From positions 62,001 to 126,000 of the forward strand of contig JAUXYJ010000002.1 in NCBI GenBank assembly GCA_030694465.1: a DNA stretch of 64,000 nt, in the 5' to 3' direction. A program made the translations under genes and the position numbers. Positions within the stretch are counted from its first letter, which is position 1, and every line of letters starts with the position of its first letter. Below the pieces are notes generated by a model. It did no database searches. It was not told the origin of the DNA and was given only the letters and a program-made list of their open reading frames with translations. The DNA comes from Deltaproteobacteria bacterium (GTDB lineage Bacteria; Myxococcota_A; Polyangia; Polyangiales; Ga0077539). Positions 1-64,000 of this stretch are shown piece by piece.

Positions 1-113
1 TCGCAGACCGTGTGCAGGTCAAACTTGCGCAAGGTCTCTTTGATAAACGTGTAGCGCTCGCCGCCAGGGGCGCGGACCTTGAGCCATTCGGGCTTGCGTG
101 GGGTCGTGCTCAT
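1..113 (-). CDS. lipA: Lipoyl synthase, N-terminal part (runs off the window)
   Basis: Only the first 37 codons are inside the window. The peptide begins MSTTPRKPEWLKVRAPGG and continues to FDLHTVC, the typical opening of LipA. Cys37 would be the first cysteine of the LipA-specific N-terminal cluster motif (CX4CX5C). LipA is a radical-SAM enzyme that inserts two sulfurs into protein-bound octanoyl groups to make the lipoyl cofactor of pyruvate and 2-oxoglutarate dehydrogenases and the glycine cleavage H protein. The ATG at 113 has an AAGGA ribosome site a few bases upstream on the minus strand. The radical-SAM core is outside the window, so the call rests on this N-terminal match. The 177 bases between this gene and the next hold nothing I recognise. 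Confidence 0.82.
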   Translation of the reverse strand, partial: MSTTPRKPEWLKVRAPGGERYTFIKETLRKFDLHTVC

Positions 114-290
114 CGGTTCCTTGGTGAGAGGGGGGTGTAGCGCAATGTGAGCCAAAGTTCAGCGAAGACTAGAGCGCCGACCGGAAAATCGCCGGAGCCC
201 GGCAAGGCTGGATGCCATGCAAGTCACCGAAACGCCGCCGTGCGAAGTGGATCTGCCGCGGGGCGACAGGCGCATTTTTCGGTCGGCGCG

Positions 291-1487
291 CTAGACATGA
301 TCGCGAGGAGGATCGCTGGGCACGTGTGGGTCACCGCGCAAACGGTCAGGGATCGTAAACTCTGCAGGCGTGCCTCGCAGGCCCTGATCGACCACCATCC
401 GCCAGTACGCGGCGCCCGCCTCGACCGTGCCCGACGGGAGACCCGACACGTTGTGCAGCGCGCGCCCCACACGCCCCACCGCGGGGAGCACACGGCTCCA
501 GACACTCTTGGGAAGCTCCAGCGCATCTGCCAGCGAATCTCCTAAGAAATACCGAGAGAGCGCGTAGCTCACTGGCTTCATGCGCTTGGCCCGCGCGAGC
601 TCTTCGGCGCTGCGCGCGTTGACGGTGCCCGAGTCCAACAGCGCCCGCACGAGCTTGCGAGAGTCCTCGTCGGGCTCGCCCTGCGTGCTGAGCAACAGCG
701 ACCAAAACGCGTGGCCCTCGCGCTCGGACGAAGTGAGCAGCTCTTGATCGACGCCCATGAGCCAGCTCGCGTAGCGCCATTGATGCAGCAAATCTTCACG
801 CGATTCGCCCATGATGGGCATACCTAGCTTGTCCATCCCGTCGATCACGATGAGCGAAAAGAGCAGCCCCGTCCCCGCCATGTCCGGCTGCGAGATAGGG
901 ACCCCCCACGCCTCGCGCTGCCACCGCGGCGAGCGCGCACACATCGTGCGTACGGCGGCGTGCATGAGCCTCACGCGCACCGTGGCGACCCACCCCTCGC
1001 CGTGGGGCCTCAGCGACCCTGGCTGGGCGACGAGCTGCACATAACGGCCAGTCTCTGCGAGCCTCCGGGGTGTCTGCTCTTCAAGCCGCCCCGAGAAGGT
1101 CAGCGGCTTGTTGCCCGCCGGAGAGCAATAGCTCGCGGTGAGCGCGTAGGCCCCGAGGACCATGCCGCCGAGCAAACCAGTGCGCAAAAACGCAGCGCCC
1201 CCGCGATCTACGCGGTCCAAATCGACCCAGAGCGGGACGTACTCGCATGCCGCAACGAGCGCACGCAGCGGCTCAGGGGCCTCGGGATGTGCCGCAGCGC
1301 CGTCTCGCAAGAGCGCGCTCACGAGGGCCTCGCGGGCAGGCCGAGACAACGCTTCGACGGACGCAAACGCTGCGTCTGCGAGGGGATCTCCACGATAAAA
1401 CCAAGGACCCAGTCGCTCGCCTCGCTCGCCAAATTGCGCACGGACCGAGGGAGGATACAAAAACCGTGAGGGAGACTCAGCGTGCAT
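291..1487 (-). CDS. MpaB/DUF2236-family oxygenase-like protein
   Basis: This 398-aa protein resembles the ER-bound oxygenase mpaB/rubber oxygenase (Lcp)/DUF2236 family. Seen: WVDLDRVDRGGAAF (residues 87-100), then a GGMVLGAYALTAS helix, and a core segment RVRLMHAAVR (171-180) followed by QPDMAGTGLLF (200-210). In the family the conserved Arg/His residues of such a core bind heme b; His176 is the candidate here. Lcp members are dioxygenases that cleave polyisoprene, but most relatives have no known substrate, so I do not assign one. I see no clear signal peptide. I chose the ATG at 1487 because a longer reading would overlap the upstream minus-strand gene ending at 1612. Family assignment is fairly firm; substrate is unknown. 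Confidence 0.7.
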   Translation of the reverse strand: MHAESPSRFLYPPSVRAQFGERGERLGPWFYRGDPLADAAFASVEALSRPAREALVSALLRDGAAAHPEAPEPLRALVAACEYVPLWVDLDRVDRGGAAFLRTGLLGGMVLGAYALTASYCSPAGNKPLTFSGRLEEQTPRRLAETGRYVQLVAQPGSLRPHGEGWVATVRVRLMHAAVRTMCARSPRWQREAWGVPISQPDMAGTGLLFSLIVIDGMDKLGMPIMGESREDLLHQWRYASWLMGVDQELLTSSEREGHAFWSLLLSTQGEPDEDSRKLVRALLDSGTVNARSAEELARAKRMKPVSYALSRYFLGDSLADALELPKSVWSRVLPAVGRVGRALHNVSGLPSGTVEAGAAYWRMVVDQGLRGTPAEFTIPDRLRGDPHVPSDPPRDHV

Positions 1488-1611
1488 GACGTGTGCGATG
1501 CCATAGCGTCCCCAATGGGTGCGGGACAAGGTCCGCTGCGCTCGACGACCACCGCGCGGGACAATCGCTAGCCTGTCTCGTGCATCCAAGCGCGCGCACT
1601 TTCGTTGCGAG

Positions 1612-2121
1612 TCACATGCGAAGGTCAAAAATCTTCCACGTCCCATCCGCGAGACGCACCAAGCGATCGACGCGAAACCTTCGCGAAAGTGTGCCCACGC
1701 GGTACTCGATTATGGGCCCGTCGGTGCAGCGACTCGCGCGCGCGCCGAACCGCCCACAGCGATCGAGTCGCACGCTCGCTCCGACCACAAACGCAGGCCC
1801 CAGCGACACAAACGTACCGCTCGCAAAGGTGCCCCTGAGCTCACGCGCGTCACGCTCGATCGCGCGCTGATGCCACTCGATGAAAGGCACGGTCCCCGAG
1901 ACAAAGAGCCGCACAAAGTCTTCGCGCGTCGCGACCACTGTGCGCAAGCGTGGGGTGTCTCCGTCGCGCACAGCCTCAAACGCGGTGCGCACGGCCTCGG
2001 ACACTCCGCGCACATCGGCCTCGGTCAACCGTCGTGTCTCTGCCTGCGCGGCGCTCGCCCACGCGAGGGTCACGCTCAGCGAGAGGCCTCGGGCACACCA
2101 TCGAATCGCCTGAGATTTCAC
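1612..2121 (-). CDS. Secreted protein of unknown function, possibly NTF2-like
   Basis: A 169-aa protein starting at GTG 2121 with a good Sec signal peptide: a short basic start, a hydrophobic stretch (LSLSVTLAWASA) and an AQA cleavage site before ETRRLTEADV. The mature part is about 140 aa and ends DGTWKIFDLRM. The alternation of an N-terminal helix (VRTAFEAVRDGD) with later strands, and the closing W-K-I-x-D-L strand, recall small NTF2-like/SnoaL domains, but I cannot identify a family. It lies 55 bases downstream of the lipoprotein gene at 2177-3961 on the same strand and may be co-transcribed with it. Extending upstream adds only Arg-rich, low-quality sequence, so the GTG start is preferred. 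Confidence 0.6.
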   Translation of the reverse strand: MKSQAIRWCARGLSLSVTLAWASAAQAETRRLTEADVRGVSEAVRTAFEAVRDGDTPRLRTVVATREDFVRLFVSGTVPFIEWHQRAIERDARELRGTFASGTFVSLGPAFVVGASVRLDRCGRFGARASRCTDGPIIEYRVGTLSRRFRVDRLVRLADGTWKIFDLRM

Positions 2122-2176
2122 AGCGCCCCACCCTAGCACCCCGTGAGATCTCCGCGAGACAAACTCGCGCGGGGCC

Positions 2177-3961
2177 TTAGCGTCTCGGTGCGCCCGCGTC
2201 AGGCATCGACGCCGTCGGCGGATGGGTAAACCACCTGCGAACATCCACGCTCTCGGGCTCGTCTGGGCCGAAGCTCACCGGCGTAGGCGCGCCGTACTCG
2301 CGATCGATCCGGTTGCGCAGGCGGTTTTCGCGCGTGTACCAATTGCGCTTGAGCGCGTCGTCGGGACACGACGCGAGCTCGGGCGAATCTGCCGCCGCAC
2401 CCCAGCGCAGCTCGGGGCAATGATACGGGTCAAAAGACAGGACAAACAGCCGATCGAGCACTGCCTCAAATGAGAGCGCGACGCTCACTCCGCGGCTGTT
2501 GGTGTAGTGGTACTGACACTCGGGCTTGGCCACCTCTTCGCGCCACGCGGTGACCACGCGAGACAAGAGCGTAGGGTCCCTCCGAAGGGTGCGCTCGACC
2601 GTGTGCGAGAGCTCACGAAAGGCCGCTTTCATCCGCGCATCGCGCGAGGGCGTCGAGTAGGTCTCCCAGTCCCCGTTGGTCCCATAGATATTGCTCGGGA
2701 GCTCGTTGGGGTGATTGCGTTGATGCAGCCCATCGGCGAGCGCCACGTTGACCGCGTCGACGCGGTCGGTCACGTCGCTGCAGAGCGCCTGCACTTGCGC
2801 ACGCACTTCGTGCACTGGGTCTTGCACTGCGGCCGGGTCTGCGAGCTGCACGCGCGCCCACTCGGTGTAGGTCACCTGCTCGCCCTCGACCACGAAGTTT
2901 GCCCGCGTGTACTGCTGCGCGGGGTCCCAGCCTGGGCAGTCTTCGTTGCGCGCGACGGTGACCTGGCGATCGACCAACGTGACGGGCCTAAAGTTCTTAA
3001 AGCCGCCGCCGAGGTCATAGGTTCCGGCTACAAACGCGGCGCCAAATCGCTTGCTGGTGAGCGAGCCGTCGGGGTGCCCGTCCATCATAAAGACCGAGCC
3101 GTCGAGCTCGACCGAGGTCACCACGAGCACATGCCCGTTGGGATCGTAGAAGGTCGTCCCTGGCCGCACGTTGGTCCGGTTGACCGCCACCGTGTAATAG
3201 TCCCCGTCGTTGCGGCGCGCGCTCACGCGGTACATCCCCGAGTGCACCCACGAGCCCATCGTGCGAAGCATCGTGCGAAACGTGCGGTGCCTCCACCAAT
3301 TGCGGGGCTCGCTGGGGACAATTCCGACCATGTAGCGAGGGTCTTTGCCCGCACGCGACGCGGCGCCCACCACATAGTACGTGTAGCCAAATGGCAGCTT
3401 GCGTTTAAACGAAAAGTATGCTCGCAGCACGTACGGCAGGTCTGCACAGTCGATGTCCATGTGCAGGTTGTGATCCGAGAGCGGGTCGTACAGCCGGTTG
3501 ACCTCGGGGTTGCGAAGGCAGCGGTCCATGCGATTGCATCTTCGCTCAGCGACCCCGCGACCGAGGGCAGCGACAAACTCGGTGTACTCGCGCTCAAACT
3601 CGGGGCTCCAGGTGTTCACCACAGGCCACGCCTCTGAGATTGGGCGGTCCATCATTGGGCGGGTGTCCACAGGGCCCGCGTCGGGATCGCCTGCGTCTGG
3701 TTCGCTCGCATCGGCTAGCCCAGAGTCGGGGTCGATCAGCGTGGGCGAATACGCGTCGTCGTCGAATGGGTCCGGCTCGTACACGTCCATGTCCGGCGGC
3801 GGGTCTTCTTCGATCACGTCCACGGCGACATCGCGTACCGCCGTCGCCACGTCAGGCGTCGCGACGACCGCGCGAGGCTTCGGACACCCCACCAGCAACG
3901 TCGCCGCCAACCCGCCCATCGCCAACCAAGAACCCCACGGAAACGCATTCGGTCTTATCAA
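2177..3961 (-). CDS. Large lipoprotein with a possible papain-like catalytic domain
   Basis: A 594-aa protein. Residues 1-26 are a lipoprotein signal ending in the lipobox LLVGC (Cys26), so it should be anchored to a membrane. Residues 50-105 form an acidic Asp/Pro-rich linker (for example EPDAGDPDAG), typical of myxobacterial surface lipoproteins. The folded part contains DIDCADLPYVLRAYF (Cys172), DPNGHVLVVTSV (His277) and SVFMMDGHPDG (Asp294). Cys, His followed by hydrophobic strands, then Asp is the order in papain-like NlpC/P60, CHAP and transglutaminase folds, so an amidase or peptidase activity is possible. That is inference from motif order only. The C-terminal 250 aa match nothing I know. 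The next gene lies 55 bases downstream on the same strand. Confidence 0.62.
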   Translation of the reverse strand: MIRPNAFPWGSWLAMGGLAATLLVGCPKPRAVVATPDVATAVRDVAVDVIEEDPPPDMDVYEPDPFDDDAYSPTLIDPDSGLADASEPDAGDPDAGPVDTRPMMDRPISEAWPVVNTWSPEFEREYTEFVAALGRGVAERRCNRMDRCLRNPEVNRLYDPLSDHNLHMDIDCADLPYVLRAYFSFKRKLPFGYTYYVVGAASRAGKDPRYMVGIVPSEPRNWWRHRTFRTMLRTMGSWVHSGMYRVSARRNDGDYYTVAVNRTNVRPGTTFYDPNGHVLVVTSVELDGSVFMMDGHPDGSLTSKRFGAAFVAGTYDLGGGFKNFRPVTLVDRQVTVARNEDCPGWDPAQQYTRANFVVEGEQVTYTEWARVQLADPAAVQDPVHEVRAQVQALCSDVTDRVDAVNVALADGLHQRNHPNELPSNIYGTNGDWETYSTPSRDARMKAAFRELSHTVERTLRRDPTLLSRVVTAWREEVAKPECQYHYTNSRGVSVALSFEAVLDRLFVLSFDPYHCPELRWGAAADSPELASCPDDALKRNWYTRENRLRNRIDREYGAPTPVSFGPDEPESVDVRRWFTHPPTASMPDAGAPRR

Positions 3962-4031
3962 GATTCTCTAAGCGTAGCGCGTGACCCAAGGGCACACACA
4001 CTATTGCACACACATCCCCCACCGGGGGCTG

Positions 4032-4235
4032 TCAGCCGCCCTGTTTGGCGCAGGCGCCTTCAAAGCCCTGCTTGCCGTGCGCGCCATCGCAGAAGGGCTT
4101 GTTGACCGAATGGCCACAGCGGCAGAGCGCAAAGGGAGCCTTGGCGACCGCGATCTCTTCGCCCGTCTCAGCGTCGAGCACGGTGCACGCTTCGCTGACC
4201 AAGAGGGGCCCATTTTTTAGTACGGTGATCTTCAT
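4032..4235 (-). CDS. CDGSH iron-sulfur domain protein
   Basis: A 67-aa protein that carries one CDGSH-type zinc-finger motif: CRCGHSVNKPFCDGAH. This fits C-X-C-X2-S-X3-P-X-C-D-G-A-H, the three-Cys one-His ligand set of a labile 2Fe-2S cluster. Stand-alone bacterial CDGSH proteins are small cytosolic redox or cluster-transfer proteins with poorly known partners. The ATG at 4235 gives a compact protein starting MKITVLKNGPLLV, the usual N-terminal strand of the family; longer versions only add Cys/Trp-rich sequence without homology. A 15-base inverted repeat lies about 40 bases upstream of the start (4273-4287). A short CCCCC/GGGGG stem lies just past the stop at 4016-4028 but lacks a T run. Confidence 0.86.
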   Translation of the reverse strand: MKITVLKNGPLLVSEACTVLDAETGEEIAVAKAPFALCRCGHSVNKPFCDGAHGKQGFEGACAKQGG

Positions 4236-4272
4236 AACGTGAGCTCTTTCGCGAGAGAAATACCAACAACGA

Positions 4273-4287
4273 CAGCAACCGTTGCTG
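4273..4287. promoter_or_regulatory. Perfect inverted repeat upstream of the CDGSH gene
   Basis: CAGCAAC, one base, then GTTGCTG: two perfect 7-base arms around a single C. It sits in the gap between the CDGSH gene (start 4235) and the end of the upstream gene (4312), about 38-52 bases before the ATG. A dimeric repressor site is a natural reading. It could also be a small hairpin in the leader. No known operator is recognised. Confidence 0.35.
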
Positions 4288-4311
4288 CCAAGAGAGAGCA
4301 TCGCACAAGAC

Positions 4312-4935
4312 TCAGCCCGCGACGCGATAGTTCGTCGACCACATGTTGCAGGCCATCAGGGTCGCCGAGAGTTCTTCGACCATCTCCTGCGCTTCGTCCG
4401 CGTCGCGCACGCTGCCGAGCTTCTCGGTCTTGCCGCTGCGGAGGTTCGCGACCACGTCCCAGAGCTCAAGGTTGTCGAGCATGCGTCGGCGCTGTCTCAC
4501 AGAAAACCCTGTGATTTCGCCAAGCGAAATGGTCTTCGAGATCAACGTTCGGTTGTGGTTGTGCACGCCCTTTGCGTCCAGCACCACAGACGTTCGCTGA
4601 ACCAGGTGCTGAAATCCCCAGAGACTCAACAAGACCGACGTGAGCAGAATGAGCGCAATTCGCATCATCACAGAGTCGCTCCAGGGCTCGCCGGACTCTA
4701 ACGGCAGCCCAGTCATGTACAGCAGATTCAACACAAACATCGCAGGGATAAACTTAAACACTGCCAACCAGCGCTCTTGCGGAAACCACACCGACGCTGT
4801 GGGCGAAGCGCCGCTGAGCCTCACCGACTGCGCTTGCTCATGCGCTTTGACCGCTTGATTGCCCGCCTCGTTGGGCTCGGCCACGGGGAGAGCTTGTCCG
4901 AGCGAATCATGAAAACGCGGGTCGTAAGGCTTCAT
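4312..4935 (-). CDS. Membrane protein with two helices and a PH-like tail
   Basis: A 207-aa protein starting at ATG 4935 (MKPYDPRFHD). After a soluble N-terminus of about 65 residues there are two membrane segments (FKFIPAMFVLNLLYMTG and MMRIALILLTSVLLSLWGF) in a hairpin. The roughly 90-residue tail has the strand pattern of bacterial PH domains (TSVVLDAKGVHNHNRTL..., then ISLGEITGFSVRQRR), in which a Leu-x-Glu-Ile turn precedes a basic strand. This resembles the arrangement of YdbS/bPH2-type proteins, but I only claim the topology. Function is unknown. It is divergent from cysD and ends 77 bases upstream of the CDGSH gene on the same strand, so the two may share a transcript. Confidence 0.55.
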   Translation of the reverse strand: MKPYDPRFHDSLGQALPVAEPNEAGNQAVKAHEQAQSVRLSGASPTASVWFPQERWLAVFKFIPAMFVLNLLYMTGLPLESGEPWSDSVMMRIALILLTSVLLSLWGFQHLVQRTSVVLDAKGVHNHNRTLISKTISLGEITGFSVRQRRRMLDNLELWDVVANLRSGKTEKLGSVRDADEAQEMVEELSATLMACNMWSTNYRVAG

Positions 4936-5010
4936 CGCGCGAGAACTCTGCACGCGATCCCGCCGCGTTGCCAAGCCCAGCGAGCCCGCTGGATTTCTCT
5001 GGCACTTGCC

Positions 5011-5047
5011 TCTTGTTCAATAGCGATGTTCACTATAATGAACGCCT
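5011..5047 (+). promoter_or_regulatory. cysDN promoter with a palindrome over the -10 box
   Basis: A perfect TATAAT lies at 5034-5039 and the cysD GTG start is at 5048, only 8 bases later. Transcription would therefore start at or within a base or two of the start codon, which implies a leaderless mRNA. No good TTGACA lies 17 bases upstream; TCTTGT at 5011-5016 is the best placed. The -10 box is inside a 16-base near-palindrome, GTTCACTATAATGAAC (5028-5043, 7 of 8 pairs match), and a further GTTCA half-site lies at 5015-5019. A repressor bound here would block RNA polymerase directly. The GTTCAC/GTGAAC arms recur upstream of the Cys/Met enzyme gene at 23726-23767. Confidence 0.55.
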
Positions 5048-5962
5048 GTGCTGAAAGAATCGTATAGCCTCGACCACCTCGACGCGCTCGAAGCCGAAGC
5101 CATCTTCATCTTTCGCGAGATCGCCGCCGAGCGCGAGCGGCCCGTCTTGCTCTTCTCGGGTGGCAAAGACTCGATTGTCTTGCTCAGGCTCGCAGAGAAA
5201 GCGTTTAGACCCGCGAGGTTTCCCTTTCCGGTGATGCACGTGGACACGGGGCACAACTTCGCTGAGGCCACAGATTTTCGCGACAAACGCATGCAAGAGC
5301 TCGGTGAGCGCTTGATCGTCGCGAGCGTGCAGCAGTCCATTGACGAGGGCCGCGCCGTCGAAGAGACCGGCCCTCGGGCATCACGCAATCGCTTGCAGAC
5401 CGTCACACTTCTCGACGCGATCGCGACGCACCAGTTCGACGCGTGCTTTGGCGGCGCGCGGCGCGACGAAGAGCGCGCGCGGGCCAAAGAGCGCATTTTT
5501 TCGTTTCGCGACGAGTTTGGTCAGTGGGACCCCAAGAACCAACGCCCCGAGCTCTGGTCGCTCTACAACGGCCGCGTCAAAAAGGGAGAGCACCTGCGCG
5601 TGTTTCCGATCTCGAACTGGACCGAGATGGACGTGTATCAGTACATCAAGCGAGAATCCCTGGAGATTCCCAGCATTTACTTCGCCCACGAGCGCGAGGT
5701 GTTCTCTCGCGATGGCATGCTCTACGCAGTGAGCCACGCAGTGACCTTGGGCCCTACCGAGAGCGCATTTCGCGAGACCGTGCGCTTTCGCACCGTGGGC
5801 GACATGAGCTGCACCGGCGCCGTGCGATCCACCGCACGAACCATCGACGAGATCATCGACGAGGTCGCGGTCTCGCGTGTCACCGAGCGCGGCGCAACCC
5901 GCGCCGACGACCGCTTCTCCGAGGCCGCGATGGAAGACCGAAAGCGCGAGGGCTACTTCTGA
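5048..5962 (+). CDS. cysD: Sulfate adenylyltransferase subunit 2
   Basis: A 304-aa CysD. It has the PP-loop nucleotide-binding motif LLFSGGKDSIVLLRL (core SGGKDS, residues 37-42), VMHVDTGHNF, and the C-terminal RFRTVGDMSCTGAV region of the ATP-sulfurylase small subunit. Together with CysN it makes adenylyl sulfate from ATP and sulfate in the cytosol, the first step of sulfate assimilation. The start is GTG 5048; the ATG at 5038 is in another frame and gives only a 9-codon peptide. It overlaps cysN by one base (TGATG), so the two are translationally coupled. Length matches the family. A TATAAT box and palindrome sit directly upstream. Confidence 0.95.
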   Translation: MLKESYSLDHLDALEAEAIFIFREIAAERERPVLLFSGGKDSIVLLRLAEKAFRPARFPFPVMHVDTGHNFAEATDFRDKRMQELGERLIVASVQQSIDEGRAVEETGPRASRNRLQTVTLLDAIATHQFDACFGGARRDEERARAKERIFSFRDEFGQWDPKNQRPELWSLYNGRVKKGEHLRVFPISNWTEMDVYQYIKRESLEIPSIYFAHEREVFSRDGMLYAVSHAVTLGPTESAFRETVRFRTVGDMSCTGAVRSTARTIDEIIDEVAVSRVTERGATRADDRFSEAAMEDRKREGYF

Positions 5963-7227
5963 TGTCCACCATGTCCATGCTGAGATTCTCGACCGCCGGC
6001 AGCGTCGACGACGGCAAAAGCACCCTCATCGGTAGGCTCTTGTTCGACGCCAAAGGCATCTTCGAAGACCAGCTCGCCCACGTCGAAGAGGCCTCGCGTC
6101 GCCGCGGTTTTGACCGCACCGACCTCGCCCTGCTCACCGACGGACTGCGCGCCGAACGCGAGCAAGGCATCACCATCGACGTGGCCTATCGCTACTTCGC
6201 CACGCCCAAGCGCAAGTTCATCATCGCGGACACGCCAGGGCACATTCAGTACACACGCAACATGGTCACCGGCGCGAGCACCGCCGACGTCGCCCTCGTG
6301 CTCGTCGACGCACGCCACGGCGTGGTCGAGCAGTCGCGCAGACATGCGACGCTGTCCATTCTGCTAGGGATTCCGCAGATGATTCTCTGCGTGAACAAGA
6401 TGGACCTCGTCGACTGGAGCCCCGCGCGTTTTGACGAAATCAAGCGCGAGTTCGCACAGCTCATCGCCAAGCTCAACGGCCCCACGCCCTACGCCATCCC
6501 CCTGAGCGCCCTGCACGGCGACAACGTCGTCACCCACAGCGACAAGACCCCTTGGTACCAAGGCCCCGCGCTCTTAGAGCTCCTAGAGTCCGACGCGCTC
6601 GTGCCCGCGATTGACACCACGCACCCGCGCTTCGCCGTCCAGTGGGTCATCCGCCCACAGAGCGAGGCCTTTCACGACTACCGAGGCTACGGCGGCCAGA
6701 TCGCAGGCGGGAGCTTCTCGGTCGGCGACGAGGTCATTGTCCTCCCCGCAGGGCACGTCTCGCGCATCACCGCGATCGACCTCGGCACGCAATCACTCGC
6801 CCACGCACGCGCCCCGCAGAGCGTCACGCTGCGCCTCGCCGACGACCTGGACATCTCGCGTGGCGATATGATTTCACTCGCGAATTCGCAGCCCATGGTG
6901 ACCAATCACCTGCGCGCCCGCGTGTGCTGGATGGCCACCAAACCGCTCACAGCCCGCAGCACCCTCGCGATCAAGCACACCACACGCTGGGCCCGCGCGA
7001 TGGTCACGCAAATCGAGAGCAAGCTCGACGTCACAACGCTCGAAGCGATCCCCAACGTCACCAAGCTTGAGCTCAACGACATCGCCACCCTCGCGCTCAA
7101 GACCACCTCGCCCTTGGTCATCGACCCCTACGCGATCAACCGACGCACCGGAAGCTTTATCCTCGTCGACGAGAGCACCAACAGCACCGTCGCCGCAGGG
7201 ATGATCGAAGCAGCCATCGACGACTGA
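5962..7227 (+). CDS. cysN: Sulfate adenylyltransferase subunit 1 (GTPase)
   Basis: A 421-aa CysN. GTPase motifs are complete: GSVDDGKST (G1, residues 13-21), GITID (G2, 70-74), DTPGH (G3, 91-95) and NKMD (G4, 146-149), followed by two beta-barrel domains of EF-Tu type. GTP hydrolysis drives the energetically poor adenylation of sulfate by CysD. It is about 50 aa shorter than the E. coli enzyme (475 aa) and has no fused APS-kinase (CysC) domain; no cysC or cysH lies nearby, so APS must be handled by genes outside the window. The ATG overlaps the cysD stop by one base. Confidence 0.94.
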   Translation: MSTMSMLRFSTAGSVDDGKSTLIGRLLFDAKGIFEDQLAHVEEASRRRGFDRTDLALLTDGLRAEREQGITIDVAYRYFATPKRKFIIADTPGHIQYTRNMVTGASTADVALVLVDARHGVVEQSRRHATLSILLGIPQMILCVNKMDLVDWSPARFDEIKREFAQLIAKLNGPTPYAIPLSALHGDNVVTHSDKTPWYQGPALLELLESDALVPAIDTTHPRFAVQWVIRPQSEAFHDYRGYGGQIAGGSFSVGDEVIVLPAGHVSRITAIDLGTQSLAHARAPQSVTLRLADDLDISRGDMISLANSQPMVTNHLRARVCWMATKPLTARSTLAIKHTTRWARAMVTQIESKLDVTTLEAIPNVTKLELNDIATLALKTTSPLVIDPYAINRRTGSFILVDESTNSTVAAGMIEAAIDD

Positions 7228-7257
7228 GCACATCGGGCTATAAGCATTCGCAACGCC

Positions 7258-7587
7258 ATGGCCCGCTTGATGTTCATGTTTGTGTTGCCCGTGCTGCTCT
7301 TCGCGGTGCTGCTCTATGGCATCAGCCGCAGCCGCGTACTGTTTGTGATCACCGTCAAGAAGGGCCGCATCGCCAACGTGCGCGGGCGCTGCCCACCAGG
7401 CCTCGTAGGCGAGCTCTCAGACGCGCTCAAAGGCAGCGATGCGACAGGCCGATTGATCGCAGTCCCCGAGGGCGACATCGCGCGGGTCGATGGCGTCGGG
7501 AGCTTCTCAAAAGACACCCTGCAGCGCGTACGCAACGTGCTCGGCACCGTGCCCCTCACACGCCTCCGCGCCACCCCTCCACGCTAA
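7258..7587 (+). CDS. Small membrane-anchored protein, DUF3634-like
   Basis: A 109-aa protein with one N-terminal membrane segment (residues 4-21, MFMFVLPVLLFAVLLYGI) followed by RVLFVITVKKGRIANVRGR and a soluble tail of about 65 residues. The F-V-I-x-V-x-x-G-x strand and the helix GLVGELSDAL fit my memory of DUF3634, a family with no known role. A single helix with a cytosolic tail is the expected topology. It begins 30 bases after cysN and could be on the same transcript, although nothing links it to sulfate assimilation. Confidence 0.6.
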   Translation: MARLMFMFVLPVLLFAVLLYGISRSRVLFVITVKKGRIANVRGRCPPGLVGELSDALKGSDATGRLIAVPEGDIARVDGVGSFSKDTLQRVRNVLGTVPLTRLRATPPR

Positions 7588-7601
7588 GAGAGATCCCACC
7601 G

Positions 7602-8060
7602 ATGGGCGTACGACCTCCTCCCGCTTGGCAATCGCAGGTGCTGCTCGTCCAAGTGCAGTCCCTGCTCAACGCGCGATGCACTCACGGCGACCCGCCCTTG
7701 ACCTGGCTCACTGTGCTTGAGGTCTTGCGCGGAGAGACCCCCAGCGCGTCCATCGTGGGCCTGTGGACCGTCTCGCAAGAGTCACAGTTTTATGCCCTCC
7801 GCGGGGGCCAGAGCTACGTGGACTGGGGCAACACCGAGGTCCACCCGCCCGAGCTCAACGCCCGCTATGTGATCACTGGCGAGTGGCTCGCGCCGGTCAC
7901 ACCGCAGCCCGTAGACCCCATGGCGCCGACGCCGTTTGGCCCCAGCACAACGGCCCCCGAGGGCGTGCCCGTGTTGCGCATCGCGGACCTCCCACGCGTG
8001 CCCTACAGCGAGGCCGCCGTGCAAGAAATCCGCGACGCGCTCGCGCGCAATCCCCTGTAA
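7602..8060 (+). CDS. Conserved-looking hypothetical protein
   Basis: A 152-aa protein that I do not recognise. It starts 14 bases after the previous gene on the same strand. The first half (VLLVQVQSLLNARCTHGD, LTWLTVLEVLRGETP, ASIVGLWTV, NARYVITGEWLAP) has the look of a small beta-rich domain of the type found in proteins that report on metalloprotease-inhibitor-like folds, but this is not strong enough to name. The second half is Pro-rich and ends in a short helix (SEAAVQEIRDALA). No signal peptide or membrane segment is visible. Codon use is like its neighbours, and it faces the esterase gene tail to tail across 2 bases. Confidence 0.5.
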   Translation: MGVRPPPAWQSQVLLVQVQSLLNARCTHGDPPLTWLTVLEVLRGETPSASIVGLWTVSQESQFYALRGGQSYVDWGNTEVHPPELNARYVITGEWLAPVTPQPVDPMAPTPFGPSTTAPEGVPVLRIADLPRVPYSEAAVQEIRDALARNPL

Positions 8061-8062
8061 TT

Positions 8063-9646
8063 TTACGGGCGAAAGAAGAACCTTAGCACACGAAACATCC
8101 GCACCCGCCACGCGGCCTCGTTGTGCGGCGCGTCGGCTTCGTACCAGTGCACGATGTTCGTGTTGGCCGGCTGGATCATGGTGGCGCTCGGGTCCAGCGC
8201 GAAGGTGGTGACCCCTGCGGCGACGAGCGTCGTGCGCATGTCGCGGGTCTCGCAGAAATTATCTCGAGGCTCGCTCATGCCGCCAAACGTGCACGAGCCA
8301 TCGCCCGCGGGGCCACCGCCCGAGTCGAGATAAAAGCGCTGGTTGCGCATCGCGAGAGAGCCCGCCGCGCGATAGCGCGCGATCATCGTGTCCGTGCCTC
8401 CGCCAAACGATCCCCAGCCAAAGGTCGAAGACATCCCGGCGACCGCAGAGAACACATCGGGGTGCAGAATCCCTGCATAAAACGTGATCAGTCCGCCCAG
8501 ACTCGAGCCCACCATCGCCGTGTCTTCGCGCCCCGTGCGCGTGCGATAGCGACGGTCAATCTCGGGCTTGAGATCGCGCACGATGAAGTCCAGATACTGC
8601 GCGCCGCGGCCACCGAGACGGCGCCCAGAGAGCGTGTCCATGGTGTGGGTGTACTCGTCCATGCGGTCGCCGTTGTTGGGGACGGCGATGATCACAAAGG
8701 GCCGTGAATTTCCGGCGAGAATCTCGGTGTCGCTGGTGGCGTCGACGTCCCAGGTCGCGGGTGCGCTGAAGGGCTGAGCCGTGTCAAACGCGTTGTTGCC
8801 GTCGTGCATGTACAGGGTCGGGTAGCGCACGGTCTCGCGCTGGTCGTAGCCCGGCGGAACATAGAGATAAATCCTGCGCTCGTTCGCCAGCTGCGTCGCG
8901 CGCACGCTGCGGATCCATTCGAGATGCCCCGCGCGCGTGTCCCCTCGCACAAACGAAATCCGCCCGTTCGTGTCGTACTGAAACCGTCGTGACAGCGGGT
9001 CGCTGAACCAAACCGGCGACGTCGCCGGGTCTCGCGCGACAAACTTGTACCCCCAGCGCATGGCATCACTCGGGCGCATCGCGAGCGAGGCGACAAAGAG
9101 CCCGTGGCCATGGTGCTGCATGGGCATCGACGTGGGATTCCACGCGTTAAACTCACCGGCGACCGTGATGGGCTCATTGCGTCGGGCCGCAGCAAAATCC
9201 TCGCTGGACGAGCGCGCGTCGTCCTCGGCATCCCACCGCGCGTCACGCACATACACAAACCGCACGCCCGACGCCCCCAGCACCGGAAACCCTCCCCGCC
9301 CCTCGACCACCGTCACCATCTCTGCGATCGCCGCCGCCGCCACCGCCGCGCTCGTCCCGGCCCTGCTCACACACGCGATCGCGTCGCTCAGCGCCTCGTC
9401 ATCGCTCGCCCTCGTCGCGATCCCCACACACGGATCCCCAGACATCGCATCGGGCGCACTCGCATCGGGCGCACTCGCCTCCGGAGCCTGCGCATCGGGC
9501 GCACTCGCATCCGGGGCCTGCGCGTCGAGGGCATCCATCGCGCTCGCGTCCGAAAAGAGCGCGGGCCGTGGAGCACAGTGAGCGGTGAGAGCAACGAGCG
9601 CCAGGAGCGCAGAGCGTGGTCGAATCACAGCACGGGAGTGTGACAC
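8063..9646 (-). CDS. Esterase-D/Fes-family lipoprotein with an N-terminal CBM48-like domain
   Basis: A 527-aa lipoprotein. The signal ends LVALTAHC (Cys24) and is followed by a low-complexity A-S-A-P-D linker (about residues 35-65). A beta domain with VAGEFNAWNPTSMPMQHHGHG looks like the E-set/CBM48 domain found in front of enterochelin-esterase-type enzymes. The catalytic domain has VPPGYDQ, YMHDGNNAF, and the nucleophile elbow GSSLGG (Ser382). Asp441 (YLDSGGG) and His508 (APHNEAAW) are good triad partners. It probably hydrolyses an ester outside the cytosol; the substrate is unknown. The GTG at 9646 is preferred over the ATG at 9691, which would overlap the divergent gene at 9685. Confidence 0.78.
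   Translation of the reverse strand: MSHSRAVIRPRSALLALVALTAHCAPRPALFSDASAMDALDAQAPDASAPDAQAPEASAPDASAPDAMSGDPCVGIATRASDDEALSDAIACVSRAGTSAAVAAAAIAEMVTVVEGRGGFPVLGASGVRFVYVRDARWDAEDDARSSSEDFAAARRNEPITVAGEFNAWNPTSMPMQHHGHGLFVASLAMRPSDAMRWGYKFVARDPATSPVWFSDPLSRRFQYDTNGRISFVRGDTRAGHLEWIRSVRATQLANERRIYLYVPPGYDQRETVRYPTLYMHDGNNAFDTAQPFSAPATWDVDATSDTEILAGNSRPFVIIAVPNNGDRMDEYTHTMDTLSGRRLGGRGAQYLDFIVRDLKPEIDRRYRTRTGREDTAMVGSSLGGLITFYAGILHPDVFSAVAGMSSTFGWGSFGGGTDTMIARYRAAGSLAMRNQRFYLDSGGGPAGDGSCTFGGMSEPRDNFCETRDMRTTLVAAGVTTFALDPSATMIQPANTNIVHWYEADAPHNEAAWRVRMFRVLRFFFRP
9013..9028. repeat. 16-bp palindrome, copy 1 (inside the esterase gene)
   Basis: CCGGCGACGTCGCCGG, a perfect 16-base palindrome. Identical copies lie at 29610-29625 and 38711-38726, and a 14-of-16 copy at 9645-9660. 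This copy is inside coding sequence and reads as part of ...PATSPV... on the minus strand. Confidence 0.6.
9446..9520. repeat. Five 15-bp tandem units coding an A-S/Q-A-P-D/E linker
   Basis: Five consecutive 15-base units of the type CGCATCGGGCGCACT, with substitutions in units 3 and 5. They encode the lipoprotein linker of the esterase. Near-identical units suggest slippage or recombination, so the linker length may vary between strains. Confidence 0.7.
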
Positions 9647-9660
9647 GGCTACGTCGCCGG
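9645..9660. repeat. Degenerate copy of the 16-bp palindrome
   Basis: ACGGCTACGTCGCCGG matches CCGGCGACGTCGCCGG at 14 of 16 positions. It lies between the divergent esterase (start 9646) and PLD-like (start 9685) genes, where a promoter would be expected. Confidence 0.4.
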
Positions 9661-9684
9661 GTGTGCTAGGGTGCAGACCTCCGC

Positions 9685-10839
9685 ATGGCATTTCGGCTGA
9701 TTTATCACAGGGTTCCGGTGGAGTCAGGGGACTCGCCGTTTGTGCTCGCGCTGCGTGAGGTAGCCCTCGGTGAAGCGCTTGACCTCGCGGCGCCCTACCT
9801 CTCGCTTGCGCGCTTGCAAGAGCTCGCTGACCTCGCCCCGCGATGGCGCGTGATCACCGACATGGACGCGTGGCTGCGTGCTTACCCCGCGCAAGCGCGA
9901 GACATCGTCGCGTTTGTCCGCACGCACGAGTCACGCTTTCGCGACTGCCGCGGGCTGCACGCCAAGGTCGCGATCGGTACGCACGCGGCCTTGATGGGCT
10001 CAGCGAATTTCACCGACCCGGGCCTCGGCAAAAACCACGAAGTCTCTGCGCTCATCCACGACTCCGCCCACTGCGACGAGCTGCGTGCGTGGTTCGAGTC
10101 GATCTGGGACCCCACGTTTCCGCCCCACAGAGCCAAGTGCGTCGCCCTCGCCCGTGCGCTCTCTTCGCCGCAAGCCCAGCACGCCCTACGCACGCTCGAG
10201 ACGGCCGCCTTGCCACTCGGGCCATCCCCATTGCGCGTGAATAAATCCAGCACAATCGCGCCAACGCACCAAGCAACTCTCGACACCCCGCAGACCACGG
10301 CGAGCTCGCAAGAGCACCCCCGCATGGTCGCCGCGATACGCGCGCTCTTTGCCTCTGAAGGCCTCGCTCACCGCGCGCTCGATTGCCTCCGCGACGCGAT
10401 CACCGCCGCTGAGATCTCGTCGCGAGACCCGCGCCTGCACGTCAGCACCGACCGGCGCATCTCGCAGCACACCTTTCGCGTCACGCTCGGGCAACGCTAC
10501 GTCGCAAGCGTCGGGCACATCGGCACGCAGACCGTCGTGTGCCTCATGCTCAGCGAGGCCCTCGCCCACCGCGACGACGTGCGAGCCCTCGCCCTGCACG
10601 TGGGCAACGGCTTCAAGGGCGGACGCCCGATGTTCTATGCACGCATCCCCCTCGCGGCCCTCGACACGCTCGCCAGCGACGTGTGGGACGACTGGCGGGC
10701 CTGCATCGCCTACCAGCTCACCCGCGCGCAGTCCTCGCCGTACCGCAGCAAACACGGGTTTCGCCAAGGCACCTACGACCTCATCATGGACCCCACAGTC
10801 CGCGCAGACCTCGTGCGCCAAGCCCTCCGCGGCGGCTGA
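9685..10839 (+). CDS. Phospholipase-D-fold protein with a single HKD motif
   Basis: A 384-aa protein. Residues 30-115 form a PLD-like half-domain: LAAPYLSLARLQELADLA, WRVITDMDAWLRAY, then the catalytic-type motif LHAKVAIGTHAALMGSANF (His92, Lys94, Ser106, Asn108) and a following GKNHEVS. This is the H-x-K-x4-D/G-SxN pattern of PLD nucleases and transferases. Only one motif is present, so an active enzyme would need a dimer, as in Nuc. The C-terminal 170 residues (HTFRVTLGQRYVASVG, GFKGGRPMFYARIPLA) are an unrecognised beta-rich domain. There is no signal peptide, so it is probably cytosolic. A DNA-repair or defence nuclease is possible, but no neighbour supports either. Confidence 0.68.
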   Translation: MAFRLIYHRVPVESGDSPFVLALREVALGEALDLAAPYLSLARLQELADLAPRWRVITDMDAWLRAYPAQARDIVAFVRTHESRFRDCRGLHAKVAIGTHAALMGSANFTDPGLGKNHEVSALIHDSAHCDELRAWFESIWDPTFPPHRAKCVALARALSSPQAQHALRTLETAALPLGPSPLRVNKSSTIAPTHQATLDTPQTTASSQEHPRMVAAIRALFASEGLAHRALDCLRDAITAAEISSRDPRLHVSTDRRISQHTFRVTLGQRYVASVGHIGTQTVVCLMLSEALAHRDDVRALALHVGNGFKGGRPMFYARIPLAALDTLASDVWDDWRACIAYQLTRAQSSPYRSKHGFRQGTYDLIMDPTVRADLVRQALRGG

Positions 10840-10898
10840 AGAGATGACACCGATCAACGCGAAATATCCAGTGTTTTTCCAGACGAATCGGGGCTTAC

Positions 10899-12026
10899 TC
10901 AGTCCGACTCTTCGCTGCCGCCTTCACACGGGATCTCGGTCACCTGCGTCGCGCTCCGCCTTCCCTCGCGCCACGCGTCCGTCGCTGGATCATAGAGCAC
11001 CGTCTCGGTGCGTGAGAGACAGCACCACGGGCCCCCAACGTCACCGCCCTCAGCCTCTCGGGCGCGTGTGCATCCGCGAGAGACCAAGGACTCTGGATCC
11101 TCACCAACCTGTGGCTCGCAGTCTTCGCCGCTTACGATGAGATCCGCGTGGCCATCGCCGTTCACATCGCGCCACCGCGTCGTGCGTCCTCGGCTCGTGA
11201 GCGTTTCGGGAGCCTGCGGGACCACGCTGCGCTCGACCATCGCCACCAACCGCGGCGTGGGGGTCAGGTCAAACACCGCGAGATAGCCATAGGTCACAAA
11301 GCCCGTCGGGCACGTCGGTTGCGAGCAAAACGTGATGGCCAGCGAGAGCTCTTTTTCGCCGTCTTGATCCAGGTCACGCACCTGCCGACCATTCACCGTA
11401 AGCGTGCACCCGTTGCTATCCCGCGCCTGCCACACATTCTCTGTGGGCACATACGCGAGGCCCTCGATCTGCGGGGCCGCTGCGTTTTCGCTCACAGTCA
11501 CCACCGCCAACCTCGGCGAGCGCGGATAGGCCGGGTCGGTCTGCATCACCACCGCGACATACCTCCCCTCGCCCAGCGCGCTAAACCCGCCCTGCGCGAC
11601 AAAGCTCGCGCTCGAGGCCACCTGCGTACGCAGCGCAGCCAACACCGACCCCATCGTCGGCGCGCGACCCGAGCGCTCGCTCACCGCGGCAAACGTGTGC
11701 GCGGGCGCAGCGTTGCGCTGGCTCGCAGGCATCGACTGAAGCGCGCTCTCGTTGAGCTCGGCAAACTCGATCCCGCCCGAGGTCCGGTACCCCGTCGTCG
11801 CCACGGGACGCGAGGGCGGCGTAGGGCTTGGCTCCACAACCTGCGCGGTCGGCGGGCTCTGCGACGCATCCCATGGGGCCCCGGCGTCGTGCACCACGGG
11901 CGCGACCTCTTGCGCAACCACCTGTGTATTCGCAGTGATTTCAGAGGTCACCGCGGGCACCGCGCGCTCACGCTTGCAACCACTCAGCGCCAACAACGCC
12001 CACACCACTGCCCCTGCGTGCTTCAT
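10899..12026 (-). CDS. Lipoprotein of a tandem paralogous pair, copy A
   Basis: A 375-aa lipoprotein with the short signal MKHAGAVVWALLALSGC (Cys17). A Pro/Thr-rich linker is followed by a conserved block beginning SGGIEFAELNESALQS, a beta-rich region (YVAVVMQTDPAYP, EIEGLAYVP-like strands), a calcium-loop-like DLDQDGEKELSLAI, and a second loop DVNGDGHADLIVSGEDC. The two DxDxDG loops recall EF-hand or FG-GAP calcium sites. Family unknown. The gene at 12087-13202 is a close paralogue in direct tandem, with long stretches of near-identical DNA, so the pair arose by recent duplication. No partner or pathway is suggested. Confidence 0.66.
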   Translation of the reverse strand: MKHAGAVVWALLALSGCKRERAVPAVTSEITANTQVVAQEVAPVVHDAGAPWDASQSPPTAQVVEPSPTPPSRPVATTGYRTSGGIEFAELNESALQSMPASQRNAAPAHTFAAVSERSGRAPTMGSVLAALRTQVASSASFVAQGGFSALGEGRYVAVVMQTDPAYPRSPRLAVVTVSENAAAPQIEGLAYVPTENVWQARDSNGCTLTVNGRQVRDLDQDGEKELSLAITFCSQPTCPTGFVTYGYLAVFDLTPTPRLVAMVERSVVPQAPETLTSRGRTTRWRDVNGDGHADLIVSGEDCEPQVGEDPESLVSRGCTRAREAEGGDVGGPWCCLSRTETVLYDPATDAWREGRRSATQVTEIPCEGGSEESD

Positions 12027-12086
12027 GCGCGCGAGGCTACTGCACGCAGCACACTCAGCGATAGAGCATGCGGTCCTCAGCCCACA

Positions 12087-13202
12087 CTAAGAGCCCTCGT
12101 CAGGGGTCACTTGGGTCTCTTCGGTCTCGGTGTTTTCGCACGAGATCTCGCTCGCCTGCGTCGCGGTCCGGCTGCCCTCGCGCCACGCGTCCGTCGCTGG
12201 ATCATAGAGCACCGTCTCGGTGCGCGCGAGACAGCACCATGGACCAAAGGGCTCTCCCTCTTGCGCCTCGCGGACCCGCGTACACCCACGCGAGAGCAAC
12301 ACGGCCGCGTCCGCTTCGGCCGTGGGTTGGCAGTCCTCGCCGCTCACGATGAGATCCGCGTGGCCATCGCCGTTCACATCGCGCCACTGCGTCCTGCGCC
12401 GCCTCGTCGCCCACGCGTTGGCCAACGTCGGAGTCAAACTTCGCTCGACCATCGCCACCAACCGCGGCACAGGGACCAAGTCAAACACCGCGAGGTACCC
12501 ATAGGTCGTAAAACCAATCGGGCAGCTCGATTGCGAGCAAAATCGCACCGCAAGCGAGATCTCTAGCTCTCCGTCTTGGTCCAGGTCGCGCACTTGTCTC
12601 CCTTCGAGCGTGAGCGCGCACCCGTCGTCTCCGTGCGCCTGCCACACGCCCTCGGTGGGCACATACGCGAGGCCCTCGATCTGCGCTGCGCTTGCGTTTT
12701 CGCTCACGGTCACCACGGCCAACCTCGGCGAGCGCGGATAGGCCGGGTCGGTCTGCTCGATCACCGCGACGTACCTCCCCTCGCCCAGCGCGCTCAGCCC
12801 ACCCTGCGCAACAAATCTTGCGCTCGAGGCCACCTGCGCACGCAGCGCAGCCAACACCGACGCCATCGTCGGCGCGCGCCCCGAGCGCTCGCTCACCGCA
12901 GCAAACGTGTGCGCAGGCGCAGCGTTGCGCTCACTCTCAGAGATCGACTGCAGCGCACTCTCGCTGAGGTTCGCAAGCTCGATCCCGCCCGAGGTCGCAT
13001 AGGTCCACGACGCCGGCGCGTGGGCATCACGTGACGCATCGCGTGACACATCAGCGCGCAACGCGGCGTCACGGGTGTGCACATGCACGTCGCGAACGAC
13101 CAGCACATCTGCAGGCATTTCGTGCGCCGGGGGAAGCGTCGTCGGTGTGCTCTTGCAACCAATCAGCGCCAACAACGCCAACACAGCCCCTGCGTGCTTC
13201 AT
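12087..13202 (-). CDS. Lipoprotein of a tandem paralogous pair, copy B
   Basis: A 371-aa lipoprotein with signal MKHAGAVLALLALIGC (Cys16) and the same plan as its neighbour at 10899-12026: a short linker, SGGIELANLSESALQS, a beta-rich core, DLDQDGELEISLAV and DVNGDGHADLIVSGEDC. The linkers differ most (this one is Asp/Arg-rich, VSRDASRDAHAP), whereas the cores are close to identical, which is usual for surface lipoproteins. It follows the TSUP/hutH operon on the same strand by 28 bases and may be read through from it. Function is unknown. Even numbers of cysteines and the DxDGD loops suggest a calcium-bound, disulfide-containing exported domain. Confidence 0.66.
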   Translation of the reverse strand: MKHAGAVLALLALIGCKSTPTTLPPAHEMPADVLVVRDVHVHTRDAALRADVSRDASRDAHAPASWTYATSGGIELANLSESALQSISESERNAAPAHTFAAVSERSGRAPTMASVLAALRAQVASSARFVAQGGLSALGEGRYVAVIEQTDPAYPRSPRLAVVTVSENASAAQIEGLAYVPTEGVWQAHGDDGCALTLEGRQVRDLDQDGELEISLAVRFCSQSSCPIGFTTYGYLAVFDLVPVPRLVAMVERSLTPTLANAWATRRRRTQWRDVNGDGHADLIVSGEDCQPTAEADAAVLLSRGCTRVREAQEGEPFGPWCCLARTETVLYDPATDAWREGSRTATQASEISCENTETEETQVTPDEGS

Positions 13203-13230
13203 GCGCGCAAGGTTACTTCAGCGATTGCGC

Positions 13231-14022
13231 TCAGCGATAGAGCAGGTCGTAGCCGAGCTTGCTCACGAGCGCGGCGACCACCGCGAGCACCACGTACCGG
13301 ATCACCTTGGCGCCCCCACGGACGGCCAAGCGCGCGCCGAGGGCGCCGCCCAAGAACTGCCCGATGGCCATGGGGAGGGCGATCTTCCAGAGCACGACGC
13401 CGCGCGATGCAAAGATCACAACGCTGGCCAAATTGCTGGCGAAGTTAACCACTTTGGCGTTGGCCGTGGCCTCGGTGAGCGTGTCCCCAAGCAACGCAAC
13501 CGCCGCGATGATCATGAAGGTCCCGGTGCCTGGCCCAAAGAAGCCATCGTAGCCACCAATCACCAAGCCCAACAGCGCGCCCACGAGCGTGTGCCACCGG
13601 GCCGGAACCCTTGATTTTGCTGCGGTGTCCATAGGTCGCAGCGCGAGAAACAGCGCGACCCCCACGAGCAACACCAAGATCACCGGGCGCAGCACCGTGG
13701 GCGGCACATAGAGCACCAAGCGCGCCCCCATCAGGGCCCCTACAAAGGCCGCCGGAAACGCGGTCTTCGCGCGCTCAACGCTCACCTTTTTGTCTCGCAC
13801 AAAGCTCGCCAGGGCCACGCTTGAGCCAAACACGCTCTGCCCCTTGTTGGTCCCCAGCGCCAAGTGCGGCGGCAGCCCCACCGCGATCAGCGCCGGAAAC
13901 GTCAAGAGCCCTCCACCCCCCGCGATCGCGTCGATCGTCCCGGCGACAAACGCGACCAACGCGAGCAACGCCAGCGTGCTCAGTGGCAGCGCGCCCGACA
14001 TCAGCGTCGCCAGGGCGATCAC
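13231..14022 (-). CDS. TSUP-family (TauE/SafE-type) membrane transporter
   Basis: A 263-aa integral membrane protein with eight likely helices. The family signatures are [20 protein letters not shown] (residues 28-47) and, in the second repeat, [19 protein letters not shown], followed by [17 protein letters not shown] proteins move small anions such as sulfite, sulfoacetate and other organosulfonates, or formate. The gene starts with GTG at 14022, overlapping the hutH stop by four bases (GTGA), so the two are translationally coupled. That pairing hints at a role linked to histidine breakdown, but the transported compound cannot be told from sequence. Family call firm, substrate unknown. Confidence 0.88.
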
Positions 14023-15569
14023 TGCACCGCGCCCACCGCGCGCTGCACCGCGGCCATCAAGACCCCCGCGCGCACAAGCTCCGTCGCCGCGTGAATATCC
14101 CCGTGGAGCTCTCGATCGCCATCAAGCGTCGCGACCTTCTCGCGAAGGCACAGGTGCGCAGCGCGAGCGCCCAGGCCCGCGGTCAACGGCAAGCGATAAT
14201 CGAGCCCCTGCGCGGCCACCATGATCTCAATCGCGAGCACATAGCGCACGTGCTCGACCACCCGCGCGCACTTGGTCGCGCTGATGCTCCCCATGCTCAC
14301 GTGGTCTTCTTTGCCCGCGCTCGACGGGATCGAGTCCACGCTCGCGGGGTGACAGAGCACTTTGTTCTCGCTCACGAGCGCGGCGGCGGTGACCTGCGCG
14401 ATCATAAAGCCCGAGTCTAGTCCTGAGTTTTTGGCCAAAAACGCAGGCAATCCTGAGCTAAGGGCGGGGTTCACAAGCTGCTCAATCCGCCGCTCTGAGA
14501 TGTTGGCCAGCTCTGCACACGCGATGCACAACAGATCCAGCGCGAGCGCTAACGGCTGCCCATGAAAATTGCCCCCTGAGATCACCTCGGCCTCGCCCTT
14601 GTCATCCAAGAACACCAGCGGGTTGTCCGTCGCCGAATTGATCTCGCGCGCCAGCACCGAGCGCACCCAGACCATCGCGTCCCGCGACGCCCCGTGCACC
14701 TGCGGCATGCACCGAAACGAGTACGCGTCCTGCACTTTGCCGCAGTGCAGGTGACTCTCAGCGATCTCACTCTGCGAGAGAAATTGCCGAAGATTATGCG
14801 CCGATGCGAGCGCCCCGGGGTGCGGCCTCACGCCGACCACGCGCGCTTCAAACGGGCGCCAGCTCCCCTGCTGCGCTTCGAGCGACATGGCCCCCGCGAG
14901 GTCTGCGTGCCACGCGAGCGACTCGGCATCGAGCAGCGCCAGCGTCCCGATCGCGCACATCAATTGCGTGCCATTGATCAGCGCCAAGCCCTCTTTGGCC
15001 TCGAGCTCAACCGGCGCGATCCCCGCGCGCGAGAGCGCCTCTTCACCCGGGTACACGGTGCCCTCAAACTCGGCGCGGCCCTCGCCGATGAGCACCAGCG
15101 CGAGGTGCGCAAGGGGTGCCAAATCCCCGCTCGCGCCCACACTCCCCTGCGACGGGATCACCGGATGCACCCCACGGTTGAGCATCTCGCTCAGCCGCTC
15201 GATAAGCACCGGCCGCACGCCCGAAAACCCCCGCGCCAGCACCTGCGCGCGCAGCAAAATCATCGCACGGACCACGTCGGTCCCGAGCGCCGCGCCCACA
15301 CCACACGCGTGCGATCGCACCAGATTGCGCTGCAGTGTGCGCACGTGCTCGGCGCTGATCCTTGTCTCAGCGAGAAAGCCAAACCCAGTGTTCACCCCGT
15401 ACACCCGAGGGGCGTCGTCGCCGCCGTTGGCCACCGCCTCGATCGCGCGCCTTGACGCCTCAACTCGCACCCGAGCGTCTGGATCAAAGACCGTGGGCGC
15501 CCTCAACCGCGCGACGGCGTAGAGGTCTTCGGGCGTGAGATCCGTGCCAATGGCTACCGCTGCAATCAT
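14019..15569 (-). CDS. hutH: Histidine ammonia-lyase
   Basis: A 516-aa enzyme of the MIO-cofactor ammonia-lyase family. The self-cyclising Ala146-Ser147-Gly148 triad is in [17 protein letters not shown]; the catalytic tyrosine is in VYGVNTGFG (Tyr57). The substrate-selecting pair in [14 protein letters not shown] is Ser86-His87, and the later motif GKEDHVSMG keeps the Glu; both are the histidine type, as opposed to the Phe/Tyr lyases. It converts L-histidine to urocanate and ammonia in the cytosol. Length is normal. No hutU, hutI or hutG is adjacent, so the rest of the pathway is elsewhere or missing. It is coupled to the TSUP gene downstream by a GTGA overlap. Confidence 0.95.
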
Positions 15570-15638
15570 GATGGTTGCGCTCGGGAGTACAGCGTCGGCG
15601 AAATCACTGTCCAGCGCGGACAGCGTGCGGACACGCGA

Positions 15639-16301
15639 TCAGTACCAGTCAATCCCGAGCGCGAGCGTCCCGGTGATCAAGAGCGACCCCACCAAGCTCT
15701 CGTGAATATCCAGCGCAAGCTTGATGGCCCGCGAGGGCCCGCGCATGCCCACCGTCCGCCCAAACACCGGCCGCGCGATCAACGGGACCGCCACCCGCTG
15801 ATGCAACCCCAACCACACCCCCTGCGGCACCACACAGCCCATCGCGATGCACCGGTCTTGCCAGAGCAAATCAATCGAAGGGCCCAGCGCAAACTGCACA
15901 TAGTTTTGCACCGAGAGCTCGACGAGCAGGCTGTTCTGGAGGGACAAAAGCACGCCCGCGTCGTCGGGCGCCGACAGCATCCCGAGCACCAACTGCGATT
16001 GCGCATAGATCGCCAACGGCGAGTAAATCTGCGCCCCCAAGCGCACACTCGCCGCGTGCCACGTAGGCCCACTGACGCGACCAAACACCCCGCCACCGCC
16101 CGCCACCAACGTAAAGCCCAGACGACGACGGATCCCGTCGGGCTCGTCCCTGGCGACCTCCGCGAAGCGCACAGGCTCGGGGCTCACCCCTCCGCTCGGC
16201 GCCGTCTCAAACATCGGCTGAACAGGCTCGCGCACTGCCGCTTGGGCCCACAGCGCGGGCGCCGTGAGTGTCACGATGAGCGCACCTACACATGCCCGCA
16301 T
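15639..16301 (-). CDS. Exported, probably outer-membrane protein of unknown function
   Basis: A 220-aa protein starting at ATG 16301 with a Sec signal (MRACVGALIVTLTAPALWAQ, cleavage likely after WAQA). The mature part has repeating amphipathic strands, for example RLGFTLVAGGGGVFGRV, ASVRLGAQIYSPLAIYAQSQL and NSLLVELSVQNYVQFALGPS, as in small outer-membrane beta barrels, and it ends in an aromatic residue (GTLALGIDWY). The WxDxCxxMGC segment could hold one disulfide. No family is recognised. It lies 70 bases upstream of hutH on the same strand but seems unrelated to it. An upstream in-frame start would add 20 residues without signal character. Confidence 0.55.
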   Translation of the reverse strand: MRACVGALIVTLTAPALWAQAAVREPVQPMFETAPSGGVSPEPVRFAEVARDEPDGIRRRLGFTLVAGGGGVFGRVSGPTWHAASVRLGAQIYSPLAIYAQSQLVLGMLSAPDDAGVLLSLQNSLLVELSVQNYVQFALGPSIDLLWQDRCIAMGCVVPQGVWLGLHQRVAVPLIARPVFGRTVGMRGPSRAIKLALDIHESLVGSLLITGTLALGIDWY

Positions 16302-16489
16302 CCCACGGGATGTAGCCGAGGCGCTACGGTGCGTCAGAGAGGCTTGCCTGCATACGCTCATGGACCCGAGATGGGGGTGTCACGCGATGTCCCCATGCGT
16401 CAAGCGGTGGCCAGCGATTGAACACTGTGCGATGAATCGCGTGTGGTCACCGATGCGCGCAACGCGACGACCTCACTGCCGTGTTTGCT

Positions 16490-17611
16490 ATGGTCCAGCG
16501 ATTTGTCCGATGCCGAGCTTGTGGACTCCCGCATGACGCGGACGCTGTGATTTGCCCCTCCACGGGCCAGCCCATCGCGCGCGTCTCGAACGCGACCATG
16601 CCCGCCGTGCGGCCCAACATCACCGAAGACGACGACCCCACGCAGCTCGTGGTGCCCAGCATGCTCAGCACGCTCCAGAGCGCTGGACAGCCCTCGACGG
16701 GCACGCTCCTCGCGGGTCGCTATCGCCTGCGATCGGTCCTGGCACGCGGCGGAATGGGCGTGGTGTACGACGGCTACGACGAGCCCCTGGACCGCCCCGT
16801 GGCGATCAAGGTTCTCGCCCCCGAGAGCGCGACAGACCAGACCGCGATCACGAGATTTCACAGTGAAATCAAGACGTTAGCTGCCATCGCTCATCCACGC
16901 ATTGTGACCGTCTTTGACGCAGGAGAGCTCCCCAACGGCGCCCCCTTCTTGGTGATGGAGCGCCTTGAGGGCGAGCCCCTCTCGTCTCGCATGAAGCGCG
17001 AAGGCCCCATGCCCATGGTCGCCGCGGTCCAGATCGCGCGGCAGATCCTCGAGGCCCTCGCGGCCACACACTCGCGCGGGATCTTGCACCGAGACCTCAA
17101 GCCCCAGAACGTGTTTCTGGTCAATACGCCCGACCTACGGCCCTCCGTCCGCGTGCTGGACTACGGCGTCGCCCGACGCTACATCGAGACCGAGACCCGC
17201 AGCGCCGACGTCACGCTTACGCGCGCAGGGCGCACCGTGGGCACTCCCCAGTACATGGCCTTCGAGCAGCTCGCCGGACGCCGCGACCTCGACCCCCGTG
17301 CAGACCTCTACGCCGTGGGCGTGTTGCTCTACGAGATGCTCGCGGGCACATCCCCCTGGACGCAGCGCACGCCCGTCACCCTCGCCCTCGAAATGCGCTC
17401 GCAACCGCTGACTCCCTTGCGTACACGTCGCGCTGGGGTCCCTCCGTGGCTCGAAGCGGTCGTGCACGCCCTGTTGTCCGTAGACCGCGAGCAGCGCCCA
17501 CCCGACGCGCGCACCACCCTGCGGTTGCTCCGCCCCCCGGTGGGCAACGAGGACCCCACCATCACCGACCTGCTCCCGATCCCCGATCCCCCCGAAGGAG
17601 ACCCGCCGTGA
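16490..17611 (+). CDS. Cytosolic Ser/Thr protein kinase with an N-terminal zinc-ribbon remnant
   Basis: A 373-aa protein. Residues 5-30 hold Cys8, Cys11 and Cys22 (FVRCRACG and VICPSTG), a possible partial zinc ribbon. The kinase domain spans about 75-345: glycine loop ARGGMGVVYDG, Lys107 (VAIKVLA), Glu126, catalytic loop HRDLKPQN (200-207), and VGTPQYMAFEQ in the activation segment. The magnesium motif reads DYG (224-226) where DFG is usual. No membrane segment or PASTA domain is present, so it is cytosolic. It heads an operon coupled to a TrmH-like gene by a GTGA overlap. Two FHA proteins encoded downstream, with similar zinc ribbons, are natural phosphothreonine readers, though that link is inference. 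Confidence 0.9.
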   Translation: MVQRFVRCRACGLPHDADAVICPSTGQPIARVSNATMPAVRPNITEDDDPTQLVVPSMLSTLQSAGQPSTGTLLAGRYRLRSVLARGGMGVVYDGYDEPLDRPVAIKVLAPESATDQTAITRFHSEIKTLAAIAHPRIVTVFDAGELPNGAPFLVMERLEGEPLSSRMKREGPMPMVAAVQIARQILEALAATHSRGILHRDLKPQNVFLVNTPDLRPSVRVLDYGVARRYIETETRSADVTLTRAGRTVGTPQYMAFEQLAGRRDLDPRADLYAVGVLLYEMLAGTSPWTQRTPVTLALEMRSQPLTPLRTRRAGVPPWLEAVVHALLSVDREQRPPDARTTLRLLRPPVGNEDPTITDLLPIPDPPEGDPP

Positions 17612-18354
17612 AGCGCTGGGCCGACTCTGTCTTTGATCCGCAACCGCTCTCCCCGTTGCCTCTGCCCGCCGAGATCGTGTGCAGGGTCCTGGCGCCCCTC
17701 GTGCTCGACACACGCATGGACCGCATCACGCGCGCCGTCGAGAGCCGCTCGCTCTCGGTGATCTCAGTGATCGAGTCGCTCAGCGATCCCCACAACGCCG
17801 CAGCCATCTTGCGCACGTGCGACGCGCTGGGCGTGCACGAGGTCCACGCGATCGAGGCCCAGAGCCAAGTTCGGCTGACCCATCGCGTGAGCAAAGGCGT
17901 CGAAAAATGGATGCGCTTGCAGCGACACAGCACCCCCGCGGAGTGCGCCAAGACCCTGCGTGACCGAGGCTACAAGCTCTACGTCGCGGACATGCGCGCA
18001 GACATCACACTTGAGCAAATCGCACAGCAGCCACAGGTCGCCCTCGCGTTTGGCAACGAGCACGCCGGAATCTCTGACGAGCTCATGGCCTGCGCAGATG
18101 GCGCGTTTTGCATCCCGATGACCGGCATGGTCGAGAGCTTTAACGTCTCGGTCGCCGCAGGGATCGCCCTGTTCGCCGCCACACGCAACCGGCCCGGAAA
18201 CCTCAGCCCCTCCGAACGCGCCGAGCTCCGCGCGAGGTTTCTCATGGAGAGCATCCGCGGCGCCGAACACGTCCTCGAACGCGCCGCCAAAGCCATCGCG
18301 CGTGGCGAAGACCCAAGCGCAACAATCGCCGCGATTTCACAGGAAATTCAGTGA
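17608..18354 (+). CDS. trmH: TrmH-family RNA 2'-O-methyltransferase (SpoU class)
   Basis: A 248-aa protein with SpoU-class motifs in order: SDPHNAAAILRTCDALG (motif 1 region with the conserved Asn), ALAFGNEHAGIS (motif 2, catalytic-type Asn-Glu), and IPMTGMVESFNVSVAAGIAL (motif 3, the trefoil-knot SAM site). The C-terminal helix FLMESIRGAEHVLE follows. The closest functional match is TrmH, which methylates the ribose of G18 in tRNA in the cytosol. Other SpoU members (RlmB, TrmL) share these motifs, so the target is likely and not proven. The start is GTG 17608, overlapping the kinase stop, and its own stop overlaps the next GTG the same way. Confidence 0.85.
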   Translation: MKRWADSVFDPQPLSPLPLPAEIVCRVLAPLVLDTRMDRITRAVESRSLSVISVIESLSDPHNAAAILRTCDALGVHEVHAIEAQSQVRLTHRVSKGVEKWMRLQRHSTPAECAKTLRDRGYKLYVADMRADITLEQIAQQPQVALAFGNEHAGISDELMACADGAFCIPMTGMVESFNVSVAAGIALFAATRNRPGNLSPSERAELRARFLMESIRGAEHVLERAAKAIARGEDPSATIAAISQEIQ

Positions 18355-19361
18355 GTTATCCAAAGCACACCCCGCGCATCGTCCGCGTCGAGCAGCCCCC
18401 CTGGATGGTCGCGATCGCCCTCGGCTGCGCGACCTTCAGCACTGCCGTGGGCTACATGGCCGGCGCGCGCGCGTTTCGCCCGCCCTCGCACGGCGCCGAG
18501 CAGCCCACAAACACCGCGCCCGACACGCAAGCGAACGACGAAGACGCCCAAGCTCCCGCGACCCCCACCGACGCAAGCACGACCGCAGCCCCAGCGCCCC
18601 ACGCGCCCGCCGTCCCCGTGCGCGTCACCCGCGTCGATGTGCAAGCGTGTGGCGACGGCGATGAGCTCGACACCGTGGGCGAACGCTGCCAAGCGAACCC
18701 CGCGATCGAGCAATTTCTCCGCGCCGCGATGACCCGCCTCGGAGACTGCCCCGCAGCGCTCATCGCAGGACAAAACCCAGCCCAAGTGCTCTCGCTCGGT
18801 CTGCGCGTGGACTTCACCCGGCGCCTTGTGACGCCTACTCAGGGACGCGCGAGCTCCATCCGCGACCCGCTCACCTTTGTCGCCTGCGCAAGAGGCCGCG
18901 AGGCCCTCGGATCCCTTGAGCCGCTGTGGTCTCTCCCGCACAGCAAAAATCGCTACATGTTCATCCTCGCGATGCGCTTTGGCCCCGTCCCAAGTGGCGC
19001 AACTACGCCCGAGCCCGTCGCACCCGTCGCACCCGTCGCGCCCACTGCGCCCATCGCGCCCATCGCACCCGTCGCGCCCACTGCAACCCCAGACCCCAAC
19101 GACCCCACGCTCTCTTTGCCCGTGACGGTGTTTATGGGCGGGGCTCCGATGAACCACGAGGCCGTCCACGTGACCTGGTCCCGCGCGCTGATCCGCGCAG
19201 AACCCCGCAACGGCGCAGTGATCACCCGCTTGGCCTACAACACACAGCTGACCCTCGAAGCACGCAGCGGGAGCTGGTACCGCGTGCGTTGGCCCCGTGG
19301 AACCGGCTGGGTCTTCGCAGACGCCATCGGGCTCGGATCGAGCACGCCCGCGACGCCCTAG
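18351..19361 (+). CDS. Membrane-anchored protein with a C-terminal SH3 domain
   Basis: A 336-aa protein starting at GTG 18351 (GTGA overlap with trmH). A membrane segment lies near residues 19-37 (MVAIALGCATFSTAVGYMAG). A Thr/Ala/Pro-rich stretch follows, then a domain with NPAIEQFLRAAMTRLGDC and YMFILAMRFGP, then a P-V/I/T-A repeat (about residues 222-245). The C-terminal 60 residues are a bacterial SH3-like (SH3b) domain: VTWSRALIRAEPRNGAVI, TRLAYNTQLTLEARSG, WYRVRWPRGTGWVFAD. Such domains usually bind cell-wall peptides, so a periplasmic wall-facing role is likely. It ends four bases into the convergent gene at 19358. Confidence 0.7.
   Translation: MSYPKHTPRIVRVEQPPWMVAIALGCATFSTAVGYMAGARAFRPPSHGAEQPTNTAPDTQANDEDAQAPATPTDASTTAAPAPHAPAVPVRVTRVDVQACGDGDELDTVGERCQANPAIEQFLRAAMTRLGDCPAALIAGQNPAQVLSLGLRVDFTRRLVTPTQGRASSIRDPLTFVACARGREALGSLEPLWSLPHSKNRYMFILAMRFGPVPSGATTPEPVAPVAPVAPTAPIAPIAPVAPTATPDPNDPTLSLPVTVFMGGAPMNHEAVHVTWSRALIRAEPRNGAVITRLAYNTQLTLEARSGSWYRVRWPRGTGWVFADAIGLGSSTPATP
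19014..19085 (+). repeat. Eight 9-bp units coding a P-V/T/I-A repeat
   Basis: Eight in-frame units of the type CCCGTCGCA/G, CCCACTGCG or CCCATCGCG. They form the Pro-Val-Ala linker before the SH3 domain. A similar but independent A-P-V repeat is in the FHA gene at 21633-21695. Confidence 0.8.
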
Positions 19362-19855
19362 CGCTTGTTGACTGCGCCCTGAGTGCTCGCCTTTTGCAGG
19401 TGAACAACAGCTTCGTCGAAGCTCGCGAAGACCTCAAATGTGCCGCCGTTTTCGCGACGGATTCGATTGAGCTGGAGCTTTCCCGTCGCAGTCGCCACCA
19501 AGATGGCCACGTGCGCAAACCGAGCTAACAGCGGATCAAAATGCTTGCGCGAAAACTCTTCGAACGTTGGATCACTGCGGAGCGGCACCAGACGCGTGTC
19601 GAAGAGCAGCTTGGTCGCCGACACGCCTCGGTTGAGCAACCCGCGCATGCCGTCCACAGTGGCCGAGGCGTCACTGAGCGTCTTGTAGGGCGCAGAGCTC
19701 CGGATGACCCACAAGATTGAGTGCATTTTTGCAGCGCGAATCCACATAAACTCGTCGCGATAAAGGGTCTCGCTGAATAGGTCTTCCATCGTAGATCGAG
19801 GGATATGCCTCCCGACCAACGTGACGGCAAGCCCTCCCCGCGAACGCACAGTCAC
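19358..19855 (-). CDS. Conserved-looking protein with a STAS/SpoIIAA-like pattern
   Basis: A protein of about 165 aa, start uncertain (GTG 19855 chosen; ATG 19789 gives 143 aa). The N-terminal strand VTVRSRGGLAVTLVG is followed by helix MEDLFSETLYRDEFMWIRAA, strand SILWVIRSSAPY, and later helices DPTFEEFSRKHFDPLLARFA and strand HVAILVATATG. The alternation of strands and helices and the closing FEVFASFDEAVVHLQ recall the SpoIIAA-like/STAS proteins that are frequent in Myxococcota and serve as small regulatory partners. I cannot name an exact family. It is convergent with the SH3 gene and divergent from the FHA gene. No signal peptide is present. Confidence 0.5.
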   Translation of the reverse strand: MTVRSRGGLAVTLVGRHIPRSTMEDLFSETLYRDEFMWIRAAKMHSILWVIRSSAPYKTLSDASATVDGMRGLLNRGVSATKLLFDTRLVPLRSDPTFEEFSRKHFDPLLARFAHVAILVATATGKLQLNRIRRENGGTFEVFASFDEAVVHLQKASTQGAVNKR

Positions 19856-20018
19856 CGCGTGGCGCGAAAGCGGACCCCAAGGATCGCGATCAGAAAATAC
19901 ATGAAACGTTGACCTGCGAACGCGCAACCCTCTACGCTCCGCCGTCGGTGAGCATGGTTGTGATCGCGTGGGTCTCAATGGCTGCACCAATTGTCTCTTC
20001 ACGTCGCTCAGGGCGCAG

Positions 20019-21113
20019 ATGGAACCGGTAATCGGCTACGCGTGTGGGCGCTGCGATACGTTCGCCCCACTTGAACAAGAAGTCTGTGGGCACTGTAGTG
20101 CGCCCCTAGGCTTTGCGACTCCACGTGGTGCATCGGCAGAAGTCCCGCAGCTCAACGTAGCCGCGAGCGAGAGCCCCGTCGCGGCACCTGAAGAGACTTC
20201 AATCTATCGGACGGACCCTGTGTCCGCCAGCCAACCAGCGCTCGCACAAGAGACCCCGCCGATGGTGGTGGGGCCCGTGCGATTGCCAGTTGGTTTCGTT
20301 GTGACGGAGGCACTGATGGAGCAAGCACGCAACTACGTCTGCAAGAACTGCTACACACCCGTTCCGCAAGGGCACAAATTCTGTGGTCGATGCGGCGCGA
20401 GTGTCCCTCGCGAGGTGATGTCGGCTCAGACCATGCTCTTGTCCAAGATGCTCGAGCCCGGCAAAGCCAAGCTCGTGGTCATCAAGGGCGAAGGTGTCTC
20501 GAGCGACCCCAACGACGAGACCGTCTACCTCTTGGGTGGACGACAACACTTCACCGGGCGCACCCAAGGGCAGATCGTGTTCGATCGCGACCCCTGGATT
20601 TCACCGAAGCACGCCAATTTTTACTACCGTGACGACGGCAAGCTCGTGCTCCGTGACGAAGGCTCGCTCAACGGCGTGTTTCTTCGCTTGCGCCAGCCCG
20701 TAGAGCTCCAACCTGGCGACACGTTCTTGGCAGGCGAGCAAGTGTTTCAGCTTGAAGCTGCGTCGCGTGACTCGGATCAACCCGAGGCCGATGGGACGTA
20801 CTTTTACTCTTCACCCAAGCGCCCCTCGAACTTTCGCATCGTGCAGCTCCTCCGTGGGGGCGTCTCCGGGATGCTCATCTGTGCGCGCGACACCGTCACC
20901 ATCGGCCGTGACGGTTGCGAAATGAACTTCCCCAACGACGCGTACATGTCCGGCCATCACTGCAAAATCGAGGCGACCGCCAACCGATTTACGCTCACCG
21001 ACACGGGCAGCAAGAACGGCACATACATCCGCGTCCGTGGCGAGCGCGAGCTCTCACACGGCGACTATGTCTTCATGGGACGAGAGCTTCTTCGCGTGGA
21101 TATTTCCGCATGA
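20019..21113 (+). CDS. Double zinc-ribbon, double FHA-domain protein A
   Basis: A 364-aa cytosolic protein with four domains in order: zinc ribbon 1 (CGRC...CGHC, Cys9/12/23/26), a Pro/Thr-rich linker, zinc ribbon 2 (CKNC...CGRCG, about residues 105-125), FHA 1 (about 165-230; DPWISPKHANFYYRDDGK, EGSLNGVFLR) and FHA 2 (about 290-360; TIGRDGCEMNFP, MSGHHCKIEA, GSKNGTYIR). FHA domains bind phosphothreonine; the S-x-x-H and N-G residues that do this are present in both. The likely role is as an adaptor for Ser/Thr kinases such as the one at 16490-17611. The ATG at 20019 has an AGGG site in front and starts directly before the first CxxC; an upstream GTG at 19968 is less likely. Confidence 0.85.
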   Translation: MEPVIGYACGRCDTFAPLEQEVCGHCSAPLGFATPRGASAEVPQLNVAASESPVAAPEETSIYRTDPVSASQPALAQETPPMVVGPVRLPVGFVVTEALMEQARNYVCKNCYTPVPQGHKFCGRCGASVPREVMSAQTMLLSKMLEPGKAKLVVIKGEGVSSDPNDETVYLLGGRQHFTGRTQGQIVFDRDPWISPKHANFYYRDDGKLVLRDEGSLNGVFLRLRQPVELQPGDTFLAGEQVFQLEAASRDSDQPEADGTYFYSSPKRPSNFRIVQLLRGGVSGMLICARDTVTIGRDGCEMNFPNDAYMSGHHCKIEATANRFTLTDTGSKNGTYIRVRGERELSHGDYVFMGRELLRVDISA

Positions 21114-21209
21114 AATCACCTCGTCACCCACACACTCACCCCGCTGTTAGCGCCCACGTGACGCCCCCAGCGCAAACCTTTTTGGTCTGAGTGAGGACCG
21201 GAGCGCCCA

Positions 21210-22346
21210 ATGATTAATTGCCCTAAGTGCAGCCGCGACAATCAAGACCACTACAAGTTCTGCCTCGGATGCGGCAGCGAGCTCCCTCGCGCAGGCGGCG
21301 GTGCCAAGCCCTTTAACCCCACTCCCCCCGCCGGCGTGCCCGCGGTCTCTGCAGCGCCCCCCGTCGCCGCAGTGAACCCCTTCGCAGGGACCGCTCCCGC
21401 AGCAGGCAACCCCTTTGGCCAGCCCCCCGCAGGTGGCCTAGGCCAAGCCGCAGGGCCCCCGCGCCCCGTAAGCCAGCCCGCTCAGTCAGCCCAGGCAGCT
21501 CCCCCTGCCGCAGGCCCACGCTTCGCCGCCACGTGTGGCCAGTGCTCGTCGCCCAACCCCGGCAACAAGCGCTACTGCCTCACCTGCGGCTTTGACCTCA
21601 CCGTCGCCGAAGCCCCCGCCGCAAGCGCGTTCGCCCCCGTAGCCCCCGTAGCCCCCGTAGCTCCCGTGGCTCCCGTAGCTCCCGTGGCTCCCATCGCGGC
21701 CGCAGCGCCTGCCATTCAAGTGCAGCTCACCCTCATCCGCCCCGATGGCTCCGAGGGTGGCTCGTTTGCCCTTGGACAGGGCCCAACACGGGTAGGCCGC
21801 AGCGCAGACGCGCTCTTCGCGAGCGACGCGTACCTCTCGCCGCAACATGCTGTATTTACAGCACAAAATGGCCAACTCACCGTGCGCGATGACGGCTCTC
21901 TCAACGGAGTCTTCGTGCGCATCGAGCGCCAAGTCCCCATCGATCTCCCCAATGGGCAGGTCTTTCGTGTGGGCCAAGAGATCCTCCGTTTTGACGCCTT
22001 CGGCCCCATCGCCCTCGAGGCCGACGGAACCGAACGCCAAGGCGCACAGGTCGAAGGCCTCGTAGGCCGCATCACGCTGCTCGTCGGTCGCGAGACCACA
22101 GGCAACGCGTTTCCGATCCCCGTCACGGGACTGTTTCTCGGTCGCGAGCGCGGAGACATCTTGTTTCCCGAAGATGGCTACGTCTCTGGGCTCCACGCGC
22201 AGCTCATTTGGGATGGCGCAAAGCTCACACTCACCGACCTCAACAGCTCCAACGGGACCTACCTCCGCGTCGGCGGTGAGCACCCACTCAAGAGCGGCGA
22301 CCTGCTCTTGCTAGGGCAGCAGCTCTTTCGCGTCACCATCGGCTGA
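21210..22346 (+). CDS. Double zinc-ribbon, double FHA-domain protein B
   Basis: A 378-aa paralogue of the preceding gene with the same plan. Zinc ribbon 1 is CPKCSRD...CLGCGSEL (from residue 4), zinc ribbon 2 is CGQCSSP...CLTCGFDL, then an A-P-V repeat, FHA 1 (RVGRSADALFASDAYLSPQH, SLNGVFVR) and FHA 2 (LGRERGDILFP, VSGLHAQLIW, SSNGTYLRV). Phosphothreonine-binding Ser/His/Asn residues are present in both FHA domains. GGAG lies 8 bases before the ATG. The two genes are 96 bases apart and probably co-transcribed. The duplicated architecture suggests that the pair bind different partners or bridge phosphorylated proteins; no catalytic domain is present. Confidence 0.86.
   Translation: MINCPKCSRDNQDHYKFCLGCGSELPRAGGGAKPFNPTPPAGVPAVSAAPPVAAVNPFAGTAPAAGNPFGQPPAGGLGQAAGPPRPVSQPAQSAQAAPPAAGPRFAATCGQCSSPNPGNKRYCLTCGFDLTVAEAPAASAFAPVAPVAPVAPVAPVAPVAPIAAAAPAIQVQLTLIRPDGSEGGSFALGQGPTRVGRSADALFASDAYLSPQHAVFTAQNGQLTVRDDGSLNGVFVRIERQVPIDLPNGQVFRVGQEILRFDAFGPIALEADGTERQGAQVEGLVGRITLLVGRETTGNAFPIPVTGLFLGRERGDILFPEDGYVSGLHAQLIWDGAKLTLTDLNSSNGTYLRVGGEHPLKSGDLLLLGQQLFRVTIG
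21633..21695 (+). repeat. Seven 9-bp units coding an A-P-V linker
   Basis: Seven in-frame units of GCCCCCGTA or GCTCCCGTG, coding (APV)6-API between the second zinc ribbon and the first FHA domain of protein B. Units 1-3 are identical, which points to recent slippage. Confidence 0.8.
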
Positions 22347-22384
22347 GCGCAGCGCCCTCTCAGAGAGAGTGTGGCCACACTTCG

Positions 22385-23296
22385 CTATGCGAGCTGCGGC
22401 GCGATCTCTGCCAGAGCCTCGCCCGCAGAGAACACACGCTCATCGAGAAACCCAAGCAGCGCGGGGTTGACCAGCTCGGGCTGCTCAATGGGCAACGTGT
22501 GCGTCGCGTCGGCGACCTCGAGCAACACGGCATCTTTGATTGAGCGTGCCATTTGCCTCGCCAATCGCGGCGGCGTAAAGCTGTCGCGCCCCGCAGCGAG
22601 CACAAACGTCGGGCAATCAATGTGATGCAACAGGTCCTCAGCGCTGTGCCTGCCCGCGTGCTCTAAGAGCGTGAGATAGACCTGCGGATCGATGCGCGCG
22701 AGGTGCTCAAAGTAGGGCCGCATGTCCTCTTCGCGGCCACGCACGGGGTCGACTTCGCCGAGCGCCCACGCGACCCGCAGCGCGAGCGATGGAGGCGTGT
22801 TGGAGATCATCCCGCGCACAAGCACCGGAAACTTCGCCGCAAATGACCGCAGTGATGGCAGCGCCTTCGCGAGCGCATCGGTCCCGTGAAAGGTCTGCGT
22901 CACTCTGCCGTACGAGCCACACAGAAGCGCGAGGCCCACGACCCGCTCTGGCGCCATACGGTAGGCCTCGAGGCACACCTGCACGCCCATCGAGTGCCCG
23001 GCGATCACGACCCGCCCCACCTGGGCGGCGTCGAGGACGCGCCAGAGATCCTGGGCCATGTGCGTGATGGTCATGGTGTCGCGATCCCGCGGAGGGTCGC
23101 TCTCGCCGTGGCCGCGGTAGTTCCAGTGGACGACGCGCAGACCGCGAGCAAGAAGCGCGGGGCGAAGGTATTTCCACACGAAACCCTCGCACAAGATGCC
23201 ATCGCAGAGCACCACTGTGTGCGGACCCGAGCCCCACACTCGAAACCACAGCTTCGCACCATCCACCGCGTCGCAACGCCCTTCGAGCTCGTTCAT
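22385..23296 (-). CDS. Alpha/beta hydrolase
   Basis: A 303-aa alpha/beta-hydrolase. Seen: the oxyanion strand VVLCDGILCEGFVWKYL, the N-Y-R-G-H-G-E-S turn after strand 4 (residues 59-66), the nucleophile elbow IAGHSMGVQV (Ser102), an acid in VLAAGRDSFTPP and His in DATHTLPIEQPE. This is the layout of haloperoxidase/proline-iminopeptidase/lipase-like hydrolases. No signal peptide is present, so it acts in the cytosol. The substrate cannot be read from the sequence. The ATG at 23296 follows directly from the usual N-terminal strand DGAKLWFRVWGSGP. It is tail to tail with the FHA gene and head to tail with the small TIGR04563-like gene, 58 bases upstream. Confidence 0.82.
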   Translation of the reverse strand: MNELEGRCDAVDGAKLWFRVWGSGPHTVVLCDGILCEGFVWKYLRPALLARGLRVVHWNYRGHGESDPPRDRDTMTITHMAQDLWRVLDAAQVGRVVIAGHSMGVQVCLEAYRMAPERVVGLALLCGSYGRVTQTFHGTDALAKALPSLRSFAAKFPVLVRGMISNTPPSLALRVAWALGEVDPVRGREEDMRPYFEHLARIDPQVYLTLLEHAGRHSAEDLLHHIDCPTFVLAAGRDSFTPPRLARQMARSIKDAVLLEVADATHTLPIEQPELVNPALLGFLDERVFSAGEALAEIAPQLA

Positions 23297-23354
23297 CGCC
23301 CCTACGGTGAAACCCTCCCCAGGGTCTCGTCAACGAATACCAACCACCAGGGTG

Positions 23355-23567
23355 TCAGTCTTCTTCGCGGCCACGCTCGTCATCGGGCCCGTCATCCGGA
23401 ACATCGTTGACCGAGGGCAGCTTACGGATGTCCGTGCGTGCCAATTTCCAAGCCCGCTGCATCACCCATGAGAGCGAGCGATCCAATCGCGCCGCCTCTT
23501 GCTGGATCTCCTGCAGCATGGACTCAGGGAAGTAAAGACTCTGCTTTCTCTTATCGCTCTGTGCCAT
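23355..23567 (-). CDS. TIGR04563-type small ribbon-helix-helix protein
   Basis: A 70-aa protein: KRKQSLYFPESMLQEIQQEA then RLDRSLSWVMQRAWKLAR, and an acidic tail. The K-Q-S-L-Y-F-P strand followed by two helices matches the Myxococcota family TIGR04563, which looks like a ribbon-helix-helix DNA-binding fold; no member has an assigned target as far as I know. A strong ribosome site (GAGAGG) lies 9 bases before the ATG. The intergenic region shared with the divergent Cys/Met gene contains a 9-base inverted repeat, so autoregulation or control of that gene is possible but unproven. The family is a good marker for the Myxococcota origin of this DNA. Confidence 0.82.
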   Translation of the reverse strand: MAQSDKRKQSLYFPESMLQEIQQEAARLDRSLSWVMQRAWKLARTDIRKLPSVNDVPDDGPDDERGREED

Positions 23568-23725
23568 AAATCTACCTCTCCCTCACCGTTGACAACGCTG
23601 CACCAAAACCCACGCAAAGACCACACAATCCTTCGCGCACCTTGTGCAAACACACTGTGCATCTTGGCAATTTTACAAGCCTACTTGTCAATGAGAAGCG
23701 AACAACACCGACGCAAACCTCACGC

Positions 23726-23767
23726 GCTGTTCACCTAGAGTGTCAACTCCACCCCCAAGTGAACAGC
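23726..23767. promoter_or_regulatory. 9-bp inverted repeat upstream of the Cys/Met enzyme gene
   Basis: GCTGTTCAC at 23726-23734 and its exact complement GTGAACAGC at 23759-23767, separated by 24 bases, 22 bases before the ATG at 23789. It could be a pair of operator half-sites or an mRNA hairpin near the ribosome site. The TGTTCAC arm is shared with the palindrome over the cysDN -10 box, so one regulator may serve both sulfur-metabolism promoters. Confidence 0.4.
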
Positions 23768-23788
23768 CGTCATGCGACCGAGGGATCT

Positions 23789-24976
23789 ATGTCTAACAGT
23801 AAATTTCCAGCTAACTCTACGCTCGCAGTCCACGGCGGCGAGCACTGGCCCAAGCCCCACAACGCCATCACGACCCCCATCAGCGCCACGGCCACGTACA
23901 GCTTTCGAGACACCGCCGAGCTGGTCTCGTTCATGGAGGGAGACATCGCCCGCGAAGAGTACGGTCGCTACGGAAACCCCACAGTTTCAGCGCTCGAAGC
24001 CAAGCTCGCTGCCCTCGAAGGCACCGAACGCGCCCTCGCCTTTGCGAGCGGCATGGCCGCGATCACTACGGCCATTTTCGCGCTGGTAAAGTCCGGCTCG
24101 CATGTCGTCTTGTTTCGCGACTGCTATCGCCGCACCCGGCAATTTGTCACACAGACCCTCGATCGCTTCGGTGTCACCCACACGCTCGTAGACTCCGGCG
24201 ACATGGCCGGGCTCGCGCAAGCCATCCGCCCCGAGACGCGCTTGGTCATCTCCGAAGCGCCCACCAATCCCTACCTGCACGTGCTCGATCTCGACGCCAT
24301 GGTGGCCGTCACAAAGCAACATCGGTCAGTCAAAACGCTGATCGACGCGACCTTTGCGACACCGGTCAACCTTCGCCCGAGCGACCACGGCGTAGACCTC
24401 ATCGTGCACAGCGCGACCAAGTACTTCGGCGGCCACAACGACGTCCTCGGAGGCACCGTCGCCGGAAACACCGCGCTGATTTCGCTCGTCCAAGAAGCCC
24501 GCGATGTCCTCGGCGGCATCATGGACCCACACGCCGCGTACCTGATTATTCGCGGGCTCAAGACCCTTGGACTTCGCGTTGCTCAGCAAAATCGCAGCGC
24601 ACTCGCGATCGCTCACGCACTCGAAGCGCACCCCAAAGTCCGCGCGGTGCACTACCCAGGGCTCGCGAGCCACGGCTCACACGCCAACGCGTCACGGCAA
24701 ATGCGCGGCTTCGGCGGCGTGGTCTCTTTTGAAATCGCTAGCGATTTAGCAGGGACTGGGCGCTTTATCGACGCGCTCACCATCCCCCGCATTGGCCCCT
24801 CGCTCGGCGGCGTCGAGAGCCTCGTCGAGCAGCCCGCCCTGATGAGCTTCTACAATCTCACCACCGAGCAGCGCGAAGCCGTAGGCATCAAAGACTCGCT
24901 CGTGCGCTACGCGGTGGGCATCGAAGAGACTGACGATTTGCTCGTCGATCTGATGCGCGCGCTTGAGAGCGTCTAA
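23789..24976 (+). CDS. Cys/Met-metabolism PLP enzyme (cystathionine gamma-synthase type)
   Basis: A 395-aa fold-type-I PLP enzyme. Landmarks: YGRYGNPT (residues 59-66), LAFASGMAAI (phosphate-binding loop), EAPTNPYLHVLDL, Asp187 in LIDATFA (pyridine nitrogen), and the Schiff-base lysine Lys211 in VHSATKYFGGHND. The C-terminal GGVESL motif is typical of cystathionine gamma-synthase and O-succinyl/acetylhomoserine sulfhydrylase; the close relatives cystathionine gamma-lyase and methionine gamma-lyase share it, so the exact reaction is open. It acts in transsulfuration or direct sulfhydrylation in the cytosol. The ATG at 23789 has GAGGGA just upstream. It ends 6 bases from the convergent transporter gene. 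Confidence 0.88.
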   Translation: MSNSKFPANSTLAVHGGEHWPKPHNAITTPISATATYSFRDTAELVSFMEGDIAREEYGRYGNPTVSALEAKLAALEGTERALAFASGMAAITTAIFALVKSGSHVVLFRDCYRRTRQFVTQTLDRFGVTHTLVDSGDMAGLAQAIRPETRLVISEAPTNPYLHVLDLDAMVAVTKQHRSVKTLIDATFATPVNLRPSDHGVDLIVHSATKYFGGHNDVLGGTVAGNTALISLVQEARDVLGGIMDPHAAYLIIRGLKTLGLRVAQQNRSALAIAHALEAHPKVRAVHYPGLASHGSHANASRQMRGFGGVVSFEIASDLAGTGRFIDALTIPRIGPSLGGVESLVEQPALMSFYNLTTEQREAVGIKDSLVRYAVGIEETDDLLVDLMRALESV

Positions 24977-24982
24977 GCGCTC

Positions 24983-26326
24983 TTAGGCCTCTCGCTGTGC
25001 GCGTTCGACCTCTTCGACCCGCGCCAACGCCCTGGGCGCGTTGACCCGCGCGAGGAGCAACAGGCCCGCGATAAAGAACAGCGAGACCGTGCCCACCGCC
25101 GCGCGGATCGAGCCCGTCGCGTCTGCTACGAGGCCATAGACCAGCGGCCCAAACACCGCGCTCGCGCGCCCTGCGAGGGTCATAAACCCAAACACCCGCG
25201 CGCTCTCGGACTGCGGAACAAACTTGGACACCACCGCGCGCGAGGCGGCCTGGGTTCCGCCCACGCCGAGCGCAGCCAAGACCCCCACCGCGAGAAACTG
25301 CGCCTTGGTCTGCACAAGCACACTCCCCGCGACCACCATCAGCCAGATCACCAACGTCGTCGCAACACTCTTCACTCCCCCCCACCGATCGACCAAGCGC
25401 CCAAACACCAAAGCCCCTGGGATCGCGCACACATTGAGCACCAAGAACAGCTTCGCGTTGTCATCGTTGGTGAAGTGCAAGACCTCACTCGAGAACGTCG
25501 CCGTAAACACCAAGACTGTCTCGAGCGCGTCGGTAAACACCAAGTACGCCACCAAGAATTTCACCAAGTCCGGGTAGCCTCGCAGCGCCCGCACGGTCTC
25601 GCGAACCCCGCGAAATCCCCCGCGGATCCATCCATCGGGCGGTGCCCCGTGCCTCGGCGCGCGCTCTCGCACGTGCAACAACAACGGCAGAGAAAACAGC
25701 ACATACCAGATCGCCACCAGCGCCGGAATCCAGCGCCAGCGATCACTCACCACCGCGGTCACACGATGCGCTCCATCGCTCTCGGGCATGAGCGAAAACA
25801 CCAAGACCAACCCCAGCACCGAGAGCCCACCCACGTAGCCCAAGGCCCACGCGCTCCCCGAGAGCTTTCCGGCTTCGTTCTTGTCTGCGAGCTCAGGCAA
25901 GTACGCGTTGTAAAACACATATCCACCCTCGAAAGCGGCGTTGGCCACCACCATCGCAGACATCGCCAAGATCATCCCCGCCGTCGACCCCAGTGGCACC
26001 AACCCAGTGACCACCGTCGCGATCGCGCACACGGCGACATAGCCCCACAACAACGGCCGCTTGCGCCCCGAGCGATCCGCGATCGCGCCCACCACGGGCG
26101 AGCTCAACGCCACCAAGGCCATCGCGCTCGACACCGTAATCGCCCACAGCGTATGCGCGCGATGTCGCAAGTGCGCCGGCACAATGTGCTCTTGAAAAAA
26201 CTTTCCGTAGAACACCGTGATCATCAGCGTCGCGAACGGGCTGTTTGCAAAATCAAACAGCGCCCACGAGACCCTCTCACTGGCCGCCACTGGCGGATGT
26301 TCGCTCACGGTGCCCTCAACGCTCAT
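24983..26326 (-). CDS. MFS transporter, UMF1/Atg22-like
   Basis: A 447-aa membrane protein with about twelve helices. The N-terminus WALFDFANSPFATLMITVFYG is the signature of the Atg22-like UMF1 group of major-facilitator proteins. The loop after helix 2-3 reads GAIADRSGRKRPLL, the MFS D-R-x-G-R-R type motif, and NAYLPELADKNEAGKLSG is typical of the group. Yeast Atg22 releases amino acids from the vacuole; the bacterial members have no established substrate. It lies 51 bases downstream of gpmA on the same strand and faces the Cys/Met gene tail to tail. An amino-acid exporter is a guess only. Confidence 0.87.
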   Translation of the reverse strand: MSVEGTVSEHPPVAASERVSWALFDFANSPFATLMITVFYGKFFQEHIVPAHLRHRAHTLWAITVSSAMALVALSSPVVGAIADRSGRKRPLLWGYVAVCAIATVVTGLVPLGSTAGMILAMSAMVVANAAFEGGYVFYNAYLPELADKNEAGKLSGSAWALGYVGGLSVLGLVLVFSLMPESDGAHRVTAVVSDRWRWIPALVAIWYVLFSLPLLLHVRERAPRHGAPPDGWIRGGFRGVRETVRALRGYPDLVKFLVAYLVFTDALETVLVFTATFSSEVLHFTNDDNAKLFLVLNVCAIPGALVFGRLVDRWGGVKSVATTLVIWLMVVAGSVLVQTKAQFLAVGVLAALGVGGTQAASRAVVSKFVPQSESARVFGFMTLAGRASAVFGPLVYGLVADATGSIRAAVGTVSLFFIAGLLLLARVNAPRALARVEEVERAQREA

Positions 26327-26377
26327 GCACGCGAGGCTATCGCGTTGGCCTTGAAAAACACCCGGTGATTCGTCTCG

Positions 26378-27130
26378 CTATCGCCCGCCGCCCGCTTGCT
26401 TCGCGACCGCCTCGGCCTTCTTCTTCGCCTCTTCGGGGTCCCCCAAGTACCGATGCCCGAGCGCCCGCAGGTTCTCATCGAGCGTGTAGACCAAAGGCAA
26501 GCCCGTCGGCACGTTAAGCTCAGCAATCTCCGCGTCGCTCACCCCGTCCAAGTGCTTGATCAACGCGCGAAGACTGTTGCCGTGCGCGACCACAAGCACT
26601 CGCTTGCCCGCGCGCATGTCCGCCACGATCGCGTCGTACCAATACGGCAACACACGCGCGACCACGTCCTTGAGGCACTCAGTCCCAGGGATTTGCTCGG
26701 GGGCCAGCGTGGCGTACCGAGCCTCGTTCGCAGGGTGCCTCGCGTCGCTCAGGGCAAGCGCCGGAGGAGGCGTGTCGTAGCTCCGTCGCCACTCAAACAC
26801 CTGCGAATCACCGTACTTCGCCGCGGTCTGCTTCTTGTCGAGCCCCTGCAGCGAACCATAGTGCCGCTCGTTGAGCCGCCACGATCGCTTCACCGGCAGC
26901 CAATGCAAATCCATCGCGTCCAGCGCCAGGTGCGCGCTCGTGATCGCCCTGCGCAAAAGCGAAGTGTGCACCACATCGAAGCCCAGGCCCTCGGTGCGCA
27001 AGAGCTCACCCGCGCCGCGCGCTTCGTCGGTGCCCTTGTCCGTGAGCGCCACGTCCGTCCAGCCCGTAAAGAGATTCTCGCGGTTCCACGTGCTCTCGCC
27101 GTGCCGCAGCAAAACCAGTGTGTACGTCAT
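26378..27130 (-). CDS. gpmA: 2,3-bisphosphoglycerate-dependent phosphoglycerate mutase
   Basis: A 250-aa dPGM of the histidine-phosphatase superfamily. The phosphoacceptor is His10 in [53 protein letters not shown] and [15 protein letters not shown] complete the active site and tetramer signatures. It interconverts 3- and 2-phosphoglycerate in glycolysis and gluconeogenesis. The chosen ATG at 27130 starts [11 protein letters not shown]; an upstream in-frame codon would add 14 residues without homology. A helical C-terminal tail ([13 protein letters not shown]) is present, as in many bacterial enzymes. It overlaps nothing and stands divergently to the Kazal lipoprotein gene. Confidence 0.95.
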
Positions 27131-27248
27131 GCCCCAGAGCATCGCACAGCACAGCCCATCGCGAGCCCCCATTGACAGCGCACCTACATCGGCGTACCAG
27201 AGCGCTCACACTCGCACCTACATGCTCTCTCGCAAGCGAATTCCCACG

Positions 27249-28217
27249 ATGAATACACCCTACCGCGCGCTCTTCACCGCACTCGCCCTCTCGCTCTCGG
27301 TCGCTCACTGCGCCGCCGAGCCAGGGCTCGAAGATCCCGACACCGGGGACATCGGGACCGTCACCGACGAGGTCAGCGCCAACACCCGCGAGCGCTTTAT
27401 CGCCGCGTACGACGGCACCGTAGGCTCGCTCACGCACCTCGTGCTCACCGACACGCAGCTCTCTCCCACGACGTGGCGCTACTTCGGCAGCGCGCAAGTA
27501 CAGTGCATCCAAGCACCATGCCCTGCAGTCAGAGCCGAAGGCAGCTACCGCGTGACCTCGCGCTACCTCTACCTCTCGGTCGACGGCGCGACGCAACGCT
27601 ACAGCCACACGCTCCGCAACGACACGCTCACCCTGCGCCAAGGCTCGCGCGTGACCCACGCGTTCACTCGCGCGGTGTCCTTCTGCGGCCAAGTGAGCGA
27701 CTGTGGAGAGCAGCGACTGAGCCTCCCACGCTGCGTGGGCTACATGACCTGCACGACCGAAAACCGCTGTAATTTTCGCTGCGGATCGCCAGTGAACCAA
27801 GAGTGCTCGGCCAACAACGACTGTGCCTCGGGGTACTTCTGCTCGGGGACCACGTGCGGTGGCGCAGGCCGCTGCGCAGTGCAGCCCGGCGCATGCACCG
27901 CACAGTACACCCCCGTGTGTGGCTGTGACGGCCGCACGTACGGCAACGGCTGCACCGCCGCCAGCGCTGGCGTGCGTGTCGTGAGCCAGGGCGAGTGCGC
28001 TCCCGCGCCGCGCACGTGCCGCGCAAACAGCGACTGCGGAGCGACCGAGATGTGCCAGACCACCACCTGCAACGGCGCCGGGACCTGCCGCTCGGTGGGT
28101 GTCCGCTGCTCTAACGAATCGATCCCCGTCTGCGGTTGCGACGGCCGCACCTACACCAACGCGTGCCAAGCGCTCACCGCGCGTGTCAACGTGGCGTACA
28201 ATACCGCCTGCCGTTGA
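27249..28217 (+). CDS. Lipoprotein with two Kazal-type protease-inhibitor domains
   Basis: A 322-aa lipoprotein. The signal peptide ends LSLSVAHC (Cys19). A beta domain follows (about residues 45-140; FIAAYDGTVGSLTHLVL, SRYLYLSVDGATQRYSH). The C-terminal half is Cys-rich and carries two Kazal units: TPVCGCDGRTYGNGC and IPVCGCDGRTYTNAC, each preceded by a short Cys-rich module (NNDCASGYFCSGTTC and NSDCGATEMCQTTTC). Kazal domains block serine proteases through a surface loop; on a predatory or soil bacterium they may protect against prey or host enzymes. No membrane segment other than the signal is present. Domain call firm, targets unknown. Confidence 0.85.
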   Translation: MNTPYRALFTALALSLSVAHCAAEPGLEDPDTGDIGTVTDEVSANTRERFIAAYDGTVGSLTHLVLTDTQLSPTTWRYFGSAQVQCIQAPCPAVRAEGSYRVTSRYLYLSVDGATQRYSHTLRNDTLTLRQGSRVTHAFTRAVSFCGQVSDCGEQRLSLPRCVGYMTCTTENRCNFRCGSPVNQECSANNDCASGYFCSGTTCGGAGRCAVQPGACTAQYTPVCGCDGRTYGNGCTAASAGVRVVSQGECAPAPRTCRANSDCGATEMCQTTTCNGAGTCRSVGVRCSNESIPVCGCDGRTYTNACQALTARVNVAYNTACR

Positions 28218-28323
28218 TCTGCAAAAACGCACAATTACGACGCGATCGCCAAGCCCGGGGAAGCAGAATGCGTCACACAGAGTTGTATGCCCGCGCACTT
28301 CGCGGCAGTCTCCGAGCGCTCTG

Positions 28324-29574
28324 ATGTCAACTCGCCTCCCATCCTTCGTCACCGGGTCCATCGTGGCCCACACCGCTGTGGCGCTTGGGGCGTTGTTCAT
28401 CGCGAGCAAACAGCCGCCCCCCCGCGTGGTGCGCACGCCGCAGACTGTGGAGCTCGAGTTCGCGCAGCCCCCCGCGGCCAACACGCCCACCCCGGCCCCT
28501 CAGCCGCCCCCCATGGCGCAGCAACCCCCTCCGACGCCCCTCCAGCCTCAGGTGGCCGCGCGAGTCATCCGCGACCCCTCTGTGCGCACGCAGCCCGAGC
28601 TTAACCCGAACCCCAACACCACCGGCACCACCACCGGCGACCCGGACCCCAACCCGACGCCCGCTGCCACGGGGCCCACGACCACAGGGCCGACCACCAC
28701 GGGCCCCGCCAGCACGGGCCGGGTTCTCACCGCCGCCGAGCTGATGAACCCCAGCGCCACCGAGATGATGGTCGCAGCCAATGCGGGCGGCGTCGGGATG
28801 CCCTCGCGCGGCGAAATCCAGGCAAACCGCCAGCTAAGCCGAGATATTTTTGGCACGATGGCGCGGCGCTGCACGGGGACTCCCGAAGAGTGTGCGCGCG
28901 CGGTCGCCATGGCGCCGATTGTCGCGGCACTGGGCTCGCAACAGCGCCCGATGCCTCCTGGCAGCGGCGCGCACATTCGGCAAGTGGGCCGGCGCGCCGA
29001 AGAGTCTTTCTTGCCTGTGCGACAGATCCCCGAGATCGGTGCGATCGTGTCGCGCGCGCCCATCGTCACACCACCGACGACCGTGCACCAAGGATCCGCA
29101 GGCGAAAACGCAGTCGCGCGGGACCTCGACCAGGCGCACGGGCAGTCCTTTGCGATGGGCTCGGGGAGCACCGTCGCGATCCCCGCGCCGCCCTACCGCA
29201 TGGTCCGCGCCGAGATCGAAGTGGACCAAGACGCCCAGGGGACCATCTTGGGGACCCGCGTCGCGCAGAGCTCACGCAGCAGCGTGTATGACCAAGCCGC
29301 AGAGCGCGCGATCCGTGACGCGCTCGGCGAGGCAGACGCGTTTCGCACTCCGGGGATCCGCCGCTCGCGCTGGGTCTTCGAGGTCAGCGAGGCCGCCCGC
29401 GATGGCCAAATCTGGAACACCATCCGCGGCGCAGGCAACGAAGGCTGGCACGTAATCCCAGAAGAATCCCACGGGGTTCGCTTGCGCTACCGTGTCCGCA
29501 ACCTCGGCATGCGCATGCTCCCCGCCGGCGCTCCCGAGGGCACGACCCCGCAGCAACCAGGCCGCTCGGGCTAA
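28324..29574 (+). CDS. TonB-like energy-transducer protein
   Basis: A 416-aa protein with the TonB plan: an uncleaved N-terminal membrane anchor (residues 8-27, FVTGSIVAHTAVALGALFIA), a long Pro/Thr-rich spacer (about 40-145; PTPAPQPPPMAQQPPP and repeated TGPTTTG), a middle domain of about 130 residues, and a C-terminal domain with MVRAEIEVDQDAQGTIL, VYDQAAERAIRDAL and RRSRWVFEV, which fits the TonB C-terminal fold. TonB proteins pass proton-motive energy to outer-membrane receptors. No exbB/exbD or receptor gene is nearby. The start at ATG 28324 is set by the membrane anchor; longer readings overlap the previous gene. Confidence 0.7.
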   Translation: MSTRLPSFVTGSIVAHTAVALGALFIASKQPPPRVVRTPQTVELEFAQPPAANTPTPAPQPPPMAQQPPPTPLQPQVAARVIRDPSVRTQPELNPNPNTTGTTTGDPDPNPTPAATGPTTTGPTTTGPASTGRVLTAAELMNPSATEMMVAANAGGVGMPSRGEIQANRQLSRDIFGTMARRCTGTPEECARAVAMAPIVAALGSQQRPMPPGSGAHIRQVGRRAEESFLPVRQIPEIGAIVSRAPIVTPPTTVHQGSAGENAVARDLDQAHGQSFAMGSGSTVAIPAPPYRMVRAEIEVDQDAQGTILGTRVAQSSRSSVYDQAAERAIRDALGEADAFRTPGIRRSRWVFEVSEAARDGQIWNTIRGAGNEGWHVIPEESHGVRLRYRVRNLGMRMLPAGAPEGTTPQQPGRSG

Positions 29575-29609
29575 GTGCGTGCTCACCACTGGGGTGGCTG
29601 AGATCTCAC

Positions 29610-29625
29610 CCGGCGACGTCGCCGG
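29610..29625. terminator. 16-bp palindrome between convergent genes (possible two-way terminator)
   Basis: CCGGCGACGTCGCCGG, identical to the copies at 9013 and 38711. It lies between the TonB-like stop (29574) and the pectate-lyase-like stop (29647), where a two-way terminator hairpin would be expected. No T run follows on either side, so intrinsic termination is not proven, and the copy inside a gene argues for another role. Confidence 0.4.
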
Positions 29626-29646
29626 ATCGCACCTCACGTGCCCACG

Positions 29647-30765
29647 TCAGCGAATATTGACCCGCCCACCGTTGGTCTCGACAAACCGCGGACCGCGATC
29701 AAACGTGTCGCTCTCTGAGTTAATCGTGATGCGTCCGTCTGCCGAAAACGTGCGGTTTGCGTAGTTGCGATACGAGCTCCGGCGCGAGGTCGTCACCGAG
29801 GCCGTCGTCGGGATCAACCCCAAGGGCGGGCTCGTCGTGTCGCCACGGACGGCATCATCGCAGCCATCAAAACGGCTGCCCTCGATCAAGATGATTGCCC
29901 CGCCCTTGAAGCGCACACAGCGCGGACTGTTGACAAACGTGGTCCCCAAAATCCGGATATTATTCGCGAAGTTAAGCTGCAAGAGCTTGTCGCGCTCTGC
30001 GGTGTTCGGGTTGCCATGAAACCACGAGTTCTCGATGGTGATGTCGTGTGAGTTGTACTGCGTCGTGAGCGCGTCTTCGCACGCGTACCCCGTGACGTGA
30101 TCGAGCACGATGTTCTCGATGCGTGGCTGGTTGTTGTAGCCCTGGCCTTGCCCCACTGCGGCGCCGATGTGGATCCCATCGGGCGCGTTGCGATAGGCAA
30201 AATTGCGCACGGTCACGTTGCTCGCAGCGATGTGCAAAATCGGCGGCTGGTTCTCGAGCTGGATGCACCGACCGCTCCCCGCCCACTGGTGCATCACGTT
30301 GGCAAAGTCATAGATGCCCGGCGTACGAATCACGATCGTGCTGGTGATCCGCTCGTCGCGCACCGTGCTCGGCTGGGTGGTGCCATGCGCGGCCCCAACG
30401 GGCGCGGGCACGCCTCCCCCGGTCGCCGTGTAGATCACCCACGCGGGGAGCCCTGCAGGGCGCGTGGGAGGGCTCGCAGCGTCGGGGACTCGCGCATCCG
30501 TCGCGGGGCGGACGTCCATGGGCGCGCTCGCGTCCATCGGGGCCAATACGTCTTCAGCGGTCGTGCTTGCGTCGGCTTCAGTCTGCGCATCAAGGTCTGG
30601 CGGCACCTGCGCGTCGTCGCCCTCGAGCGCATCATTTGCGGCTTCGATCGCAACGACATCCCGGCGCGAAGCGTCGGACACGTTGGGCTCATCGACCTGA
30701 GCGCAGCCCACCAAGTGACCACAAACCCAAGCAGAACACAGTGAGAATGCAACCAAACGGCTCAT
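29647..30765 (-). CDS. Pectate-lyase-like (PL3-type) lipoprotein
   Basis: A 372-aa lipoprotein: signal ending HLVGC (Cys21), an Asp/Ala/Pro-rich linker to about residue 110, then a right-handed beta-helix domain. Successive coils read HIAASNVTVRNFAYRNAPDG, RIENIVLDHVTGYACEDAL, HDITIENSWFHGNPN, NNIRILGTTFVNSPRCVRFK and IILIEGSRFDGCDDAVRG. The C-E-D-A and D-D-A-V-R-G elements with flanking lysines (DKLLQLN, RFKGG) resemble polysaccharide lyase family 3, which cleaves pectate by beta-elimination with calcium. Whether the true substrate is pectate is not shown. It would act at the cell surface. The C-terminal YRNYANRTFSADGRITIN completes the helix. Confidence 0.72.
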   Translation of the reverse strand: MSRLVAFSLCSAWVCGHLVGCAQVDEPNVSDASRRDVVAIEAANDALEGDDAQVPPDLDAQTEADASTTAEDVLAPMDASAPMDVRPATDARVPDAASPPTRPAGLPAWVIYTATGGGVPAPVGAAHGTTQPSTVRDERITSTIVIRTPGIYDFANVMHQWAGSGRCIQLENQPPILHIAASNVTVRNFAYRNAPDGIHIGAAVGQGQGYNNQPRIENIVLDHVTGYACEDALTTQYNSHDITIENSWFHGNPNTAERDKLLQLNFANNIRILGTTFVNSPRCVRFKGGAIILIEGSRFDGCDDAVRGDTTSPPLGLIPTTASVTTSRRSSYRNYANRTFSADGRITINSESDTFDRGPRFVETNGGRVNIR

Positions 30766-31160
30766 GGGAGGGTGAACCTCAGGGGGTGAAAGAGGTCTCG
30801 ATCACGGCACGCATCAGAGCGCACGCTCTACGCAATTGTACGAGCGAATTGTGCGGCCGCGAAGCGATATGCGCTGCACGAGCATCACATCGCAAAACAC
30901 AGCGCAACGATCAAAGGCTGCGATGCCGATTGGCTCAGCGATGATTGAAGCGCGGGCCCGTCTGCGGTAACAACGCGGCCGACACGATTGTCGTAGGCCC
31001 TTCGTGTTCTCGCGCGAGATAAAACCCCATCGAGGGTCTTGACGAGCAAAAACACAGACCTTCAAAGATGTACTGCAAGAAGCAACACACTGCCCTTGCA
31101 CCCTGAGCCCTCAACAAACGAGGGCTCACTCCCTTCGGAGAGATAGAGAGAGTTAAAGCG
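30766..31160. other. 395-bp gene-free stretch upstream of sdhA
   Basis: I see no gene here: the longest reading frame (30814-31101, minus) is Cys/Arg-rich without hydrophobic or domain character, and no sdhC-like membrane protein can be read in any frame. A good -35 box (TTGACG, 31039-31044) lies about 115 bases before sdhA, but no clear -10 box stands 17-18 bases after it. GAGAG at 31146-31150 is the likely ribosome site for the ATG at 31161. The remainder may be a long leader. Confidence 0.5.
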
Positions 31161-33206
31161 ATGGCCGCCAAGGTTTCGGTGAAGTCCAAGAACGGCTCGG
31201 TACGCCGCGCGATTGTGGTTGGCGGCGGGCTCGGTGGCTTGATGACCGTGATCAAGCTCTGCGAAGCGGGCATTCCGGTGGATATTATTTCGCTGGTCCC
31301 CGTGAAGCGCTCGCACTCGGTGTGCGCACAAGGCGGGATCAACGCCTCGGTGAATCTCAAGGGAGAGGGAGATTCGCCTGCCATTCACATGGAAGAGACC
31401 ATCCTCGGGGGTGACTTCTTGGCCAACCAGCCGCCCGTCAAAGGCATGGCCGAGGCCGCACCAGGGATCGTGTACATGCTCGACCGCATGGGCGTCCCGT
31501 TCAACCGAACGCCTGAAGGAAACCTCGATTTTCGTCGCTTCGGTGGCACGCTCTTTCACCGCACCGCGTTCTCGGGCGCGACCACGGGCCAGCAGCTCAT
31601 GTACGCCCTCGACGAGCAGGTCCGTCGCTACGAGACGCTCGACGTACAAGACGAGCGCGGCGTGACCATCCCCGGCGAAAAGATGGTCCGCAAGTTCGAG
31701 TTCTTCGACCTCGCAGATCTCATCATGGACGACAACGGCGTCGTCCGCGGCGTGATCGCGCAAGACCTCAAGACCTCGAAGATGCACGTGTTTCGCGGCG
31801 ACGCGGTCTGCCTCGCCACCGGCGGCGCGGGCATGGTGTTTGGCCGCAGCACCAACTCAGTGATTAACACCGGCAGCGCGTCCGCGGTCGCTTACCGACG
31901 CGGCGCGATGTTCGCAAACGCCGAGTTTATTCAGGTGCACCCCACGGCCATCCCAGGGCCCGACAAGCTGCGCTTGATCTCTGAGAGCGTGCGCGGGGAG
32001 GGCGGCCGCGTGTGGGTCCCAAGAGACCGCAAAGACAAGCGCGCAGGCAGGGATATCCCCGAGAAAGAGCGCTACTACTTTCTCGAAGAGCGCTACCCCG
32101 CATACAAGAACCTCGTCCCGCGAGACATCGCGTCGCGTGAGATCTTCAGGACCGTCGTGCACGAGGGCTACCAGTGCCTCCCCGGCGTGCGCTCGGTCTA
32201 CCTCGACGTGTCTCACCTCGCGAGCACCGAGAGCTCCAAGCACGCGCTCAAGAACAAGCTCGGCGGTGTGCTCGAGATCTACGAGAAATTCGCAGGCGAA
32301 GACCCCTACACCAACCCGATGCAGATCTTTCCGGCGGTGCACTACTCGATGGGTGGGCTGTGGGTTGACTTCGAGACCGACTCGCACAACTCGCTCAAGA
32401 TCGGTGCGTCGCGCAACGCGTCGACCAACCTCCCTGGGCTCTTCGCGACGGGCGAAGCAGACTACCAGTACCATGGCGCAAATCGCCTCGGTGCAAACTC
32501 ACTTTTGTCCTGCATTTATGGCGGAATGGTGACCGGTCCCTCCATGGCCACCTGGCGCGAAGAGACCAACGGATCAGCGTTTGATCTCTCGAGCGACCTG
32601 TTTGACAAAGCCGAGAAGCGCGCCACCGAAGAGTACACCGCGCTGTTGGCACGCACGGGCAGCGAGTACAGCGAAAACGCGTTCAAGATCCACGACGAGC
32701 TCGCAGAAGACATGCTGCTCAAGTGCACGGTTGAGCGCAAAAACGACGAGCTCACGGGCCTGGTCCAGAAGATCGACGAGCTCAAAGTGCGCCTGAAAAA
32801 AGCCGCAGTTTTGGACACCACACCCACGGGCAAAATGAACCAACCCGCAGTGTTTTTGCGACATATGCGCGGCATGCTCGACCTCGCCGAGGTCATCGCC
32901 AAAGGCGCTCTCGCCCGCGACGAAAACCGCGGCGCGCACTACAAGCCCGTCTTCGATTCAGACCGCGATGAAGCCAAAGATCACCCCGAGGGTGGCAAGG
33001 GCCGCGATGACAAGAACTGGCTCAAGACCACCCGCGCGACCTTCACCGAGGACGGCGCCAAGTTTGACTACGAGCCTGTAGACATCTCGCTCGTCGTGCC
33101 TCGTGCACGTGTCTACAAGCAAAAAAGCATGGCCGCCGCAGTGGGCTCCATCGGAGCCACTACAGAGACCACAGAGAAGAAAGACGACGCTCACGCTCCT
33201 GCGTGA
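31161..33206 (+). CDS. sdhA: Succinate dehydrogenase/fumarate reductase flavoprotein subunit
   Basis: A 681-aa flavoprotein of the non-proteobacterial (B. subtilis/Wolinella-like, class with one large cytochrome b) type. The FAD Rossmann motif is VVGGGLGGLMTVIKL (residues 19-33); KRSHSVCAQGGIN carries the FAD-binding His; FHRTAFSGATTGQQ and VHPTAIPG line the active site, and HYSMGGLWVDF follows. It oxidises succinate to fumarate (or the reverse) at the inner face of the cytoplasmic membrane. sdhB follows 24 bases downstream. The membrane-anchor gene sdhC, normally adjacent in this type, is absent. A C-terminal extension after the last conserved block (about 40 residues, Ala/Thr/Lys-rich) is unusual. 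Confidence 0.94.
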   Translation: MAAKVSVKSKNGSVRRAIVVGGGLGGLMTVIKLCEAGIPVDIISLVPVKRSHSVCAQGGINASVNLKGEGDSPAIHMEETILGGDFLANQPPVKGMAEAAPGIVYMLDRMGVPFNRTPEGNLDFRRFGGTLFHRTAFSGATTGQQLMYALDEQVRRYETLDVQDERGVTIPGEKMVRKFEFFDLADLIMDDNGVVRGVIAQDLKTSKMHVFRGDAVCLATGGAGMVFGRSTNSVINTGSASAVAYRRGAMFANAEFIQVHPTAIPGPDKLRLISESVRGEGGRVWVPRDRKDKRAGRDIPEKERYYFLEERYPAYKNLVPRDIASREIFRTVVHEGYQCLPGVRSVYLDVSHLASTESSKHALKNKLGGVLEIYEKFAGEDPYTNPMQIFPAVHYSMGGLWVDFETDSHNSLKIGASRNASTNLPGLFATGEADYQYHGANRLGANSLLSCIYGGMVTGPSMATWREETNGSAFDLSSDLFDKAEKRATEEYTALLARTGSEYSENAFKIHDELAEDMLLKCTVERKNDELTGLVQKIDELKVRLKKAAVLDTTPTGKMNQPAVFLRHMRGMLDLAEVIAKGALARDENRGAHYKPVFDSDRDEAKDHPEGGKGRDDKNWLKTTRATFTEDGAKFDYEPVDISLVVPRARVYKQKSMAAAVGSIGATTETTEKKDDAHAPA

Positions 33207-33230
33207 TGCGCTCGCAAGAAGGAGTAAACC

Positions 33231-33995
33231 ATGGCCGAAAAGACTGTCACCCTACGGATCAAGCGCGGCGTCGCGGACGAAGCAAGCACGTGGGAAGAGT
33301 TCAGTGTGGCGCTGCAACCCAACGCCAACGTGATCTCGTGCCTCATGGACATCCGCAAAAATCCAGTCACCAAGGACGGCAAGACCACCACGCCCGTCGC
33401 TTGGGACGCGGCGTGCCTCGAAGAAGTGTGCGGCTCGTGCACGGTGGTGATCAACGGGCGCGCGCGACAAGCGTGCAGCACCATGATCGCAGGCCCGCAT
33501 GGGATCGCGCCCAACGGCGAGACCATCACGGTCGAACCGATGAGCAAGTTTCCGCGCGTGCGTGACCTGGTCGTAGACCGAAGCCGCATGTTTGACGCGC
33601 TCAAACGCATCCGTGGCTGGGTCCAGATCGACGGATCACACGAGCTCGGCGCCGGCCCACGCGTCTCAGCATCCGATCAAGAGATCATGTACACGCTCTC
33701 GCGTTGCATGACCTGCGGCTGCTGCGTCGAGAGCTGCCCGAACTACAACGACCACTCGCCCTTCATTGGCCCCTTCGCCATCTCGTTGGTCCGCATGTAC
33801 AACATGCATCCATCGGGAAAAATGCAGGCCGGAGAACGCCTCGACAGCATCATGAGCGACGGCGGGATCGCCGACTGCGGCAAAGCGCAAAACTGCGTGA
33901 AGGTGTGCCCCAAAGAGATCCCGCTCATCGAGTCCATTGCGGTGATGGGCCGCGAGACGCTCAAGCGCGCGCTCTTCGGTTGGCTGCTCAAATAA
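33231..33995 (+). CDS. sdhB: Succinate dehydrogenase/fumarate reductase iron-sulfur subunit
   Basis: A 254-aa iron-sulfur subunit. The 2Fe-2S ligands are in CLEEVCGSCTVVINGRARQAC; the 4Fe-4S and 3Fe-4S clusters are held by CMTCGCCVESCPNY and CGKAQNCVKVCPKEIP. It passes electrons from SdhA to the quinone site of the anchor. Length and cluster spacing are normal for the type that pairs with a single cytochrome b subunit. AAGGAG lies 8 bases before the ATG. No anchor gene follows: the next gene, at 34032, is convergent and unrelated. SdhC must therefore be encoded elsewhere in the genome. Confidence 0.95.
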   Translation: MAEKTVTLRIKRGVADEASTWEEFSVALQPNANVISCLMDIRKNPVTKDGKTTTPVAWDAACLEEVCGSCTVVINGRARQACSTMIAGPHGIAPNGETITVEPMSKFPRVRDLVVDRSRMFDALKRIRGWVQIDGSHELGAGPRVSASDQEIMYTLSRCMTCGCCVESCPNYNDHSPFIGPFAISLVRMYNMHPSGKMQAGERLDSIMSDGGIADCGKAQNCVKVCPKEIPLIESIAVMGRETLKRALFGWLLK

Positions 33996-34031
33996 CAGAG
34001 CCCACGCGCTCTGCGTGAGCCCATCGTTGCG

Positions 34032-35276
34032 CTAGGTGAGGGTCGTGCGCGCGATGGTCCCGACGAGCTCAATGAGCCGCAGCAGGTGCGTGCCCACCGC
34101 GGGCTTGCCCGAGGTGAGCAGCGCGACCGAGAGGTCTCGGTCTGGATCCGCCCAGCACAATACATTGATAAATCCCAGGTGACCAAACGCGTTCGGGGTG
34201 CGCGCGCCGTAGAGACTCACGTGGTCTGCACCCAAGATCATCCCGAGCCCGTAGCGCACTGGCAGCACCACGGTGAAGTCAAACTCAAGCCAGCTCGACT
34301 CGTTGACAGCGCGGCGGATCGTGCGTGGCGCAAACACTTGTTTGCCCTCGTGCACGCCGTCATTGCGCATCATGGCAAAGAACTGTTGGGCCTCGTGGGC
34401 GGTCGCAACAAGGTTGCCGGCGGGGACAATCCCCGTGAGAAATCGCTCGTCGTTTGAGTACTCGACCGCGCGCTCAAAGGGCGCTCCCAGGGCGTGCGTC
34501 ACGACCTGCGCGATCCCCGGAGGCACAGGCCACCCAGTCATCGCGTTGCGCGCGACACGGTCAAGCTGATCACGCGCAACGCCGTAGCCAAACCACGTGA
34601 GCCCCATCGGCTCGGCGATCTCTTCACGCACAAGCGTCCGCACGTCTTTGCCGCTCACGCGACGTACGATCTCACCGAGGATAAATCCGCCGGTGATCGC
34701 GTGGTACGCGAGCTTGCGACCGGGGCGCATCGTGGGCTTGGCGTCACACAAAAGACTGATAATCCGTGGCCAATCGGTGAGCAGATCAAGGTCGTTGTGC
34801 TCACCCGCGACCGTCGGGATCCCCGCGCGATGGGTCAGCACATGGCGGATCGTCACCTTGTCTTTGCCGTGCTTTGCAAACTCGGGGATGTACTCACACA
34901 CCCGATCATCGATGTGCAAAAGCCCTCGATCGTCGAGCATGTGGACCAGCATCGCGGTTACCGCTTTGGACGCAGAGAACAAGCAAAACGGCGAGTCCAC
35001 TCGCACGCGCTCAAGCGGAACACCCGCCTCGTGCTCACCAGGCCCCGCGCCGCGCAGGTGCCCAATCGCGCGCTCTAAGACCACGTGCCCGCGGCGCTCA
35101 ATGCACAGCGAAATCGCTGGCTGAGTCCCGGTCTTATAGAGCGCCTCGACCCCCGCCCAGATGCGCTCGACGTCCGACCGCATGAGCCCCGCGTGATGCG
35201 CGCTCACCTCCCGTGGAGAGACCTCGGTGACCTCTGCAAGAGACGACGCGACTCGAACCCAACGCTGCACACTCAT
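34032..35276 (-). CDS. Serine hydrolase of the class C beta-lactamase/esterase family
   Basis: A 414-aa protein starting at ATG 35276. The S-x-x-K nucleophile motif is FSASKAVTAML (Ser101, Lys104, counting S-A-S-K from 101), the tyrosine motif is KLAYHAITGG (Tyr191), and later strands include FGHLGFINVLCWADPDRDL, where His-x-Gly is the KTG-like triad element. This is the EstB/class C beta-lactamase fold; most such bacterial proteins are esterases or peptidases. There is no signal peptide, so it is probably not a resistance enzyme acting in the periplasm. It is divergent from the molybdopterin oxidoreductase gene, with 77 bases between starts. Substrate unknown. Confidence 0.82.
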   Translation of the reverse strand: MSVQRWVRVASSLAEVTEVSPREVSAHHAGLMRSDVERIWAGVEALYKTGTQPAISLCIERRGHVVLERAIGHLRGAGPGEHEAGVPLERVRVDSPFCLFSASKAVTAMLVHMLDDRGLLHIDDRVCEYIPEFAKHGKDKVTIRHVLTHRAGIPTVAGEHNDLDLLTDWPRIISLLCDAKPTMRPGRKLAYHAITGGFILGEIVRRVSGKDVRTLVREEIAEPMGLTWFGYGVARDQLDRVARNAMTGWPVPPGIAQVVTHALGAPFERAVEYSNDERFLTGIVPAGNLVATAHEAQQFFAMMRNDGVHEGKQVFAPRTIRRAVNESSWLEFDFTVVLPVRYGLGMILGADHVSLYGARTPNAFGHLGFINVLCWADPDRDLSVALLTSGKPAVGTHLLRLIELVGTIARTTLT

Positions 35277-35353
35277 CGTTGCCAAAGAGCATCGCATAGA
35301 GCGCATTGCACCACAGCCATGGATCGCAGCCTGCGATACGCTCGCGGTCCGTT

Positions 35354-37531
35354 ATGGCACAACACGCGCTGTCAACTTGTACCCTCTGCGAGGCGGCCTG
35401 CGGGATCGTCGTGACCCACCACGAAGGACAGGTCGAGCGCATCGTAGGTGACGAAAAAGACCCGCAGTCACTAGGATATATCTGCCCCAAAGCGATAGCC
35501 CTCGCGGACCTGCACCACGACCCCGATCGCCTCCGTCGGCCTCTGGTACGTGCCAACCGCGACGAGCCCTTTCGCGAGGCCACGTGGGCCGAGGCGCTGC
35601 GCTTGGCAGGCGAGCAGCTCGCGAATGTGCAGCACACCCACGGTCGCGACGCACTCGCGGTGTACTACGGCAACCCAGTCGCCCATAACCTGGGCTTGCT
35701 GACACACGGGCTCGCGTTTACGCGAGCGCTAAGGACGCGCAATTTGTACTCGGCGAGCAGCGCGGACCAGTTTCCGCAGATGCTCGCGAGCGAGCGAATG
35801 TACGGGCATTTTGGCTTGATCCCGGTGCCCGACATCGACCGAACACAGTATCTGCTCGTCATCGGGGCGAACCCCATTGTGTCCAACGGCTCGATCATGA
35901 CCGCCCCCGACATGCGTCGCCGGATCCAAGATCTGCGCGCGCGCGGAGGCCGCTTGGTGGTGCTCGATCCGCGTCGAACCGAGACCGCAGAGCTCGCGGA
36001 CGAGCACCATTTTGTGCGCCCTGGGACCGACGCGTTCGTGCTCGCCTCGATGCTCCACGTGCTCGTCCAAGAGGGCCGCGTGCGACTGGGGCCCCTCGGT
36101 CCGATCACCGACGGCGTCCACGCGGTCGGGCGGGCGCTGCTGCCTTTTAGCCCCGACGCGACGGCCTCGCAGACGGGGCTTAGCGCCGAGGTGGTCACGC
36201 GATTGGCTAGGGATTTTGCATCGCAATCAAGCAGCGTTGCGTACGGACGCCTTGGGCTCTGCACCCAAGAGCACGGCACCCTCGCGTCGTGGCTCTTGCA
36301 GCTGCTGAACCTCTTCGCAGGTCGACTGGACGCCGTGGGTGGCGCGATGTTCACAAAGCCCGCGTTTGATCTGCTGGGTTTGCTCGAGCGCGTGGGCGTG
36401 GGCCAGGGCTTCGATCGGTGGCGTACACGCGTGCGAGGTCTGCGCGAAATCGCTGGCGAATCTCCCGTCGCGACGCTCGCAGACGAGATCGAGACACCCG
36501 GCCGCGGCCAGGTCCGCGCGCTGTTGACCATCGCCGGAAACCCCGTGCTCTCAGCGCCCAATGGACAGCGACTGGATCGTGCCCTGCGCGGTCTCGATTT
36601 TGTCGTCTGTGTTGACAGCTACCTCAACGAGACCACGCGCCACGCGAACGTGATTTTACCGCCCGTTTCGCAGCTCGAACGGGGTCACTATGACCTCGCC
36701 CTCCAGGTCTTTGCCGTGCGCAATGGCGCCAAGTACAGCCCACCGGTGCTGCAAAAGAGCCCTGGGTCGCTGCACGACTGGGAGATCCTCACGCACCTGA
36801 GCGCGTGGTTGCTCTTGCCCAAACACACACCAGAGAGCCTCCGCACCGCGACGCTCAGCGCCGCCCTGAAGGTCACGCCAGAGCACATTTTGGACGCTGG
36901 GTTGCGCGCAGGACCCTACAAGTTGACGCTCGATTCACTCAGAAAAAATCCACACGGAATCGACCTTGGAGCGCTCACCCCGAGGCTCCCAAGCATCCTG
37001 GGCACGCCTCGCAAACGCATCCGCGCTGCGCCCCCACGCTGCCTCAGCGAGCTCTCTCGGCTCGCCGTGACAGTGCACGACCTCGAGCCCGCGTCCGACG
37101 CGCTCTTGCTCGTGGGGCGTAGGCATCTTCGGAGCAATAACAGCTGGCTCCACAACAGCCACCGCTTGGTCAAGGGCCCCGAACGCTGCGTCTTGCTCGT
37201 GCACCCCGAGGACGCACTTCGACGCGGAATCACTGACAAATCCCTAGCAACTGTAAAATCACGCGTCGGCGAAGTCCGCGTCCGTTGCGCGCTCACAGAC
37301 GAGATCATGAAGGGCGTCGTGAGCCTCCCTCACGGCTGGGGTCACACGCACGCGGGCTTACGCATGGGCGTCGCACAAGCCCACGCAGGCGTGAGCCTCA
37401 ACGACCTCACCGACGACCTCCAGCTCGATCGATTGAGTGGCACCGCAGGCTTCTCGGCGGTCGCAGTTGTCGTCTCTCCAGCCTCGCAACAAGACCCGCC
37501 AGTGCTACCCTCCGAGGCCCCCCATGAGTGA
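35354..37531 (+). CDS. Molybdopterin-dependent oxidoreductase (formate-dehydrogenase-like)
   Basis: A 725-aa enzyme of the DMSO-reductase family. Cys9, Cys12, Cys16 and Cys44 (CTLCEAACG...GYICPKA) bind a 4Fe-4S cluster. VYYGNPVAHNLG, LLVIGANPIVSNG, LVVLDPRRTETAELAD and FVRPGTDAFVLASML are the usual cofactor-binding stretches, with ALLTIAGNPVLSAPNG and NETTRHANVILPP later and a C-terminal MopB-type barrel (NSWLHNSHRLVKG). No Tat signal is present, so it is cytosolic. Relatives are annotated as formate dehydrogenase-like or as unknown; no electron-transfer subunit is adjacent. Its stop overlaps the next start by 8 bases. Confidence 0.88.
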   Translation: MAQHALSTCTLCEAACGIVVTHHEGQVERIVGDEKDPQSLGYICPKAIALADLHHDPDRLRRPLVRANRDEPFREATWAEALRLAGEQLANVQHTHGRDALAVYYGNPVAHNLGLLTHGLAFTRALRTRNLYSASSADQFPQMLASERMYGHFGLIPVPDIDRTQYLLVIGANPIVSNGSIMTAPDMRRRIQDLRARGGRLVVLDPRRTETAELADEHHFVRPGTDAFVLASMLHVLVQEGRVRLGPLGPITDGVHAVGRALLPFSPDATASQTGLSAEVVTRLARDFASQSSSVAYGRLGLCTQEHGTLASWLLQLLNLFAGRLDAVGGAMFTKPAFDLLGLLERVGVGQGFDRWRTRVRGLREIAGESPVATLADEIETPGRGQVRALLTIAGNPVLSAPNGQRLDRALRGLDFVVCVDSYLNETTRHANVILPPVSQLERGHYDLALQVFAVRNGAKYSPPVLQKSPGSLHDWEILTHLSAWLLLPKHTPESLRTATLSAALKVTPEHILDAGLRAGPYKLTLDSLRKNPHGIDLGALTPRLPSILGTPRKRIRAAPPRCLSELSRLAVTVHDLEPASDALLLVGRRHLRSNNSWLHNSHRLVKGPERCVLLVHPEDALRRGITDKSLATVKSRVGEVRVRCALTDEIMKGVVSLPHGWGHTHAGLRMGVAQAHAGVSLNDLTDDLQLDRLSGTAGFSAVAVVVSPASQQDPPVLPSEAPHE

Positions 37532-38000
37532 TGCCTCCGAGTCCCCAAGTTCTCCTACGCCCGTGCACGTGAGCGAGCGCACAATCGACGGACCCAGCGC
37601 TACGGACTGTATCATTCGATCAGCTAAATTGCAGGACTGCGCGATCGAAGATGCCAAGCTCTCCGACGTCCAGTTCAAGCGCATTACGCTCGACGATGTG
37701 GGCTTTGAAGAGGCCCAGTTTCATAACGTCGCGATGCCCCAGAGCCAGTGGCGTGATGTCTCACTCAAGGCCGCCACGATGACCGACGTGACGCTCGAAC
37801 AGGTCACCCTGCGCGACGTCAACATGACCCACGCGACGCTCCAAGACGTCGACCTCTCGGACTCGGTCTTGACCGATGTCTCTCTGCGCAACGTGGTGAT
37901 CACCGACGCAGACATCACCGGCCTCGTGATTGATGGACACGCCATCGATGCGCTCATCGCCGACGCGATCGCGCGGGCCAAATCCGCGGGGCAACCGTGA
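37524..38000 (+). CDS. Pentapeptide-repeat protein
   Basis: A 158-aa protein. From about residue 25 to 140 every fifth residue is hydrophobic in the A/V-x-L/V/M-x-D/N pattern of pentapeptide repeats (SAKLQDCAIEDAKLSDVQF, then TMTDVTLEQVTLRDVNMT, then LSDSVLTDVSLRNVVIT), which fold into a right-handed quadrilateral beta-helix. Such proteins can bind DNA gyrase as DNA mimics or serve as scaffolds; nothing here distinguishes these. The ATG at 37524 lies 8 bases inside the end of the molybdopterin oxidoreductase gene, so translation is coupled. A following helix (IDALIADAIARAKSAG) caps the repeat. Confidence 0.84.
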   Translation: MSDASESPSSPTPVHVSERTIDGPSATDCIIRSAKLQDCAIEDAKLSDVQFKRITLDDVGFEEAQFHNVAMPQSQWRDVSLKAATMTDVTLEQVTLRDVNMTHATLQDVDLSDSVLTDVSLRNVVITDADITGLVIDGHAIDALIADAIARAKSAGQP

Positions 38001-38731
38001 CCAGCGAAGACCAACGCCTCGCGATCGCAAACCTCTTCGCGCTCGCCCAGGCCGCGATGCGCAGCCAAGACGCAGCCCGCCACCGCAGCTACCTGGACTC
38101 GCTCGCGGATCTGGCCCCAGACGGTCCCGACGTGGCGCCAGACCCCCGCGATGACCAAGCGATCGTCCCGCAGATCGAAGACCGCCACGCGCAGCGACGC
38201 ATGGGAGCACAAATCCGTGGTGTTTTGCTGGGCGCTGGCGCGCACACAGACTCTGTTCTGCGCGAGGTCGTCGGCCTCGTTCGCGCCCTCGACGGCGCCT
38301 CGCAGTGGAGCGAAAAGCACTGGAGCACCAAGCTTGAGCCCGCACTCACCGCGACCCGCGCCGACCTGGCCCAGGACATCGTCTGGATGCGCCCCATCGT
38401 GACCCCTCTGAGCGGCGCTACGGCCGACTGGCTGCGCCGCTGGGGTGGTCTGCGCTCGCTTGAGCTCAACGCGTTTGTAGCCGCTTTTACGCGCGATCAG
38501 ACGCACCCTGGCGCGACCACTGCGACCAGCCGTGGTCCCGACGCAGGCGCGCTTCGGCACGCGCTCGCCGTGGCGCAAGCGGGGCTTGCCCTCGCGGCAC
38601 CCTCGGACAACGACCCGCTGCTGATTGACCAGCTCCGCCGCGAGGCGGTCCGCGTGGAGTCAGCGCTGGTGCCGCTGTTAGCCAACTTAGTCGCTCAGCT
38701 TCGGGCTCATCCGGCGACGTCGCCGGGTTGA
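37997..38731 (+). CDS. Helical hypothetical protein
   Basis: A 244-aa protein that I do not recognise. It starts at GTG 37997, overlapping the pentapeptide gene stop by four bases. It is mainly helical: QRLAIANLFALAQAAMRSQ, TDSVLREVVGLVRALDGA, LELNAFVAAFTRDQT, RHALAVAQAGLALAAP and ALVPLLANLVAQLRAHP. No signal peptide, membrane segment or motif is seen. It is the third gene of the molybdopterin oxidoreductase operon. The last codons lie within a 16-base palindrome (38711-38726), so the protein ends HPATSPG; that tail may be a by-product of the palindrome. Confidence 0.5.
   Translation: MTSEDQRLAIANLFALAQAAMRSQDAARHRSYLDSLADLAPDGPDVAPDPRDDQAIVPQIEDRHAQRRMGAQIRGVLLGAGAHTDSVLREVVGLVRALDGASQWSEKHWSTKLEPALTATRADLAQDIVWMRPIVTPLSGATADWLRRWGGLRSLELNAFVAAFTRDQTHPGATTATSRGPDAGALRHALAVAQAGLALAAPSDNDPLLIDQLRREAVRVESALVPLLANLVAQLRAHPATSPG
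38711..38726. terminator. 16-bp palindrome at a convergent gene end
   Basis: CCGGCGACGTCGCCGG, identical to the copies at 9013 and 29610. It overlaps the last codons of the gene ending at 38731 and lies just before the stop of the convergent gene (38733). The position at a tail-to-tail junction fits a two-way terminator hairpin, but no T run follows. Confidence 0.4.
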
Positions 38732-38732
38732 C

Positions 38733-39812
38733 TCAGCCCTGCAACAACACAAGCCCCATCGCCGCGTACGCTTCGTACGACGGCGGCTCGAGGTACGCGC
38801 ACAGAGGGAGATAGGCCTCGGCAAATCCCCGGAGGATCAGCCGCGCCGCCCAGTCGAGCATCCCGCGCCGTGTCCGCGCCTCGATCTCGCCGAGGCTCGC
38901 CTCGATGTCGATCGGCGAGAGGCCCTGCGCGCTCGCCTGCTCGGGCTCTCTCACGCAGGCCTCGCGCAGCGCCGTGAGCGCCGCCCGCGTGCGGGCATAG
39001 TCACTCTGAAGTCCACCGACGTCGTGCAGCCAGCGCTCGGGAGCCATCGCGACGCCCGCTCCAAATCCACGCACTTCGCGCAACCATCGCCGCGCGGCGT
39101 CCACAAAGGGCTGCTCGTAATCGTTGCCGATTTTCATCGGAGCGATCGATCGCCGAAGCGCGATGCGGGCCTCGTGAAACTCTCCCTGAGCGTACAGCCC
39201 CGCGGCGGCACCGAGCCACACCGGGGGGGGCCGCAAGAGCTCTTCGGACTCTTCGGCGAGCTCGATCAGCGCTGTCGCCGCGCTCACATCGCCGCCAAAA
39301 TAAAGCCGCAAGAGCGCAGACCACATCCGCGCGTCCACATCGTCTGGGTCAAGCGCGAGGGCAGCGCGCACGCTCTGCAACGCGGCCATAAACTGCCCCG
39401 ACGCGCACAACGCTGTCGCCAAATGTCGCTCAACAAACGCGACCTGTGGCGCCATCTCGCGCGCCGCACAGAGCGCCCACGCGGCCTCTTGGGCGTGCGC
39501 CAAAGGATCACTCTCTCGCAACAAAACCACACCCAATGCGACGTAGGCGCTCGCGTGCTCGGGGTAAGCCTCGATCGTCTCACGGAGCCTACGGGCGCCG
39601 TTGACCAGGTCCCCGGCGAGCGCGCGCGCGACCGCCGCCCCGACGAGCGCATCAGGGTCGTCTCCGTCTCGCGCGGCCTCGTCAAACGAGCGCGCCGCGC
39701 GTGAGAGAATCCCCGGAGAAGCGCCCTTGCTCCAGGTGAGACGGGCCTCTTCGAGGGCCATCACGCCGTACTCAAACGGGCTGCCAATCACCGGTCCAAA
39801 CGAGTGACGCAT
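38733..39812 (-). CDS. TPR-repeat protein
   Basis: A 359-aa protein with at least four tetratricopeptide-like helix pairs between residues 30 and 190, for example LSRAARSFDEAARDGDDPDA, LRETIEAYPEHASAYVALGV, ERHLATALCASGQFMAALQS and AALALDPDDVDARMWSALL. Further helices follow without clear repeats. TPR arrays bind protein partners, and no catalytic domain is present. It begins one base after the end of the upstream gene (39814-41028), so the two form an operon and may act as a pair. No signal peptide is visible; the N-terminus MRHSFGPVIGSPFEYG is soluble. Confidence 0.68.
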   Translation of the reverse strand: MRHSFGPVIGSPFEYGVMALEEARLTWSKGASPGILSRAARSFDEAARDGDDPDALVGAAVARALAGDLVNGARRLRETIEAYPEHASAYVALGVVLLRESDPLAHAQEAAWALCAAREMAPQVAFVERHLATALCASGQFMAALQSVRAALALDPDDVDARMWSALLRLYFGGDVSAATALIELAEESEELLRPPPVWLGAAAGLYAQGEFHEARIALRRSIAPMKIGNDYEQPFVDAARRWLREVRGFGAGVAMAPERWLHDVGGLQSDYARTRAALTALREACVREPEQASAQGLSPIDIEASLGEIEARTRRGMLDWAARLILRGFAEAYLPLCAYLEPPSYEAYAAMGLVLLQG

Positions 39813-39813
39813 C

Positions 39814-41028
39814 TCAGATCTCTCCTTGGGACCACAGAATTTTTTCGGCCTGCGAGCGCGGTGGATTTGCGCTCTTCAGGGCGGTCTCGATTTCGCAGAA
39901 AGCGAGCGCCCCCCGCAGCCGATGGTAGAGCCGCACGATCCTCCGTGCGAACGCGTCGACCTCTTCGCGCGCTGCGCGGTCTTGCACAAACCAGTCGAGC
40001 AAAAACTCGCCCGCGGCGTTGCGAGCCTCCATCGCGGCGCGTCCCGCACGGCTCGGCTCGGGGCCCAGCGCGCGTTTATGATCCAAGCCGTCGTCGTCAT
40101 CGAACTGCGCGGTCGCCGCGGCGAGCCAGTGCCTAATCGAGACCGCCGCGTGGTCTCTCGATGCCGAGCAACGCAAGTGCATCCAGCGTAGGTGCATGGG
40201 CATCCGCGCGCTCTCTGCGAGATCTCTTGCGCTGAAGGTAAACAGCCTCGGGAGCCATTTGCGCGCGCCGGTCATTTCGCGATCTACCAGCGAAACAAGC
40301 CGCTCTTTAGAGCTGTCTTCGCCGTTTACAAAGAACGCCGTCTCGGCGAGCCAGAGCGACGCGCCGTCGAGCTCGCCCTCCTCAAGGAGATCACGCAGAG
40401 CATCGAGGCCTGAGAATCGCCTCGCCAAGACCCAGTCAAACCACGCCCGCGCCACGCGGCTCGCGCGATCATTCTGGGTGCAGAGCAACGCGTAGTGCTC
40501 TCGCCAAGCAGAATAGTCTCCGCCGCCCATGCCCAGCGCGAGCTGCGCTTCGTGATGCACCGGACGACAGTGCGCGAACACCCTCGCGACGCTCTCACGA
40601 GTGCTATCACTGGCGCCCAAGAGCCCAACGTAGGCCAGCGGGATCTTCGCGAGCGCCGCCCGCACAGGCTCTCCGATGTCTTTGTTTACGAAGTCCGCCA
40701 AGTGCGCGAGCGGGGCCATTTTGAGGGCGGGATGTTGGTGCAGCGTGAGCACATGATCCACGCTGCGCACGTCGGCGCCTTCGCCTAGCGCCACGGCGAG
40801 GTTGGCCAGGGCGCGGACGCCTTCGTCTCGCGTCGGGCCCAAGCCAAAGAGCGGAACATACCGCCCCGAACGAAGCGCAACGAGCTCTGGGATGCCAGCC
40901 GGGGCCTTCATCACGCTGACAATGGGCACCGCCGAAGGCGCGAGCCCGGCCTCGGCTGCGGAGGCCTCAGAGACAGGCTCATTCCATGGAGCTGAGGGGT
41001 CAAGCCACGAAACGGGTGAAGACGTCAC
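39814..41028 (-). CDS. Hypothetical protein, operon partner of the TPR protein
   Basis: A 404-aa protein without recognised domain. The GTG at 41028 is chosen because AAAGG lies 6 bases upstream; a TTG two codons earlier is the alternative. An N-terminal alpha/beta part (AVPIVSVMKAPAGIPELVAL, LANLAVALGEGADVRSVDHV) is followed by a long helical part (RVFAHCRPVHHEAQLALG, RVARAWFDWVLARRFSG, HAAVSIRHWLAAATAQFDDDDG). The HEAT-like helices suggest a protein-binding scaffold. A possible link with the TPR protein is suggested only by their adjacency. Nothing in it points to a known pathway, and no signal peptide is present. Confidence 0.5.
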   Translation of the reverse strand: MTSSPVSWLDPSAPWNEPVSEASAAEAGLAPSAVPIVSVMKAPAGIPELVALRSGRYVPLFGLGPTRDEGVRALANLAVALGEGADVRSVDHVLTLHQHPALKMAPLAHLADFVNKDIGEPVRAALAKIPLAYVGLLGASDSTRESVARVFAHCRPVHHEAQLALGMGGGDYSAWREHYALLCTQNDRASRVARAWFDWVLARRFSGLDALRDLLEEGELDGASLWLAETAFFVNGEDSSKERLVSLVDREMTGARKWLPRLFTFSARDLAESARMPMHLRWMHLRCSASRDHAAVSIRHWLAAATAQFDDDDGLDHKRALGPEPSRAGRAAMEARNAAGEFLLDWFVQDRAAREEVDAFARRIVRLYHRLRGALAFCEIETALKSANPPRSQAEKILWSQGEI

Positions 41029-41062
41029 GGCCAACCTTTTGCGTGTGGGTGACAGTACATTC

Positions 41063-41076
41063 GCCTGCGGTTTTGC
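41063..41076. promoter_or_regulatory. CTGC-N6-GCAG inverted repeat in a divergent intergenic region
   Basis: CTGCGGTTTTGCAG, two 4-base arms round an AT-rich core, between the divergent genes starting at 41028 and about 41238. Similar elements, CTGCG-N-WWTTGCAG in general form, are at 48143-48156 and 50952-50965, all in intergenic DNA. It may be a regulator site shared by several genes. Confidence 0.3.
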
Positions 41077-41237
41077 AGCGATTTCGTGAGCCGTATGCTC
41101 TCAAACATCTGCTGCAACGAAGTGGCGACACCGCAGACGCGCCCACCAAAACAACAGCCAATCTTGTATCACAGCCACACCGCGAGCGAGCCTACATTTG
41201 CGCGCACGACCCAGCCGACCCAGCCGAGCCAGCGCTG

Positions 41238-43154
41238 ATGTGTGCGTCTTGCATGACGTACGCACCCACTGCGCTATGCTCCGTGGCCTTCACGGTGAAT
41301 CTCGCTCTGCATTTTGGCCCAAGGGCCCACGCGCGCTTGGTCCTCGCGGCGTTGCTCTCGCACGCTGCGCGAGCCCACGCTCAACCACGCCCAGGGGCCG
41401 CCTCGGTCCCGCCCGGAGTACGGCGTCCCGTGGGCACGCCACCCACCGTGCGCTCGGGCGAAGCGCTCGCCGAGGTGCGCATGTACGCGAGCGTTCGCAC
41501 AGAGAATACCCTGCGCATCGCATACATCGGCACCGGACGAGTCCGTGGACGACTGCTCTTGGCGACACTGCAGCGCGAGCCCGACGGCTCACTGCGCCGC
41601 ACCGGCACCGATCGTGAGCTCGCACCGAGCGCGTCCGCCGTGGCGCTCACTTGGGATGCGCGCGGAGGCGCGGCCCTCTACGTCACGCCCACGCCGCATC
41701 GCAACGAGAGCGAACGAGATCGACACGCGCGTCATCACAATGGCACGCGATCGATGCAAGATTCACTACGCAATCCGCTGGGTACACCGAGCCTCACGGC
41801 GGGCGATGTGCATTTTGTACGGCTCGACGCGCAGGGCGCACCGGCGGGGCGACCGCTTCGATTGTTCTCAGAGAATGCTCGCGCGTTTCGCGTCGCGCTT
41901 GTGCGCGAGGGCGATGGATGGCTCGCCGGATGGACGGGTGCGCACGCACTCCAAGGCGAGGTCCGTGGGACCGTACGCTTCGCAAGGATCACCGCAGACG
42001 CGCGGCTCCAAGGGGCAACCATCGAGAGCGGATTCTCTGGCCCTCAAGGTGATGGACTCGTGCTTTTTTCTTCGCAGAATGCATCCCCTGCGCGTGCCGC
42101 GTGGAGCGGAGAGCACTGCCACACCGACCCTACGCCCGCGCCCACCGCGCCCGCCCGCGACCCGTCGGAGAGCATCGAGACCCGCCCGCGATTTGTCATC
42201 CCTCAGGGTCCCTTGCACGAGATCGCTGGCCCCCGCGTCGTGTGCGACTCACTCTCACTCTACACCCTCGCCCTGCCCCTCCAGGCCCCCGCTGCGACGC
42301 TCGTCTCGGGCCCAGCCCTCGCGCGAGACACCCTCACGCGCGCAGGTGAAACGCTGCTCTTTTCGCAACGCGAAGGGCACGACCGCGCGTCACTTCGGCA
42401 AGCTCAGCTCGCCCCCGACGGGCGGCTAGTGTCCGTCACGACCCTGGTCTCGCCGGGCCCCACGACACACGAAGACGCACCAGCGCGCGTGATCGCTACA
42501 GCGCAGCCCGACGACCGCAACGCGCCGACGGACTCGACGGTGCCTCCGCCCACTCCCCCCCAGCGCGCCGAAATCCTCCGCGCCCCGGTCGCCCTCGACG
42601 CGAGCAGCACAGGCCCTCGAGAGCTCTCCCTCGCGGCGCTCTCGATCGCCCGCACGCGAGTGATCATCGCGCAATCGACAAGCGCAAATGCAGAGATTTC
42701 GATGCGCAGCGTGGCCCCCATCGAGAGCGCTCACGAGCTGACCTGGGTCGACCCCGCGACCCAGTGGCTCTTGCTTCGCGTGGGCGACGGGCTCGGTGGA
42801 CCGCTGGTGCACCTAGTGCTCGACCGCACAGACGCCGGCCCCGAGGTGATCTGGCCCGGGGACGAACGCCTCCGCGCACATCTTCTCCGCGCACGCATCG
42901 CGCGCGCCGCGGTGACAGACCTCGAGCACTCGTTCGGCCCACTCTCGGCACGTTCGGACGCAGCGACAAACCCTTCTATGGTAGGCCTCACCAACAGCAT
43001 GCGTCGTGTGCGCGCCCGCTGGACCGACGCCTGCGATTCGCTTCAAGCCCGCGCACGATTTCTCGTTCGCCGTGGCCTGCCCCGAGAGCTCGAGACCCTC
43101 GCGAGACAACAATGCGAAATCCCCGCCCTGGGCGCCGCCCCCACCTCGCAATAA
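41238..43154 (+). CDS. Large exported protein of unknown function
   Basis: A protein of up to 638 aa. The start is unsure: ATG 41238 is taken, but ATG 41253 or GTG 41283/41295 would place the hydrophobic segment (LVLAALLSHAARAHA, followed by QPRPG) closer to the N-terminus, as in a Sec signal peptide cut after AHA. The mature protein is beta-rich with repeating blocks such as ALTWDARGGAALYVTP, AFRVALVREGDGWLAGWTG and ETLLFSQREGHDRASLRQ, resembling a beta-propeller of the type seen in many myxobacterial periplasmic proteins. A Pro-rich linker lies mid-way. The C-terminal 60 residues are helical with Cys residues. It overlaps the PAP2 gene by 43 bases. Confidence 0.5.
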   Translation: MCASCMTYAPTALCSVAFTVNLALHFGPRAHARLVLAALLSHAARAHAQPRPGAASVPPGVRRPVGTPPTVRSGEALAEVRMYASVRTENTLRIAYIGTGRVRGRLLLATLQREPDGSLRRTGTDRELAPSASAVALTWDARGGAALYVTPTPHRNESERDRHARHHNGTRSMQDSLRNPLGTPSLTAGDVHFVRLDAQGAPAGRPLRLFSENARAFRVALVREGDGWLAGWTGAHALQGEVRGTVRFARITADARLQGATIESGFSGPQGDGLVLFSSQNASPARAAWSGEHCHTDPTPAPTAPARDPSESIETRPRFVIPQGPLHEIAGPRVVCDSLSLYTLALPLQAPAATLVSGPALARDTLTRAGETLLFSQREGHDRASLRQAQLAPDGRLVSVTTLVSPGPTTHEDAPARVIATAQPDDRNAPTDSTVPPPTPPQRAEILRAPVALDASSTGPRELSLAALSIARTRVIIAQSTSANAEISMRSVAPIESAHELTWVDPATQWLLLRVGDGLGGPLVHLVLDRTDAGPEVIWPGDERLRAHLLRARIARAAVTDLEHSFGPLSARSDAATNPSMVGLTNSMRRVRARWTDACDSLQARARFLVRRGLPRELETLARQQCEIPALGAAPTSQ

Positions 43155-43978
43155 TCCCCACCCTCACGCTCTGCACGTTGGGCACGCTCTGCACGCACGC
43201 CCTCCCCGCGAGCGCTCAGCTGCACCCACGCTGGATTGGGCCCGTCGGCGCAGACACCCTCGCGCGCGACACCCTGCGCGCACACGATGCACGCACGCGC
43301 TCCTTCGCCGACGTGAGCAGCTGGGTGATCGTAGGCGCCGTGCTCGCCGCGCCCCTGGCAGTCTCCGCGCACGCGACTGCGGCCCAGCAAGCTCCTGCAT
43401 CGAGCTTTGCTTTGTCTGCGATTTCGCTCGCGATTCCGTACGGAGGGGTCGCCCTGACGGGGTTCATCGCCAAGTCGCTCTTCGCCCGCGAGCGCCCCTA
43501 CGCGACCGCCGCAGGCCTCGCGCGACGCTGCATCACCGGCAATGAGCCCGGCTGCGACGCAGACCGCAACGCGTCGTTTCCGTCGCTGCACTCGGCCTTC
43601 GCGTTCGCCGGGGCCGGCATGACGTGCGTGCAAGCCGCAACCCTTGCACCGTACGCCGCGGGGCTCGACGCCCTCGGCTGCGGCTTCGCCACCTTTGGCG
43701 CCACCCTCGGAGCCGCGCTGCGCATGGTCGCAGACAAGCACTACGCGAGCGACGTGATCGTCGGGTCGCTGCTCGGAGCGAGCCTGTCCGTGGGCCTCGC
43801 GGTCGCGTTTCATCAGCAATCTCAGGCGCCGTTGCGTCTTAACGCGGCGCTCGAGACCCCCCAAGACACCCTCGGGCCCACCCTGCTGGGCGCCGGACTG
43901 GGCATCCTGAGCGGTGGGCTCTTGATGGGTCTGCTCGGGCTCGAGCTGCGCGCCCAAGCCCAAGCCCACGCGCACTAA
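43112..43978 (+). CDS. PAP2-family phosphatase
   Basis: A 288-aa membrane-associated acid-phosphatase-like protein. The N-terminus carries a signal-like segment (IIPTLTLCTLGTLCTHALPASA). The three catalytic motifs are present: KSLFARERP (residues 121-129; motif 1 K-x6-R-P), PSLHSAF (157-163; motif 2 with His160, in place of the usual PSGH) and RMVADKHYASD (204-214; motif 3 R-x5-H-x3-D). Several hydrophobic helices frame them. Likely substrates are lipid phosphates such as undecaprenyl pyrophosphate or phosphatidic acid, with hydrolysis on the periplasmic side. The gene overlaps the end of the preceding exported protein by 43 bases and ends four bases into the convergent CBS gene. Confidence 0.85.
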   Translation: MRNPRPGRRPHLAIIPTLTLCTLGTLCTHALPASAQLHPRWIGPVGADTLARDTLRAHDARTRSFADVSSWVIVGAVLAAPLAVSAHATAAQQAPASSFALSAISLAIPYGGVALTGFIAKSLFARERPYATAAGLARRCITGNEPGCDADRNASFPSLHSAFAFAGAGMTCVQAATLAPYAAGLDALGCGFATFGATLGAALRMVADKHYASDVIVGSLLGASLSVGLAVAFHQQSQAPLRLNAALETPQDTLGPTLLGAGLGILSGGLLMGLLGLELRAQAQAHAH

Positions 43979-44382
43979 GCGAGCCGGGTCTGCAACAAGT
44001 GCGCAAACGCCGCGAGCGCGTCTACGGCTGTAAAAATCCCCACAACATGATGGTTGTCCATCACGACCGCTGAGCCAATCTTTTGCTCTGCCATGGTCGT
44101 GACCACCTCGTCGATGGGCGATTTGGGAGTCACCGTAAACGGCTTCGGGGTCATCGCGTCAACGACGAGTAGCACCCCCGGATCGGCACCCGCGATGGAC
44201 GTGATCAACGCCAAATCTCGGTCCGAAAGCAGGCCAACGAGGGCCTCACCGTTCATCACTGGCAGGTGCCGAATGTGGTGCTGGGTCATCAATCGCTGGG
44301 CGTCTTTGAGCGTCGCGCTCTGGTCCACAACAAGGGGAGAGGTCGACATGTACTTGTCGATCGTCGGAATTGGTTTGGTCAT
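43975..44382 (-). CDS. CBS-domain-pair protein
   Basis: A 135-aa protein consisting of two CBS domains. Each has the usual strand-helix-strand pattern: IDKYMSTSPLVVDQSATLKD...HIRHLPVMNGEALVGLLSDRDL, then VDAMTPKPFTVTPKSPIDEV...IGSAVVMDNHHVVGIFTAVDAL. CBS pairs (Bateman modules) bind adenosine nucleotides or SAM and report energy state. The closing FTAVDALAAFAHLLQ is nearly the same as in the CBS protein at 48635-49024, so the two are paralogues flanking the histidine-kinase block. The ATG at 44382 is just before the first domain; upstream sequence is low quality. It stands divergent to the histidine kinase gene, 296 bases away. Confidence 0.88.
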   Translation of the reverse strand: MTKPIPTIDKYMSTSPLVVDQSATLKDAQRLMTQHHIRHLPVMNGEALVGLLSDRDLALITSIAGADPGVLLVVDAMTPKPFTVTPKSPIDEVVTTMAEQKIGSAVVMDNHHVVGIFTAVDALAAFAHLLQTRLA

Positions 44383-44678
44383 GCGGCCTCGCTCTGCGGA
44401 GATCGTGCCAACGCAACCCACACGCACGAACGCAAGATCTGCACGCAATGCGCGCGCTTTGCGTTGAACGCACCCAAGCACACACGCGCTCGCGAGGACC
44501 TCTGAGAGGCTCTGTTGAGCGATTTCGCTCGCACGATGCGCTCAAAGGCTCATCCGCGGTCGTGCCTCTGCGTGATGGCCCGCGCATTGCTGAGTGAGCT
44601 TCTCGCGCAAAGCGGAACCTTGGGCGAGCAGTTCGCCCTGCGACCGTCGCACACCGTCGCACTACGCTCGGCCTACCC

Positions 44679-46283
44679 ATGGATCTTTTACCTCAACGAC
44701 GCTGCCTAGAGCTCTTGCGCTATGTGCGGTTTACCGACCGCGATCTTGGTCTCTTGCGTGCGCTCGCCGGGCCCGCGCGCCCGTCGTTTGTGCGCATCGC
44801 CGATGAGTTCTACGAGCGCATCCGCGAGCACGACGAAGCCCACGCCGTCCTGCGCGACGACGCACAGGTCCAGCGGCTCAAGGGCACGCTGGTTCGCTGG
44901 ATGGAGAGCCTGCTCACGTCCGATCGTGACGAGAAATATTGCGAAGACCGCATGCGCATCGGGAGAGTGCACGTTCGCGTGGGATTGCCCCAGCGGTTTG
45001 TCCCCGTCGCGATGGCGCTCATTCACCGCTCACTCGAGAAAATCGCCGACGAAAACCCTCACGCCGATGCGACCCGCTCGGCGCTCGTGCGCGCGATTGA
45101 TGTCGAGCTCGCTGTCATGCTCGAGAGCTACGTCGATCACTTCGCCCAGCGCTTGCAACACGTCCAAGCGCTCGAGTCTCAGGCTCTCCGCGAGAGACTC
45201 GAGCACGAGACCCGCGTGCGGTCCGCGGCGCTTGAGCGGTCACGCCAAGTGATCGTGGGCATCGACCGAGACAACCAGATCGCGTTCGTCAACGCGGCGA
45301 CCGAGGCAGCCATTGGCTTCTCGCGCGATGAGCTCGTCGCGCAGCCATTTGTCTCGCAGTTCGCGCACCCCACCGCGCACGATGAGCTCTATCAGGCGCT
45401 CAGCCAAGCGCGCGCGGCGGGCGCCGATGGCGTCGAATGGACGGGCCCCATGGTGACCCGCGCCGGGCACCAACGCCTGATGCGATGGCACCTTGTCGCC
45501 AGCGAAGAGTCCGGAAAATCGTTTGTTCTCGGCGCCGCCGACGACGCAACCGACGAGCAAACGCGCCTCGCGCAGCACCTGCGCACCGAGCGGCTCGCGG
45601 GCATCGGCACCCTCGCCGCCGGGCTCGCCCACGAGATCCGCAATCCGCTCAACGGAGCGCTCTTGCACGTGACCTATCTCGAGCGCTCGCTCGCGCGTCG
45701 CGAGAGCGATCCCGGGGAGCGCGAGGCCGTGGGAGCGGTCAGCGACGAGATCCGACGGCTGAGCTTGCTCGTCCGCGATTTCTTGGTTTTTGCCAGGCCA
45801 ACACCCCCCACACTTGAGCCCCTTGAGATCAATGACCTCACCACACGCGTGCTCTCGCTGATCCAAGCCGACGCGCTCGCCGCGGGGGTCACGCTCAAGA
45901 GCGATTTGGCCAAAGAGCCGCTGCAGGTCCGAGGCGATCGCAACAAGCTCCAGCAGGTATTTCTCAATCTCTTGCGCAACGCAGTCGAAGCCGTCTCGAC
46001 CTCGCTAGGCACCGTGACCCTCCGAACGCGCAGACGCCCTCGGCACGCCGTGATCGAAGTGCACGACGATGGCGCAGGAATCCCCAGTGATAACGCACCG
46101 ATTTTTGATGCGTTCTTCTCGACCAAGCCCAACGGGACGGGGCTTGGTCTCGCCATCGTGCATCGCATTGTGAGCGACCACGGCGGCACCGTCGAGGTCG
46201 AGTCGTCCCCAGCCAACACGGTCTTCAGAGTGCTCCTCCCAGCTGCTTGGGGAAGCGACGAAGCACCACAGAGGGAGCATTGA
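44679..46283 (+). CDS. Globin-coupled sensor histidine kinase
   Basis: A 534-aa cytosolic kinase. Residues 10-155 form a protoglobin/globin-sensor domain: [31 protein letters not shown], and [16 protein letters not shown], where His98 is the expected proximal heme ligand. A PAS domain follows (about 185-295; [20 protein letters not shown]). The HisKA box is [12 protein letters not shown] (phosphoacceptor His318), and the ATPase domain has the N box (LLRNAVEAV), G1 (DDGAGIP) and G2 (GTGLGLAIV). Such sensors bind O2, NO or CO. The stop is 2 bases before the NtrC-type gene, so that regulator is almost certainly its partner. No membrane segment is present. Confidence 0.87.
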
Positions 46284-46285
46284 CC

Positions 46286-47677
46286 ATGACAAATCCACGC
46301 AAAGCTCGAATTTTGGTCGTCGACGACGAGGCCAGCGCGCGCAACGGCATGAAGCTCTTGCTCAGCCAAGACGGCTACGACGTGCACCTCGCATCGAACG
46401 GGCGCGAGGCCCTGGACATGCTTGGAGAGAGGCCCTTCGACATCGTCGTGACAGACCTCAAGATGCCCGAGCTGGATGGCATTGAGCTGGTGAAAAGAGC
46501 ACGCGCGAGGTTCACCTCGCTGCCCATGATCGTCGTGACCGCGTTTGGCGACGTCGCGAGCGCAGTCGCTGCCATGCGCGCAGGCGCCGAGCACTATCTG
46601 GTCAAACCCGTGGACTTCGACGAGCTCTCGATGGCCCTTGAGCGCAGCCTCGAACGCAGCGCCCTCAGGCACGAGGCCGACAGCCTCCGGCGCCAAATGC
46701 AGGACAAGCTCGGCGGCGTAGGAGGCCTGCTCGGGACCTCTCCGGCGATGCAGCAAGTGTACAAACTCGCACGCCAAGTCGCCCCTGCGCGGGCGACAGT
46801 GCTCATCACCGGCGAGAGCGGGACGGGCAAGGGCGAGCTCGCGCGCGCCGTGCACCAGATGGGCCCGCGCAACAACGCGCCGTTTGTGTCCCTTCACTGC
46901 GCAGCCCTCGCAGAGGGAGTGCTCGAGAGCGAGCTCTTTGGGCACGAAAAAGGTTCGTTTACGGGTGCGGATCGCAGGCGCCAGGGTCGCTTCGAGCAAG
47001 CGCACGGGGGCACGCTCTTTCTTGACGAAGTGGGCGAAATCCCTGCGTCGATTCAGAGCAAACTGCTGCGCGTGCTTCAAGAGCGGAGCTTCGAACGCGT
47101 CGGCGGAAACGAGACCCTCAAGGTCGACGTTCGCTTGATCGCGGCGACCAACAAAGACCTGGCCAAAGAGGTCGCCGAGGGACGCTTTCGCGAGGACCTC
47201 TACTACAGGCTCAACGTTGTCCACATCACCGTGCCGCCGCTGCGCGCGCGGGGCAACGACGCGCTCTTGTTGGCCAATCATTTTCTCACACGATTTGCGG
47301 CCGAAAACGGAAAACAAATCGAAGGCTTCACCGAGCGCGCGACCGCTCTTCTGCTCGGCCACCGCTGGCCAGGCAACGTGCGCGAGCTTGAGAACGCCAT
47401 CGAGCGCGCGGTGGTTCTCTGCGACAGCACCACGCTTGACAGCCGCGATTTGCCTCTCGAACCAGCCCCCGCGAGTCGCACAGGGCTCGCGATTCCGGGC
47501 TCGACCATGGCCGAAATCGAACGCTACGCCATCCTGACGACGCTCCAAGCCGTGGGAGGCTCTACGACCAAAGCCGCAGAGATGCTCGAGCTCTCGGTAC
47601 GAACGATTCAATACCGACTGCACGAGTACGGCCGCTCTGCCAAAGACCGCGCACGGTCATCCACCCGCGGTAACTAA
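46286..47677 (+). CDS. NtrC-family sigma-54 response regulator
   Basis: A 463-aa regulator: receiver domain (Asp57 in VVTDLKMP, Lys107 in LVKPVD), AAA+ domain with Walker A GESGTGKG (176-183), the sigma-54 contact loop GSFTGA (223-228, with Ser in place of the usual Ala of GAFTGA), [10 protein letters not shown] (Walker B), and a Fis-type HTH at the end ([19 protein letters not shown]). When phosphorylated it would activate sigma-54 promoters. It lies 2 bases after the globin-coupled kinase, with GGAG 9 bases before the ATG. Likely target genes are those next to it (uspA and the CBS protein), though I could not find a convincing -24/-12 promoter there. Confidence 0.93.
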
Positions 47678-47687
47678 GGGAGCGCTC

Positions 47688-48080
47688 ATGACGCTCAGCG
47701 AATCGTCTGCCAAGATCTTACTGATCGAGGACGACCCATCCAGCGCAACCAGGCTCATCCAGCTCTTGTCCGAGGACGGCTTCGAGGTCGAATGGCGAGA
47801 CAACGCCACCGACGCGGCAGTGCGCATTGGCCAGGGACACCGACCCGACGCGATCGTGCTCGATTACCGTCTGCCTCACCGAGACGGGCTCCAGCTCGCG
47901 CACGACGCGCGCGCACGCTGGCCCACGATCCCATTGGTCTTCGTCACGAGTTACAGCGAAGTGCTCCAACGGATCGAGCCCATGAGTCCGCCCGCCATCG
48001 TTGTATCCAAGCCAGTCGTGTACAGTGACCTGGTCAGGATTCTGCAGCGCTTGGTCGGGGCGAGCCAAATCCAAGACTGA
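47688..48080 (+). CDS. Single-domain response regulator
   Basis: A 130-aa stand-alone receiver. Acidic pocket IEDDPSSA (residues 13-20), phosphoacceptor Asp59 in IVLDYRLPHRDG, switch Thr/Ser in FVTSYSE and Lys in VVSKPVVYSD. It has no output domain, so it must act through a protein partner or as a phosphate sink. It lies 10 bases after the NtrC-type gene, with GGGAG before the ATG. The last receiver helix DLVRILQRLVGASQ is intact. It may compete with the NtrC-type protein for phosphate from the globin-coupled kinase. Confidence 0.88.
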   Translation: MTLSESSAKILLIEDDPSSATRLIQLLSEDGFEVEWRDNATDAAVRIGQGHRPDAIVLDYRLPHRDGLQLAHDARARWPTIPLVFVTSYSEVLQRIEPMSPPAIVVSKPVVYSDLVRILQRLVGASQIQD

Positions 48081-48142
48081 TCTTCGTCTCATCGGGCAAG
48101 CAATTTTTGCCACAGATGAGCACGCCCACAAACAAGATTAAC

Positions 48143-48156
48143 CTGCGTTATTGCAG
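48143..48156. promoter_or_regulatory. CTGC-N6-GCAG inverted repeat upstream of uspA
   Basis: CTGCGTTATTGCAG, 38 bases before the uspA ATG. It shares the pattern CTGCG-N-WWTTGCAG with the elements at 41063 and 50952. The 113-base gap also holds TTGACA (48163-48168), but no matching -10 box, and I see no good GG-N10-GC sigma-54 promoter. Confidence 0.3.
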
Positions 48157-48193
48157 TCATTATTGACACGCACTCACCCAAAGGACACCACTC

Positions 48194-48631
48194 ATGAATA
48201 TCATCGTCGGTCTCGATCGCAGCGAAATCTCCAAAGCCGTTTTGATGCGCGCCGTGCTCTTTGCAAAGCGCAATGACGGCAAGCTGCACATCGTTCGCGC
48301 GGTCCCCATCCCCGTCGAGATGCCACTTGAAGCGCTGTCGATTGACCCCGAGGCGCTCCCCGCTCGCTTGCTCGACTACGCGCAGCGCGACATCGAGCGC
48401 ATGGTCGACGACGCCCCCAAAGACGTCGTGGCTTCGGTCGAAGCGCGTGTCGGGGTGCCGTGGCAAGTGCTCGTCGACGTGGCGCGCGAGAAGCACGCAG
48501 AGCTCTTGATCGTGGGCACGCACCAGTACGGAATCCTCGATCGTCTGCTCGGAACGACCGCCGCCCGCGTAGCCAACCACGCTCCCTGCTCGGTCTACAT
48601 CGTCCGCGAAATCACTGAAGAAAAGAAGTAA
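48194..48631 (+). CDS. Universal stress protein (UspA family)
   Basis: A 145-aa single-domain Usp. The N-terminal strand MNIIVGLDRSEISKAV and C-terminal HAELLIVGTHQYGILDRLLG, followed by TTAARVANHAPCSVYIV, carry the G-x2-G-x9-G-S/T ATP-binding pattern (here GTHQYG with downstream G-T-T-A). UspA proteins with this loop bind ATP and help cells survive stress and stasis. AAGGA lies before the ATG at 48194. It stands at the end of the globin-kinase/NtrC block, followed after 3 bases by a CBS protein, so it is probably one of the outputs of that system. The CTGC-N6-GCAG element lies 38 bases upstream. Confidence 0.9.
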   Translation: MNIIVGLDRSEISKAVLMRAVLFAKRNDGKLHIVRAVPIPVEMPLEALSIDPEALPARLLDYAQRDIERMVDDAPKDVVASVEARVGVPWQVLVDVAREKHAELLIVGTHQYGILDRLLGTTAARVANHAPCSVYIVREITEEKK

Positions 48632-48634
48632 CCC

Positions 48635-49024
48635 ATGACCACCACCATTGAGTCGTACATGACGCCGAGCCCGCACACCATCGGCCGCGATCAGACCCTC
48701 AAGCATGCTCATGAGATCATGCGAGAGCACAAGATCCGTCACCTCCCAGTGCTCCATGGAGGCAAACTGCTGGGCATCGTCTCGTCACGCGACCTGTACT
48801 TCATCGAGAGCGAACCCGACGTCAACCCGACGAGCGAGACCGTCGAAGAAGCCATGACCCCCGATCCCTACGTGGTGCTCAAGTCCGCTTCTCTCACAAG
48901 CGTCGCCTCGCACATGGCCGAGCATCATCTCGGCTGCGCGCTCGTCACCGATGACCACGGCAAGATGCTCGGGATCTTCACGACCGTGGACGCGCTGCGA
49001 GCGCTGGCCCATTTCGCCAAGTAA
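48635..49024 (+). CDS. CBS-domain-pair protein
   Basis: A 129-aa protein of two CBS domains: MTPSPHTIGRDQTLKHAHEI...KIRHLPVLHGGKLLGIVSSRDL and AMTPDPYVVLKSASLTSVAS...LGCALVTDDHGKMLGIFTTVDAL. The first domain keeps the strand and helix pattern needed for adenosine-nucleotide binding. It begins 3 bases after uspA, so the two share a transcript. The C-terminal FTTVDALRALAHFAK matches the paralogue at 43975-44382. In other bacteria CBS pairs next to Usp proteins report energy charge; the same is likely here but not shown. Confidence 0.9.
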   Translation: MTTTIESYMTPSPHTIGRDQTLKHAHEIMREHKIRHLPVLHGGKLLGIVSSRDLYFIESEPDVNPTSETVEEAMTPDPYVVLKSASLTSVASHMAEHHLGCALVTDDHGKMLGIFTTVDALRALAHFAK

Positions 49025-49079
49025 TTCTCTGCGCAAAGTGCAGTTCTTGCGTCACGAGCGCACAGGCTGCACCCATCGC

Positions 49080-49835
49080 TCAGCGCGCGGGCGCGTCGCA
49101 GTGAGAGGGAGCATCCCAGACCACACGCGGAGCCTCACCGAGCCAGCCCCCCGCATGGAGCGCTACCAGCGCCTGCACGAGAGAGAGCAGCGCGACGGTG
49201 AGCCCCAGCGCAATGCGCCAGTGTTTTGCCAAGCGATAGCGCGGATCGCGCCGAGCGATCACCCATCCCCACAGCCCCAGCGAGGGCGTGGTCCCTAGCC
49301 CAAAAAACAACAGCGAGAGCGCGCCGCGCCAAGGGCTCGCCGTAGTCGCCGCGAGCGCGAGCGCTGCGTAGACCATCCCGCAGGGCACGAAAGACCACAG
49401 CATCCCGAGCGCCAACACCACCCGCGCGCTAGATCCCCGTGTCCGCCGTCTTAGCGCTGCAAATAGCCTAGTGAATCCGCTCTTTGCCGCGCGCTCAAAT
49501 ACAGAAAATACCGAGACAACTCCCGCCGTCTGCAGGCCCACGAGCACCCCCAAGAGCGCCGTGAGTCCCCGCACTGTCCACTGAGCTGGCGATGGCACGA
49601 CCGTCGCCACCGCTCCCGCGAGGGACCCCGCCGCGGCCCCCGCAAGCGCATATCCTCCGATGCGCCCCAGATGAAACGCAAGGTGCCCACGCGCGCGTCC
49701 CTTGCCTGCACAGATCCCATCGACCGCGCTCACCACGGGCCCGCACATCGCGACGCAGTGTGCAGACGAGGCGACCCCTGCCGCGAGCGCGGTGAGGCAC
49801 TGCATCACGAGCGAGACACCCAACATCGAGGTCAT
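49080..49835 (-). CDS. DsbD_2/UreH-like six-helix membrane protein
   Basis: A 251-aa membrane protein with six or seven helices. The first helix pair carries GVASSAHCVAMCGPVV (about residues 19-34), the H-C-x-x-M-C-G-P motif of the sulfite-exporter/cytochrome c biogenesis-like DsbD_2 family (PF13386), and helix 4 carries GMLWSFVPCGMVYAAL. The paired Cys residues on two helices suggest metal or redox handling across the membrane; related proteins include UreH/NiCoT-like exporters and cytochrome-oxidase assembly factors. No oxidase or heavy-metal P-type ATPase gene is next to it, so the cargo is unknown. Start at ATG 49835. Confidence 0.78.
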   Translation of the reverse strand: MTSMLGVSLVMQCLTALAAGVASSAHCVAMCGPVVSAVDGICAGKGRARGHLAFHLGRIGGYALAGAAAGSLAGAVATVVPSPAQWTVRGLTALLGVLVGLQTAGVVSVFSVFERAAKSGFTRLFAALRRRTRGSSARVVLALGMLWSFVPCGMVYAALALAATTASPWRGALSLLFFGLGTTPSLGLWGWVIARRDPRYRLAKHWRIALGLTVALLSLVQALVALHAGGWLGEAPRVVWDAPSHCDAPAR

Positions 49836-49883
49836 CGCGTGTCTGCACAGCAACATGCGGGCCGTACAATCCGCCGCGTTGCA

Positions 49884-50810
49884 TCACACACAATCGATCG
49901 TGACGACCTCGGTCCCCGCAGGAGGCGCGATCCGAAAGGGATCGTTCTGGCCCGGCTGTCCGCCACCAAATGGGTCGTCCGGGTCCACGGGCGGAGCGGT
50001 CGGTTCGCCCCCAACGGGCCCTGGCTCAATGCGGTCAAACCGCACCTGCATGTCCACCGAATCGCGGGGCATCTCGACACGCACGCGCTCAGGATAAGCG
50101 TCCCCCTGGACGACGCGATAATGGCTGTAAGTGATCTCTGCGCGCACCCCTTCGCGGTCCCGCAACACAATCCGATGCACCCGCGGAACCTGCCTCGCAG
50201 GCACCCACGCGCGCTGCTCATCGGGCAGCTCAAGCTCAAGTCGCGCCGTGCGGCCCTCGTCGCCGCGCATCTCGAGCACATAAAACCCGTTGATCCACCG
50301 CACAGGCCCTGTGGGCGTCCCCAAGGCGGGCACACCGCCGCTCAGCACCGCGGCGATCTCGCGACCCTCCAAGGGGATGCCCGCGAGCTGTCGTGCTGCA
50401 CACGCGCGCGCAGGACCAATCGCGTATTGCCGCCCCTGCAGCAGCCCAAACCGCTGCCCATCCGACACAAGCGACGAGACCAGCGTGCCAAACGCGAACA
50501 TGTCAAAGCGGATGCGATCGGGGGTCTGCACGACGATCGCCACCTCGCCTCGGACACGCCCATTGCGTCCAAATTGATCCGCGCTTCCCTGCGCGCGGAG
50601 CGAGCGCACGCGCGTCGCACGGTCAGCCAGGATCCCCGTAATTCTCCCCGGATCTGTGATCACTCCGCCCTGCGGAAGCCCCGACGGGCACCCACTAAGC
50701 CATCCCTGCATCCCCACAAGCGCCAGGGCGATCACCCGGCGCCTCCGTGGGATCGGTCGCTGGCCCGACCGTACCTTCTCTCGTTGTTGACTCTCCACGA
50801 TGAGCCGCAT
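49884..50810 (-). CDS. LolA-like/DUF4292-type lipoprotein
   Basis: A 308-aa lipoprotein. After a long basic n-region (to PRRRRV) the signal continues IALALVGMQGWLSGC (Cys41). The mature domain has features of the LolA/LolB fold: an N-terminal helix (DRATRVRSLRAQGSAD), beta strands such as RGEVAIVVQTPDRIRFDMFA and LVSSLVSDGQRFGLLQGRQYA, and later YRVVQGDAYPERVRVEM. Proteins of this kind bind lipid or lipoprotein tails at the outer membrane. A Pro/Gly-rich stretch precedes the C-terminus (PAGTEVVTIDC). The family name is tentative. It is divergent from the gene at 51087. Confidence 0.6.
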   Translation of the reverse strand: MRLIVESQQREKVRSGQRPIPRRRRVIALALVGMQGWLSGCPSGLPQGGVITDPGRITGILADRATRVRSLRAQGSADQFGRNGRVRGEVAIVVQTPDRIRFDMFAFGTLVSSLVSDGQRFGLLQGRQYAIGPARACAARQLAGIPLEGREIAAVLSGGVPALGTPTGPVRWINGFYVLEMRGDEGRTARLELELPDEQRAWVPARQVPRVHRIVLRDREGVRAEITYSHYRVVQGDAYPERVRVEMPRDSVDMQVRFDRIEPGPVGGEPTAPPVDPDDPFGGGQPGQNDPFRIAPPAGTEVVTIDCV

Positions 50811-50886
50811 CCTACGCACAACGAAGCCCAATCGTGCGTCCGTGATCACGAGCTCCCAAGACAACCACCAACCGTGCACACCGTGT

Positions 50887-50902
50887 GTGAACGCTGGTTC
50901 AC
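50887..50902. promoter_or_regulatory. GTGAAC-N4-GTTCAC inverted repeat
   Basis: GTGAACGCTGGTTCAC, perfect 6-base arms around 4 bases, in the 276-base gap between divergent genes (starts 50810 and 51087). The GAAC-N4-GTTC core is the shape of Gram-positive-type LexA boxes, but no SOS gene is adjacent and hexamer arms of this kind arise by chance in this composition. Confidence 0.25.
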
Positions 50903-50951
50903 CGATGGAGTCTCCGTCGCCTAGAGACACCCGAGAGACCGACGATATTCT

Positions 50952-50965
50952 CTGCGAATTTGCAG
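50952..50965. promoter_or_regulatory. CTGC-N6-GCAG inverted repeat
   Basis: CTGCGAATTTGCAG within a longer TCTGC...GCAGA repeat, about 122 bases before the ATG at 51087. Same pattern as at 41063 and 48143. Confidence 0.3.
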
Positions 50966-51086
50966 ATCATTTCGTACGCTCGTACGCTGGCACGGCACCT
51001 GCTAGCCTTACGCAGGTCGTGTCCGTTGCCCGCCGCTGGCCCACACTCGGATCGCCGCTCCGCCCCAAAGGACCCAAGAGCACCCC

Positions 51087-51650
51087 ATGAAAAACCTCTC
51101 TTCTCTCTTTGCCATCGCAGCTCTCACCCTCTCGGCGGCCCACTGTGGCCCGGACAACGGAAGCGGTTTTCTCGTCCAGGGCTCTATCGCAGTGCAGATC
51201 CCGCCCAACACCGCGACCGAAGCCAATACGGGCTTTCAATTTCCGCCACAAACGCGCATCGACCCGACCCTCCCCTCGGGTCGCAGCACGGGCTACGTCG
51301 GGACCTGCACCGTCGGTAGCAACACCCGCAGCCTGACCATCGACCAAATCGGCGGAGACCAAATGGGCCTGCGATCCATCACCGTCTCGATGCCCGACTG
51401 GTCTCAAGACACCTGCACCAACTGCGTTCGCGGCACCGTCACACTCAACGTCGGCGGCACGACCTTCTCGGGCACCGACGATCGCTCCATGGGCGCGAGC
51501 TCTCCCTGCACGTTTACCGCAGCCCGCGTGGGCTCTTTCGGGATGACTCTCGACCTCCGTTGCCCGAGTCTTCAGAGCGCGGGACGTATCGCGGCCCTCA
51601 CAACCAACCTCACGCTCGACGCATGCAACGGCCCCATGACCCGCAACTGA
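51087..51650 (+). CDS. Small exported lipoprotein of unknown function
   Basis: A 187-aa protein with signal MKNLSSLFAIAALTLSAAHC (Cys20, lipobox SAAHC). The mature domain is beta-rich: GFLVQGSIAVQIPPN, TGYVGTCTVGSNTRSLTIDQ, GLRSITVSMPD and RGTVTLNVGGTTFSGTDD. Six cysteines, two in a C-T-N-C motif (SQDTCTNCVRG), suggest disulfides. I recognise no family. The AAAGGA before the ATG is spaced about 15 bases. It is followed by another Cys-rich lipoprotein gene 42 bases downstream, and both may be read together. No link to a pathway is visible. Confidence 0.6.
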   Translation: MKNLSSLFAIAALTLSAAHCGPDNGSGFLVQGSIAVQIPPNTATEANTGFQFPPQTRIDPTLPSGRSTGYVGTCTVGSNTRSLTIDQIGGDQMGLRSITVSMPDWSQDTCTNCVRGTVTLNVGGTTFSGTDDRSMGASSPCTFTAARVGSFGMTLDLRCPSLQSAGRIAALTTNLTLDACNGPMTRN

Positions 51651-51691
51651 GCCCCTGACCGAAGAGCATCCGCGGTACCTTCACGGCCCAT

Positions 51692-52590
51692 ATGCTCACA
51701 CGTCCATGGGGTCTCTTAGGGTGGTGCTTCGTTTGGTTCTTGGGGGCGTGTGGAGCACGCAGCGAGCTCATCGCGCCAGGGGCTGTGGGTGGCCCTGCTG
51801 TGACCGACGCGTGCAGTGCACTCAGCGAGCAAATTTGCACGCGAATCGAGCAATGTAGCCCCGCTACCATGAGCCTTGGGTTTGGCACCGCGCGGGCGTT
51901 TGTCGATCGCGGCGTGTGCGTGCAGCGGCTGCGCCTTGCATGCACTCAGTGGCAAAGCACACCCGACGCCAACGTCACGACAGATGCCCTGCGAGCGTGC
52001 GGGACGCAGTGGCAGGCTCGCGTGTGCGCCGACGCTGTGCTGTCGTTTGGACGCGAGCTCCTTGGGTGTCAGTTTTCACCTGGAAATCGTCTCGCCAACG
52101 CAAACTGTGCGAGCGACGCTCAGTGTGCCTCGTTGAGCTGCTCCGAGGGCCGCGGGTCGCAGTGCGGCCGCTGTGCATCGTCGGGGCTCACGGGCATCAC
52201 GACGCAGCCCAACGACCCCTGTGTTCGTGGCACCCTGTGTAGCCAAGGCCAAGAGTGCATCGAGGGACGCTGCCGATGGAGTTCGATCGAGTCTGAGCCC
52301 TGCGGAACGTGCGTTTATTCTAGCCCGATTTCGTGTGTTTCTGGGCGTTGTCTCGCGCAGCCTATCGCGCGCGCCGGGGCCTCGTGCGGAAACGTGAGCG
52401 GCCCAGCGACCGAGCGCCCCCTCGCGTGTGAGCCCGGCGCTGATTGCGTAAACCGCAATGACTTTGGCGCAGGACGCTGCGGAGCTTTTCTTGCAGACGG
52501 GGCCCCGTGCACGGGCTCTGATGGCGCTCCGTGCCAGTTTCCGGCCCAGTGCCTCCGCGGTCGATGCACGCTCCCTTCGCAAGACTGCCG

Positions 52591-52594
<4 letters not shown>
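51692..52594 (+). CDS. Cys-rich lipoprotein, Dickkopf-like modules
   Basis: A 300-aa lipoprotein whose signal ends WFLGAC (Cys20). The mature protein has more than 25 cysteines. After an N-terminal helical part (ACSALSEQICTRIEQCSP) come short modules with the pattern C-x-S-D-x-Q-C-x-S-L-x-C (NANCASDAQCASLSC) and PCVRGTLCSQGQECIEGRC, as in the Dickkopf-N-terminal-like Cys-rich domain common in Myxococcota lipoproteins, then CQFPAQCLRGRCTLP. Disulfide-stabilised surface or extracellular role is likely. Function unknown. Its stop overlaps the convergent gene at 52591 by four bases. Confidence 0.66.
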
Positions 52595-53843
<1,249 letters not shown>

Positions 53844-53955
53844 TCACGGCACACACGGAGAGAGCCCGGCTATGTAGAAGCTTCACACCGTTGCGTCAAT
53901 CGCCACGCGATGTTCGCACGCGCTGCACAGCCCCTGTGACGCCCCTCGTGACGCT

Positions 53956-53989
53956 CCCCGATGGGTCCCTCACAGAAGGGACCGAGGGG
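53956..53989 (-). terminator. Hairpin after the 56-aa gene
   Basis: GGTCCCT (53964-53970) pairs with AGGGACC (53977-53983) over a 6-base loop, with an outer CCCC/GGGG stem (53956-53959, 53986-53989). On the minus strand it begins 2 bases after the stop of the gene at 53992-54162. No T run follows, so intrinsic termination is only likely. Confidence 0.5.
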
Positions 53990-53991
53990 GC

Positions 53992-54162
53992 TTACAGATC
54001 AACGATCACAACCCTGTTGGGCTCTTCTTCTTCGATCGCGGGCTTGGGTTGCTTTGGGTAATTCGAAGGCAGCGGGAGCTCAAGAACAGGCTGCTCCATC
54101 TGCTGCTGGCGCTGTTGTTCTTCTCTGCGTCGAATCTGCTCGATGATGAATGGTGGAAGCAT
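53992..54162 (-). CDS. Small conserved protein, MLPPFIIEQI type
   Basis: A 56-aa protein: it begins MLPPFIIEQIRRREEQQRQ, continues with a Glu/Gln-rich helix, then LELPLP and a Pro/Lys spacer, and ends EEEEPNRVVIVDL. From memory this fits a short protein seen in many deltaproteobacterial and Myxococcota genomes, usually called hypothetical. The two ends (hydrophobic helix starter and V-V-I-V-D-L tail) are the conserved parts. The composition and the reading frame on the minus strand with a clean ATG and stop make it a real gene. No signal peptide; its role is unknown. A hairpin lies directly after the stop. Confidence 0.75.
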   Translation of the reverse strand: MLPPFIIEQIRRREEQQRQQQMEQPVLELPLPSNYPKQPKPAIEEEEPNRVVIVDL

Positions 54163-54440
54163 CACAACACTTTCATGGTTGGCAGACCGTCTTAGAGGGA
54201 TCTCTGCGCGAATTCGCCGACATTACAACTAAGATGCAGAGCAGTAGAAACCGTTTTGCAGTGGATTGAGAACTTTGTGCCCTCGTTCGAGTCTACGCTG
54301 ACCACTCGACGAGAGCACGCATTGGAGATATCGCGCCCAGAACAATCAGAGTCAAGCCTGCTGCGGCACGATTGGGACGCGTTGTACGCACCACGCAGAC
54401 CGCCTCATCAAAGTGACACGTGCCCCCGCGGAGAGCCCCA

Positions 54441-55700
54441 GTGACAGCAACCCTACTGCGTTTTGCGTGCGTTCTTTGCACGCTGCTGCTCTCCGCGGCC
54501 CTCGCCTCGCCTGCGATCGCGCAGAGCACCAACGACTACGACCCACAATCGACCGCGTGGAATGGCTTGGTGGAGGTCGTCCGAATCGCTCAACAAGCGC
54601 ACGTCGAGCTGCGCCCGTCGGCCGAGCTCGATTGGTCGTTGGTCCGTCGTGGTGACGCGCTGCTCGTGCTCTATCCCTTGAGCAGCGTGGATCTTGACGA
54701 GCTCTCGGCATTTCTAGAAGACGGCGGTCGCTTGGCGTTGCTCGATGATTTTGGATCCTCGAGTCCGCTGCTGCGATGGTTTCAGGTGACGCGCAGTGAG
54801 GCAGTGCAGGGCACGCTGAGATCATCCCAGTTGCCTGGTTTTTATGTGGCCATGCGACGAGGGGACCACCTCCTTGGCGAACAGGTCGACAGCGTGATTA
54901 CCAACGAGCCCGTGGTCCTACGACACCCTCGGTTGGCCCCCGTGTTTGCACTCGATGAGGCCGGCACGCAGGGCGTCGTGCTGGCTGGGCAAGTGGGCCA
55001 GGGGCGCCTGGTGCTCGGGGGCGACCCGAGCATCTTGATTAACTCGATGCTGCGCTTTCGAGGCAACCGCCAGTTCGCCAGCAACCTGCTGACCTACCTC
55101 GCGTCGTCGGGCGGGCGCATTCACTTAGTTCACGGGCGATTTTCCAGCCGAAATAGCTACGAAGGAACCAACGCCCGCAGACGCTCTCCGCTCAAGACGT
55201 TGTCCAAGCAGCTCGACCGCTCGTTGCTCCAGCTCTCCGCCGCGTTTGCCAAGCCCCCCGTGCTGACCTTGCTTGCACTCCTCGCGGTCCTATTGGTCTC
55301 TATCGCGTTCGCGACGCGCATGTGGGGATCGCGCCCTTCGGACCGATTTGGCCCCATTTCGCCCCCGGGCCCGATGGCGGGCGCAGCCAATAAAGCCCTG
55401 CTTTTCACAAGAAAAAAAGCCAACTTACTCTACCCCACGTTGCTCCTTCGCCGCGTCCTTGAGCGCTCGATCCTTCAGCGGCTTGGCCTGCGTCCACCGG
55501 TAGACCTCTCTGTAGCGATCACGCGCGCCGAATCCCTCCTCGCGCCCGAGCGGCGAGAATCACTGCGAGCGGTTCTGCGAGAGCTCAATGAGCTGGCCGA
55601 ACGTGTCGAAGCGCGGGGTCGCGTTCGCGTGTCGCTCAAGCGGTTCGTCTCCCTCTGGCGGCAGATCTCTGCCATCCTCGCGGACCTCTCTACGCCATGA
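54441..55700 (+). CDS. DUF4350-type membrane protein of a MoxR operon
   Basis: A 419-aa protein starting at GTG 54441 with GGAG 7 bases upstream (a GTG at 54420 is the alternative). A Sec signal (LRFACVLCTLLLSAALASPAIA) is followed by a periplasmic domain: GDALLVLYPLSSVDLDELSA, EDGGRLALLDDFGSSSPLL, QGRLVLGGDPSILINSMLR, NRQFASNLLTYLA, the GATase-like DUF4350 plan. A membrane segment (VLTLLALLAVLLVSIAFATRM) and a helical cytosolic tail follow. DUF4350 genes usually neighbour MoxR and DUF58 genes, and do so here. The role in that complex is unknown. The stop overlaps the next ATG (ATGA). Confidence 0.78.
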   Translation: MTATLLRFACVLCTLLLSAALASPAIAQSTNDYDPQSTAWNGLVEVVRIAQQAHVELRPSAELDWSLVRRGDALLVLYPLSSVDLDELSAFLEDGGRLALLDDFGSSSPLLRWFQVTRSEAVQGTLRSSQLPGFYVAMRRGDHLLGEQVDSVITNEPVVLRHPRLAPVFALDEAGTQGVVLAGQVGQGRLVLGGDPSILINSMLRFRGNRQFASNLLTYLASSGGRIHLVHGRFSSRNSYEGTNARRRSPLKTLSKQLDRSLLQLSAAFAKPPVLTLLALLAVLLVSIAFATRMWGSRPSDRFGPISPPGPMAGAANKALLFTRKKANLLYPTLLLRRVLERSILQRLGLRPPVDLSVAITRAESLLAPERRESLRAVLRELNELAERVEARGRVRVSLKRFVSLWRQISAILADLSTP

Positions 55701-56725
55701 GCTCTGATCCCCCTCCGTCGCCCGATCTGCGGGCCGAGCGCATCGCCCGAGCAGGTGAGCGCGTCCGTAGTCTGCTCGATGAAGTGCGTCGTTGTTTTGT
55801 GGGCCCCGCAGAGATCCCCGAACGCATTGTCGCCTGTCTTTTGGCACGCGGACATGTGCTCCTTGAGGGCGTCCCAGGGGTCGCAAAGACCACCCTCATT
55901 CGGGCATTTGCGATGGGCATCGGCGCGAATTTTAAGCGCATTCAGTTTACGCCGGACCTGTTGCCCAGCGACATCACCGGGACGTACGTGATCACCCGAG
56001 ACGGTGGCTTCTCGCTCCGCAAAGGGCCCGTGTTTGCGCACGTGGTGCTCGGGGACGAGATCAATCGAGCGCCTGCAAAAACGCAGTCCGCTTTGCTTGA
56101 GGCCATGCAAGAGAGCCAGGTCACCATCGACGGAGAGTCCCACACGCTCGCCGCCCCGTTCTTTGTCCTCGCGACGCAAAACCCGATCGAGCAAGAGGGG
56201 ACGTACCCGCTGCCCGAGGCGCAGGTCGATCGCTTTCTCATGCGGATCACCGTGGGATATCCCACGCCAACCGAAGAGCTGCAGATCCTCAAGACCTACA
56301 CCCGCGGTACACCCGAGGCGCGCCCTGTGCTCTCTCCCGAAGAGACCACGTGGCTCCAAGCGCGCGCGGACGAGGTCTTTGTCGACGATGAGATCTACGC
56401 GTACGCGGTCGGGCTCGCGGGCTACACTCGAAATCATCCGCGCGTATCGCTCGGCGCCTCTCCGCGTGGCTCGCTTGGGCTCATCGTGGCGGCACGCGCG
56501 CAGGCGATTATCGAGAACCGCGACTACGTGATCCCTGACGATCTTCGCAAGCTCGCGGCCGTCGTGTTGGTGCATCGGTTGCTCTTGTCGCCAGAGGCCG
56601 AAGCCGAGGGAATTTCGCGAGAAGACATCGTGCGTGAGGCCATCGAGCGCGTGCCCTATCGTCGCAGCGAAGCGCGCGCGGCGAGCCCAACGTTTGGCGC
56701 AACCGTCGCGTCCCGCGAGGGTTGA
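55697..56725 (+). CDS. MoxR-family AAA+ ATPase
   Basis: A 342-aa ATPase. Walker A is LEGVPGVAKTTLIRAFA (GVPGVAKT), followed by RIQFTPDLLPSDITG, Walker B VVLGDEINRAPAKTQSALLEAMQE, sensor 1 FFVLATQNPIEQEGTYPLPEAQVDRF, and the C-terminal lid with SPRGSLGLIVAARA. MoxR proteins act as chaperones that activate von Willebrand-type or metal-containing partners. The ATG at 55697 overlaps the DUF4350 stop, and the DUF58 gene begins directly after the stop, so the three are translated together. Length and motifs are complete. Confidence 0.95.
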   Translation: MSSDPPPSPDLRAERIARAGERVRSLLDEVRRCFVGPAEIPERIVACLLARGHVLLEGVPGVAKTTLIRAFAMGIGANFKRIQFTPDLLPSDITGTYVITRDGGFSLRKGPVFAHVVLGDEINRAPAKTQSALLEAMQESQVTIDGESHTLAAPFFVLATQNPIEQEGTYPLPEAQVDRFLMRITVGYPTPTEELQILKTYTRGTPEARPVLSPEETTWLQARADEVFVDDEIYAYAVGLAGYTRNHPRVSLGASPRGSLGLIVAARAQAIIENRDYVIPDDLRKLAAVVLVHRLLLSPEAEAEGISREDIVREAIERVPYRRSEARAASPTFGATVASREG

Positions 56726-58321
56726 ATGCCCTCGCTTAGCGCGACCGGAAAGCTGAGCCTCCTGGGCGGTGTGACCTTCGCGCTAGGGGGACTCCTCGGC
56801 GCGGTCGACGCGCTCACGACGGCGGGCACGACGGTGCTCGCAGGGCTCGGGTTTGCGTGGGCGCTGACTGTGCCATTGCCCCGGAGGATGCGTCGCGAAC
56901 GTCTGGAATTTTCTTGGTGGATCGTCGAAGGGGTCCGCCGCGCGGATCACCCGGTGACCGTCCGAGTCGCGCTTCGCAATCCGACCGATCGCACGCTGAC
57001 GCTGGGGGCGCCAAGGTTGTCTCTCTCACCTGGGCTCAGGCACGCACGGTGGAAGGGATCTCGCGTCGAAATACCTGCCAAAAAGCAGGGAATTTTTGAT
57101 CTTGAGGTGCGCCCAGGTCACGCCGGACGGCACGTGCTCCACGGCGCGTGGCTCACCTTGGGCGGTCCCTTGGGGTTGACCTGGGCTCCCTTGTATTTTC
57201 CTAACCCGTTGGTGCTCGAGGTGGGTCCACGCTCGGCCACGGCGAGCTTTCGGCGCACAACCGCGAGACCGCAGCCGTCCTCGAAGGTCGGTCGCTCGAC
57301 CCGCCGCGAGGGCGAAGGCGCCGAAATCCGTGAACTTCGTGAACATCAGCCCGGCGATCCATTTCACCGCATCGCGTGGAAGGCCACTGCGCGACGTGGT
57401 CGCTTGATGGTCCGCGAGACCGAAGACGACGCGCAGACCACACGCGTGATTGTGCTCGATGCGGGGCCTGCCATGCGCGGAGACCTCCGCGGTGGCTCGA
57501 AGCTTGACTACGCGACAGAGCTCATCGCGCAGGCTTGCAAGCTCTCTGCGATCGCCGGAGACCCTCTGGGGTTGATCGCATTCGACACGAGAATCACTGC
57601 GATTGTGCAGCCAAGTTCGCAGCCGTCTCATTTTCAGTCGCTGTTGTCGCAGTCCCTTGAGCAGCGGATGCTCGTCGACGAAGACCTCACCGACGTGGAC
57701 GACGAGCAGCTCGAAGAGCTCATCGCGCGGTATTTTCGCGAGCAAGAAGGCTTGATCATTCGCACCGGAGTAGGTGGGCGCGAGCGCTTGGCGCAGGTCG
57801 CTGCCGAGGCCACGCGGCGCGACCCGCTGATGCGGATTCCGGTGCGCGCCAAGGACGAGACCGCGAGGATTTTGCGTGCTTTTTGCCGCGCTCGGGCGAT
57901 CCCTCTGCCCTTGCGATACGACAGCAGCGGCGCCACACGCCTGCGCGGACTCGAGGCCGCGATGCGCGCCGCCACAGAGAATGCTCGCGAGCCCAGGACC
58001 GTGATTGTGCTCTCTGATCTTGACCCATTCGATGATGGCGACGCGCTTCGGTCAGCGTTTTCGACGGGTCAAGGACGGGGACGACGACACCGCGTGACCG
58101 TGGTCGCGCCGATGGGCGGAGACTTCGTACCGACGAGCGACAAGCGAGACGCGTCGACCATTCGGGATGCGCTCTTGCAAGACGAAAGACTACGGGTCGA
58201 AGGGCTCCGGCATGGGCTCTCGAAAGTGGGCGTTCCCTTGTATTTTGCAGACAAAAGAAACCCATTTGCACACTGGCTAGCGCGCGCTTCGGCACCCCGA
58301 ATTGCGCAGAAACGACGATGA
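56726..58321 (+). CDS. DUF58-domain protein
   Basis: A 531-aa protein with two N-terminal hydrophobic segments (LSLLGGVTFALGGLLGAVDAL and AGTTVLAGLGFAWALTVPL), a beta-sandwich (RVALRNPTDRTLTLGAP) and the DUF58 core: GEGAEIRELREHQPGDPFHR then IAWKATARRGRLMVRETEDD, followed by a vWA-like part (IVLDAGPAMRG, MIDAS-like D-x-G). DUF58 proteins are usual partners of MoxR ATPases, and the gene starts immediately at the MoxR stop. The C-terminal half, with VIVLSDLDPFDDGDAL, is longer than in most members. Its stop overlaps the rsmA start. Role likely in envelope or complex assembly. Confidence 0.86.
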   Translation: MPSLSATGKLSLLGGVTFALGGLLGAVDALTTAGTTVLAGLGFAWALTVPLPRRMRRERLEFSWWIVEGVRRADHPVTVRVALRNPTDRTLTLGAPRLSLSPGLRHARWKGSRVEIPAKKQGIFDLEVRPGHAGRHVLHGAWLTLGGPLGLTWAPLYFPNPLVLEVGPRSATASFRRTTARPQPSSKVGRSTRREGEGAEIRELREHQPGDPFHRIAWKATARRGRLMVRETEDDAQTTRVIVLDAGPAMRGDLRGGSKLDYATELIAQACKLSAIAGDPLGLIAFDTRITAIVQPSSQPSHFQSLLSQSLEQRMLVDEDLTDVDDEQLEELIARYFREQEGLIIRTGVGGRERLAQVAAEATRRDPLMRIPVRAKDETARILRAFCRARAIPLPLRYDSSGATRLRGLEAAMRAATENAREPRTVIVLSDLDPFDDGDALRSAFSTGQGRGRRHRVTVVAPMGGDFVPTSDKRDASTIRDALLQDERLRVEGLRHGLSKVGVPLYFADKRNPFAHWLARASAPRIAQKRR

Positions 58322-59160
58322 TGGATTACGGTGATTTTGAAGACCCGCGAGGATTTTTGTCGCGGCATGGGCTCTGGCCCAAGGACTCGTTTGGGCAGAA
58401 TTTTTTGGTCGCACCTCCCGTCGCCCAGTCCATCGTAAAAGCCGTCGACCCGCGCGAAGACGAGCACATCATCGAGGTAGGCACAGGCCCTGGGACGCTC
58501 GCAAAAATGCTGGCTCCTCGCGCGAAGCATGTGCTCGCGATTGAGCGCGATCGCGAAATGGTCGCTGCCCTGCGCGCCGAGACCCTGGCGCCCAACATCG
58601 AGATCCTCGAGGCCGACGCCGCGCAGTTTGACTACGCGGCAGCGTGCGCAAAAGCACCGACCTCGATTGTGGGCAACCTGCCCTACCAAATTACGGGCCG
58701 ACTGCTGCGCGTGTTTTTGGCGCCTCCCGTGCAATGGCGCGTGGCGGTCTTGATGGTGCAAAAAGAGGTCGCCCTGCGATTGTGTGCGGTCCCAGGTGGA
58801 GACGACTGGGGCGTTTTGTCTGTGTTTACGCAGGCAGCGTGCACCGTCACCAAGGTGTGCGACGCGAGCCCACGGTGCTTTCACCCTGCCCCGAGGGTCG
58901 TGAGCACCGTCGTGCGATTGACCCCTCGCCCAGAGCCCTTGGCACGAGAGACCGAGGCCTTCGCCAAAGTTGTTCACGCGGTGTTCGCAGCGCGAAGAAA
59001 GACTGTCCTCAATGGCCTCGCGCCGATCGCGCCCGGAGGCAAAGATGCCGCCCGAGCAGCGCTCGCGGCCGTCTCCATCGATCCGCAGTTGCGCCCCGAG
59101 ACGCTCTCGATTCAACAGCTCGGCGCGTTGACCGAGGCGCTCTTTGGGACGACCCCCTAA
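58318..59160 (+). CDS. rsmA: 16S rRNA adenine dimethyltransferase
   Basis: A 280-aa KsgA/RsmA. Motif X is FGQNFLV; motif I IIEVGTGPGTLAKML (SAM binding), motif II VLAIERDREM, and motif IV NLPYQITGRLL (catalytic N-L-P-Y). VLMVQKEVALRL and CFHPAPRVVSTVVRLTP complete the family signature. It dimethylates two adjacent adenines in the 3' loop of 16S rRNA (A1518/A1519 in E. coli numbering) during 30S maturation. The ATG at 58318 overlaps the DUF58 stop by four bases (ATGA), so an essential-type ribosome gene is coupled to the MoxR operon. Length is normal. Confidence 0.95.
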   Translation: MMDYGDFEDPRGFLSRHGLWPKDSFGQNFLVAPPVAQSIVKAVDPREDEHIIEVGTGPGTLAKMLAPRAKHVLAIERDREMVAALRAETLAPNIEILEADAAQFDYAAACAKAPTSIVGNLPYQITGRLLRVFLAPPVQWRVAVLMVQKEVALRLCAVPGGDDWGVLSVFTQAACTVTKVCDASPRCFHPAPRVVSTVVRLTPRPEPLARETEAFAKVVHAVFAARRKTVLNGLAPIAPGGKDAARAALAAVSIDPQLRPETLSIQQLGALTEALFGTTP

Positions 59161-59191
59161 CCTCGCTCTATCGTGCCCAGCGCGCTTGTGT

Positions 59192-59254
59192 GACAGCGAA
59201 TTTTATTAGCATTTTTGCAGCATTTTCTAAGAACCGTTCTCGAGCCTCGCTGTC
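59192..59254. repeat. 8-bp inverted repeat around a 47-nt loop, before the AgmX-like gene
   Basis: GACAGCGA (59192-59199) and TCGCTGTC (59247-59254) flank an AT-rich stretch with ATTTTTGCAG. It lies between rsmA and the ATG at 59264. It could form a leader stem or hold a promoter. No known element is recognised. Confidence 0.25.
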
Positions 59255-59263
59255 AGATCGTCC

Positions 59264-60718
59264 ATGAGCAAGACGAACCACGGGGCGGCCGGGGCGATGA
59301 CACGAGCGATGACTGCGGCCACCCAAACTACGGCGCGCCGCAAGGTGTTGCGCGTTGGGCTAATTGAGGGAGCGGCGATCACCGAAGAGCGCGTGTTTGA
59401 TGGCCAGCACACGGTGACCATCGGCGCGGATTCGGGAGCGACTTTTACCGTCGAATCTAAGCACGACACCGCGAGCGTGGTGCTCTTTCGCCCGCTCCGT
59501 GACGGACGCTGGGAGCTCGTGCTCAACGACTCGCTCTCAGGGCGCGTTCTCTTGGACGGATCACTCCAGACTGTCGAGTCGCTGCGGACGCAAGGGCTGC
59601 GCGCGGTGGCCCTCCACGACAACACCCGGGGGCGGCTGCTCTTCGAAGGCTGCGCCGTGTTGTTTCAGTTCGTCGACGCGCTGCCAGTGGCACCTCGGTC
59701 ACAGCTCCCGAGCGCGATCAAGCGCAACGCGCTCAGCGACCTCGACTGGACCTACAGCGCGTGCCTCGCGGGCTTTCTTACGCTCGCTTTTAGCGGCATG
59801 GGCTACGTCGAGTTTGGCTACGACCCCATCGCGAGCGAGCTGTTTGATCTTCAGGCCGAGGTGCGCCGAGTTCAGCTCGCTGCGGCCCCGGCGGCAGAGC
59901 CTGGGCCCCCACCCGTAAACAACAACGAGCAGGCCGCAGAGGCTCCCCAGGGGCCCACAGCGCCTGGGCGCACTGCCGCGCGTCGGTATGGCCCTCCGTA
60001 CCCCTCTGCGGGCCGCCCAGCGAGCCATTCAGCGAGCACGACCAACACCGCGGCGGTCCAAGCAGAGCGCGCAGCCGACGCCGCCCTGCGTGCCCTTGCA
60101 AACAGCAGCGAGTTTCAGAGCCTCGTCAACGCGACGCAGACCGGGCACGGCTCGGCCCTCGCGCGCATTGCCAATGGACAAGGGCTTATGACCGGAAGCA
60201 CCGAAGCCCTGCAAAATGTCACAGGGATCACCAACAACGAGCGCAACGGAGGCGTCCGTCGCACGGGACTTTTGGCCTCTACGGGCCCCGCTGGGCAGCG
60301 GCTCGGCATCAGCGCAACCGCGCAGAATCACGGCAACGAAATCGGCACGAGCGACACGCCACGCGAAGAGCGCGTCATCACGACTCGGGTGTCCATGGGC
60401 TCGATAGAGACCGACGTGCCATCGGGACCTGAGATGCCAACGGACGAAATCGCCCGGGTTTTTCGCCAGAATCTCAGCGCCATTCGGAGCTGTTACACCA
60501 TGGGCCTGCGCAACAATCCCTCACTGCAGGGGCGCGTCTCGATTGTGTTCTCTGTGGGCACGAGCGGGCGTGTCCTCGGCGCGGTCGCGGTCAGCGGGCT
60601 GACCAATGGCGACGACGTGCACCAGTGCATTGGCAACCGTGTGCAACGGTATGTGTTTCCGCAGCTTCGAGAGCGCGTCGAGGTCGGTTTTCCGGTGGTA
60701 CTGATTCCGGGGCAGTGA
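59264..60718 (+). CDS. AgmX/PglI-type TonB-like protein
   Basis: A 484-aa protein. An N-terminal beta domain (about residues 28-140; VLRVGLIEGAAITEERVFD, HTVTIGADSGATFTV, WELVLNDSLSGRVLLDG) resembles the FHA-like domain usual at the start of these proteins. A membrane segment follows (LAGFLTLAFSGMGYVEFG), then an Ala/Pro-rich spacer, and a C-terminal domain with EIARVFRQNLSAIRSCYTMG, LQGRVSIVFSVGTSGRVLGA and CIGNRVQRYVFPQ. That C-terminus is the AgmX/PglI domain of myxobacterial motility and TonB-like proteins (R-x-C-Y followed by I-x-x-x-G). It probably spans the periplasm. It is coupled to the M19 gene downstream. Confidence 0.8.
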   Translation: MSKTNHGAAGAMTRAMTAATQTTARRKVLRVGLIEGAAITEERVFDGQHTVTIGADSGATFTVESKHDTASVVLFRPLRDGRWELVLNDSLSGRVLLDGSLQTVESLRTQGLRAVALHDNTRGRLLFEGCAVLFQFVDALPVAPRSQLPSAIKRNALSDLDWTYSACLAGFLTLAFSGMGYVEFGYDPIASELFDLQAEVRRVQLAAAPAAEPGPPPVNNNEQAAEAPQGPTAPGRTAARRYGPPYPSAGRPASHSASTTNTAAVQAERAADAALRALANSSEFQSLVNATQTGHGSALARIANGQGLMTGSTEALQNVTGITNNERNGGVRRTGLLASTGPAGQRLGISATAQNHGNEIGTSDTPREERVITTRVSMGSIETDVPSGPEMPTDEIARVFRQNLSAIRSCYTMGLRNNPSLQGRVSIVFSVGTSGRVLGAVAVSGLTNGDDVHQCIGNRVQRYVFPQLRERVEVGFPVVLIPGQ

Positions 60719-60741
60719 GGGCCGGGGTTAGGGCGTGTACG

Positions 60742-61842
60742 ATGCGCCGCAACGCACCCATGAAGATTGACTACCGCGACTGGCGACAAGACCCGGACAC
60801 CTGGGCGCTCACCCTGGGCGTCTCGCGCACAGCGATTGATCTCTATCTCGACTGCGACGTGATCGACCTGCACATCGAGCCCTTCTTGTGGCACCGATTG
60901 GTCGGGTACGACATGTTCGCCCGGCACGGATCGGGGCTCTTTAACGGGGGATTTTACTCACAGACTGACCTTCCACGGATCCGTGAAGCGCAGATCACCG
61001 GCGCGACCTGGGTGATCACAACGAACCCCGCGCGCACTGCAGAGGGCCGCGCAGAGACGTTTACGCGCAACCTCGATGAGCTCGTCGGAGAGCTCTCACG
61101 CGTGCCCGACGAGGTCGCGGTTGTGCGCAACACGCGAGAGTACCGAGCGGCGCGCGCGCGAGGAGTGCACGGAGCGTTCTTGGGGATCCAGGGAGGCAAC
61201 GCGCTGGATCACTCACTCGATGCGCTCGACCGTCTGCGCGACGACCTGATCTTGCGGATCACGCTGGTCCATCTCACGTCCTCGAGGCTCGGCGTGACCA
61301 ACTCGCCTGCGTCGATTCTAGCTGGAGATAACCTAGGTCTTAGTGATTTTGGCCGAGACTACGTGCGCAGACTTAACGAAAAGAAGGTCTTCGTCGATCT
61401 CGCACACATCGCCCGCAAGGCCTTCTTCGATGCGCTCGAAGTGCATGACAAATCGCAGCCCGTGTTGGTCACCCATACGGGCGTCACGGGGGTGACTCCG
61501 CACTGGCGCAATGTCGACGACGAGCAGATCCGCGCGGTCGCAGACCTGGGCGGAGTGGTCGGAGTGATGTACCAGAGCTCGTTCTTGGGAGATCCCACTT
61601 GGCGAGGCCAAAGGCTGTCCATTGTGCGTCACCTTGAGCACATCGCGAACGTCGCGGGTGACGACGTTCCCGCGCTTGGGAGCGACTGGGATGGGATGAT
61701 CGTGACCCCACGAGACATGCCCACATGTCTTGAGCTTCCCCGGCTCGTGCAGACCATGCTTGATCGCGAATGGACCCACAGCAGGATCCGCAAGGTGCTG
61801 GGCGCGAACTTCTTAAACACAGTCGAGCGGCTGCGAGGCTGA
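60742..61842 (+). CDS. M19 (renal dipeptidase) family protein
   Basis: A 366-aa protein of the M19 amidohydrolase family. Seen: DVIDLHIEPFLWHR (first metal site), GAFLGIQGGNALDHSLDAL, VFVDLAHIARKAFFDALEVH, PVLVTHTGVTGV (His ligand) and LGSDWDGMIVTPRDMP. Two differences stand out: the usual H-x-D is H-x-E here, and the bridging Glu of the G-x-E-G-G motif is Gln. Activity on dipeptides is therefore doubtful. The start is uncertain: ATG 60742 is used; GTG 60715 would overlap the upstream stop (GTGA) and ATG 60760 (MKIDYRDW) is also plausible. No signal peptide. Confidence 0.8.
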   Translation: MRRNAPMKIDYRDWRQDPDTWALTLGVSRTAIDLYLDCDVIDLHIEPFLWHRLVGYDMFARHGSGLFNGGFYSQTDLPRIREAQITGATWVITTNPARTAEGRAETFTRNLDELVGELSRVPDEVAVVRNTREYRAARARGVHGAFLGIQGGNALDHSLDALDRLRDDLILRITLVHLTSSRLGVTNSPASILAGDNLGLSDFGRDYVRRLNEKKVFVDLAHIARKAFFDALEVHDKSQPVLVTHTGVTGVTPHWRNVDDEQIRAVADLGGVVGVMYQSSFLGDPTWRGQRLSIVRHLEHIANVAGDDVPALGSDWDGMIVTPRDMPTCLELPRLVQTMLDREWTHSRIRKVLGANFLNTVERLRG

Positions 61843-61859
61843 GCGCATCTGCAGTCGAG

Positions 61860-63320
61860 TCAGGCCGTAAGAGCGGCGGGCTGTGTGACGCGTTCGACCA
61901 GTGATTTGTATAGCGATTCGTACTGTCGTGCGCAGCGATCCCATGAGAGGTCACGGCGCATCGCGCGGTGACGGACCCGCGCGAGCTGGTCTTTGCGTCG
62001 AAACGCAGCGAGGGCGCGACCGATGGCACCGAAGAGCTCGTCGGGGTCGGGGTTTGAGAAGAGAAACCCTGTGCCACTGTCGAGCTTAGGGTCGCAATCG
62101 ACGACGGCGTCTCGGACGGCGCCCGAGGCGCGCGCTACGGGGATGGTGCCGTAGCGCATCGCGTAGAGGTGCGCGCTTGCGCCTGGTTCGCGACGTGCGG
62201 GAGCGATCCAGAAGTCAGCGCCGGCGAGCACTTTGTGAAAGAACGCTTCGCTGTAAGTCCTGCGAAATGACACACGATCTGGAAATCTCTTCGCCAGGGC
62301 TTCAAACGACTCGACGAGGCTCGCGTCGCCGTCGCCTGCGAGAACCCAGCGCGCGTCGTTGCGAATGATCCGCGCGGCGCATGCGGCGAGGAGATCCATT
62401 CCGCGGGCAGCATCGATGGGGCCTACATACGCAAAGACGGGCGGCTCGGGGCGCGCAGGGAGCCCTGCCTGCTCGGCGAGGTCTGCGCGACATGCTTCGC
62501 GAGGGAGTGTCCCTTCGGCGTCGAAACGCGCGATCAAGTGCGGATCGGTCGCGGGGTTGTAGACGCTAAAATCTACGCCGTGCAGTACGCCCAACACGTC
62601 CTTGCCGCGGTGGGCGAAGACGCCTTCGAGGCCGCGGCCGGACTCGGGCTGCAACAGCTCACGCGCATACGTGGGCGAAGGGACGGTGACCTTGTCGGCC
62701 TTGAGGACACCGTGCTTTAGCCAGCAAACTTTGCCGTAAAACTCGAGTTCGTCCGGCGAAAAGAGCCGCTCGGGAACGTTGATCTCACGCAGCGTGCTCC
62801 GGTCAAACAGGCCGCGCGACTCGGCGTCATACGCGGTGAGGACGGTGCGAATGGAGCGCAGCGAGGCGTCTTTCTCTTGGGCGAGCGAGAGAAAAAGCGG
62901 GACCAACGCGGCAGCCCAGTCGTGCGCATGCACGATGTCGGGCCGCTCGGGTTGAGACTGAATCAGCGCGATCGCGCCTTTGGCGAGCACGGCGAATCTC
63001 TTGTGATCGTCGGCGTGACCGTAGGGTGTTGAACGATCGGTAATTCCTGGAAGATTCAAGAGCGTGACGGTGACGCCGGACGCGAGACGTGCCTCGTAGC
63101 GCTCGATCTCGACGCGCTGCTGCCCGAGCTCGATCGAGAGGGTGCTGAGGCGTTTGGCCAGCGGAATCCCGGCTGATTCTGGAGATCCGTGGAGCAGCGT
63201 CACCACATGAACTCGGTGTCCGAGAGAGCGCAGCGCCTTGGGCAAAGAGGCGCTCACATCGGCAACGGACGATGTGCGAACGAAGGGGGCGACCTCCGGC
63301 GAAACAAAAAGAATCTCCAT
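61860..63320 (-). CDS. Glycogen-synthase-like GT5 glycosyltransferase with altered donor motifs
   Basis: A 486-aa protein clearly of the bacterial glycogen/starch synthase (GT5) family: MEILFVSPEVAPF at the start, HAHDWAAALVPLFL, VPSPTYARELLQPESGRGLE, VLHGVDFSVYNPATDPHLI and a C-terminal REPGASAHLYAMRYGTIPV. Three key spots differ from working GlgA. The K-T-G-G-L loop that binds ADP-glucose reads R-T-S-S-V (residues 15-19). The S-R-L-x3-K-G motif reads G-P-I-D-A-A-R-G. EPCGLTQ reads EPGASAH, although Glu378 is kept. It may use a different donor or be regulatory. The ATG at 63320 begins exactly at the conserved strand. Confidence 0.82.
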   Translation of the reverse strand: MEILFVSPEVAPFVRTSSVADVSASLPKALRSLGHRVHVVTLLHGSPESAGIPLAKRLSTLSIELGQQRVEIERYEARLASGVTVTLLNLPGITDRSTPYGHADDHKRFAVLAKGAIALIQSQPERPDIVHAHDWAAALVPLFLSLAQEKDASLRSIRTVLTAYDAESRGLFDRSTLREINVPERLFSPDELEFYGKVCWLKHGVLKADKVTVPSPTYARELLQPESGRGLEGVFAHRGKDVLGVLHGVDFSVYNPATDPHLIARFDAEGTLPREACRADLAEQAGLPARPEPPVFAYVGPIDAARGMDLLAACAARIIRNDARWVLAGDGDASLVESFEALAKRFPDRVSFRRTYSEAFFHKVLAGADFWIAPARREPGASAHLYAMRYGTIPVARASGAVRDAVVDCDPKLDSGTGFLFSNPDPDELFGAIGRALAAFRRKDQLARVRHRAMRRDLSWDRCARQYESLYKSLVERVTQPAALTA

Positions 63321-63638
63321 AGTTGAACGCGCGGAGACTGCACCCGATAGGCACCTAAACGCAACGTTGCGACGCGGACTGAGCGCAGGTTGTCGTGGCT
63401 TCAACGAATGTGACTACCGATGCGCGGCGAATTGTCGAAATGCTTGGTACGATCACAGCTTCGTGCGCACGTCGCGCGCTCAGCTGGCACAGCCACTTGT
63501 AGGCCCCTGCTGCCTGCCGTTCGGTTCAGAGCGAGCGGTCGCGCAGCGCGGCTTGTGTTGAGCACGCAGAGCACCGTGGGCGCTCGATATTTTTCAATTT
63601 GCGCGCATCATTTTTAGAACGAAAGGCTTACTTCAACC
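63321..63638. other. 318-bp gene-free stretch
   Basis: Between the divergent GT5 gene and the lipoprotein gene at 63639. Reading frames here are short and show no domain or signal. The last 50 bases are AT-rich (TTTTCAATTTG, CATCATTTTTAGAAC) and probably hold the promoter of the lipoprotein gene, but no clear -35/-10 pair can be picked. I see nothing else. Confidence 0.5.
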
Positions 63639-64000
63639 ATGCTCCGACAATGGCGACTGTTGATCTTGAGCGGTGCACTGTTGAGTGCATTGCAATGTGG
63701 ACCGACGCGTGTAGATCCACCCGGAACTGACGGCGGCGGCGGTGGATCAGACGCTGCGTCTGGAGATGGTGCGGCGGCGACCTGTGGTCTTGACCAGGAC
63801 AACGACGGCATCCCGGACATGTACGAAGGCCTCGGCGACCCCGACGGCGACGGCATCCCGAATCTTCGCGACGACGACTCAGACGGCGACGGGCGCTCGG
63901 ATCGACTCGAGGCGAACCCCTCAGGGGCCTACGATTGTCGACAGCGCCCCGCGGACTCCGATCGCGATGGCATGCCCGACGCGTACGACACGGACTCGGA
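63639..64000 (+). CDS. Lipoprotein with calcium-binding (thrombospondin type 3-like) repeats, N-terminal part
   Basis: The first 120 codons of a gene that runs off the window. A lipoprotein signal ([20 protein letters not shown], Cys20) is followed by a Gly/Asp/Ala linker and then by Asp-rich repeats: [27 protein letters not shown] and DSDRDGMPD, each with the D-x-D-x-D-G calcium loop of thrombospondin type 3 repeats. Such repeats often link a lipid anchor to an OmpA-like or adhesive domain in Myxococcota. The downstream part is not visible, so the end domain is unknown. It is a surface-exposed protein in all likelihood. Confidence 0.8.

Follow-up and report, generated by a model that had tools for sequence, protein, structure and literature searches.

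A palindrome over the -10 box of a cysDN promoter as a candidate operator of a SutR-like XRE-cupin regulator

Sulfate assimilation and cysteine genes are controlled in well-described systems by CysB and CymR, members of the LysR and Rrf2 families, whose sites and site positions differ from the cysD palindrome described here. Work by Yamamoto in 2015 is said to have given E. coli SutR (YdcN) a role in sulfur utilisation. The annotation of that host lists SutR among dual regulators, and an excerpt of an E. coli study (PMC8464067) reports a palindromic YdcN (SutR) motif. According to the available part of another study (PMC7901475), XRE-cupin proteins of Pseudomonas are inhibitors that recognise palindromic sites within core promoters and most likely act by covering the promoter. 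Leaderless mRNAs make up 22.2% of the mRNAs of S. avermitilis, as stated in an excerpt of PMC8780764. Our limited search of the open-access literature returned no described sulfur regulon for the bacterial group studied here, and a text search with the letters of the palindrome gave nothing relevant. The parts described below are of known kinds; their joint occurrence in the control of sulfate activation has, as far as these searches show, not been described for this group.

The window, the whole 64-kb stretch of DNA analysed here, has 64.5% G+C and contains a single exact copy of TATAAT, both strands counted. As an earlier note on this DNA had claimed, this copy is separated by 8 bases (GAACGCCT) from a GTG start codon (5048-5050) and lies inside GTTCACTATAATGAAC, a dyad in which 7 of 8 pairs are symmetric, the exception being C5033/A5038 (Table 1). 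No second copy of the dyad was found in the window at up to 3 mismatches, where dinucleotide shuffling gives an expectation of 0.01. The gene that starts at the GTG encodes CysD (TIGR02039, 438 bits, above the cut-off) and the following gene encodes CysN (TIGR02034), in the operon order cysD-cysN. The promoter thus has an exact sigma-70 -10 hexamer, and a scan 16-18 bp upstream of it found no canonical -35 box. TTGTTC is the best -35 candidate; its TTG (5013-5015) is shared, without change in distance, by the four cysD promoters that were aligned (the window's own genome, G000, and G004, G006 and G009), and TTGCCT occurs at an equal distance in the cysD promoter of a further relative (L098). 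Immediately 5' of the promoter, at 4977-4992, the sequence CCAGCGAGCCCGCTGG resembles the stem of a terminator, with a weak T tail. The surroundings also include a DUF3634 gene right behind cysN (7258-7587), a small CDGSH iron-sulfur protein gene close to the operon (4032-4301, minus strand) and, further away, two adjacent genes (10899-12026 and 12087-13202, minus strand) whose similarity suggests a tandem duplication.

Table 1. Features of the cysDN promoter and operon, in window coordinates.
Feature	Position	Strand	Basis or remark
TTGTTC, candidate -35	5013..5018	+	TTG kept in four promoters; short 15-bp spacer
Palindrome GTTCACTATAATGAAC, proposed operator of a SutR-like XRE-cupin repressor	5028..5043	.	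conservation, recurrence at sulfur genes
-10 box TATAAT within the operator	5034..5039	+	same GTG offset in 8 genomes
8-base discriminator; predicted transcription start at or up to 2 nt from G5048	5040..5047	+	based on the common spacing of -10 box and +1
cysD, starting at GTG and proposed to be leaderless	5048..5962	+	
cysN, ATG start overlapping the cysD stop	5962..7227	+	

We propose that the cysDN promoter is probably a compact switch. RNA polymerase would recognise TATAAT together with the weak TTG at 5013 and would start at, or within 2 bases of, G5048; with such a start, the mRNA would open with the GTG start codon, and its translation would not involve a Shine-Dalgarno sequence. The 16-bp dyad, whose core is formed by the -10 bases, would be bound by an XRE-cupin regulator as a dimer. 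When sulfur is sufficient, the bound regulator would cover the -10 box and block the polymerase, and when sulfur is short it would leave the dyad. The same regulator would also control its own gene and a MoeB/MoeZ-type rhodanese-ThiF gene and, in relatives, cysK, cysE and an ABC-transporter gene.

The leaderless mRNA that the earlier note had predicted is supported by the spacing between the -10 box and the GTG and by weak Shine-Dalgarno pairing. TATARt-N8-GTG precedes cysD at one offset in 8 genomes of the family. In G004, G006 and G009 the form TATAAT-N8-GTG is exact, with operator and spacing conserved and the flanks more divergent. In a second genus (G008, G010, G011 and G012), TATAGT or TTTAGT stands exactly 8 nt before the GTG of a cysD whose product is only 51-52% identical to the window CysD. 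Summed over these 8 promoters, which were chosen after their layout had been seen, the match to TATAAT is 42/48 at offset 8, and the next best of offsets 0-39 reaches 24. Pairing of the window cysD with the anti-Shine-Dalgarno sequence amounts to -0.8 kcal/mol, which is no convincing Shine-Dalgarno, and pairing of -2.0 kcal/mol or stronger was found at 39 of the 53 gene starts that a simple script called in the window (an approximate set to which cysD itself does not belong). As an in-frame TGA lies upstream of the GTG (5039-5041) and the next ATG, GTG or TTG comes only at about codon 34, within the conserved domain, GTG 5048 is the only credible start. Transcription usually begins 6-8 bases beyond the -10 box, and the purine G5048 is compatible with the last position of this range. 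From these features, the cysD mRNA is very probably leaderless. Two points stand against this: the missing canonical -35, and the GTG start, in contrast to the strong preference for AUG in leaderless mRNAs of S. avermitilis (PMC8780764, in the same excerpt).

The layout is not uniform among relatives. In L098, GGAGGG lies very near the cysD GTG. Codon 2 of cysD is ATG in G006 and G009, and a 3-nt leader is therefore also possible in these two genomes. The cysD genes of three other family members (G001, G003 and G007) are without the TATARt-N8-GTG layout, and in two genomes of another family (G018 and G032) the site lies 60 and 41 nt before the aligned cysD start; the leaderless layout thus belongs to part of one family and not to the whole regulon.

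CysD was detected in 30 of the 37 relatives' genomes searched. Within one family (loci L084-L103) CysD falls into types that share about 86%, 65% and 52% identity with the window CysD, and the outer two types (about 86% and 52%) have one common leaderless promoter layout; the coding region may have been replaced or transferred beneath a retained promoter. The closest named CysD (81%) comes from a MAG labelled Euzebyaceae (Actinomycetota; L004), which suggests transfer or a misbinned contig, and a Sandaracinaceae MAG (L005, 77% identity) is also among the nearest named relatives, which points to Myxococcota, order Polyangiales, as the probable lineage of the window. Upstream of cysD in genus g3 (L097-L099 and L101), the -35 region is covered by another stretch resembling a palindrome (CTTCACTTGCCTGAAC, with close variants), possibly a second operator.

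A different arrangement at this promoter would have the XRE-cupin protein bind but activate, or a leadered mRNA arise from a promoter further upstream, so that the dyad would not be a simple -10 occlusion site. This would agree with the annotation of SutR as a dual regulator and with the absence of a good -35 at cysD. However, the site covers the -10 box itself, the distance from that box to the GTG is fixed in 8 genomes, the window cysD lacks convincing Shine-Dalgarno pairing for a leadered mRNA, and the Pseudomonas XRE-cupin proteins act as inhibitors according to the available part of PMC7901475. We consider this arrangement improbable; repression by covering the -10 box is the likely mode of action on this analysis.

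The earlier note had also predicted an operator role for the palindrome and had suggested a search for it upstream of other sulfur genes. In this search it recurred at cysE, cysK and MoeB/MoeZ-type genes; its distribution tracks one XRE-cupin regulator, and similar sites precede the gene of that regulator. Four of the 183 genomes analysed from the order carry the exact palindrome GTTCAYTATARTGAAC, which lies at cysD in G000, G004 and G009, directly after cysE in G009 and in the cysK promoter of G097, 5 places in all; the reversed control has none. With up to 1 mismatch there were 19 places in 18 of the 183 genomes (control: 3 places). Eleven of the 19 adjoin cysD (5), cysE (1), cysK (1), a MoeB/MoeZ-type rhodanese-ThiF gene (2) or a regulator-adjacent ABC ATPase gene (2). 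Six more adjoin genes whose sulfur link is weak or only presumed by us, namely DUF4395 with carbonic anhydrase (G089, G090), DUF2292 (G026), a TauD-family gene (G127) and a gene for a fumarate-reductase-type flavoprotein akin to AprA (G151, G152). The remaining two have no link, and a sulfur connection was rejected for the sites in G058 (within a coding region) and G111 (at a desaturase gene). Separate mismatch-tolerant searches gave two more MoeB/MoeZ-type sites, in G006 and G004. In G009, the site next to cysE is followed by a HAD gene, which scored only 82.5 bits as acireductone synthase, below the cut-off. In L159 and L160 (G089 and G090), two operator-like palindromes stand in tandem before the DUF4395 gene, which is followed by the carbonic anhydrase gene.

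The window's own genome contains one strong site only, that of cysD. Its MoeB/MoeZ-type gene has GTTCAATAGAATGAAG 28 nt before the start, with a score of 18.1, weaker than the cysD site, and its best cysK match has no site upstream. The loose pattern GTTCANNNNNNTGAAC is useless in this genome, as the reversed control has more matches (7) than the genome itself (3). Similarly, when up to 2 mismatches were allowed, the same genome had 1 place and the control 3; for GTTCNNTATANNGAAC with 1 mismatch the numbers were 3 and 8.

Because the -10 box is AT-rich and partly self-complementary, some symmetry is expected at any such promoter, and the dyad could resemble an operator by chance, or through promoter constraints alone, without serving as one. 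Yet the outer half-sites GTTC/GAAC, which the -10 box does not need, are conserved, one genome has a perfect palindrome, and recurrence at other sulfur genes with a control of 0 argues strongly against mere resemblance, which is extremely unlikely. Judged from sequence, the palindrome is almost certainly an operator.

The candidate regulator of the window's own genome is encoded at G000:C28:59782-60474 (locus L175:1501-2199, minus strand, with the start taken at L175 position 2199). It has the XRE-cupin architecture, with HTH_3 (59.5 bits) and Cupin_2 (43.7 bits) both above their cut-offs. Its alignment with E. coli SutR (110 bits) spans 183 aa, almost the full length of SutR, at 36% identity. 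No NCBIfam equivalog scored above the cut-off; the best solved relative is 1y9q. The gene has sulfate/sulfonate genes around it and adjoins an APS-kinase-like reading frame, and in G003 a site is flanked by an ABC ATPase gene and by the XRE-cupin gene, the latter divergent from cysC (APS kinase). Neighbours of the regulator orthologues in the fetched loci, mostly named by eye with a sample checked by Pfam, are ABC ATPase, cysC, sulfite/nitrite reductase, ATP sulfurylase, tetrapyrrole methylase or cysN. Upstream of the regulator gene itself, 24 of 35 loci, drawn from 61 orthologue-bearing genomes, have a similar palindrome scoring at least 10, against 46 of 3000 random windows. This site is CTTCACTATGACGAAG in the own genome, G004 and G006 and GTTCGCTATGACGAAG in G009, and as all of these span the regulator ATG, part of the match is also dictated by coding sequence. 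The own-genome site scores 16.1 and is weaker than that of cysD.

Site and regulator also occur together across genomes. With orthologues defined by E <= 1e-60 (61 of 183 genomes), a site within 1 mismatch is found in 15 of the 61 genomes with the regulator and in 3 of the 122 without it (Fisher p = 6e-6, not corrected for the relatedness of the genomes), and 46 of the 61 have no site within 1 mismatch. A leave-family-out weight matrix with a score of at least 12 recovered sites at cysD in 7 of 14 genomes with an orthologue and in 0 of 15 without, one truncated cysD locus being skipped; the other 7 regulator-bearing cysD genes score below the threshold. The corresponding figures are 10/15 against 0/15 for the MoeB/MoeZ-type gene and 4/15 against 0/15 for cysK, in 30 genomes picked by hand, several of them for known sites; when genomes already known for the gene in question are left out, they become 6/11 and 3/14, each against 0/15. 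Pooled over the three genes, sites are present in 21 of 44 loci with the regulator and 0 of 45 without, in a selection that was partly site-aware. Random windows reach the matrix score in 13-20 of 3000 draws. These patterns make the XRE-cupin regulator quite probably the binder of the palindrome.

The palindrome might instead be a sulfur operator over the -10 box for another regulator, for example of Rrf2/CymR-like or ArsR type, with the XRE-cupin gene co-occurring only as a member of the sulfur cluster. Rrf2 and ArsR families do regulate sulfur or cysteine genes elsewhere, and Rrf2 proteins are present in G000, G004, G006 and G009. However, G097 (a genome 84% complete) has the exact cysK site but only a fragmentary Rrf2 match below the cut-off, and by eye no such palindrome precedes the Rrf2 gene of G000. 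Rrf2 was set aside as the binder on these two observations (five genomes examined). The similar palindromes that precede the XRE-cupin gene at 24 of 35 loci, and a palindrome of the same type at E. coli sutR, also speak for the XRE-cupin protein, so that another regulator seems unlikely.

In E. coli, the ydcO-sutR gap contains two palindromes, GTGCGTTATAGCGTAC and GTCCGTTATAACGCAC, where SutR may bind to judge by position. The pattern GTnCnYTATARnGnAC, which was written after these palindromes had been seen, occurs twice in 16 kb of E. coli, both times in this gap, once in the window (at 5028) and not at all in 516 kb of background. A wider reading is that a SutR-type XRE-cupin protein is a principal repressor of sulfate assimilation in the order, with an operator type shared with E. 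coli, and that in one family operator, -10 box and leaderless start codon are fused in one element, kept despite CysD differing as between separate lineages; we regard the case for this reading as evenly balanced. If true, it would give sulfate activation in this bacterial group a named repressor and operator that can be put to the test. It would then also be a clear example from nature of repression and leaderless initiation both fixed to one short run of bases, and E. coli SutR, which has been little studied, would be connected with an operator recognisable well beyond its own group.

The proposed system differs from CymR in that the presence of Rrf2 proteins, in the five genomes examined, does not match the distribution of the palindrome. 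Like Actinobacteria leaderless mRNAs, the cysD mRNA is predicted to have no leader, and the window cysD has no convincing Shine-Dalgarno, but here the start is GTG, the host is presumably non-actinobacterial and the operator coincides with the -10 box. As for the Pseudomonas inhibitors PsdR, PauR and ErfA, a palindrome lies in the core promoter of the proposed target, here also near the regulator's own gene, and inhibition would come from covering the promoter; those proteins serve other small-molecule pathways with one or few local targets, whereas a spread sulfur regulon is proposed here. SutR has the same HTH_3 and Cupin_2 architecture, a sulfur role and, in its own upstream gap, the palindrome pattern of the window cysD. 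Unlike SutR, the regulator described here has a longer N-terminus and is associated with genes of sulfate activation (cysDN, cysC, sulfite reductase), and the inner half-site of its putative operator is TTCA rather than GCG/CCG.

Follow-up and report, generated by a model that had tools for sequence, protein, structure and literature searches.

The 64,000-nucleotide stretch of DNA analyzed here (the window) encodes a glycogen-synthase-like protein of the GT5 family, P0001, in which the motifs of the GT5 fold are accompanied by a largely replaced donor site. The first-pass annotation of this locus had proposed three options for such a protein: an enzyme with a different donor, an inactive regulator, or a component of an unusual polymer system. 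These options are partly supported by the present analysis, the comparative evidence favoring inactivity as an ADP-glucose transferase.

Donor-site replacement in P0001

The open reading frame and all motifs quoted in the annotation (VSPEVAPF, HAHDWAAALV, NPATDPHL, RTSSV, GPIDAARG, and EPGASAH) were found exactly on the minus strand, and translation of the frame at 61860-63320 (-) revealed no internal stops. The features of the gene and its immediate surroundings are as follows.

60742-61842, plus strand: dipeptidase of peptidase family M19, in convergent orientation to the GT5 gene and found at the same position in genomes G027 and G038
61860-63320, minus strand: P0001, degenerate GT5 protein of the GlgA2 clade, 486 aa; ATG at 63320, stop at 61860-61862
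63264-63278, minus strand: RTSSV, residues 15-19, replacing the GT5 donor loop K-[TV]-G-G-L (alignment)
63147-63158, minus strand: GlgA2-specific A55-K-R-L58 (consensus ARRL), conserved in GlgA2 whether intact or degenerate and rare in other GT5
62919-62930, minus strand: H131-A-H-D134 of the HAHDW motif; the acceptor-side Asp (E. coli D137) is kept
62580-62582, minus strand: H247, replacing donor-site Asn246 (alignment)
62403-62420, minus strand: P301..R306 (PIDAAR), replacing R300..K305 (alignment), which bind the donor phosphates (PMC6210743 Table 2, PMC7137382)
62169-62189, minus strand: E378-PGASA-H384, replacing E377-PCGLT-Q383, with the Glu kept (alignment)
62091-62102, minus strand: GlgA2-specific V407-D-C-D410, conserved in both intact and degenerate GlgA2
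63639-64000, plus strand: first part of a divergent gene that encodes 799 aa on the longer contig; it adjoins GlgA2 in G027, G038, and G048 (degenerate) and in G005 (intact)

P0001 aligns with E. coli GlgA (PDB 2qzs sequence) over the full length at 31% identity. As annotated, three of the four key residues are changed (K15 to R, R300 to P, and K305 to R) and E377 is retained; the alignment offers no alternative position for the lysine of KTGGL, and the suggestion that the true lysine lies elsewhere in P0001 was rejected on this ground. In E. coli GlgA numbering, the changes K15R, R300P, and K305R are joined by G18S, N246H, Q304A, C379G, and G380A, which the annotation had not listed, as it had not listed L19V, H161Y, V211P, L381S, and Q383H. 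Of the donor-site residues K15, G18, N246, R300, K305, E377, and G380, the roles of which are described in PMC6210743 (Tables 1-2) and PMC7137382, P0001 keeps E377 only. The acceptor-side residues E9, Y95, and D137 are retained (for D137, see PMC6210743 Table 1), so that binding of alpha-glucan by P0001 would still be allowed. Comparison of 105 non-degenerate GT5 sequences gave 58 alignment columns with conservation of 95% or more; P0001 has lost 18 of them.

The same substitution pattern is present in four relatives, namely the genome of the window (G000) and G027, G038, and G048 (69-71% identity), which rules out sequencing error. Both sequencing error and a pseudogene were rejected for P0001, given the three independent orthologues that share the pattern and the dN/dS ratios. 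The latter, calculated from close pairs where comparable and rough for values near saturated dS, are 0.10-0.27 in the clade of the window; the canonical GlgA of these genomes gives 0.14-0.21, and close pairs of intact GlgA2 give 0.13-0.29. P0001 thus combines loss of catalytic residues with purifying selection, by which criterion its sequence would class it as a pseudoenzyme.

The protein scores above the gathering cut-off of PF08323 (GT5, with a GT1-type C-domain; 194.1 vs 22.7 bits) and above the curated cut-off of TIGR02095 glgA (404.9 vs 328.45 bits), and automatic annotation would therefore call it an ADP-glucose glycogen synthase. At the same time, it fails every NCBIfam GlgA equivalog cut-off (the PRK00654 series and others), with the best score at 366.3 vs 616 bits and the nearest at 358.1 vs 459, whereas the canonical GlgA of the same genome passes NF001899 (481.2 vs 459 bits). 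AlphaFold2 predicts a GT-B fold for P0001 (pLDDT 91.5), and the nearest solved structure is E. coli GlgA 2qzs (TM 0.91). A GT-B fold is also predicted for one of the strongly decayed relatives (the GlgA2 of G004, pLDDT 91.1), from an alignment that contains true GT5 sequences.

The GlgA2 clade and repeated loss of the active site

We sampled 145 genomes of the order, which is probably Polyangiales (Myxococcota). A GT5 match was present in 139 of them, and we extracted the sequences and built a maximum likelihood tree of 157, including E. coli and 16 outsiders. The tree places P0001 among 103 sequences that form a clade with support 0.967, from which the canonical GlgA of its own genome is excluded. 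We call this clade GlgA2; it is a vertically inherited second GT5 paralogue found throughout the order. Sequences were classified as degenerate if at least two of K15, R300, K305, and E377 were replaced. By this definition, 52 of the 157 sequences are degenerate, all of them within GlgA2, compared with none of the 55 outside it. The GlgA2 active site is intact in 49 sampled genomes and degenerate in 52, and a few genomes have no GlgA2 match. Two GT5 sequences that are otherwise intact have R or Q in place of K15.

The nearest intact relatives of P0001 belong to the sister genera g2 and g3 of the same family, f1, and have a complete active site at 44-48% identity. In g2 (G005), the intact gene lies at the same place as the window gene and adjoins the same divergent gene. 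The occurrence of the latter beside both degenerate and intact copies fixes their positional orthology. Family f12 provides a second case of positional orthology between intact and degenerate GlgA2, as both lie next to the same pseudouridine-synthase gene.

The tree contains four all-degenerate clades, of 4 (including P0001), 34, 13, and 1 tips, with supports of 1.0, 0.80, and 0.66 for the multi-tip clades. On a 45-sequence subset, the AU test rejected a single origin of decay (p=4.7e-5) as well as one origin for the three groups outside f1 (p=0.009); a joint origin of the window clade and the 34-tip group (p=0.20) and of the 13-tip group and L200 (p=0.155) was not rejected. At least two losses thus follow from sequence alone, and three if the neighbor shared by window-type and intact g2 copies is added. 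The maximum likelihood topology suggests four losses of the GlgA2 donor site.

The degenerate GlgA2 proteins keep K15 in 2%, G18 in 4%, K305 in 2%, R300 in 8%, N246 in 15%, and E377 in 17% of cases. The replacements are scattered and form no shared new site, and the acceptor-side residues have also decayed in many of these proteins. They nevertheless stay full-length at deep divergence. A set of GlgA2-specific residues is kept in intact and degenerate members alike: K28, A55-R56-R57-L58, R265, D267, A387, V407-D408-C409, L413, R435, R462, and R465, including the clade-specific motifs LARRL, RxD, and VVDCD. Retention is about 90-100% at most of these positions; P0001 has K56 within ARRL 55-58.

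Genomic context and glycogen genes

The remark in the first-pass annotation that no other glg gene lies beside the GT5 gene holds locally. Elsewhere in the genome of the window, contig C43 encodes a second GT5 with intact KAGGL, SRLNDQKG, and EPCGLNQ motifs, that is, a canonical GlgA (GlgA1), and GlgC was found above the cut-off on contig C45. P0001 is therefore not the glycogen synthase of this cell. The annotation had also proposed a search for orthologues with the RTSSV-type loop and for a normal GlgA in the same genomes: the pattern recurs in the four genomes named above, and GlgA1 and GlgC are present both in G000 and in g4. The genome of the window further contains glycogen phosphorylase (C47), MalQ (C44), and a GH57 branching-enzyme C-domain (C17); GlgE was not found in a search of this genome.

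The GH13 branching enzyme GlgB (TIGR01515) was not found in the whole genomes of G000, G027, G038, and G048, whereas it scores above 870 bits in all nine other sampled genomes of f1; a GH57-type branching-enzyme C-domain is present in the four genomes where it is missing. A link between GlgA2 decay and GlgB loss was considered for f1 and rejected, as it represents a single event and fails elsewhere, many genomes with degenerate GlgA2 keeping GlgB.

Of the 49 genomes with intact GlgA2, 46 have GlgC, vs 26 of the 52 with degenerate GlgA2 (Fisher p=6e-7, with shared ancestry ignored). All six degenerate-GlgA2 genomes that lack GlgA1 and have GlgC and GlgB carry GlgE, which fits replacement of GlgA by the GlgE pathway. 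In 17 of the 52 degenerate-GlgA2 genomes searched, none of GlgA1, GlgC, GlgB, and GlgE was detected; these absences come from draft genomes, many of them 90-100% complete and some below, and some may be false. The persistence of degenerate GlgA2 where no glycogen gene was detected argues against a glucan-binding role beside GlgA1 as the core function that all members share.

No glycogen, trehalose, or polymer cluster was found near GlgA2 in the neighborhoods examined across families, and the proposed unusual polymer system thus finds no support in gene context. The neighbors are housekeeping genes that differ by family, with no conserved gene pointing to a partner. MiaA is the neighbor in g3 and g5. 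In f3, f5, and f9, GlgA2 lies beside signal peptidase and a TsaB-like gene, and in f12 it is accompanied by genes for HSP70, PurH, an amino-acid kinase, and a pseudouridine synthase. With TsaB-like and MiaE genes near GlgA2, tRNA-modification genes recur beside it in several families.

Several details of these neighborhoods were observed in addition. At the degenerate loci L253 to L273 (f3, f5, and f9), the TsaB-like gene flanks GlgA2, with MiaE and signal peptidase close by. In g3 and g5, intact GlgA2 and the beginning of miaA (tRNA isopentenyltransferase) share 4 bases (L129:12672-15079 and L132:8174-10602), which suggests a translationally coupled pair. In the window, a gene at 59264-60718 near the M19 dipeptidase and GT5 genes encodes a 484-aa protein without a Pfam match, and the divergent 799-aa protein has Asp-rich repeats and no Pfam match either. 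The arrangement of the 484-aa gene, M19 dipeptidase, GT5, and 799-aa gene is conserved in G027 and G038.

Possible roles of the degenerate proteins

Taken together, these data make it reasonably probable that P0001 is a pseudoenzyme: a GlgA2 protein that is without catalytic activity, or at any rate unable to use ADP-glucose, and that has been preserved for a function other than catalysis, probably the binding of a partner. GlgA2 would have had two functions, one catalytic and tied to ADP-glucose, the other non-catalytic. Catalysis would have been lost repeatedly once its task had been taken over elsewhere, by GlgA1 or the GlgE pathway, or once glycogen had been given up, and the non-catalytic function would have kept the protein. 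The remaining GT-B body may then act as a scaffold to which a partner, either a protein or a small molecule, binds, with the second role carried by a putative clade-specific surface comprising K28, ARRL 55-58, R265, D267, V407-D408-C409, L413, R435, R462, and R465; these residues may also be structural rather than a partner surface. The broader proposition that GlgA2 forms a new bacterial GT5 pseudoenzyme family with an essential or beneficial role outside glycogen, in which catalysis was lost at least two to four times and which persists without the classical glycogen pathway, seems to us evenly balanced.

The option of a different donor bears mainly on the four-member clade of the window, where the site of g1 and g4 could have adapted to a donor different from ADP-glucose; R15 and R305 would then stand in for the lysines, and H247 would contribute to binding. 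The clade is under purifying selection, K15R and K305R are conservative and keep the charge, E377 and the acceptor residues are kept, and all four members have the same residue at 14 of the 18 invariant positions that changed; this would also fit a re-tuned active site. However, R300 has become Pro and the Gly-Gly loop is lost, GlgA2 decays elsewhere without any common new site, and no sugar-nucleotide gene cluster lies nearby. Moreover, the 18 lost columns agree between P0001 and g4 at 78%, near the 70% of all columns and well below the 98% of the kept invariant columns. We thus regard an altered-donor enzyme as unlikely, and slow pseudogenization, in which GlgA2 is a redundant duplicate on its way out, as far less likely still. 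The catalytic site is lost in half of the sampled genomes and the gene has no match in a few, which speaks for pseudogenization, but this reading is poorly compatible with dN/dS ratios like those of the active paralogue, with full-length frames at deep divergence, with the retention of clade-specific residues, and with the fact that even a heavily decayed member is confidently predicted as GT-B.

The inactive regulator stands only in its first half. Inactivity is favored by repeated loss of the donor site with differing residues, whereas regulation of glycogen is a guess, as the decayed protein persists without glg genes. A special case of the pseudoenzyme reading is a pseudo-synthase that binds glucan and thereby primes GlgA1 or positions it, following the precedent of plant starch synthase 5 (SS5) in granule initiation. 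Such a helper is possible for the genome of the window and g4, which contain GlgA1 and GlgC, and P0001 retains the acceptor-side residues E9, Y95, and D137. Furthermore, the four window-type genomes are alone in their family in lacking a detected GH13 GlgB, and their alpha-glucan chemistry may differ. We nevertheless consider it doubtful, since 17 sampled genomes have the decayed paralogue and none of the four glycogen genes detected, acceptor residues decay in many degenerate proteins, and the coinciding loss of GlgB counts as a single event in evolution.

Comparison of P0001 as a putative pseudoenzyme with known systems revealed both common and distinct features. It shares with bacterial GlgA (GT5, TIGR02095) the full-length homology, the GT-B fold, E377, and the acceptor-side residues, and differs in that K15, G18, N246, R300, K305, and G380 are replaced and a separate canonical GlgA exists in the genome. 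With the intact GlgA2 of the sister genera (e.g., G005 and G056) and of f12, of which it is the positional and phylogenetic orthologue, it has ARRL, RxD, and VVDCD in common; unlike P0001, these proteins contain KVGGL, R300, K305, E377, and CG/SGL, and their genomes almost always contain GlgC. Plant SS5 (SSV) offers a functional precedent: a GT5-derived body is kept without enzymatic activity beside active paralogues, and P0001 may act beside canonical GlgA somewhat as SS5 does beside SS4. SS5, however, is eukaryotic, related to SS4, and has a known partner (MRC/PII1), whereas the bacterial proteins derive independently, and on several occasions, from GlgA2, and the decayed forms also occur in genomes without a detected glycogen synthase. 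Two glycogen synthase paralogues in one bacterium are known from Synechocystis (GlgA1/GlgA2); in the parts of PMC3956634 consulted, these are studied as glycogen-producing isoforms, and a degenerate paralogue is not the subject.

Pseudoenzymes and a plant GT5 pseudo-synthase are already known kinds; what would be new as a variant is a GlgA paralogue in bacteria that has decayed repeatedly. The family is unreported in the literature that we covered on bacterial glycogen-synthase pseudoenzymes and myxobacterial glycogen synthase paralogues, which included few subscription papers and is weak evidence of novelty. Annotation as GlgA, likely for the relatives of P0001 as well, would falsely imply glycogen storage in genomes without any other detected glg gene. 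A protein that repeatedly and independently loses its active site but keeps its body would amount to a natural experiment that separates catalytic residues from those of a second function, and the GlgA2 comparison yields a short list of putative second-function residues for mutation. Intact and decayed copies are mixed among close relatives, which makes the question directly testable.

Two groups of sequences were noted at the margins of the clade. The GlgA2 of g52 (L017-L019, L021, L023, and L027) has KVTGL and HD instead of HN and keeps R300, K305, and E377, possibly representing an intermediate state. Extremely decayed GT5-like proteins, with piecewise matches to the degenerate profile, were observed in G011, G017, G031, G063, G066, and G087; some of them may be an end stage of GlgA2 decay or have a further function.
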